In this document: positions 1 to 32,071 of the stretch, in pieces | How the letters are laid out: every line of letters begins with the position of its first letter | How positions within the stretch are numbered: the first letter of the stretch is position 1 | NCBI GenBank assembly: GCA_001778235.1 | Contig: MFGJ01000001.1 | Coordinates: forward strand, 133,302-165,372 | Reading direction: 5' to 3' | DNA: 32,071 nucleotides | Origin: Candidatus Falkowbacteria bacterium RIFOXYC2_FULL_36_12 | GTDB lineage: Bacteria; Patescibacteriota; Patescibacteriia; UBA11705 | The notes under the pieces: generated by a model | Databases searched by the model: none | Seen by the model: only the letters and a program-made list of their open reading frames with translations | What the model was told of the DNA's origin: nothing | Position numbers and translations under genes: made by a program

Positions 1-291
1 TGTTTCGGTTCCGCGGTGCGGGTCCTTTTTGACACCAAAAAGGACGAACCGCCTACACTAAAGTTTCGGCGGTCAAGAAAGTGCTGGGGGGATTCAATGC
101 GAATTGCATTGTTTATCTCTAGTGCATTGATTACACGCAGAATCCCCCCAGACCCCGAGTTTGTTCATCTTCGTGGGGTTGGATAAATGATTGATTACGC
201 AGACAAGACCCGATGCTTGGCATGTTAGTGGGGTTTAATTGAAGTAAATTTTATTTGAAAACTTAACGAGAAATGAAATAAGTAAAATTGA

Positions 292-320
292 TTGTTAGGA
301 AGTAGAAATTGAGGTATAAT
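292..320 (+). promoter_or_regulatory. sigma70-type promoter for the mscS-like gene
   Basis: TTGTTA (292-297), 17-bp spacer, TATAAT (315-320). Confidence 0.6.
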
Positions 321-378
321 ATTGTATATATATTGCATGAAATAAAAACTTCAAAGATAAAAATAAAAATAAAATATT

Positions 379-1425
379 ATGTTCATCACTTTTGAAACAA
401 TTTGGAATTTTTTACGAAATGATTATGTCCAATTGCTAATGATACTACTAGGATCATTGCTCGTAGCAAAGATCATCAAGGAGATAATTGTCAAAGTTTT
501 AAAAAAACTAATGGACAAAACTAAATCAGACCTTGATAACATGATTGTTGATGTAATAAGTAGACCGCTATATCTGACTACTTTGATTGCTGGTCTGCAA
601 ATCGCACTTTATCAACTTTCATATATTGAACAATTTAAATACATTGCTAACCCGATATTTTTCATTATTTATGTATTAATCGGAACATCAATTGTTGCAA
701 AAATATTTACAGCTCTTGTAACAAGATGGTTAAAAGTAAAAAAACAGTTTGATGCCACACCAAATCTAATTTCAAAAATGGCAACTTTTACGATATATAT
801 CATCGCGATATTGATAGTTATGGAGTATTTTCAGGTCGAGATTGGACCACTGATTGCGACGCTTGGAATTGGTGGGCTAGCAATTGGGCTGGCGCTACAA
901 AGTACTTTGGCGAATTTTTTTGCAGGTATACATATAATTTCAGATGAACCAGTAAAAGTCGGAGACTACATTGAAGTGGCTTCTGGCGTTGAAGGAACCG
1001 TGGTTGACATTGGTTGGAGATCAACAAAATTAAAAACTCTGGGCAAAACAATGATAATTATCCCAAATTCAAAGTTGTCTGAATCTATTATAAAAAATTT
1101 ATCAACGGGTGATCATAGTGTAACAGCTAAAGTAGAAGTAGGAGTTGATTATAGGTCAAACCTAAATAAAGTTGAAAAAACAGCTCAAGAAGTTGCAGAT
1201 AAAATCCAAGACAAAACAGCTGGAGCAGTGAAAAAGTTCAAACCAACGGTAAGATTTACCAACTTTGGAGAATCAAACATAAATTTTGTAATTTATATGA
1301 GAGCTGAATCAAGAGAAATGAAAGCAAAGGTTGAACATGCGTGCATAAAAGCACTAAAAAAACGATTTGACGATGAAAAGATTGAAATGTCCTGGCCAAT
1401 AAGAAAAATTTACAATATGCAATAA
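379..1425 (+). CDS. mscS: MscS-family mechanosensitive ion channel
   Basis: 348 aa; N-terminal TM helices and an MscS-like core (IGPLIATLGIGGLAIGLALQSTLANFFAGIHIISDEPVKVGDYIEV). Confidence 0.93.
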   Translation: MFITFETIWNFLRNDYVQLLMILLGSLLVAKIIKEIIVKVLKKLMDKTKSDLDNMIVDVISRPLYLTTLIAGLQIALYQLSYIEQFKYIANPIFFIIYVLIGTSIVAKIFTALVTRWLKVKKQFDATPNLISKMATFTIYIIAILIVMEYFQVEIGPLIATLGIGGLAIGLALQSTLANFFAGIHIISDEPVKVGDYIEVASGVEGTVVDIGWRSTKLKTLGKTMIIIPNSKLSESIIKNLSTGDHSVTAKVEVGVDYRSNLNKVEKTAQEVADKIQDKTAGAVKKFKPTVRFTNFGESNINFVIYMRAESREMKAKVEHACIKALKKRFDDEKIEMSWPIRKIYNMQ

Positions 1426-1437
1426 TTGAGGTAAACT

Positions 1438-1463
1438 AAAATTGAGGGATAACCTCAATTTTT
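1438..1463 (+). terminator. Rho-independent terminator after the mscS-like gene
   Basis: AAATTGAGG-GATAA-CCTCAATTTTTT hairpin plus T-run. Confidence 0.65.
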
Positions 1464-1480
1464 TAATTTGAAATGTTTGT

Positions 1481-2677
1481 ATGAAAAAAAATAACTCAAT
1501 AATTTTAATTTGCGCAGGGATAATAGTGCTGGTAATATGTTTTGTAATTTTATTTTTTCAACACAAAGATACTTTGAAATATTATGTCAGCAGTGATGTA
1601 AATTGGTATCTGCATTTTGAAGCTAAATCCATAAAAAAATTGAGTGAAAATCATTTTAATTTTATTTTAGCTCAAGCAAACAAACTGGACATGGAGATGG
1701 AACAGCTCAAGCAAATTATTAATTTATTAGAAGGGGAAACCGCAGTAATAGAAAAAGCTAATAATAATTTGCAAATTGTTACTTTCCGGAACAAAAACCT
1801 AGAAGATTTCCTGCAAAAGCAAAAAATTACTTTTCAAACAAACAAAAAAACTGTATTGTTCCCGATTTTGGGGTCTGAATTGCAGATAAAAACCGCGGTA
1901 TTAAGCGATGAACTGAAGACAAGAGTAATAAATTTTTCTGATTTTACATTTTATAACAAGAAGAATCAATTGGCATTTCTGCCAAGATCTTTACGAGGTT
2001 TTGGAGAGATTGAAAAATTTTATGCATATTTAAGCTATAAAGATCAAGGATTCCAAATTCAGACAACAATTCCTAGCTCTTTTGAACATATTGATCAGAA
2101 CTCTTTTGTGGCTCTTGATATTCTGAATTTGCAACCAAATATATGGCTAAATAATGTAAATTTAGGGAAACTACCAATTAATCCAGAAGAAAGTGTTGAT
2201 AATTTATGGGTTTTATTGGCAAAAAATGTTGATGGAGCTGTTGAAATTCAAATGGATAATGAAAATACGGTCATTGCTGTGAAAAATAGCACGACTGAAG
2301 AAGTAAAAAAAGCGATACAATTTGTACTAGCTAAAGCCTTTCCAACCAAGGTAACAAAAATTTTGCCTGATGGATCAGAAGCAAACAATTTGGTGGCAAC
2401 TCCTGAAAAATGGAAGTTTTTACCAAAAAATAATGGGGTTGAAAGCATTGTGTTAAATAATTTTACTCTATTTGTATTTGAACAGTCTGGACAAGTTGTA
2501 GTAACGGACAAGAATCCAGATTCAATCAATGTCAATACTTCAAATAATCATATTTCTAGTTTACTTGAAAGATGTAAGGTTAAAAATCTTGATTTTGTCT
2601 ATTCAAAAATATTTTCTGGCTTTGAATATTTTCTAATCACTGAAAATCATGATGATTTGTACATTTGTCTACACTAG
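1481..2677 (+). CDS. Hypothetical membrane-anchored protein, possibly DUF3352-like
   Basis: 398 aa ORF with an N-terminal TM helix (IILICAGIIVLVICFVILFF); no family recognised with confidence. Confidence 0.75.
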   Translation: MKKNNSIILICAGIIVLVICFVILFFQHKDTLKYYVSSDVNWYLHFEAKSIKKLSENHFNFILAQANKLDMEMEQLKQIINLLEGETAVIEKANNNLQIVTFRNKNLEDFLQKQKITFQTNKKTVLFPILGSELQIKTAVLSDELKTRVINFSDFTFYNKKNQLAFLPRSLRGFGEIEKFYAYLSYKDQGFQIQTTIPSSFEHIDQNSFVALDILNLQPNIWLNNVNLGKLPINPEESVDNLWVLLAKNVDGAVEIQMDNENTVIAVKNSTTEEVKKAIQFVLAKAFPTKVTKILPDGSEANNLVATPEKWKFLPKNNGVESIVLNNFTLFVFEQSGQVVVTDKNPDSINVNTSNNHISSLLERCKVKNLDFVYSKIFSGFEYFLITENHDDLYICLH

Positions 2678-2689
2678 TCTATACAAATA

Positions 2690-2726
2690 TGTGCATAACT
2701 GTGCAGTTATCCACGACTTATCCACA
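2690..2726. promoter_or_regulatory. DnaA-box cluster
   Basis: TGTGCATAA (2690-2698, one mismatch to the reverse box), TTATCCACG (2707-2715), TTATCCACA (2718-2726), followed by an AT-rich stretch. Confidence 0.6.
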
Positions 2727-2820
2727 GTAAATTGCCATTATTATAACTTTTATAATTTACTTATATTTAATTTTTTTTCTTTATTCTAGCAAAATATCCG
2801 GAATATACTAGGTCAGATGA

Positions 2821-2849
2821 TTGAAAAATTGGCAAATTAATGCTATAAT
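2821..2849 (+). promoter_or_regulatory. Consensus-like promoter upstream of the candidate ncRNA
   Basis: TTGAAA (2821-2826), 17-bp spacer, TATAAT (2844-2849). Confidence 0.7.
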
Positions 2850-2855
2850 ATATGG

Positions 2856-3177
2856 GTAGGATAGGTTAATAACCACTATATCCTATAAAGATGTGAATAC
2901 AAATATTGTTCTTTAGGTTCTTTCCTACATTTCTCCACAAAAGTTGTTTTATCGTTTTCACCATTAGTCAAAACAAAAACAAAAACAAAATTGGCGTGCT
3001 CGTCTGCGGACTTGAGCACAAGAAGCCGATAAACAACGACACTAACACTGACCGAAAAACATATGTCTATACTGTCTCCTCCCCACAGGAGCTGACGGGT
3101 GGACATACCGATAAGGTCAAGGCGGACCAGCCATTAACTAACTGTGTATTACACAAGAGGGCATCGGTCCGCTTTTT
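2856..3177 (+). ncRNA. Candidate structured non-coding RNA, about 320 nt
   Basis: Sits between a consensus promoter and a terminator-like GCGGACC...GGTCCGC-TTTTT (3122-3177). Internal hairpins at 2996-3019 (GTGCTC/GAGCAC), near 3077-3092 (CTCCT/AGGAG) and GTGT-ATT-ACAC. No convincing ORF. Confidence 0.5.
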
Positions 3178-3249
3178 CAATTGTAAACTATTTACAAATC
3201 TGTGTATTTTTTGTATACTGTCACTATACTGATTTACTAAAATAAAATT

Positions 3250-3630
3250 ATGCCTACAAAAATGAATAAAACTGATTTAGAAGAAATAACTCAAATATTA
3301 TTGAATGAGAAAGAACAACTTGAGAAAGAGTTGCAGAAATTTGCTCGTAAAAATCCTGAAAACCCAGAAGACTACCAAACACAGTTTGCTGACCTTGGAG
3401 ATGATGAATCTGACAATGTTTCTGAAGTTGCTCAATATAGTCTAGATATCTCTCTCGAACAAACATTAGAAAAAGCACTAAGAGATGTAAATAAGAGCCT
3501 TGAAAGTATAAAAAAGGGTAACTATGGTAATTGTAAATATTGTAAGCAACCAATTGACCCAAAAAGATTAAAAGCCAGACCAACTTCCAGCTCTTGCGTT
3601 ACCTGCAAAACAAAATTAAAAGCATTGTAA
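3250..3630 (+). CDS. DksA/TraR-family C4 zinc-finger protein
   Basis: 126 aa; C-terminal CKYCKQPIDPKRLKARPTSSSCVTCK, the DksA/TraR zinc finger. Confidence 0.9.
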   Translation: MPTKMNKTDLEEITQILLNEKEQLEKELQKFARKNPENPEDYQTQFADLGDDESDNVSEVAQYSLDISLEQTLEKALRDVNKSLESIKKGNYGNCKYCKQPIDPKRLKARPTSSSCVTCKTKLKAL

Positions 3631-3633
3631 ACC

Positions 3634-4143
3634 ATGACACGGTCTGGAAAATTTATTGTTGCTGGAGTTCTAAGCTCGGTAACACTACTGATTGATAGAA
3701 TTACAAAATATTATGTAATAGACAAACTCCCTGTACCAAATAGGGTTTTTGTATTTAGAAATAATTTTTTTTCGATTGATCTAGGGTTGAGTATAAATAA
3801 CAAGCTAGCTCTTTCAATCCCAATGCCTCAAATAATAATTATTGGACTCATAATAATAATCTTGATTTTAGTTAGCTTACTTCTTTACCGAGAAATATTA
3901 AAAAATAATTGTTGGTATTCGGTAGGCTTTGCCATTATTTTTGGTGCGGCAGTCAGTAATTTGGTTGATAGATTTATTTATAATGGGGTAATTGATTTTG
4001 TACAAATGAATTTTTTTAACATCACTGGAATAATTTTTAATTTAGCAGATGCTTTTATTATTGGAGGAATTTTGATAATATTAATATCAGAGTTTAATAA
4101 TATAAAATTAAAATATGAAAATATACACAATAATAATACTTAG
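3634..4143 (+). CDS. lspA: Signal peptidase II (lipoprotein signal peptidase)
   Basis: 169 aa; four TM segments and catalytic-type motifs VSNLVDRFIYNGVIDFV and FNLADAFIIGG. Confidence 0.9.
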   Translation: MTRSGKFIVAGVLSSVTLLIDRITKYYVIDKLPVPNRVFVFRNNFFSIDLGLSINNKLALSIPMPQIIIIGLIIIILILVSLLLYREILKNNCWYSVGFAIIFGAAVSNLVDRFIYNGVIDFVQMNFFNITGIIFNLADAFIIGGILIILISEFNNIKLKYENIHNNNT

Positions 4144-4654
4144 CTTATTAATATTTTCCCTCTATACACCTGTGGCTTTCAGCGCGCCAGCCAAACCAGT
4201 TGACCTGGTTATTTTTGTTGGAGAAGGCTGTCCACATTGCGCTAAAATGAAGGAGTATATTAATGATTTAAAAAATACTGACTTTCCAAATATCAATATA
4301 ATTGAATATGAAGTATATCATGATGTTGATAATCAGAATTTGATGGACAGGTATGCCAAGGCGTATAATACAACTAGTCAATATGTACCACTGACCTTTA
4401 TTGGTGACAATGCTATAAGTGGAGAAAACAAAAACGAGCTACAAAGACTTCTGACTCTTTGTCAGGTTAAGAGCTGTGAGTCGCCTGAAAAAATTGTAGA
4501 AAAATTTTATCAAGATCATCCAGAACTTGAGAATATCCCAACAACTGCGATTGACACCTCAAATTATACAACTGTTGGCTGGGTGGTAATAATATTATTA
4601 TTTATTGGTTTTATTGTTTTCTTGGTATTTAAACTACCAGAAAATAAAAAGTAA
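4115..4654 (+). CDS. Secreted/membrane-anchored thioredoxin- or glutaredoxin-like protein
   Basis: 179 aa; signal peptide, GEGCPHCAKMKEYI (CPHC) motif, C-terminal TM helix. Overlaps the lspA 3' end by 29 bp. Confidence 0.85.
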   Translation: MKIYTIIILSLLIFSLYTPVAFSAPAKPVDLVIFVGEGCPHCAKMKEYINDLKNTDFPNINIIEYEVYHDVDNQNLMDRYAKAYNTTSQYVPLTFIGDNAISGENKNELQRLLTLCQVKSCESPEKIVEKFYQDHPELENIPTTAIDTSNYTTVGWVVIILLFIGFIVFLVFKLPENKK

Positions 4655-4658
4655 CTTT

Positions 4659-5339
4659 ATGCTACAAAATGTGTCTATACCAACAATTGTTGGGGCTGGA
4701 TTATTGGACTCAATTAATCCCTGCGCCATTGCAGTTTTGATATTTTTATTGACTTATTTGATTGCATTAAAAATTAGAAGGAAGGTTTTTACTATTGGTC
4801 TGGTTTATATTTTAACGGTTTATATTGTTTATTTTCTAGCAGGCTTGGGATTGTTATCAGCAATTGCATCGACTAAAATTACTGTTACGATATATAATTT
4901 TGCATCGATTGTATTATTAATTTTTGGAATAATAAACATCAAAGATTATTTTTGGCCATCTGAATCTGGCCCCTTACTTAGAATCCCTGAATCAAAAAAG
5001 AAAATTATTGAAAAGTGGACAAAAAAAGCATCGATTCCAGCAACAATTGTTCTTGGTTCCTTGGTTGCAGCCTTTGAACTGCCCTGCACTGGAGGGATTT
5101 ATCTGGCAATCCTAGCAATGCTGGGCAAACTTGGTTGGTCTTTCCAGCCGATAGCTTATCTTTTAATTTATAATTTCTTTTTTGTTCTGCCATTATTGGT
5201 AATCTGGTTGGTAATGTATTATGGTCAGTCATCGGAAAAAATAAAGAGTTATTTCCAAGGGCAAAAGAATTTACTCCGACTGGTGATGGGGCTCGGGATG
5301 GTATTACTAGCGCTATTGATGTTGTTTGGGTTGGTGTAG
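4659..5339 (+). CDS. CcdA/DsbD-like cytochrome c biogenesis transmembrane protein
   Basis: Start reassigned from 4605 to ATG 4659 (MLQNVSIPTIVGAGLLDSINPCAIAVLIFLL). SINPCA and ELPCTGGIY cysteines in a multi-TM protein. Confidence 0.85.
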   Translation: MLQNVSIPTIVGAGLLDSINPCAIAVLIFLLTYLIALKIRRKVFTIGLVYILTVYIVYFLAGLGLLSAIASTKITVTIYNFASIVLLIFGIINIKDYFWPSESGPLLRIPESKKKIIEKWTKKASIPATIVLGSLVAAFELPCTGGIYLAILAMLGKLGWSFQPIAYLLIYNFFFVLPLLVIWLVMYYGQSSEKIKSYFQGQKNLLRLVMGLGMVLLALLMLFGLV

Positions 5340-5409
5340 GATCAAGAATTTACAAAAATACGAATACAATAAATTTATATACGAAACTTGAGCAGTTGAT
5401 TGGGTGACA

Positions 5410-5442
5410 AAAAAAGCAGTCCCATTAAAAGACTGTTTTTTG
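5410..5442 (+). terminator. Rho-independent terminator
   Basis: CAGTC-CCATTAAAA-GACTG-TTTTTT. Confidence 0.65.
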
Positions 5443-5536
5443 TTTTTTGAAAAGCTGTTATAATAAAATATTAATATAAGTCGAGGGTCTAGAGTTATTA
5501 GTCATTATTTAATTTTGGACTGGGAACTAAAAAGTT

Positions 5537-7057
5537 ATGTCAATAATTATAAATTCAATTGCTCTACAAGGACTTGAAGCAGAAAAAATAACTGTCGAAG
5601 CTGACATGCTAAATGAACTGCCTAATCTTGTAATTGTCGGATTGCCAGACGCTGCGGTGCAGGAAGCAAAAGAGAGAGTCAAGTTGGCAATCAGAAATAG
5701 CGGTTTTGAATTTCCAAGGAAAAGAATCATTGTAAATCTGGCTCCAGCTGATATTCGCAAAGAAGGTCCAGCATTTGATTTACCAATAGCGCTGGCAATC
5801 CTAGTGGCAACTAACCAAATTAATCAAGAAATCAGTGATTCAATTTTCATCGGTGAATTATCTTTGAATGGTGATCTAAGATCAACGGCTGGGGTTTTGC
5901 CAGCAACTATTTTTGCAAAAAATTCTGGGTTCAAAAAAATCTATATACCAGCTCAAAACTGCCATGAGGCGACTCTAGTTGAAGGTATTGATATTTACCC
6001 AATAAAAAACATGAGCAAACTGGTTGGACATTTACAAAAGGAAAAAATCATTGAACCAATTGATAGAAAATTATTGAATAACCAATTTAATATCACAACT
6101 CAATTTGAAGTTGATATGAGCTTTGTCAAAGGTCAGGAACAAGCTAAAAGAGCGCTGGAGATAGCGGCGGCTGGAGGCCATAACATCATAATGAGTGGAC
6201 CTCCGGGTTCAGGGAAAACTTTACTTGCTCGCACTTTACCATCAATAATGCCTGAATTGACAAATGAGGAAATTTTGGAGGTAACGAAAATTTATTCTGT
6301 GGCTGGACTTCTAGCAACTGAAACACCAATTATAAATACTAGACCTTTTCGTTCACCTCATCATACAAGCTCTGGTGTAGCTTTGGTTGGTGGAGGTAAA
6401 TATCCAAAACCAGGAGAAATAACTTTGGCACACAGAGGTATATTATTCCTAGATGAATTCCCAGAATTTCCACGACAAGTATTGGAAAATTTACGGCAAC
6501 CACTTGAAGACGGGGTAATCTCAATCTCAAGAGCACAAGGGACTTTGACCTTTCCTGCCAGATTTATTTTGGTGGCAAGTCAAAACCCCTGCCCTTGTGG
6601 CTACAGTTCTGACCAAGAAAAAAATTGCACTTGTACACCTAGCCAAATTATAAAATACCAAAAGAAAATTTCCGGGCCAATACTTGATCGGATTGATTTG
6701 CACATTGAAGTCCCAAGATTGAAAATGGAAAAATTGACAGCTGACGAGGAGGAAGAATGTTCCGCTGATATAAGACAAAGAGTGCTTCAAGCCAGAGAAA
6801 GACAAGCAAAAAGATTTAAAGGAACAAAAATATTAACAAATAGTGAGATGCGACCTCAAGAAATCAAATCATTTTGCCCATTGGATGAAAATTCAATGCA
6901 ATTATTAAAATCTGCAACTCAAAAACTCAACTTGTCAGCCAGATCTTTTCACAGAATAATAAAGATGAGCAGAACGATCGCTGATCTGAACCAAGAGGAA
7001 AACATTGGCAGTCATCATGTGGCTGAAGCGATTCAATACAGACAAAAAGACTCGTGA
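5537..7057 (+). CDS. comM: Mg-chelatase-like AAA+ ATPase, ComM/YifB family
   Basis: 506 aa; Walker A GPPGSGKT, ILFLDEFPEF, and the typical N-terminal YifB domain. Confidence 0.95.
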   Translation: MSIIINSIALQGLEAEKITVEADMLNELPNLVIVGLPDAAVQEAKERVKLAIRNSGFEFPRKRIIVNLAPADIRKEGPAFDLPIALAILVATNQINQEISDSIFIGELSLNGDLRSTAGVLPATIFAKNSGFKKIYIPAQNCHEATLVEGIDIYPIKNMSKLVGHLQKEKIIEPIDRKLLNNQFNITTQFEVDMSFVKGQEQAKRALEIAAAGGHNIIMSGPPGSGKTLLARTLPSIMPELTNEEILEVTKIYSVAGLLATETPIINTRPFRSPHHTSSGVALVGGGKYPKPGEITLAHRGILFLDEFPEFPRQVLENLRQPLEDGVISISRAQGTLTFPARFILVASQNPCPCGYSSDQEKNCTCTPSQIIKYQKKISGPILDRIDLHIEVPRLKMEKLTADEEEECSADIRQRVLQARERQAKRFKGTKILTNSEMRPQEIKSFCPLDENSMQLLKSATQKLNLSARSFHRIIKMSRTIADLNQEENIGSHHVAEAIQYRQKDS

Positions 7058-7075
7058 ACATCACGAGTCTTTTTT
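7044..7075. terminator. Bidirectional terminator between convergent comM and the M23 gene
   Basis: AAAAAGACTCGTGA-ACA-TCACGAGTCTTTTTT; includes the comM stop codon. Confidence 0.8.
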
Positions 7076-7104
7076 CGACTGATAAATTAAATTTATACTA
7101 TAAA

Positions 7105-8484
7105 TTATCTAATATAACTAAGCGGATTTTTCTTAACACCATTGACCTGAACTTCAAAGTGAATATGGGTGCCGGTTGAAAACCCAGTTGAACCCATCAT
7201 TCCAAGTTGCTGACCTCGAGAAACCGACTGACCGACCTTGACACTAAAAGTCTGTAAATGGGCGTAAAGAGTGACTATACCACCGCCATGATCAACCAAA
7301 ACCATATTGCCATAACCATTGCCCCAACCAACACGCGTAACAACACCAGCTTCAGCGGCCAGAATAGGAGAATTATAATCACCATCAATATCTAAACCTG
7401 TATGACGCCAATTGAAATACTGGGTGATAACGCGCCAAGTTGTTGGCCAAGCCATTGAGCCAGCACCAGAAGAACTACCACGAGCCGTATCATAATCTGG
7501 CTGGAATATTTTGGTAATGCTAACATTTGGAGTTGTAGTGTAATTTGTTGACCTTGAGACAATTGATGAAACAGGCTTTTCTGCACCTGGTAAAATCAAT
7601 CCTTGACTAATAACAATACTACCATCATCTGAAAGATTGTTGTATTCAATTATTTTAGATGATTCAATACCATATTTCTTGGCGATACTTTGGATTGTAT
7701 CACCACTTACTACCTTGTGCTCAACGCCACTGACTGGAAGGATGTTTAATGTCATGCCCGGCTTGATAACACTATTGGCGGATAAACTATTGGCCCATAA
7801 AACTGTATTTATACTAATACCATAACCACTGGCAATGGTTGAAACTGTTTCGCCTGACTGTACGGTGTGAACAATAACTTTATTTCGTGTACCTGAAGCG
7901 ACTTGAAGATCAGTATCAACAATGTTTGATTTTAGAACGGCTGAACCACCGGCAGTAACGGCTGAAAAACCTTCAGCTAACTGTTCAGCAGACACTTGTC
8001 CTGAATCCAGCATAGTGGTTGTAGATGTAATTTGACTGGATTTATCCAAATAACTAAGGATTTTTTCATCTGGTGAAAAGTTGGCTTTTTCCTCAACGAT
8101 TTCATAGTCTGCAGCCTGATTTTGGAATAAGGCATAAACAACTGTTTTCTCACCAAAATTTTCTTCTCGTGTTTCTTGGGCATTGATATTGCCGACAAAG
8201 ACAAACATGCTCAAGGCGATGATTAAAAAATGCACTAAATATTTTTTGGTTAAGAAACCAGCTAATTTATTTCGGGCAGGACTGTAATAACCAAGTAATT
8301 TTTGTTTCGAATAAATGTAACTCTTGTAAATTGGTAGAAGCAAAAATCGTGCAAATTTGTTCAAAATATAAGAAAAACAACGGCCTGAAAATGTAAAAAA
8401 TCTTACAGGCTTTCTTTTAAGTAGTTTTAGGAAATTTATGAATTTTATTGCTTGTTTTACTGAAAATCTTTTTAGATTAAACAT
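7105..8484 (-). CDS. LysM-domain M23-family peptidoglycan metallopeptidase
   Basis: 459 aa; two LysM repeats (HTVQSGETVSTIASGYGI, HKVVSGDTIQSIAKKYGI) and an M23 core (HTGLDIDG, GNMVLVDHGGGIVTLYAHL, GTHIHFEV). Confidence 0.95.
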   Translation of the reverse strand: MFNLKRFSVKQAIKFINFLKLLKRKPVRFFTFSGRCFSYILNKFARFLLLPIYKSYIYSKQKLLGYYSPARNKLAGFLTKKYLVHFLIIALSMFVFVGNINAQETREENFGEKTVVYALFQNQAADYEIVEEKANFSPDEKILSYLDKSSQITSTTTMLDSGQVSAEQLAEGFSAVTAGGSAVLKSNIVDTDLQVASGTRNKVIVHTVQSGETVSTIASGYGISINTVLWANSLSANSVIKPGMTLNILPVSGVEHKVVSGDTIQSIAKKYGIESSKIIEYNNLSDDGSIVISQGLILPGAEKPVSSIVSRSTNYTTTPNVSITKIFQPDYDTARGSSSGAGSMAWPTTWRVITQYFNWRHTGLDIDGDYNSPILAAEAGVVTRVGWGNGYGNMVLVDHGGGIVTLYAHLQTFSVKVGQSVSRGQQLGMMGSTGFSTGTHIHFEVQVNGVKKNPLSYIR

Positions 8485-8572
8485 AGTTAAACACCATTAA
8501 ATGAAGATGTTACAGCAGAAAATATACCAAATTTTTGCTAACCTGTCAATTTAAATATTGCAAGGGAATTAC

Positions 8573-8601
8573 TTGCTAATCATTTACAAACAATGTATAA
8601 T
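8573..8601 (+). promoter_or_regulatory. Promoter upstream of nusB
   Basis: TTGCTA (8573-8578), 17-bp spacer, TATAAT (8596-8601). Confidence 0.55.
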
Positions 8602-8645
8602 TCACAATGTTATAATAATTAATTGTAAAACTTTGAACATTCGTT

Positions 8646-9131
8646 ATGTCTAGCAGACACTTGGCAAGAACAATTGCTCTTCAAACACTATTTGAGTGGG
8701 ATTTCAAGAATAAACCAAAGGATAAATTGCCTGAGTTTATTGATTATAATTATCAAGAGTTTGTAACAAAAACAAGTGACCAGAGTTTTACAAAAAAAAT
8801 TGTAACCGGAGTAATAAAAAATATAAAAAAGATTGATGGCTATATAACCAAATATGCACCCGAATGGCCATTGGACCAAATTACCAATGTTGATAGAAAT
8901 ATTCTAAGAATTGGTATTTACGAATTAGTTTTTGACAAAGATATACCATCAAAAGTTGCAATAAACGAAGCGATTGAAATCGCCAAAACATTTGGTGGAG
9001 AATCTTCTGGAAAATTTGTAAATGGAGTACTTGGATCGATTTTCAAAGATCTTGGAGAAATGGAAAAAAGTGAAGACAAGGAAAAGGCGGTTAAGGATGA
9101 GAAAGAAAAACCTAAAACTAGTAGCAAGTAA
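8646..9131 (+). CDS. nusB: Transcription antitermination factor NusB
   Basis: 161 aa; [63 protein letters not shown]. Confidence 0.95.
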
Positions 9132-9148
9132 ATTTAAATACTAATATC

Positions 9149-9214
9149 GCAAGCAAAGCATAATAATCTGTTATTATTTTTTGCTTGCCACGTAATCTTC
9201 TTTAATTTACGTGG
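9149..9214 (+). promoter_or_regulatory. Tandem hairpins in the rnc leader
   Basis: GCAAGCAAA-GC-ATAATAA-tctg-TTATTAT-TT-TTTGCTTGC (9149-9188), then CCACGTAA...TTACGTGG (9188-9214). Confidence 0.6.
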
Positions 9215-9256
9215 TTTGTTCAAAAATCGCATCTTAAGGAAGATGTATTTTTTAAT

Positions 9257-9949
9257 ATGGAAAAAGATTTAATAAAATTTCAAAAGGGAATCAAAGTAAA
9301 ATTTGATAATGAAAATCTGTTACAACAGGCTTTTGTTCATCGGTCATATCTTAATGAACATAGAAATTTCCCCCTTGATCAAAACGAGAGATTGGAGTTT
9401 TTGGGTGATGCAGTGTTAGAATTAGTAGTGACAGAATATCTTTACTTGCAATACAATAATCCTGAAGGTGAGCTGACTAATTGGCGAGCCAGCTTGGTCA
9501 ACAGTAAAATGTTGTCAAAGATTGCCAATAAACTTAAAATTGACAAATACCTTTATCTAAGTAAAGGAGAACAAAAAGACACTGGCAAGGCAAGAAATTT
9601 TATTTTGGCCAATGCCGTTGAGGCATTGATTGGAGCAATTTATCTTGATCAAGGCTGGGAAACTGCAAAAATCTTTGTTGAGAATTTTATTTTAACTGAA
9701 CTACCTGAAATACTGGAAAAAAGATTATTTGTTGACCCAAAAACAAGGTTTCAAGAAATGGCTCAAGAAAAAGAGGGGATTACTCCGAATTATAAGGTGG
9801 TAGAAGAATCAGGACCGGATCATGAAAAAACATTCAAGGTTGGTGTGTATCTAGAAAAAGTGTTAGTGGCAGAAGGTGATGGATCAAGTAAACAAGAAGC
9901 TCAAGAAGATGCGGCTCGCAATGCACTTGAAATTAAGAATTGGGTGTGA
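9257..9949 (+). CDS. rnc: Ribonuclease III
   Basis: 230 aa; signature NERLEFLGDAVLELV and C-terminal dsRBD (DGSSKQEAQEDAARNAL). Confidence 0.97.
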   Translation: MEKDLIKFQKGIKVKFDNENLLQQAFVHRSYLNEHRNFPLDQNERLEFLGDAVLELVVTEYLYLQYNNPEGELTNWRASLVNSKMLSKIANKLKIDKYLYLSKGEQKDTGKARNFILANAVEALIGAIYLDQGWETAKIFVENFILTELPEILEKRLFVDPKTRFQEMAQEKEGITPNYKVVEESGPDHEKTFKVGVYLEKVLVAEGDGSSKQEAQEDAARNALEIKNWV

Positions 9950-10032
9950 TAGTGTGAAATGGTGAAAGATTGAAATATTGGGATATGTTGGAAATATGTT
10001 GAAAATAGGGATAAAATAAAACATAATATTTT

Positions 10033-10108
10033 GCAGCCGTAGCTCAACGGATAGAGCATTTGGCTTCGGACCAAAGGGTTGGGGGTTCAAGTCCCTCCGG
10101 CTGCACCA
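10033..10108 (+). tRNA. tRNA-Arg(TCG)
   Basis: Cloverleaf with anticodon loop CTTCGGA; acceptor GCAGCCG/CGGCTGC with encoded CCA. Confidence 0.95.
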
Positions 10109-10289
10109 GAGATGTGTTGTTAATTGATTGACCACGCATCTCTGGTGCAGAAAATAAAAATCGGGAAAGATAGGGTGATAAGTCGGTAATATTTTACGCT
10201 ATGTAATTTGTCAAAATTTTAATACCAAAAATTTTTATTTAAATATTAGTGTACTTTTGATTCACCGCTCAACAAGGAAGGGTCTCGCC

Positions 10290-10583
10290 ATGGACCTTGA
10301 GGATATCAAATCAGTAGTTCTTAATGCCCTCAAACTCGAAATCAGCAAAATGATGGCAATATTAAACAAAATTGATGATCACTTTGACAGCATTAATGTG
10401 AATTTTGATAGGATGGACCAAATGCTAAATAGAACTAAGAATGCTCTTGATCGAAGACGTATTGCTAATGATGTAGCATTTATTAGGCGTAGCCTTGAAG
10501 ATCAGATGGTCAATCATCCACAAAAACGGAACCCATTTGATAATGGCGGAATTACCGGTAGCAGAGCGGATTATGATTCATAA
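10290..10583 (+). CDS. Small hypothetical protein (97 aa)
   Basis: MDLEDIKSVVLNALKLEISKMMAILNKIDDHFDSINVNF...; AAGGAAGGG RBS, followed by a terminator. Confidence 0.65.
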   Translation: MDLEDIKSVVLNALKLEISKMMAILNKIDDHFDSINVNFDRMDQMLNRTKNALDRRRIANDVAFIRRSLEDQMVNHPQKRNPFDNGGITGSRADYDS

Positions 10584-10597
10584 ATTGTCTCGAGAAC

Positions 10598-10624
10598 CTA
10601 GACAGGATAATTTCTGTCTTTTTT
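10598..10624 (+). terminator. Rho-independent terminator of the small orphan gene
   Basis: AGACAG-gataattt-CTGTCT-TTTTT. Confidence 0.7.
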
Positions 10625-10678
10625 CATTCTTAATTTAATTTATTTTATACCCTATACAATACTACTGCATTTGACCTA

Positions 10679-10756
10679 GCGCCTTTGTGGTTAAATGGAT
10701 AGTATGTAGGTTTCAGGAATCTATAATTTAGAGTTTAATGTCTCCGACTTCGCAAT
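10679..10756 (+). pseudogene. Degenerate tRNA-like sequence
   Basis: D-arm-like TGGTTAAATGGATAGTA, anticodon-arm-like TAGGT-TTCAGGA-ATCTA, T-arm-like TAGAGTTTAATGTCTCC. The acceptor stem does not pair. Confidence 0.45.
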
Positions 10757-10819
10757 TCATCGAGAAGTGCAGAAAATAAAAATCGACATGAAAGTGTCGT
10801 TTTTTTATTGAAATAAATT

Positions 10820-10896
<77 letters not shown>

Positions 10897-10979
10897 TTAC
10901 AAGAGAAACGAGTAAAGCAAGTACAGCGAGTAAAGTCAGTCTTGATTAGCGGTTTGCTTCGACCTCGGAGAAAGTTGAG

Positions 10980-11055
10980 TGGTGGGTCGTGCGGGACTTG
11001 AACCCACAACCAATTGCTTAAGAGGCAACTGCTCTACCGATTGAGCTAACGACCC
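10980..11055 (-). tRNA. tRNA-Lys(CTT)
   Basis: Reverse complement gggtcgttagctcaatcggtagagcagttgcctcttaagcaat...cacca; anticodon loop CTCTTAA. Confidence 0.93.
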
Positions 11056-11226
11056 GAAATAGTATATGAAAGCCTAATATAATAATCCGCAACAAAATTT
11101 TTTATAAAATATAAGTATATACTAGCTAAAAACAGGTATTTTGTCAATCTAACAATAAAGTCAAAACTTATACACATTACCTGATTGCTCCAAAAAGCCA
11201 GTTGAATTAATATTATAATTAAGTAT

Positions 11227-11844
11227 ATGCAACATTTTGTAACAATTTCTGGCAATATTGGTGCGGGAAAAACAAACTTATCTAAAATTCTATCAGAAAA
11301 GCTAAACTGGTCTCTAGCTCCTGAACCGGTTGATGAAAATCCATATTTGAAAAACTTTTATCAAGACATGAAGAAGTGGGCGTTTCATTCTCAAGTTTTT
11401 TATTTAAGCAAAATGGTAGAATACCACCACTCTCTTAGCAAAAGAGAAGTTTCGTCAATTCAAGATAGAAGCGTATATGAAAATGCTGAAATTTTTGCCA
11501 AAAATTTATATAACCAAGGACAAATGTCTTTTGATGAGTGGGAAACCTATCAATTGCTTTATAAATCTTTGCTTTTACGAGCGAATCCACCTGATTTATT
11601 AATATATCTAAAGGCAACACCAGAATTCTTGATGGAACGAATTCAGGAAAGAAGCCGTGAAGCTGAAAGGAATATTTCATTCCAATATATTCAACAATTA
11701 AATACTCTATACAATGATTGGATTATCAATTTTACACTTTGCCCAATATTAATACTTGATCTTGCTGGTACTGATTTCAAAAATAGACCTAAAGAACAAG
11801 ATGAAATTGTTGAAAAAATGTTTAGCGTGATTAAAAACAGCTAA
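11227..11844 (+). CDS. Deoxynucleoside kinase family protein
   Basis: 205 aa; P-loop GNIGAGKT, QDRSVYEN (DRS-type motif), C-terminal lid ERIQERSREAE. Confidence 0.9.
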   Translation: MQHFVTISGNIGAGKTNLSKILSEKLNWSLAPEPVDENPYLKNFYQDMKKWAFHSQVFYLSKMVEYHHSLSKREVSSIQDRSVYENAEIFAKNLYNQGQMSFDEWETYQLLYKSLLLRANPPDLLIYLKATPEFLMERIQERSREAERNISFQYIQQLNTLYNDWIINFTLCPILILDLAGTDFKNRPKEQDEIVEKMFSVIKNS

Positions 11845-11932
11845 TTTTACTAAAAATTATATAGTTCGTATATAATTTTTTTTTATGTTAAAGATATGCT
11901 AAAATAAAGATACTAAAAATAACTTATTTTTT

Positions 11933-13540
11933 ATGAAATTTGAAGACATAAAACAAATAAAAGAAAAAACTGAACGAACGATTCACACAAAAAGTGAAAA
12001 TAGTAATCTTTTTCTTAATATTTTTATTGTTTTTTTGATTATTTTTTCTGTTTCACTGGCACTACGAATAACTTATGACATGATTGTAGAGAAAAAAAGC
12101 TTTAAGGAAATCTTATTAATTAATTCAGCAGAGGCTGCTGAACTTGAAAACCAGGCTCAACTGGTGATGCAGTCACATACACATGTCAACATCAGGCCAA
12201 ATACTGGATTTACTTTCACTCTGAAATATTTAAATACTGGGACATCAACCTGGACTAAACAAAATGTTTATTTAAAATCTTTAACAACTGCTTTAAAATT
12301 TCGGCATACTTTTTGGCCAGATCCATTTTTACCAGCTCAATTAAAAGAATCGACTGTGGCACCTGGGGAATACGGGACATTTGTTTTTGCCCTTGATTCG
12401 CCAACTAATCTAAATAATAACTATTCAGGAGATTTTGTTTTGGTAAATGATAATGTAATGATACAAGGGGGGAAAGCAACGGTAACAATGCAAGTGGTTG
12501 AAAATCCAGAAAATATTGTAACTGAACCGGAAACCACACCAGAATCAAATGAAAACAATAATGATTCAAATCAGATACAGGCTTGCACCTTGAATTTCCG
12601 AATATCCAGCCTAATTGATGGCAGTGCTAATCCGGTTGACAATCAATCATGCGTGACATCATTTAATTTACCTCAAGATGGACCATTGATTAGGGTTGGA
12701 CTGTTTTATACTAACGAAATTATAACTGTAAAAAATACCAAAGAATGGAAAGTGTTTGATGCTAATGATATTTTGCTTGATACAGTGCCGGCAAATGTTG
12801 AAAGAAGTTTTTTCTTTAATGATGAAGCAAAGCTTTATTCGTTTGACACGGCAACACAGACCATCAGAACTGACAAATATTTACAATTGAAAAATTCAAA
12901 TGATGGAATGTATACCATTACAAGCTACCATAATATCCCAAGTCCTGGATCAAATATTGATTATAATGATTTTATTGGTGACCTAGAAATCCGCTATAAC
13001 AGTTCAAAAGATAGAACATGGGTGATAGAAACATTGCCAATGGAAACTTATTTGAAAGGAATCCAGGAAACAACAAATTATGACCCAATTGAATATTTGA
13101 AAACAATGTCTGTTGCGGCCAGAACCTATGCCATGTATCACTATGACAGAAATACAAAACATGCTGACGAATATTTTCAGGTTGACTCAAAATATGACCA
13201 AGTTTATAAAGGCTATGTATCAATGCAAATTTTCCCTCGAATTGGAGAAGCGGTAGACCTAACCACAGGAATTGTTGGGACATACGAAGATAAAATAATT
13301 GTAGCACCATATTTTTCATGGAGTGATGGTCGGACACGAAGTTATGCCGAGGTTTGGACTTATGATGTACCTTATTTAATTTCAGTACCGACACCTTACA
13401 CTGAAGGACGAACATTATTTGGACATGGTGTAGGAATTGATGCAACCGATGCATTAAATAGAGCGCGACATGATGGTTCGACCTTTGATCAATTGCTAAA
13501 ATATTATTATACTGGAATAAGTTTGGAAAAAATTTATTAG
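11933..13540 (+). CDS. Membrane-anchored SpoIID/LytB-domain protein with an N-terminal NBR1/FW-like Ig domain
   Basis: 535 aa; N-terminal TM; IRPNTGFTFTLKYLNTGTSTWTKQNVYL (FW-like); METYLKGIQETTNYDPIEYLKTMSVAARTYAMYH and FGHGVGIDATDALNRA (SpoIID). Confidence 0.87.
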   Translation: MKFEDIKQIKEKTERTIHTKSENSNLFLNIFIVFLIIFSVSLALRITYDMIVEKKSFKEILLINSAEAAELENQAQLVMQSHTHVNIRPNTGFTFTLKYLNTGTSTWTKQNVYLKSLTTALKFRHTFWPDPFLPAQLKESTVAPGEYGTFVFALDSPTNLNNNYSGDFVLVNDNVMIQGGKATVTMQVVENPENIVTEPETTPESNENNNDSNQIQACTLNFRISSLIDGSANPVDNQSCVTSFNLPQDGPLIRVGLFYTNEIITVKNTKEWKVFDANDILLDTVPANVERSFFFNDEAKLYSFDTATQTIRTDKYLQLKNSNDGMYTITSYHNIPSPGSNIDYNDFIGDLEIRYNSSKDRTWVIETLPMETYLKGIQETTNYDPIEYLKTMSVAARTYAMYHYDRNTKHADEYFQVDSKYDQVYKGYVSMQIFPRIGEAVDLTTGIVGTYEDKIIVAPYFSWSDGRTRSYAEVWTYDVPYLISVPTPYTEGRTLFGHGVGIDATDALNRARHDGSTFDQLLKYYYTGISLEKIY

Positions 13541-13601
13541 TGTTTAGCTGTCAAAACAGACAGCTGGAGTTGTGAAAATCCATCAATGGGCAGGAGGGGT
13601 A

Positions 13602-13868
13602 ATGGGTCTGTCACTTCGAAATGTAATGATTATTCAATCAAGAGGAAGTGATGTTCGGTCTGAAGTTTATTCAAGAAATCAACAAACAGGAAAAGTTGCC
13701 GGAGCGATAAATCTTTACAATGATGAATTTTTTCATTGTTGTTTGGTGTCAACGCCAGAAATGTTTGATTCAGATGGAGAGGCAATAAATAAAATGAATG
13801 AAATTATTGAGTGGGCAAAAACAATTGACCTCGAAGCGGAAGCAAGAGCCATCGCTGATAGATGTTAA
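13602..13868 (+). CDS. Small hypothetical protein (about 88 aa)
   Basis: Start reassigned from GTG 13572 to ATG 13602, which has a strong AGGAGG RBS (gcaggaggggtaATG); terminator follows. Confidence 0.6.
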   Translation: MGLSLRNVMIIQSRGSDVRSEVYSRNQQTGKVAGAINLYNDEFFHCCLVSTPEMFDSDGEAINKMNEIIEWAKTIDLEAEARAIADRC

Positions 13869-13884
13869 AAATTTGCAAACAAAA

Positions 13885-13910
13885 AATACTTTGAATCAAA
13901 GTATTTTTTT
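13885..13910 (+). terminator. Rho-independent terminator
   Basis: AATACTTTGA-TC-AAAGTATT-TTTTT. Confidence 0.7.
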
Positions 13911-13919
13911 ATTGTAAAC

Positions 13920-14465
13920 CTAATCAATGTTTTCGGATGTTTTCGGGCCATATTGAGAAACAATATTGCTAATAGTTCGGGTTACTTCTTCAGCATTTGG
14001 AATTTGCTTGAAAACAAATCGTTGTTCTTCGCCCGCAGTTTGGATGTGAACATCACCATAATTTAGAATGGTGGGGAGAAACCCTTTGACATCAGAAGTA
14101 ATATCCTGCATACGACCCAAATCTTTTTCACTCATTTCACGGGCAAATAAACCTTTTTGTTCAATATTGATTATTCTCAAATTCGTAACAATCCAAACAT
14201 CAAGATAATAATCAATAAAATTGGTAAAGGCGAATAGAATAATAAATAAGGCGTAGATGCTATTCAGCAGAAAATAAATTGCCCTGAACGCGGGTATTTC
14301 CAAATATGCATAACCACGAGCAAATAAAAGATAAAAAATTATAGGGATGAGAGCAATAAACAATGACAGTAAAATAATTTTCACAACAGTAATCCAATGC
14401 CGTCTGAAAAAAAGCAAGACTTTTTCATTGTCTTTTTGGTTAGGAATGTGAGTACGAGTATACAT
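13920..14465 (-). CDS. Bacterial PH-domain (bPH2/YdbT-like) membrane protein
   Basis: 181 aa; two TM helices followed by VTNLRIINIEQKGLFAREMSEKDLGRMQDITSDVKG. Confidence 0.85.
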   Translation of the reverse strand: MYTRTHIPNQKDNEKVLLFFRRHWITVVKIILLSLFIALIPIIFYLLFARGYAYLEIPAFRAIYFLLNSIYALFIILFAFTNFIDYYLDVWIVTNLRIINIEQKGLFAREMSEKDLGRMQDITSDVKGFLPTILNYGDVHIQTAGEEQRFVFKQIPNAEEVTRTISNIVSQYGPKTSENID

Positions 14466-14480
14466 AGGATACTAGAGACT

Positions 14481-14547
14481 GGAGATTAAAGATTAAAGAT
14501 TAAAGATTAGAGATTAGAGATTGAAGATTAAAGATTAGAGATTAGAG
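14481..14547. repeat. Heptamer tandem repeat (AGATTAA/AGATTAG)n
   Basis: About nine contiguous 7-bp units directly upstream of the minus-strand PH-domain gene. Confidence 0.85.
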
Positions 14548-14601
14548 AGAAGTGAACAGAGAATGGTGGTGAGTGGAGATAGTGATTGGTGATGATTTTT
14601 T

Positions 14602-14847
14602 TTAGTAAAGTTTGCCGATGATCTGAAATACGGTGAGTGTGGCTGACCAATCAATTTCAGCAATATAAATATAGGAAATAAATAAAGCAATAATTGATAA
14701 ACCAATATAGGCAAAAGTAAGAAAATAAGCCCAGAAACTGACAAAACCAAAACGGATAATATGATACAAATTAAAAAAGGTGTAAAACAAAAAAACAGCA
14801 ATAAAGGCAAGGTAAATATACAGGAATAATGAGAGTTGTATTGTCAT
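14602..14847 (-). CDS. Small multi-pass membrane protein
   Basis: 81 aa with two or three hydrophobic helices; upstream of the PH-domain gene on the same strand. Confidence 0.6.
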   Translation of the reverse strand: MTIQLSLFLYIYLAFIAVFLFYTFFNLYHIIRFGFVSFWAYFLTFAYIGLSIIALFISYIYIAEIDWSATLTVFQIIGKLY

Positions 14848-14876
14848 AAATATAAAGCTCTGTGCTTTCGCCTGGA

Positions 14877-15905
14877 TTAAAGTGATAGGTGGTTAGGTAA
14901 ATCTAGATTTAAATGTTTGTAAGCTCCGCAGGTGACAACTCTACCACGAGGAGTGCGATTGATAAAACCGAGTTGAAGTAGAAATGGTTCAATAACATCT
15001 TCAATAGTATCCATCTCCTCTGAAGTTGAGGCTGAAAGAGTGTTCAAACCGACAGGACCACCATTAAACTTTTCAATAATGGTTAAAAGTATTTTGCGGT
15101 CTATCTCATCGAGTCCCAACTGATCAATCTCAAGCAAATTTAAAGCTGAATTAACAATGTCTGTATTGATTATACCGCCATTTTTCACCTCTGCAAAGTC
15201 TCTAACCCGTTTTAGCAATCTATTAGCAATACGAGGCGTTTTTCGAGCTCTGACAGCTATCTCAAATGAGCACTGGTCTACAAAATTTACATTTAATATT
15301 TGAGCTGATCTTTTTACAATTTGATCAATTTCATCATCCTGATAAAAATCAAGCCGGTATACATTGCCAAAACGATCACGCAGTGGAGCAGAGAGTTTGC
15401 TAAGTTTGGTTGTGGCACCGATAATCGTAAAGTGTGGAAGCTCCAAACGAACCGTGCGGGCAGAAGGCCCTTTACCAATAACAATATCCAAAACAAAATC
15501 TTCCATGGCCGGATATAATATTTCCTCGACGGTTTTGTTCAAACGATGAATCTCATCAATAAATAAAATGTCTCCCGGTTGCATGTTGGTAAGAATAGCG
15601 GCAAGGTCTCCAGATTTTTCAATTGCCGGTCCAGTAGTAACTTTTAAATTTGCCTGCATTTCCTCGGCAATAATATGAGAAAGAGTTGTTTTGCCTAAAC
15701 CCGGGGGCCCATAAAATAAAACATGGTCAATAGGTTCCTGACGATTTTTGGCTGCCTGAAGAAATATTTCTAAATTATTTTTTATTTTATTTTGACCAAC
15801 AAAATCAGTTAACTTTTTGGGGCGCAAAGCTATTTCTATTTTTTTATCTTCAGCAATTTCTTCAGCTGATTTGATTGGTTGTTGATTTATATCAGTATTG
15901 TCCAT
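14877..15905 (-). CDS. ruvB: Holliday junction DNA helicase RuvB
   Basis: 342 aa; [59 protein letters not shown]. Confidence 0.97.
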
Positions 15906-16060
15906 GTGAATATTTTAGCATAGATAGGATGAAAGGTGAAAGAGCGAAGATTTAAGATTAAAGATTGAAGATTAAAGATTGGTAGTTGGAAATAGATTGG
16001 GATACAGATACAGTTTTTACAGAATTACAGAGTGAATGAACTGGTACTGAAATATGGTTT

Positions 16061-16089
16061 CCGCCAGAGGCGGATGCGCCTTTGGCGCA
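16061..16089. repeat. Twin palindrome, REP-like
   Basis: CCGCC-AGA-GGCGG (16061-16073) next to TGCGCC-TTT-GGCGCA (16075-16089) in an AT-rich spacer. Confidence 0.7.
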
Positions 16090-16229
16090 GAAAATATGTG
16101 AGGAATAGATTGTAATAGTGAAATAGTGGTAAAGGAAGATTGTGAAAATTGTGGGAATTTTGTATTAAAAATCAAATATATTGACAGTTGTGATAATATT
16201 TGTTATAATAAGATGTCTTTTTAGACAGT

Positions 16230-16310
16230 GCCGGGATGGCGGAATTGGCAGACGCAGGGGACTTAAAATCCCCCTCCAAAAGAGTACGGGTTCGATCCCC
16301 GTTCCCGGCA
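16230..16310 (+). tRNA. tRNA-Leu(TAA), copy 1
   Basis: Class II tRNA; anticodon arm GGGGA-CTTAAAA-TCCCC; acceptor GCCGGGA/TCCCGGC; CCA not encoded. Confidence 0.93.
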
Positions 16311-16376
16311 CAAAGTGTCCGAGAAAGAGCTAATCGGGTCAGAACCGCGCAAAGCCAGCAGGGAGCTAAATCCCCT

Positions 16377-16460
16377 GGCCGAGTGGCGGAACTGGTATAC
16401 GCGGTGGGCTTAAACCCCACTGACCTGAAAAGGCTGCGGGTTCGAATCCCGCCTCGGTCA
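16377..16460 (+). tRNA. tRNA-Leu(TAA), copy 2
   Basis: Class II; anticodon arm GTGGG-CTTAAAC-CCCAC; acceptor GGCCGAG/CTCGGTC; CCA not encoded. Confidence 0.9.
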
Positions 16461-16503
16461 CAATGATACAGGCAACAGTCTTAACCGCTGTTGCCTGTCC
16501 TTT

Positions 16504-16586
16504 GCGAGAGTGGCGGAATTGGCAGACGCACTGGATTTAGGTTCCAGCGGGCAACCATGAGGGTTCGAGTCCCTTCTCTCGCACCA
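16504..16586 (+). tRNA. tRNA-Leu(TAG)
   Basis: Class II; anticodon arm CTGGA-TTTAGGT-TCCAG; CCA encoded; terminator-like AAAACCC...GGGTTTTTT follows. Confidence 0.95.
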
Positions 16587-16769
16587 AAAAACCCAAGTGT
16601 ACAACTGTACGCGAGGGTTTTTTAATAGAAAAAATTGTAAAGATAGTTGAAATAGGGGAATAGGGGTAATTAGGGCAATTTTTGATAGTTTGGTCCATAA
16701 TCCTTTATCAATAGTGATAATTGGAACAAATTATTTATCTTATTCTAGAGAAAAAAGTAGGTAGACATA

Positions 16770-16798
16770 TTGACTTTGTTGCTATTGTATGATATAAT
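16770..16798 (+). promoter_or_regulatory. Consensus-like promoter for the GC-rich cassette
   Basis: TTGACT (16770-16775), 17-bp spacer, TATAAT (16793-16798). Confidence 0.7.
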
Positions 16799-16846
16799 AT
16801 ATAGTTAATAGTTCATTGAGTAAACGAGTGAAAGGCAACACGCACA

Positions 16847-17041
16847 ATGGAAAAATGCGAATGGTGTGGTAAAGAGACCGATAATCTGGACTGGGAGGTC
16901 TTCGGACCTCACTGTAGAGAAGTATACCTGTGCGTGGAGTGTCGCGATCCGGAGAATATGATCGCGGCCGAAATTGCAGAATTCGGAGATTCCGTGATTC
17001 TGCATATGGAAGATTACGACAAGCTCTTCAACGACGAGTAA
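16847..17041 (+). CDS. Small putative zinc-ribbon protein (64 aa)
   Basis: MEKCEWCGKETDN...CVECRDPEN: CxxC...CxxC; promoter and RBS upstream. Confidence 0.6.
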   Translation: MEKCEWCGKETDNLDWEVFGPHCREVYLCVECRDPENMIAAEIAEFGDSVILHMEDYDKLFNDE

Positions 17042-17052
17042 AGGAGGCAGGG

Positions 17053-17541
17053 ATGCCGGTTTCGTACGAATCGTTTTCGGGAGAAATGAAGTTGACCCAG
17101 CCCGAGCTCGGAAGGCTCGGGCTCGAGCCCAACGCCCAAATCATGGCGGGGATGTTCGGTGGTGTGTTCCGCGCAGACTTGTCGGACGCGGCGAAGTCCC
17201 AGACCAGGTACGAAAACGGGCGGTTCGTCAGTGATGGCGATCTGCTCGTCGTCGACATGGCGGACTCGATCCACCTGCCTCTGGGGCTCGAGGCTGACGA
17301 GATGCACATGATCACGGCGGAGGACATGCCGTGGGACGAGACCCCATCCGACCGCAAAGCCAGACTCTTCGGAGACTGGATGTCGGCGGACGAGGTCTAC
17401 AAGCCCGAACACCGGATCGAGCAGGATGTGGCGATGATGCTGGCCAACCCGGAGGTCATCTGGACCGACGGTGTCCAGATCCAGCTTCGCAACCCCGCCC
17501 CCAGCCGAGTGATCAAGCGCTCCCGCCGTTCCCGCCGCTGA
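17053..17541 (+). CDS. Hypothetical GC-rich protein (162 aa) with an Arg-rich C-terminus
   Basis: Perfect AGGAGG RBS (taaAGGAGGcaggATG); MPVSYESFSGEMKLTQPELG...SRVIKRSRRSRR. Start differs from the track ORF (16930). Confidence 0.65.
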   Translation: MPVSYESFSGEMKLTQPELGRLGLEPNAQIMAGMFGGVFRADLSDAAKSQTRYENGRFVSDGDLLVVDMADSIHLPLGLEADEMHMITAEDMPWDETPSDRKARLFGDWMSADEVYKPEHRIEQDVAMMLANPEVIWTDGVQIQLRNPAPSRVIKRSRRSRR

Positions 17542-17593
17542 CCAGCCGACCGACACCTACAAGTCCAAAAAATTCAAACAAGCCAATGCGCAG

Positions 17594-17620
17594 ACTTCAC
17601 TAAACATCAGTGAAGTTTTT
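17594..17620 (+). terminator. Rho-independent terminator of the GC-rich cassette
   Basis: ACTTCACT-aaacatc-AGTGAAGT-TTTT. Confidence 0.8.
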
Positions 17621-17728
17621 GCTTTTAAACAGGGTAAAAAAACAATACAGCCACCATCTAATAATTAGGTGGGGGATTTGTTTTTAGTTAAGTAAAATAT
17701 CCTATACTATTAACAATCCAATAACCTC

Positions 17729-19774
17729 TTATTTAATATAACTAATAATATTACTATAGTTATCTGTCCAAATTTTATATTTTTTTATTTTATTAATTTC
17801 CTCACTTGAAAGGCTTTGCTGTCCAATACTAGCCATAAAATTTACATTTTTTGTGGCAATTACCCAAACAGATTTAGATACTTTTTGGGTTTTATCTTCA
17901 TTGTTAGTTATTGGATAAATATTATATCCTTTGTTTAATCCTAAATTACCAACAACTGGTAATAAATCTAGATAAATATTTGAGATGTGAAAAATGATAA
18001 AACCATTTGACTTTATTCTTGTGTCATAAATATCAAAGGCCTCTTTTGTCAATAAATGTATAGGGATACTATCACCACTAAATGCGTCTACAACCAAAAC
18101 ATCAAATAAAATATTTTCATTTTTCGTCAGATTAAGCCTTGCATCGCCTAAAATTATATCATAATTTAGATCTACATTTTTTAAATTATAAAAATAGTTT
18201 TTTGCAATTTTTTCAACCTCTGGATTTATTTCATATATTCTAAAATAATCATTTGGATAATTGTAATTTAGCAAAGTTCCAACACCTAACCCCACCAAAC
18301 ATATTTTTCTATTTTTTACTTTATAATTATCTAATATTAAACCAACGGCTGATTCACTTGAGTAGTAAGTAGTCCCCCTATCTTGTTCATCTTGGTCTAA
18401 AAACTGTAAACCATGAACAATTGAACCATTGACTAAATAACGATATTTTCTATCAGTGTTTTCGACATAGCCCTCCTTAACAGCAAGCGTACCGTAAAAA
18501 CCTCTACTTAAATATAAACTGGTATCAAACTCTTTATATAAATCTCGACAAAATATCATAACAAAAACAAAAGGGAGAATAAGTAACAAAAAGTAAAATG
18601 GGGAAATTACTTTTTTATTATTAAAAAAAACATTTTCCTTGTAATAAAAATATAAAAGTATTATCAGAAATAAGACAAGAAACACATGGAGTTCATAGGA
18701 AATAGGTAAAATTTTAGGTAAAATAATTCCACCCGAAACACCACCGATTGCTCCACCACCGGCTAAAAACAGATAAAAATAACTTAGATTTTCTGACCCT
18801 GGACGATTATTATATAGTTCTATATGCCCAACCAGACAAAAAATGAAAAGGTAAATATTTAAAATTATTAACTGGATGTAAAGATTCAAATTGACCTTAT
18901 TTTCAAAATAAAAAAATACGGCTATTGCGGAAATGATAAATAAAATCATATAAACCAACCTATTGTAATATATTTGATATTTACTAAAAGCAATTACATA
19001 GGTCAGTAAAAAAATTAACAACGGTAACACCCACAGCAATGGCATTGGGGCAATGTTTGTTGTTATTTCATGTGTGACCGCCAACAGCATAACAGTGGTG
19101 AAAACAGGAAAAATAAACCACACTATTTTTTGTTTTAATTTTATATTTTTTATTAAAGAGACTTTTATTTTTGCTTCAGGCAAATTATAACGGTTATTTT
19201 TCGAAACATGGTAAAAAAGGTAACTATATATAAAAATAAATATTAAAAATAAAAAAGACCAAATTATGGCCTGACTATTTATATCAAAATATTTTTCAAA
19301 CAATAACGGATAACTCAATAAACCTAATATTGACCCAATATTTGAAACAGAATAAAGAAAATAAGGTGATTCTTTTTTATTTCGTGTAAAAAACAAATAT
19401 TGTACAAGTGGACTGGCAGAAGAAATTATTATAAAAGGTAAACCAATGGTTATTATCAGAATAAACAATAAAATAAATTCCGGATAAATCGACAACTTAT
19501 CCTGCCAATAAATACTCGGAATAATTGGGATTGAAAAAACCGATAAAACAAGAAGGATTGAATTTATTTTGAATTGTTTTAATATTGAATATTTTTTTAT
19601 TAAAATATGTGAATATAAATAACCTAAAAATAAAAAAAATTGAAAAAACATTAGTGAAATAACCCAAACAAAAGAAACACCGCCAAACCAAGGTAGTAAA
19701 TATTTACTGATTAATGGTTGAATAAAGAAAACTAAAAATGAACTGGTAAAAATTAGTATTATATATATAAACAT
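17729..19774 (-). CDS. Multi-TM protein with C-terminal spermidine synthase-like (Rossmann methyltransferase-fold) domain
   Basis: 681 aa; many N-terminal TM helices; ICLVGLGVGTLLNY, YEINPEVEKIA, ILGDARLNL, LVVDAFSGDSIPIHLLTKEAF. Confidence 0.88.
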   Translation of the reverse strand: MFIYIILIFTSSFLVFFIQPLISKYLLPWFGGVSFVWVISLMFFQFFLFLGYLYSHILIKKYSILKQFKINSILLVLSVFSIPIIPSIYWQDKLSIYPEFILLFILIITIGLPFIIISSASPLVQYLFFTRNKKESPYFLYSVSNIGSILGLLSYPLLFEKYFDINSQAIIWSFLFLIFIFIYSYLFYHVSKNNRYNLPEAKIKVSLIKNIKLKQKIVWFIFPVFTTVMLLAVTHEITTNIAPMPLLWVLPLLIFLLTYVIAFSKYQIYYNRLVYMILFIISAIAVFFYFENKVNLNLYIQLIILNIYLFIFCLVGHIELYNNRPGSENLSYFYLFLAGGGAIGGVSGGIILPKILPISYELHVFLVLFLIILLYFYYKENVFFNNKKVISPFYFLLLILPFVFVMIFCRDLYKEFDTSLYLSRGFYGTLAVKEGYVENTDRKYRYLVNGSIVHGLQFLDQDEQDRGTTYYSSESAVGLILDNYKVKNRKICLVGLGVGTLLNYNYPNDYFRIYEINPEVEKIAKNYFYNLKNVDLNYDIILGDARLNLTKNENILFDVLVVDAFSGDSIPIHLLTKEAFDIYDTRIKSNGFIIFHISNIYLDLLPVVGNLGLNKGYNIYPITNNEDKTQKVSKSVWVIATKNVNFMASIGQQSLSSEEINKIKKYKIWTDNYSNIISYIK

Positions 19775-19892
19775 ATTGACTTGGTAATTATATCATAATC
19801 AATTTTCAAGATATATTTTGAAGCACTTTGAATGTTGACTTTTCTGTGAATTTTGTTATAATCATCCCAGTAGTTTATCAAAATAATATTTT

Positions 19893-19965
<73 letters not shown>

Positions 19966-19968
<3 letters not shown>

Positions 19969-20001
19969 ACCTTCGCTCTTACTTCGTAGAGCTTCGGTTG
20001 G
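19966..20001. repeat. 36-bp hairpin repeat, copy 1
   Basis: CCAACCTTCGCTCTTACTTCGTAGAGCTTCGGTTGG; its first three bases are the tRNA-Gly CCA. Confidence 0.9.
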
Positions 20002-20037
20002 CAGGATTATTTTCAATAAACAATACATTTTATTCAG

Positions 20038-20125
20038 GGGCGAGTGGCGGAATTGGTAGACGCGCTGGACTTAAAATCCAGTGACTGAATAAGTCGTGCG
20101 GGTTCAATTCCCGCCTTGCCCACCA
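20038..20125 (+). tRNA. tRNA-Leu(TAA), copy 3
   Basis: Class II; anticodon arm CTGGA-CTTAAAA-TCCAG; acceptor GGGCGAG/CTTGCCC; CCA encoded. Confidence 0.94.
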
Positions 20126-20158
20126 ACCTTCGCTCTTACTTCGTAGAGCTTCGGTTGG
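20123..20158. repeat. 36-bp hairpin repeat, copy 2
   Basis: Identical to 19966-20001; starts at the tRNA-Leu CCA. Confidence 0.9.
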
Positions 20159-20161
20159 CAA

Positions 20162-20332
20162 GCCAGCTAATTCTATTGTAAAGTTCGGCTGGCAGGCCAG
20201 CTAATTCTATTGTAAAGTTCGGCTGGCAGGCCAGCTAATTCTGTTGTAAAGTTCGGCTGGCAGGCCAGCTAATTCTGTCGTAGAGCTTCGGCTGGCAGGC
20301 CAGCTAATTCTGTTGTAAAATTCGGCTGGCAG
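20162..20332. repeat. 34/35-bp tandem hairpin array, five units
   Basis: Units start at 20162, 20196, 20230, 20264 and 20299; consensus GCCAGCTAATTCTRTTGTAAAGTTCGGCTGGCAG with GCCAGC/GCTGGC stems. Confidence 0.93.
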
Positions 20333-20415
20333 GCCAAAATTAAAGATTTGTCCGAGATAATAATTTTGGGAAAACAAAAGCACTGAAATTAATTCAGTGT
20401 TTTTGTTTATGACTA

Positions 20416-21543
20416 TTATTGTTTAATCGGCATTATAATATAAAGATAACTTTTATCATCCTTTGGACGAATAAGGCAGGGAATATTATTATCAATTAAA
20501 CTAATTTCCACTTCAGAGGCATCAACACTATTCAACCCGTCTAGAATAAAACGATAATTTAAGGTTGTATTATTTTTTTCACCGGTCATAACTGACTCAA
20601 CCTCTGAAACACTTTCACCAACCTGAATATTGTTGGAAGAAATAACAATACTATTATTGGCTGGTAAAAATTCTAAATTTATATCAAAAATCCCAATCTT
20701 TGAGAAAAGTGCTGTGGTTTTTATAACTTTGACAAGCTCTGAAGTGCTGACAATGGCATTGGTCTTTGATTCAACAGGGATAATTTGTTTATAATCAGGA
20801 TAATTGCCCTCAACTAAACGAGAAATTATCTCAATACCATTGATAGAAAACAATATCTGGTTTTCTGAAAGGTAAATATCCATTGTTTCGGCTGATTCAG
20901 CCCCATCTTTTATCAGGCCCAATATTCTTAATACTTCTTGAAGCGTTTTGACTGGCGCAATTACAGCTTTTTGCTCGCCATTACTCTCGATCTTCAATGT
21001 TTTTTCGGCTAAACGATAACTATCAGTACCAACAAGAGTTAAATTCCCAGGCTGTCCATTGAAATTCATAAAAACGCCACTTATTTCTGGCCTGGTTTCA
21101 TTATTTGACACAGAAAATATGACTTGTGAAATAGCATTTTTCAAATCTTTAATATTTATCTTGATTGGGTTATTTTTTTCAATTTCTGGAATCACAGGAA
21201 AATCCTCTGAAACAATGCCTTTTATTCTAGTATTATTATTTTTGCATTTTATATTAAGAAAATCATCTTTTAGTAATTCGATGTCAACATTATCATTTGG
21301 CAATAAACTAACATAATCTGCTAATAATTTTGAATCAACTGTAAATACACCTTCTTGATCAATTTTTCCTCGAACAACAGCACTTATACCTATTTCAAGG
21401 TTGGTGGTAGATAATTTTAAGGTTTCATTTTTTGCTTCAAGTAATATATTATTCAAAATTGGTAAATTAACATTTTTATTGGCTAAATGTCCTGTAACCA
21501 TCAAACCTTGGTTTAGGTTTTCTTTCGTGCATGTAACTTTCAT
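20416..21543 (-). CDS. dnaN: DNA polymerase III beta subunit (sliding clamp)
   Basis: 375 aa; MKVTCTKENLNQGLMVTGHLANKNVNLPILNNILLEA..., C-terminal YLYIIMPIKQ. Confidence 0.96.
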   Translation of the reverse strand: MKVTCTKENLNQGLMVTGHLANKNVNLPILNNILLEAKNETLKLSTTNLEIGISAVVRGKIDQEGVFTVDSKLLADYVSLLPNDNVDIELLKDDFLNIKCKNNNTRIKGIVSEDFPVIPEIEKNNPIKINIKDLKNAISQVIFSVSNNETRPEISGVFMNFNGQPGNLTLVGTDSYRLAEKTLKIESNGEQKAVIAPVKTLQEVLRILGLIKDGAESAETMDIYLSENQILFSINGIEIISRLVEGNYPDYKQIIPVESKTNAIVSTSELVKVIKTTALFSKIGIFDINLEFLPANNSIVISSNNIQVGESVSEVESVMTGEKNNTTLNYRFILDGLNSVDASEVEISLIDNNIPCLIRPKDDKSYLYIIMPIKQ

Positions 21544-21869
21544 ATTAAAAGATTTAAATTAATAGTAGAGTATGTTTGAATTTTTTATTTAATTAGATGT
21601 TTTATATTATATTGATTTATATATATATAATAAATAATCGTAATAATAAGGCTGTGAATATCTGGGATAAGTCAATTTATAATTATAAATAAGCAAAATA
21701 CTTTTTCACAGATCTGGTGATAAAGATATGAATATCCAGTTGATAGAAGTGTTGATAAGTACAAAAAACGATAGAGGGGGTACTTTATACACTTTTGACT
21801 GTTGTTTATTAACAAATTTGTAAACCTTTAATTAACATTTTGTAAACAGATATTAACAATGTATTAACA
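21544..21869. other. Candidate replication origin (dnaN-dnaA intergenic)
   Basis: AT-rich tract (21541-21650), degenerate DnaA-box-like TGTTGATAA and TGGTGATAA, and ATTAACA / TTTGTAAAC direct repeats at 21808-21869. Confidence 0.45.
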
Positions 21870-23276
21870 GGTATAAATCTTATCTTTTAATAGATTAATT
21901 TCTTGACGAAGTTTTTCATCCTTTTCCATATTATTGGAAATTTTACTATAAGCATGCATGGCAGTAGTGTGGTCTCGACCACCAATTTCTGAACCAATGG
22001 TGGGATAAGAAAAACCAAGTTCTTCTCGCATCAAATACATAATAATCTGGCGAGGAAAAGCAAATCTTTTTTCTCGGCTTTTGCCTAAAACATCGGCTGA
22101 AGAAATTTCGTAAAATTGAGTTATTGTTTCTAATAATTTTGTAACACTGACGGTATCACTTTTTCGACTAGAAGAAGAAATTGAAAAAAGTATGCTTTTT
22201 ACATTTTCGATTGTTGGATCTATGTTATTGAGTTGGTAATAAGCAATAATTTTATTTAAGGCACCTTCAAGCTCTCGGACATTATTTTGGATATTCATGG
22301 TAATAAATTGGATAATTTCTTTTTCTAACGGAAAATTTTTGTCCTTGGTTTTTGCTTCTAAAATAGCCATGCGTGTTTCAAGGTCTGGTTGAGAGATGTC
22401 GGCGATCATGCCCCATTCAAAACGAGACAATAATCGATCTTCAAGTGTTGCGATGGCTTTTGGTGGGCGATCAGAAGTTATAACTACTTGTTTATTGTTT
22501 TGGTGTAAATCATTAAATGTATGAAAAAAAGCATCTTGAGTACCTTCTTTACCTGTTAAAAATTGAATATCATCAATTAGAAGAACATCAGCTGAACGAT
22601 AAGTGGAGGTAAATCTAGCTGGTTTACCACTTTGGATCGCACTTATAAATTCGTTGGTAAATTGTTCACAGGTGACATAGAGAACTTTTTTGGAAGGGTC
22701 TTTGTCAATAATGACATTGCCAATGGCTTGCATTAAATGGGTTTTTCCCAAACCAACACCACCATAAATAAATAAAGGATTGTAGGTTACTCCTGGGGCA
22801 TTGGAGACTGCTTTGGCAGCAGCGGTTGCCAGTTCATTATTTTTACCAACAATATAGGTATCAAAAGTGTATTTTCGATTAATACTGTAATTTGCGCCAG
22901 TGGTTTCTGGGGTATTTGAAGAATTATAAAAAACTGATTGAGGAGGTGTGCTAGAAGTAAGAATAGGTTTTCCTACAGGAGTGTTTTTTTCCTCTTCTTT
23001 TTCTGTTTTGTAATCTTTTAAGCTTTGAACTTTGTAAATAATTTCTTTTATCCGAATTTCTGATGATTTGCTTTGGATAATTTTGTATATTTGAGAATGA
23101 TATTTTTGTTTCAGCCAAGCTTGGGAAAAGGTGTTTGGAACACCGATGGTTACCCGACCTTCACTATGGTTGATGATAAAGGTATTTTTCAGCCAGGTAG
23201 TAAAACTGGCTTTACTAAGACTAAGTTCAAGTTCGGCAAGGACTGCTTGCCAAAGTTGTTTATTTTTATCATCCAT
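21864..23276 (-). CDS. dnaA: Chromosomal replication initiator DnaA
   Basis: 470 aa; YNPLFIYGGVGLGKTHLMQAIGN, VLLIDDIQFLTGKEGTQDAFFHTFN, GGRDHTTAMHAYSKI. Confidence 0.98.
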   Translation of the reverse strand: MDDKNKQLWQAVLAELELSLSKASFTTWLKNTFIINHSEGRVTIGVPNTFSQAWLKQKYHSQIYKIIQSKSSEIRIKEIIYKVQSLKDYKTEKEEEKNTPVGKPILTSSTPPQSVFYNSSNTPETTGANYSINRKYTFDTYIVGKNNELATAAAKAVSNAPGVTYNPLFIYGGVGLGKTHLMQAIGNVIIDKDPSKKVLYVTCEQFTNEFISAIQSGKPARFTSTYRSADVLLIDDIQFLTGKEGTQDAFFHTFNDLHQNNKQVVITSDRPPKAIATLEDRLLSRFEWGMIADISQPDLETRMAILEAKTKDKNFPLEKEIIQFITMNIQNNVRELEGALNKIIAYYQLNNIDPTIENVKSILFSISSSSRKSDTVSVTKLLETITQFYEISSADVLGKSREKRFAFPRQIIMYLMREELGFSYPTIGSEIGGRDHTTAMHAYSKISNNMEKDEKLRQEINLLKDKIYTC

Positions 23277-23782
23277 AGATGTATGTATTAATTTGTATTT
23301 TATTTTGTTTTTTATCTTTGTTTATCTTAGCATAGATTGATGTGGGGATAAAATGTGACTACTATACTAGAAAGTGTTTAAGTTGTTAATAACATGTTAG
23401 TAAGTTTTGAGTGGTTCAATTTTATCTTAGTAAAAAATAAAATGCAAATTGTTTTATAAGTGAGTAAAGACAAATTTGACCAGTATCCTGCTTTGATTGT
23501 GAGTTGAGGATAAAAGAGTTGTCTGGATTGTGGAAAAAAATAATGCAGGTGAGAACTTAGATTAATGATTGGAGATTAAAAAGATAAACAGGTTGATCCT
23601 GGGAATTTTAGATGATTTTAAAACATCTCAATATTATGAGATGTGTTTCTTGATCGAGAATTGTTGAAAACCCATAGCGCGCATTGTGATTGGCATTTCA
23701 AGTTTGAGATAAATAAAGGCAAGTGAAAAAGAAATTAGGAAGATAAAAAAAATAAAAAAATAGTGGAATTTATTCACTATCT

Positions 23783-24496
23783 TTATTCATCGGGGTCAAA
23801 AGCTGATGTGCCGATGAATTTATCCCCTTTTAAACCCCACCATTTGCCAATATCCATCCAACTGACGGCTAGGTAAATTTTGACCATGCCAGGATAAATA
23901 TATGATTCAGGATGAGTGGTTGTTTTAAGTACTGAAAGAAAGAGATTATCAAGGTTTGTTAGCTTTTGTTCAATATAGGTAAGATTGTAACCAGCGATGC
24001 GTAGAGTATACAAACAGCTTTCTAGCAAATCTCTAGTTGCAACTGCTTGGGCAAATGCAAGGTCAATTTTTTTATTATCTTTTTCTTTGGATACAGGATT
24101 ATTAGAAAAGGTATGGATGTTTTCCAAAAAAATGAAGGTTGCGTCAATTACTCTACACATTTCACGATCAATCAATACCCAATAACCTTGATTGAAATTG
24201 GAAAGTATTTGTTTCAGTCTATATGCTAGGGTGTTTTCTAGAGAAGGACAACGAGCCAGTTTAGCTTTTTCTTGTTGGTCTGTTGGTAACCAAAGTCTTC
24301 CAAGTAGGCCAATTGAAGCGATACGATCAAGCATATTTGGAGACAGTGCTAGGGTTTTAGCTTCTCTTCTAAGCCAGTCATGGCAAGATCTTTGTTCAAG
24401 AATATCATCTGGTAGAGGTAGTGGAGTGGCTAATAGTTGTTTTGTTTGGTCCATCAGATTTTTAAAAAGCTGGTCAATTTTTTCGGGTTCTGCCAT
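23783..24496 (-). CDS. Hypothetical protein (237 aa)
   Basis: Start reassigned from 24577 to ATG 24496 (AAGGAGtattggccATG; MAEPEKIDQLFKNLMDQTKQ). No family recognised. Confidence 0.75.
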   Translation of the reverse strand: MAEPEKIDQLFKNLMDQTKQLLATPLPLPDDILEQRSCHDWLRREAKTLALSPNMLDRIASIGLLGRLWLPTDQQEKAKLARCPSLENTLAYRLKQILSNFNQGYWVLIDREMCRVIDATFIFLENIHTFSNNPVSKEKDNKKIDLAFAQAVATRDLLESCLYTLRIAGYNLTYIEQKLTNLDNLFLSVLKTTTHPESYIYPGMVKIYLAVSWMDIGKWWGLKGDKFIGTSAFDPDE

Positions 24497-24589
24497 GGCC
24501 AATACTCCTTGGTGTGTTGGCACGGGTAAATTGGTTAAGTTAAAAATAAGTTTACTATAAATGCGTAAAAATGTCAAGACTGGTATTGC

Positions 24590-24618
24590 TTGACAAGTTG
24601 GATAAGTTACCGTATGAT
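24590..24618 (+). promoter_or_regulatory. Promoter of the rpmH operon
   Basis: TTGACA (24590-24595), 17-bp spacer, TATGAT (24613-24618). Confidence 0.65.
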
Positions 24619-24702
24619 AAGTCTATTCATTTTATTGTAAATTAACTAGCATTCTTATTTTATTAAAATGATCATGTTAGTTATTCGAATATAAGATTAA
24701 AT

Positions 24703-24849
24703 ATGCCAAAAAGAACATTTCAGCCAAATACCAGAAAAAAAGCTAAGAAACATGGTTTTCGTAAAAGAATGGCAACAAAAGACGGTAGAGCTGTATTAAA
24801 AAGACGACGAACAAAAGGAAGAGCTAGTTTGAGTAGCTCTGGAAGATAA
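24703..24849 (+). CDS. rpmH: 50S ribosomal protein L34
   Basis: 48 aa, absent from the ORF track: [48 protein letters not shown]. Confidence 0.97.
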
Positions 24850-24855
24850 AAAAGA

Positions 24856-24882
24856 GCGCCCGTTTGAAGGGTGTTTTTTTAT
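24856..24882 (+). terminator. Rho-independent terminator after rpmH
   Basis: CGCCC-GTTTGAA-GGGTG-TTTTTTT. Confidence 0.6.
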
Positions 24883-24918
24883 TGAGAAATTTTTTAATAT
24901 TAGGTATGATAGGAATAT

Positions 24919-25275
24919 ATGTTAGCAAAAGAAAATCGTATAACTAGCAAAAAAGAATTTGATAGTTTTTTTGGGCGGGATTTTAGGAAATCCGGAGGGT
25001 TTTCGGCTTCAAGTAAAGCTATGGTGGTAAAAGCGATTGTAACTGACGATAAGGATTGTCGGGTTGGTTTTATTATAAATACAAAAATTGATAAAAAAGC
25101 GGTTGTGCGGAATAAAATAAAGAGGCAGTTTCGCGACATTATGAAAAACAGACTTAAACTTCTGAAGAAAAAAGTTTATTTGTTATTTGTGGTGATGCCG
25201 GCGATAAAAAATTTGGAGTTTGCTCAAATAGAAAAGGAAGTAGATGGTTTGTTGAAAAGAATGCGTTTATTATGA
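24919..25275 (+). CDS. rnpA: Ribonuclease P protein component
   Basis: 118 aa; LAKENRITSKKEFDSFF..., VRNKIKRQFRDIMKNRLKLL. Confidence 0.93.
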   Translation: MLAKENRITSKKEFDSFFGRDFRKSGGFSASSKAMVVKAIVTDDKDCRVGFIINTKIDKKAVVRNKIKRQFRDIMKNRLKLLKKKVYLLFVVMPAIKNLEFAQIEKEVDGLLKRMRLL

Positions 25276-25538
25276 AGAAACTTTTTAGGTTTATAGGTAA
25301 TTTCCCCAGAAATGTTGTATTGAAAATGATAAGATTTTATCAGAAGACTTTGTCACCTGATCATGGGCTTCTGAAATATAAGCATCCATTTGGTTGTTGT
25401 AAATATTTTCCGACATGTTCAGAGTATGGCTATCAAGCAATAGAAAAATATGGGTTGATAAAGGGAGGCTTAAAAGCTGGTTGGAGAATAATTCGATGTA
25501 ATCCTTGGTCAAAGGGCGGGATTGACAAAGTTGATTAA
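25272..25538 (+). CDS. yidD: Membrane protein insertion efficiency factor YidD
   Basis: 88 aa; MIRFYQKTLSPDH...CCKYFPTCSEYGYQAIEKYGLIKGGLKAGWRIIRCNPWSKGGID. Confidence 0.95.
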   Translation: MKKLFRFIGNFPRNVVLKMIRFYQKTLSPDHGLLKYKHPFGCCKYFPTCSEYGYQAIEKYGLIKGGLKAGWRIIRCNPWSKGGIDKVD

Positions 25539-25563
25539 TCTAAGTATAATAAGATATATTTAA

Positions 25564-26088
25564 TTGAAGAATTTTCATATGCAAAAGCTAGATAAATTTG
25601 AAAGAAAAGATAATCCTCCTAAATTGGAAGTTGTAAAAAGTTTAGATCAGCAAGCGCAGGAAGCTGTGGGGATGAGTTTTGATGCGATGGCACAGTATGC
25701 GGCAAAATTAGTTGAAAGAATGAAAAAAGGAGAAAAATTGAGTTATGAAGATATGTCAGCTCATGAAGCTCGGCTGATGAGACGGTTACTGAAAAATGAA
25801 GGAGCTCCGATTACAGGTGATTTGGCAAATGTTGTTCAGATGATTGAAAATTCAGAAAGACAATATTTAAATGATCTTCGTGATACAGCTGAAGGTGCGA
25901 AAATTGTTGATTTACAAACTGAAAGAACAAAAATAATGAAAATACCTGACCGCGAACAAAAGGTAATTGCTGATGATGACTGGGCTGAAAGAGCAAAACA
26001 GTCAGTTTTTGCTCCAGAAAAGCCGGTAGCGACAACAAAGACAGGACTTGTGAGTAAAATAGGAAAATGGTTTGGTCGGGGTAAATAA
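25564..26088 (+). CDS. Hypothetical charged protein (174 aa)
   Basis: MKNFHMQKLDKFERKDNPPKLEVVKSLDQ...; continuous with the rnpA-yidD operon. Confidence 0.75.
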   Translation: MKNFHMQKLDKFERKDNPPKLEVVKSLDQQAQEAVGMSFDAMAQYAAKLVERMKKGEKLSYEDMSAHEARLMRRLLKNEGAPITGDLANVVQMIENSERQYLNDLRDTAEGAKIVDLQTERTKIMKIPDREQKVIADDDWAERAKQSVFAPEKPVATTKTGLVSKIGKWFGRGK

Positions 26089-26106
26089 ATAATGTAATAA
26101 ATCGCT

Positions 26107-27441
26107 ATGGAACCAAGAGGAGAGGGGGGACTAGTGAAGTCCATTGACAAATCGAGGCAAGGTGATCCGATAAAAGAAATAGAGGCCTTCAAGAATCTTT
26201 GGACTGGAAAAAGAAATAGCGGTGAGTTTGGAGAACTGCCGTCTTTTCGTGTTTTTAGAGAGATAGAGTTGATTGAAAAAATGATTTCTGAAAAGGTGTC
26301 ATGGTTAGAAATTTTTCAGGAAATAAAACAGATTGCAAAAGTAAAATCTGCTCAAGGAATTTTTGAGGCGATTAATAACTTGGCAAAACAAGAAAAGGCT
26401 AGAGTGAAAATCGGATTATTTAATGTAAAGTACAAGAGTGTTTGGCAGAAGTGGTTGGAAGAGAGAGGTGATAGTTCTTTTGTTGATTTTCCTCCATTGA
26501 CAACTCAAAGAAATTTGGATGAATTGGAAAGATTGGTAAAAGATGAAGCTGATAATGAAAGAGTTGTGTCAGTGTATAAGAGAATTGTGGGACTGGAAGA
26601 GCCAAAGACAAAGAGAGATTTGATGCCGATTCTGAAAAATATTTTGTTTGAAGCAGGATATCAGATTTCAGATGGAGAAATTGGAATTGCTACAAAAAGG
26701 GGTCAGAGTTTACAAAGAGAATTGCCAAACTTGAAGATTAGGGACGCGCATTTTTTCCGATTGTATGCTTCTGATTTGAAAAAGTTGATTGATAGAAGAG
26801 CGAATGTAAAAGAAATTAATTCTTTTTTGGAAAGCGTGAATGGGACGGATCAATTTAAATTGGAATTGGAAAAAACAGCGGCTGAAAATGTGATAAAATC
26901 GGTGAGAGATTTGGAGGATTTAAATGAAGCTCTAGAATATATCATTGAAATTTTAGGTACTATTTCAACAAATAATGGGAGTTTATCTTTGGTGAATGAT
27001 GTTGTTCTGACTCAAATGGTTAATCATTTAGAAGCTTTGAGAGTTTGTGAAACAATCAATGATGCAGAGAGAATTCTTCGAGCGATCACAAGAACTTTTG
27101 GAATCAAAAAAAGAGCTAGGGAGCTAGTAACTGTTAAATTGATGAATGAAAGACGGTTGGCTCAAGTCAGAGATTTGCAGGATGTGAAAAAGGTTGTTCG
27201 ACAAATTGGGTATTTTCATGGAAGTCAGCATGATTATACTGCAGAGGAAATAATTCAGTTGATTGAAGAATTGGAAACATATTTAATGATTGATGAAAGC
27301 AAAAAACATGATCATGCTTTCTTGACAGTGCAAAGGAGAATGGCGGGTGGGGTGTTGGCACGGTTTACTGGAAAGTATGGTCTCAATAAAATAATAGAAA
27401 GATTATTCAATAATGAATTTTTAAGTAGAATTAATAGGTAA
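26107..27441 (+). CDS. Hypothetical alpha-helical protein (444 aa)
   Basis: Long charged helical ORF, terminator immediately after; no family recognised. Confidence 0.8.
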   Translation: MEPRGEGGLVKSIDKSRQGDPIKEIEAFKNLWTGKRNSGEFGELPSFRVFREIELIEKMISEKVSWLEIFQEIKQIAKVKSAQGIFEAINNLAKQEKARVKIGLFNVKYKSVWQKWLEERGDSSFVDFPPLTTQRNLDELERLVKDEADNERVVSVYKRIVGLEEPKTKRDLMPILKNILFEAGYQISDGEIGIATKRGQSLQRELPNLKIRDAHFFRLYASDLKKLIDRRANVKEINSFLESVNGTDQFKLELEKTAAENVIKSVRDLEDLNEALEYIIEILGTISTNNGSLSLVNDVVLTQMVNHLEALRVCETINDAERILRAITRTFGIKKRARELVTVKLMNERRLAQVRDLQDVKKVVRQIGYFHGSQHDYTAEEIIQLIEELETYLMIDESKKHDHAFLTVQRRMAGGVLARFTGKYGLNKIIERLFNNEFLSRINR

Positions 27442-27450
27442 GATAGTGTA

Positions 27451-27478
27451 GATCCGAAATATTTTTTCGGATTTTTTT
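27451..27478 (+). terminator. Rho-independent terminator
   Basis: ATCCGAAA-TATT-TTTTCGGAT-TTTTTT. Confidence 0.8.
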
Positions 27479-27582
27479 ATTGGTCTAAAAAATTACCAGC
27501 GAATAGCTGGTGTGTGGGTTTAAAGGCGAAGCCGTTGAAAGTAGTCGTTATCAGTGTAATTTAAATGTAAGTTGTTGATGTT

Positions 27583-27719
27583 GCTAGAGCAAGCCCTTTT
27601 TGACAGCCTGCCTGAAATCCTTAGAGTGTCTCGACTGCACGATGAAGTCGGGTAAGATGCGTTAGATGTTATTGTTGTTTATATATTGAAATTTGTCACT
27701 CTGAACTTGTTTCAGAGTC
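27583..27719. repeat. About 135-bp direct repeat, copy 1
   Basis: gctagagcaagcccttttt...gtctcgactgcacgatgaagtcgg...tttgtcactctgaacttgtttcagagt; matches 28153-28287. Confidence 0.85.
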
Positions 27720-27774
27720 TCCTGAATTGACCATGAGGAAAAAGTGAAAAAATAATTTGAATTTTGAATAACTA

Positions 27775-27899
27775 TACCCTGAAATAAATTCAGGGTGACA
27801 AGTGGGGGTTGGTTGATTATACCCTGAAATCCATCTTCGTTAAAACTTCGATGGACAAGCAAATTCAGAGCCTGCCCTGAATTAATTTCAGGGGTGACA
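27775..27899. repeat. Palindromic CCCTGAAATAAATTCAGGGTGACAAG repeats
   Basis: Several intact or interrupted copies at 27775-27803 and 27821-27900; related to CACTCTGAACTTGTTTCAGAGT nearby. Confidence 0.8.
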
Positions 27900-27935
27900 A
27901 GTGAGTGTGTTGGTGGCTCGCATTACTGCCCCAGA

Positions 27936-27961
27936 CCTGCCTTCATCAAGATTACGGCAGG
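27936..27961. repeat. Nested hairpin CCTGCCTTCATCAAGATTACGGCAGG, copy 1
   Basis: CCTGCC/GGCAGG stem inside the CCCCGAGG...GTGGGG repeat. Confidence 0.85.
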
Positions 27962-28069
27962 CAAGCCCCGAGGTTGATCATATTCGTGGGGTTTAAAGTT
28001 AGTGATTGGTTTTGTTAAAGTAAGTTATTTTGAGATTACGGGATTGATTACGCGCAGAATCCCCCAAGA

Positions 28070-28095
28070 CCTGCCTTCATCAAGATTACGGCAGG
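28070..28095. repeat. Nested hairpin CCTGCCTTCATCAAGATTACGGCAGG, copy 2
   Basis: Identical to 27936-27961. Confidence 0.85.
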
Positions 28096-28152
28096 TAAGC
28101 CCCGAGGCTTACCATGTTCGTGGGGCTTAAAATTAAAGTAAATTGTTGTTTT

Positions 28153-28287
28153 GCTAAAGCAAGTTCTTTTGACACCCTGCCTGAAAGCATAGCCTGTCTC
28201 GACTTCACGATGAATTCGGATAAGGTGAGTTAGCTGTTATTATTAGTTTTTATATGTAAATTTGTCACTCTGAACTTGTTTCAGAGT
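28153..28287. repeat. About 135-bp direct repeat, copy 2
   Basis: gctaaagcaagttcttttgacaccctgcctgaaa...tttgtcactctgaacttgtttcagagt. Confidence 0.85.
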
Positions 28288-28528
28288 ATAAAGAGATAGT
28301 TTGATTATTTTTGTTATATCTTGAAACAACCTGCCTTTCGGCAGACAGGATTTAGGATGACAAAATAAAATTTTTAGACTTCGAGGCTGGTCATGTTCGT
28401 GGGATTTAAAATTAAAGTAAATGCATAATACAATGGAAAATGAATTGCAGGGGATTAAATTATATAAAGATGGAAGTCTTATGGTCAGAAAGAGTGAAAC
28501 TGCTAGATATTATACTGATGATTTTTAT

Positions 28529-28557
28529 AAAAAAATCCGGAAATGTTATTTCGGATT
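28529..28557 (-). terminator. Minus-strand terminator for 28563-29134
   Basis: Reverse strand AATCCGAAATAACATTTCCGGATTTTTTT. Confidence 0.6.
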
Positions 28558-28562
28558 ATTTG

Positions 28563-28871
28563 TTAGATTGAGGGGTTTTGGGTGGTGCTGGAATCAGTTT
28601 TGGTTGACTTTTCCCTTTGATCGTTTAGATTTGTTTGATATTTTTGTTTGATTGTTTCCCATAGACGATTAAGAGTCTTACCAGAATTTTCTGCCATGAC
28701 TTGAGATAGTACAAATGTCTTCAATATCGGATTGGTGATATCTTCGTCAGCAACTTTTCGCAAGAGAGCTCGGAAAGCCTTTTTGTCATCTGAATGCCAA
28801 ACTTGTTTGAATTCTTCTTTGCGACGAACAACTAGAATTCCAAGTAAAACACCAACAAACAGTTCAATCAT
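28563..28871 (-). CDS. Small membrane-anchored hypothetical protein (102 aa)
   Basis: MIELFVGVLLGILVVRRKEEFKQVWHSDDKKAF...; RBS GGAGGAGA; 4-bp overlap with the upstream gene. Confidence 0.65.
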   Translation of the reverse strand: MIELFVGVLLGILVVRRKEEFKQVWHSDDKKAFRALLRKVADEDITNPILKTFVLSQVMAENSGKTLNRLWETIKQKYQTNLNDQREKSTKTDSSTTQNPSI

Positions 28872-29134
28872 AATTGTCTCCTCCCCCGCGCGTGTTGGCG
28901 GACTCTAATTACTCCATAGAAAATAATCATCAATAATGACATTAGACTGAAAATGTTGCGTGAAAATTGGTAGGTTGTTTGTAGCAATCCAAGGATAAAT
29001 AGAGATATTGTGATGGAAAAAATATAGTTGAACGGATGTTTTAGATAATGAAAAGATCTTTCAAGGCAGCATAAACAGAGTATCGTTATATTTATCCAAA
29101 ATATCGGGTCAGACCATGGGCTTGTTTCATTCAT
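28868..29134 (-). CDS. Small multi-TM hypothetical protein (88 aa)
   Basis: MNETSPWSDPIFWINITILCLCCLERSFHYLKHPF...; overlaps and precedes 28563-28871. Confidence 0.65.
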   Translation of the reverse strand: MNETSPWSDPIFWINITILCLCCLERSFHYLKHPFNYIFSITISLFILGLLQTTYQFSRNIFSLMSLLMIIFYGVIRVRQHARGRRQL

Positions 29135-29277
29135 TTATATTGCCCCCCCTTTAAAGGACCGATTGCATTATAATAGTACAAAAAAGGGAATGTGTCAAGC
29201 TAGGAATTGTGCTCGTGATTTGTAAATATTGGTCATTTGCTAGTAAAATGTTAAAATAGAGACAGGTTATAAAAAAT

Positions 29278-30690
29278 ATGACACTCAACAATAAGATAAA
29301 TAAAAATTCTATAATACAGATTTCTGGCAAGCTTCTAAGTTTGTTTTTTGGTTTGGCTACTGTAGCCATAATGACCAGATATTTGGGGCAAGAAGGGTTT
29401 GGATATTATATTACTGTAGTTGCATTTTTGCAGTTTTTTGGGATTTTGGTTGATTTTGGGATCAGTTTGACAACTGTTCAGATGATATCAGATTTGAGGA
29501 GAAATGTTAGTGATGTACTTAGTAATATTTTAACTTTGAGAGTTATTTTTTCAATAATTTTTCTTGGTTTGGCACCAATAATAATTTGGTTTTTCCCTTA
29601 TCCAATGGTGGTTAAATTGGGTGTGCTGATAACTTCGTTTTCATTTTTTTGCATTACTATTATACAGGTTTTGACTGGGATGTTTCAGCGAGAATTGAAA
29701 ATGCTGGATGTAACTATTGCGGAAATTGTTGGTCGAGTGTTACTGCTAGTAATGACGATTGTAATTGTATTTCTGGGGAAAAGTATACTTTGGATTTTCC
29801 TAGCAATTTCGATTGGAAGTTTTGTAAATTTGATAATAACTTATTTATATTCCAGAAAATATTTTATTTTTAAATGGTCGTTTGATTTTTCAGTGTGGAA
29901 AGAAGTGTTTCAGAGAACTTGGCCGATTGCTTTGTCGATTTCTTTTAATTTGATTTATTTGAAAATGGACACGATTATTTTGTCATTGACGCGAAGTCAA
30001 AGTGAGGTTGGTTTGTATGGTGCGACTTATCGCGTGATAGATATTTTAACCAATTTGCCAGCGGTATTTATGGGAATTGTGTTGCCTCACATGACAAAAT
30101 ATTTTATTGATAATAATAAAACAGAATTAAAAAATTTGATGCAGAATACTTTTAATTCTCTAATGATTTTTGCGGTGCCGATTGTTGTTGGAACATTTTT
30201 AATTGCGGAAAAAGTGATGGTGTTTGTGGCAGGCTCGGAATTCGTAGATTCCGGGGAGATTTTGAAAGTTTTGATTTTGGCTTCAGGGGCAATCTTCTTT
30301 ACCAGTTTGTTTGGGTATGCAGTATTAGCGGTCCATAAACAAAAAGTAATGATGTGGGGGTATTTAACAACTGCGGTTGTTACTTTGGCCGGGTATATTT
30401 ATTTTATTCCGAAATATGGAGTTTGGGGAGCAGGTTGGATGACGGTTTTTTCTGAAGCAGTGATTGCGATTTGGACTTTTGTTGTGGTTTATAGGGAAAC
30501 AAAATTTGTTCCTAGCTTTAATGTTTTTATCAAGGGTGTTTTTTCTAGTTTTGTAATGCTTGGGGTTCTGTATTTAATTCGTGATATGCATGTTTTGATT
30601 TTGCTGGGTGTAGCCTGTGTGGTTTATTTTGGTGTGATGTATTTGATTGGGGGAATTAGAAAGGGTTTTTGGAAAGAGAGTTGGAAATAA
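29278..30690 (+). CDS. Polysaccharide-type flippase (Wzx/MOP superfamily)
   Basis: 470 aa; SGKLLSLFFGLATVAIMTRYLGQEGFGYYITVVAFLQFFGILVDFGI; about 12 TM helices. Confidence 0.92.
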   Translation: MTLNNKINKNSIIQISGKLLSLFFGLATVAIMTRYLGQEGFGYYITVVAFLQFFGILVDFGISLTTVQMISDLRRNVSDVLSNILTLRVIFSIIFLGLAPIIIWFFPYPMVVKLGVLITSFSFFCITIIQVLTGMFQRELKMLDVTIAEIVGRVLLLVMTIVIVFLGKSILWIFLAISIGSFVNLIITYLYSRKYFIFKWSFDFSVWKEVFQRTWPIALSISFNLIYLKMDTIILSLTRSQSEVGLYGATYRVIDILTNLPAVFMGIVLPHMTKYFIDNNKTELKNLMQNTFNSLMIFAVPIVVGTFLIAEKVMVFVAGSEFVDSGEILKVLILASGAIFFTSLFGYAVLAVHKQKVMMWGYLTTAVVTLAGYIYFIPKYGVWGAGWMTVFSEAVIAIWTFVVVYRETKFVPSFNVFIKGVFSSFVMLGVLYLIRDMHVLILLGVACVVYFGVMYLIGGIRKGFWKESWK

Positions 30691-30700
30691 AGTTGGAAAC

Positions 30701-30858
30701 AATGAAATATTGTAATATTGTAATAGTGAAATAAAGTTGGAAAAATGTTGAAAATAGATTGAAATAATGAATTATTGAAATATTGTAATATTGAAATAGG
30801 GTGAAAATATATTGTAAATATATTGTAAAAATGTTGAAATAAATTGGAAATAAAAAAG
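30701..30858. repeat. C-free degenerate minisatellite
   Basis: 158 bp with no C on the + strand; repeated TTGAAATA / ATTGTAATA / GTTGAAAATA motifs. Confidence 0.85.
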
Positions 30859-30884
30859 CCTTACGATTTAGTAAGGTTTTGTGA

Positions 30885-31949
30885 TTAGTCAAATTCTGGT
30901 TTGAAAGGAATACCTGTTTTTAGTTCTTCTTGCAGTTTTTCAACTAGCCATTGATTGTCAAAAGTTCCTCGCAAATAATCTTCAATTTGTTCGCGAACTG
31001 TTTGAGCAAATTTAGAACGAGTAGTAGTTTTTGCTTCATGCAAATCGTGGCGCATTTTTGTAAGAAAGCGAAGTGTTGACAAGAGTGAATTACAAAGACG
31101 ATCACGGTTTTTTTTAAGATCGTTAAGTCTCTCATCATTCATGTGCATCAGCGAGATGCTTTTGAGAAGTTTATCGGCATTATGATAAAAGGCAAAGAAA
31201 TCGAAAGCTTCCTCTAGATTAACTCTAATTGCTGATACGCTATGCAGACTGGATATTGAAATAGTGTAAAAGAGATCTTCCTCATCATCAATGCCTGTAA
31301 TATTAGAATAATGAAAATCACTAATTTCCCAGTTATTATCATTTAGGTTGCGGACTTTGATTGAAAAAAGAGAAAATTTAAATTCAATGATTGGGGTTTT
31401 GATAACCAATACATTCTGGTCTTGAATTGAGTGATTTGTGAGGGTACCGAGCCATGAGTAAGTGCAAATACCTGGATTAAATCTGGGTTTTGATTGATGC
31501 AGGTGAAAGTTTCCTTCCTGATCCTTGAATAGATAATACTCGATTCGACTGAAGAGTACTCGAAAGAAATTGTAGATTAGAAAGATGTTGACAGAAATTG
31601 AAAGCAGGGTAATGATTCCAAAGCAGATATAAGTTGATAGCGGATATCCCTTATTTATTTTCGCGCTGAAATCTTGAATAATGAAAAAATAATGATAAAG
31701 AGAGATTATTGAACCGAAAAATAGATTGAGAAACACGGCTGTAATTGTATGTTTACGGAAGTTTTTAATTTTTCTTCGTAGATCAAAATTTTCGGAAAAA
31801 GATTTTTTGTACTGGTTTGAGTTTTGGCATTCGATGCACTTGGTGTGAAATTTTAGAGCCATAACAACATCTCTTTCCGACAGGCCTGTGAGTCCTGCCG
31901 ATGAAAGATGCAGCGATTGACCATTTCTGCACTTTGCAGAACATTTCAA
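30885..31949 (-). CDS. Hypothetical two-TM membrane protein with N-terminal CxxC
   Basis: 354 aa; ALKFHTKCIECQNSNQ, then TM pairs (TAVFLNLFFGSIISLYHYFF, YICFGIITLLSISVNIFLIYNFF). The true start may be internal. Confidence 0.7.
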   Translation of the reverse strand: MKCSAKCRNGQSLHLSSAGLTGLSERDVVMALKFHTKCIECQNSNQYKKSFSENFDLRRKIKNFRKHTITAVFLNLFFGSIISLYHYFFIIQDFSAKINKGYPLSTYICFGIITLLSISVNIFLIYNFFRVLFSRIEYYLFKDQEGNFHLHQSKPRFNPGICTYSWLGTLTNHSIQDQNVLVIKTPIIEFKFSLFSIKVRNLNDNNWEISDFHYSNITGIDDEEDLFYTISISSLHSVSAIRVNLEEAFDFFAFYHNADKLLKSISLMHMNDERLNDLKKNRDRLCNSLLSTLRFLTKMRHDLHEAKTTTRSKFAQTVREQIEDYLRGTFDNQWLVEKLQEELKTGIPFKPEFD

Positions 31950-31976
31950 CCGGTGCGTGAATGTGCTCTAAATAAA

Positions 31977-32071
31977 TGGTTTCCACAAATAACAAATCTG
32001 CCACGAATCTACAAATTGAGATGAATGATGGTTTCCACAAATAACAAATCTGCCACGAATCTACAAATTGA
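31977..32071. repeat. Tandem direct repeat at the window end, 52-bp period
   Basis: TGGTTTCCACAAATAACAAATCTGCCACGAATCTACAAATTGA at 31977-32019 and 32029-32071. Confidence 0.95.

Follow-up and report, generated by a model that had tools for sequence, protein, structure and literature searches.

A pseudoknotted structured RNA gene of the Patescibacteria that probably acts in trans

Upstream of a gene for a TraR/DksA-type zinc-finger protein, the DNA of a Falkowbacteria genome contains some 320 nucleotides that begin with a promoter-like site, end with a terminator-like hairpin and hold no plausible protein in between. The question raised by this locus is whether it is an RNA gene in its own right, a leader of the gene that follows, or a coding region after all, and, if it is an RNA gene, to which kind of RNA it belongs. 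Falkowbacteria are members of the Parcubacteria group of the Patescibacteria. The window, i.e. the whole stretch of DNA analysed here, is 32,071 nucleotides long. The original prediction was that of an independent RNA, specific to its lineage and perhaps 6S-like. The sequence elements on which it was built are all in place: the two promoters, the hairpin GTGCTC-GTC-TGCG-GAC-TT-GAGCAC at 2996-3019, GCGGACC...GGTCCGC-TTTTT at 3122-3177, and the smaller stems CTCC/GGAG (within 3076-3091) and GTGT/ACAC (within 3143-3154).

The RNA gene and its fold

The plus strand of positions 2855-3178 folds with a minimum free energy of -91.5 kcal/mol (z = -5.57), a value that was reached by none of 100 shuffled sequences, as compared to a z-score of -2.02 for the minus strand. 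The parts of the RNA are collected in Table 1. We infer the 5' end of the gene from the position of the promoter and its 3' end from the terminator.

Table 1. Positions of the RNA gene, its parts and its neighbours in the window.
Feature	Position	Strand	Basis or remark
Sigma70 promoter of the RNA, TTGAAA-17-TATAAT	2821-2849	+	11/12; extended -10 TG at 2841-2842
RNA gene	2856-3177	+	about 320 nt; fold z -5.57, R1 match within
P1, 5' hairpin	2856-2886	+	MFE fold; also in G001 and G002, loop letters differ
GUUCUUU, two copies, 5'-domain motif	2908-2923	+	motif enrichment in 5' zone of members
P3, 5' strand GUUGUUUUAUCG	2943-2954	+	core of R1/R2, double-change support
PK, 5' strand UUAGU	2964-2968	+	pairs with 3041-3045
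A-rich strand CAAAACAAAAACAAAAACAAAA	2969-2990	+	sole such match in window, 0.01 expected
P4 hairpin, 2-nt bulge in 3' strand	2996-3019	+	fold
P3, 3' strand CGAUAAACAAC	3027-3037	+	R1 match, P3 covariation
PK, 3' strand ACUAA	3041-3045	+	PK permutation test
P5, long hairpin with internal loops	3049-3119	+	fold
P6, 3' terminator hairpin and U-run	3122-3177	+	GCGGACC/GGUCCGC around GCC..GGGC; fold
Promoter-like site for traR, TTTACA-17-TATACT	3191-3219	+	consensus match only
traR, TraR/DksA-type zinc-finger protein, neighbour outside RNA	3250-3630	+	PF01258
lspA, signal peptidase II, neighbour outside RNA	3634-4143	+	PF01252

The core of the RNA is a 14-bp long-range helix, P3, that encloses an A-rich strand (ACAAAAAYAAAA) and the hairpin P4. 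BLAST among related genomes gave one clear family member (G002, in two collinear pieces) and otherwise mostly short A-rich fragments, while a second relative, G001, was spotted in the sequence upstream of its traR. The three RNAs are strongly diverged in sequence with their helices preserved. The closing pairs of P6 read GCGGACC/GGUCCGC, AGGGCGCU/AGCGUCCU and GGGGCGUCU/AGACGUCCCC in the window RNA and its two relatives, around a common interior of the form GCC...CUAACUGUGUA...GGGC. P5 has a long hairpin with different letters as its counterpart in both relatives, and equivalents of P4 with changed stem letters were found in G001, G002 and a further genome, G004.

When the regions upstream of traR were inspected in 30 genomes, a similar A-rich tract was seen in more than half of them, and a terminator sharing the inner motif often came after it. 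In the family as finally collected, an AAACAAA-type tract is present in 85 of the 92 members. Of the 92, 20 carry the U-rich motif GUUCUUU in their 5' zone, with 0.6 expected from shuffled letters. A second A-rich tract was seen at the loci L044 and L028 and also in the genomes G108, G212, G198 and G150; it precedes P3 in the 5' domain and gives the impression of a duplicated element.

The strong fold is common to the family. Full-length RNAs, scored for half of the members (47), are 308-496 nt long and have a median fold z-score of -7.24, with 46 of the 47 below -3; same-length flanks have a median of -0.39.

Distribution, covariation and the pseudoknot

As an automatic helix search over 18 loci mischose P3 in several cases, the anchors of a first alignment (A1) of 11 cores were placed by eye, and the window's own sequence was left out. 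Both-side changes are found in 10 of the 14 pairs of P3 in A1, and its covariation score was reached by none of 500 shuffles; sliding the two strands against each other, as a control, gave far lower values. The covariance model built from these 11 cores, R1, finds the window locus, which was not part of it, at 2947-3034 on the plus strand with 31.7 bits. The same tendency is seen in an alignment of 92 members which, in contrast to the 11-core alignment, was fitted to the structure: P3 is paired in 93.1% of the cells, double changes occur in 222 cells vs 60.6 +/- 7.7 in shuffles, and the covariation score is 0.573 vs 0.230 +/- 0.010 (0 of 500 shuffles). Within this variable helix one C-G pair is invariant (89 of 89), and the neighbouring U.G is present in 89 of 90.

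R1 matched 94 of the 240 genomes of the class that were searched, the window genome included, with a single match in each except for one genome with two. Under the stricter filters about 60% of the class genomes have no R1 match, so the RNA may not be universal. A second model, R2, was run on 380 genomes from across the phylum and gave 29 matches at E <= 0.001, of which 23 lie outside the class; few candidates were scored per genome, which makes this count a lower bound. Five R2 loci from other classes were inspected, of which four have a promoter with 10-11 of 12 consensus positions and one has traR and lspA downstream. The family thus spans many families of the class and also other classes of the Patescibacteria, i.e. 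it is far more widespread than the term lineage-specific had implied. DNA BLAST against phages gave no match.

The sequence pattern of the P6 loop points to the same family. Within the class it was found only in members, and in GTDB contigs it was found in two Falkowbacteria and twice in unrelated phyla. The exact matches outside the Patescibacteria lie at L049 (Hydrogenothermaceae) and L051 (Paenibacillus), and are probably due to chance, since by our own estimate a scan this large would give about 11 matches by chance.

A second long-range pairing, the pseudoknot PK, is formed between the loop of a small hairpin, P3a, or the segment preceding the A-rich strand, and a segment just 3' of the 3' strand of P3. 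The pairings recognised by eye include UUGGCC/GGCCAA, GUUUCGAC/GUCGAAAC, UACUGGC/GCCAGUA, CCCUAAC/GUUAGGG and ACUGACUA/UAGUCAGU, among others. A first test, in which G-U pairs were allowed and the search space was wide, was uninformative, with the own partner being the best in 2 of 60 cases and 2.9 expected. In a second test, restricted to Watson-Crick pairs and to a narrow zone that had been chosen after viewing the positions in the first, the mean score of own pairs was 14.65 vs 11.71 +/- 0.31 with permuted partners (z = 9.6), and none of 5000 permutations reached it (maximum 12.78). Because the zone was narrowed after the first look, we consider the held-out loci from other classes to be the cleaner confirmation: three of five have a PK with 7-9 Watson-Crick pairs (CCGAUCACA/UGUGAUCGG, CCGAUCAC/GUGAUCGG and UCUAGUC/GACUAGA). 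The PK of the window is short, 5 bp where other members have 5-9 bp, and by itself, i.e. without the relatives, it would not be convincing. The covariation among homologues that the original prediction had proposed to look for is present in both P3 and PK.

The promoter is likewise a matter of the family rather than of the single locus. A scan of this region alone gave 4 promoter-like sites vs 4.5 expected, which is not above chance; the evidence becomes significant only across relatives. Nearly all relatives have a promoter of the type seen here ahead of the core. In 52 of 90 members, the 200 nt that precede the core contain a sigma70 promoter matching at least 11 of 12 positions, vs 6 of 720 shuffles, and the member promoters are uniform in having a 17-nt spacer (77 of 82) and an extended -10 TG (76 of 82). 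Downstream of the core, a terminator-type hairpin is present in 78 of 92 members vs 126 of 736 shuffles, and the GCC..GG(G)C interior of the terminator in 44 of 92 vs 21 of 736. The prediction of an independently transcribed structured RNA gene that carries a promoter and a terminator of its own is supported. That the locus is a genuine structured RNA gene we regard as nearly certain.

Neighbouring genes, known RNAs and other explanations

The neighbourhood of the RNA is conserved in part. traR lies downstream in 63 of 92 members, in 62 of them within 700 nt and usually at a distance of 180-700 nt, and lspA usually comes next; in some genomes lspA directly follows the RNA, and at least 6 further members have lspA within about 700 nt and no detected traR. 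In about a quarter of the members the downstream gene is unrelated, or there is none within 1.4 kb. The genes that follow in unlinked genomes, named from their sequences, include those of a CCA-adding enzyme, SMC, RNase HII, ArsR and a methyltransferase.

This arrangement bears on the explanation that survives best among the alternatives, namely that the RNA is a cis-acting leader (a riboswitch or attenuator) of a traR-lspA operon, in which the folded core would sense a signal and P6 would be a conditional terminator. Promoter, structured RNA, terminator and gene do follow each other in the classical layout, and 62 of 92 members have traR on the same strand 180-700 nt downstream, followed by lspA. 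However, the RNA is not always directly upstream of the gene that it would regulate, given the quarter of members that precede unrelated genes or none. In G002 the RNA is retained together with its upstream neighbour, a different gene follows, and traR is located 1.6 kb away behind another gene, which would be unexpected for a leader and argues for an independent RNA gene. Moreover, P6 forms a strong closed hairpin for which the core offers no evident alternative pairing, the promoter-like site at 3191-3219 would serve traR separately, and the RNA exceeds most leaders in length. We therefore consider a leader to be improbable as the general explanation, although a cis role is possible in the lineages in which the RNA is linked to traR or lspA (about 70% of members). 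The members preceding unrelated genes make the RNA look like an independent, trans-acting one, and action in trans is in our view quite likely.

Some further observations concern the surroundings of the RNA. At locus L031 (genome G045, 683-805, plus strand) the match lies on the opposite strand and beyond traR instead of upstream of it, a further sign that the two are separable. A protein of 398 aa without a Pfam match is encoded at positions 1481-2677 of the window; it has a hydrophobic stretch at its N-terminus, and in several genomes a relative precedes the RNA, also where traR is not adjacent. Elsewhere in the window, an island of 55-63% G+C (16900-17650) lies beside sequence of 25-35% G+C and looks foreign; it contains long overlapping open reading frames on both strands, with no Pfam match.

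A trans-acting RNA might also be a regulatory sRNA whose single strands, A-rich or U-rich (GUUCUUU), pair with mRNAs, and the conserved motifs ACAAAAAYAAAA and GUUCUUU do look unpaired. Yet the strongest conservation is structural, residing in P3 and PK, antisense sRNAs are typically smaller and less folded, and an A-rich strand within a pseudoknot often has a structural part itself, so that we hold this explanation to be unlikely.

A still smaller probability is assigned to the suggestion that the RNA is a divergent 6S RNA, i.e. one that binds RNA polymerase and mimics an open promoter. The two are alike in being single-copy genes with a strong promoter and no protein product, a role in transcription control is conceivable, the neighbour is a DksA/TraR-type transcription factor, and no Rfam 6S RNA was detected in 11 relatives. 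No match to the 6S model (RF00013) was found in the window or at 18 relative loci, even at E-values up to 2-5; this model is insensitive, detecting 5 of 14 controls, and a missing match is therefore weak evidence. The architecture speaks more clearly against it. 6S RNA is a rod with a central bubble and a stem closing its ends, whereas here the 5' and 3' ends are not paired with each other, and the helices are the internal P3 and PK, forming a conserved multibranch core with its A-rich strand, and separate hairpins including the 3' terminal P6. The 6S-like label of the original prediction was thus not upheld.

No other known family fits. The Rfam 15 search that had been proposed was run and gave no family match to the window, either at gathering scores or at permissive E-values. 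The RNA locus does not match RNase P RNA (RF00010), and the genome has its own copies of that RNA (G000 C1:11382-11713) and of tmRNA (RF00023; G000 C7:170999-171388); both RNAs are located elsewhere in 11 of 11 genomes tested. An SRP-like motif (RF00169/RF01854) occurs in no family member, and the exclusion of RNase P RNA, SRP RNA and tmRNA from the first reading of the locus holds. The SRP RNA itself appeared to be absent from the 11 genomes by both Rfam models, with an S-domain motif not above the control level, the M domain of Ffh was found in 0 of 11 genomes vs 14 of 14 controls, and tblastn with E. coli Ffh as the query found neither Ffh nor FtsY in the complete, 1,088,258-bp window genome. 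On these grounds we reject the idea of a disguised SRP RNA. The signal recognition particle as a whole seems to be missing from the window genome and 10 relatives, judging by these searches; it is usually regarded as universal.

Pseudoknotted RNAs and the large structured RNAs of bacteria are further points of comparison. A-rich strands and helix-strand triples in pseudoknots are known from the telomerase RNA core and from the SAM-II and preQ1 riboswitches. The present RNA resembles these in having an A-rich strand inside a pseudoknot, with a stem groove that could accept it; the triples are putative and homology is not claimed. OLE, GOLLD and ROOL (described in PMC12286853) and the raiA-motif RNA, or ModT (PMC11706538), belong to the large structured bacterial ncRNAs whose function is unknown or partly known. 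Our RNA is similar to them in being long, strongly structured and conserved across many species. In contrast to them it was seen only in Patescibacteria, and, judged by the Rfam models, its P3/A-rich core and P6 motif are not shared: none of the four family models (Rfam 15) gave a score for the RNA. No description of the RNA was found in the openly licensed papers searched, and one may exist elsewhere. The family, having no match to any catalogued one, is new, and its broad kind, a structured ncRNA gene, is known.

That the 108-aa reading frame at 2906-3232 (TTG start) is the actual gene is next to impossible even though the frame is open, as it crosses the terminator, the next promoter and the covarying helices, its region shows indels among relatives, and the family has no ORF of matching length (the longest plus-strand ORF has a median of 44 aa and reaches at least 60 aa in 7 of 47 members), in agreement with the initial view that no plausible protein is encoded.

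A possible role in the Patescibacteria

We propose that the locus is a single-copy, Patescibacteria-wide gene for a pseudoknotted RNA that acts in trans as the structured part of a ribonucleoprotein, a reading that we consider probable as a whole. The RNA would be transcribed from its strong, extended -10 sigma70 promoter and end at its own intrinsic terminator. It would fold into a 5' domain with P1 and the U-rich motifs, followed by the pseudoknotted core, P5 and the terminator hairpin P6. In the core, P3 would close around the A-rich strand and P4, with the P3a loop or the segment next to it pairing just 3' of P3, so that the A-rich strand may either be docked along the pseudoknotted helix or be exposed. 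The A-rich strand and the bulged P4 might then bind one or several proteins, giving a regulatory or housekeeping ribonucleoprotein that is possibly tied to transcription control, as is the usual neighbour TraR/DksA. The fold, the distribution, the gene context and the promoter and terminator signals are what the analysis shows. Abundance, stability, constitutive transcription and action in trans are what we infer for this RNA; that it binds protein and is linked to transcription is speculative, and a role as a protein-binding scaffold seems to us to have somewhat less than an even chance.

A more far-reaching version, which we put forward tentatively and rate as possible but rather unlikely, is that the RNA is an ancient one of housekeeping type, which the Patescibacteria (CPR) have passed on vertically since early in the phylum. 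It would form a phylum-specific A-rich-pseudoknot ribonucleoprotein in a core process, for example global transcription control next to TraR/DksA, in cells that lost the signal recognition particle and lack any recognisable 6S RNA.

Beyond rRNA, tRNA, tmRNA, RNase P RNA, SRP RNA and 6S RNA, few structured RNAs are known in bacteria that are both single-copy and widely conserved. If the proposal is true, the core biology of the Patescibacteria would gain one more RNA. The group is very large, its genomes are minimal and most of its members are uncultured; for the few that have been cultured, the RNA would be a concrete target for experiments.
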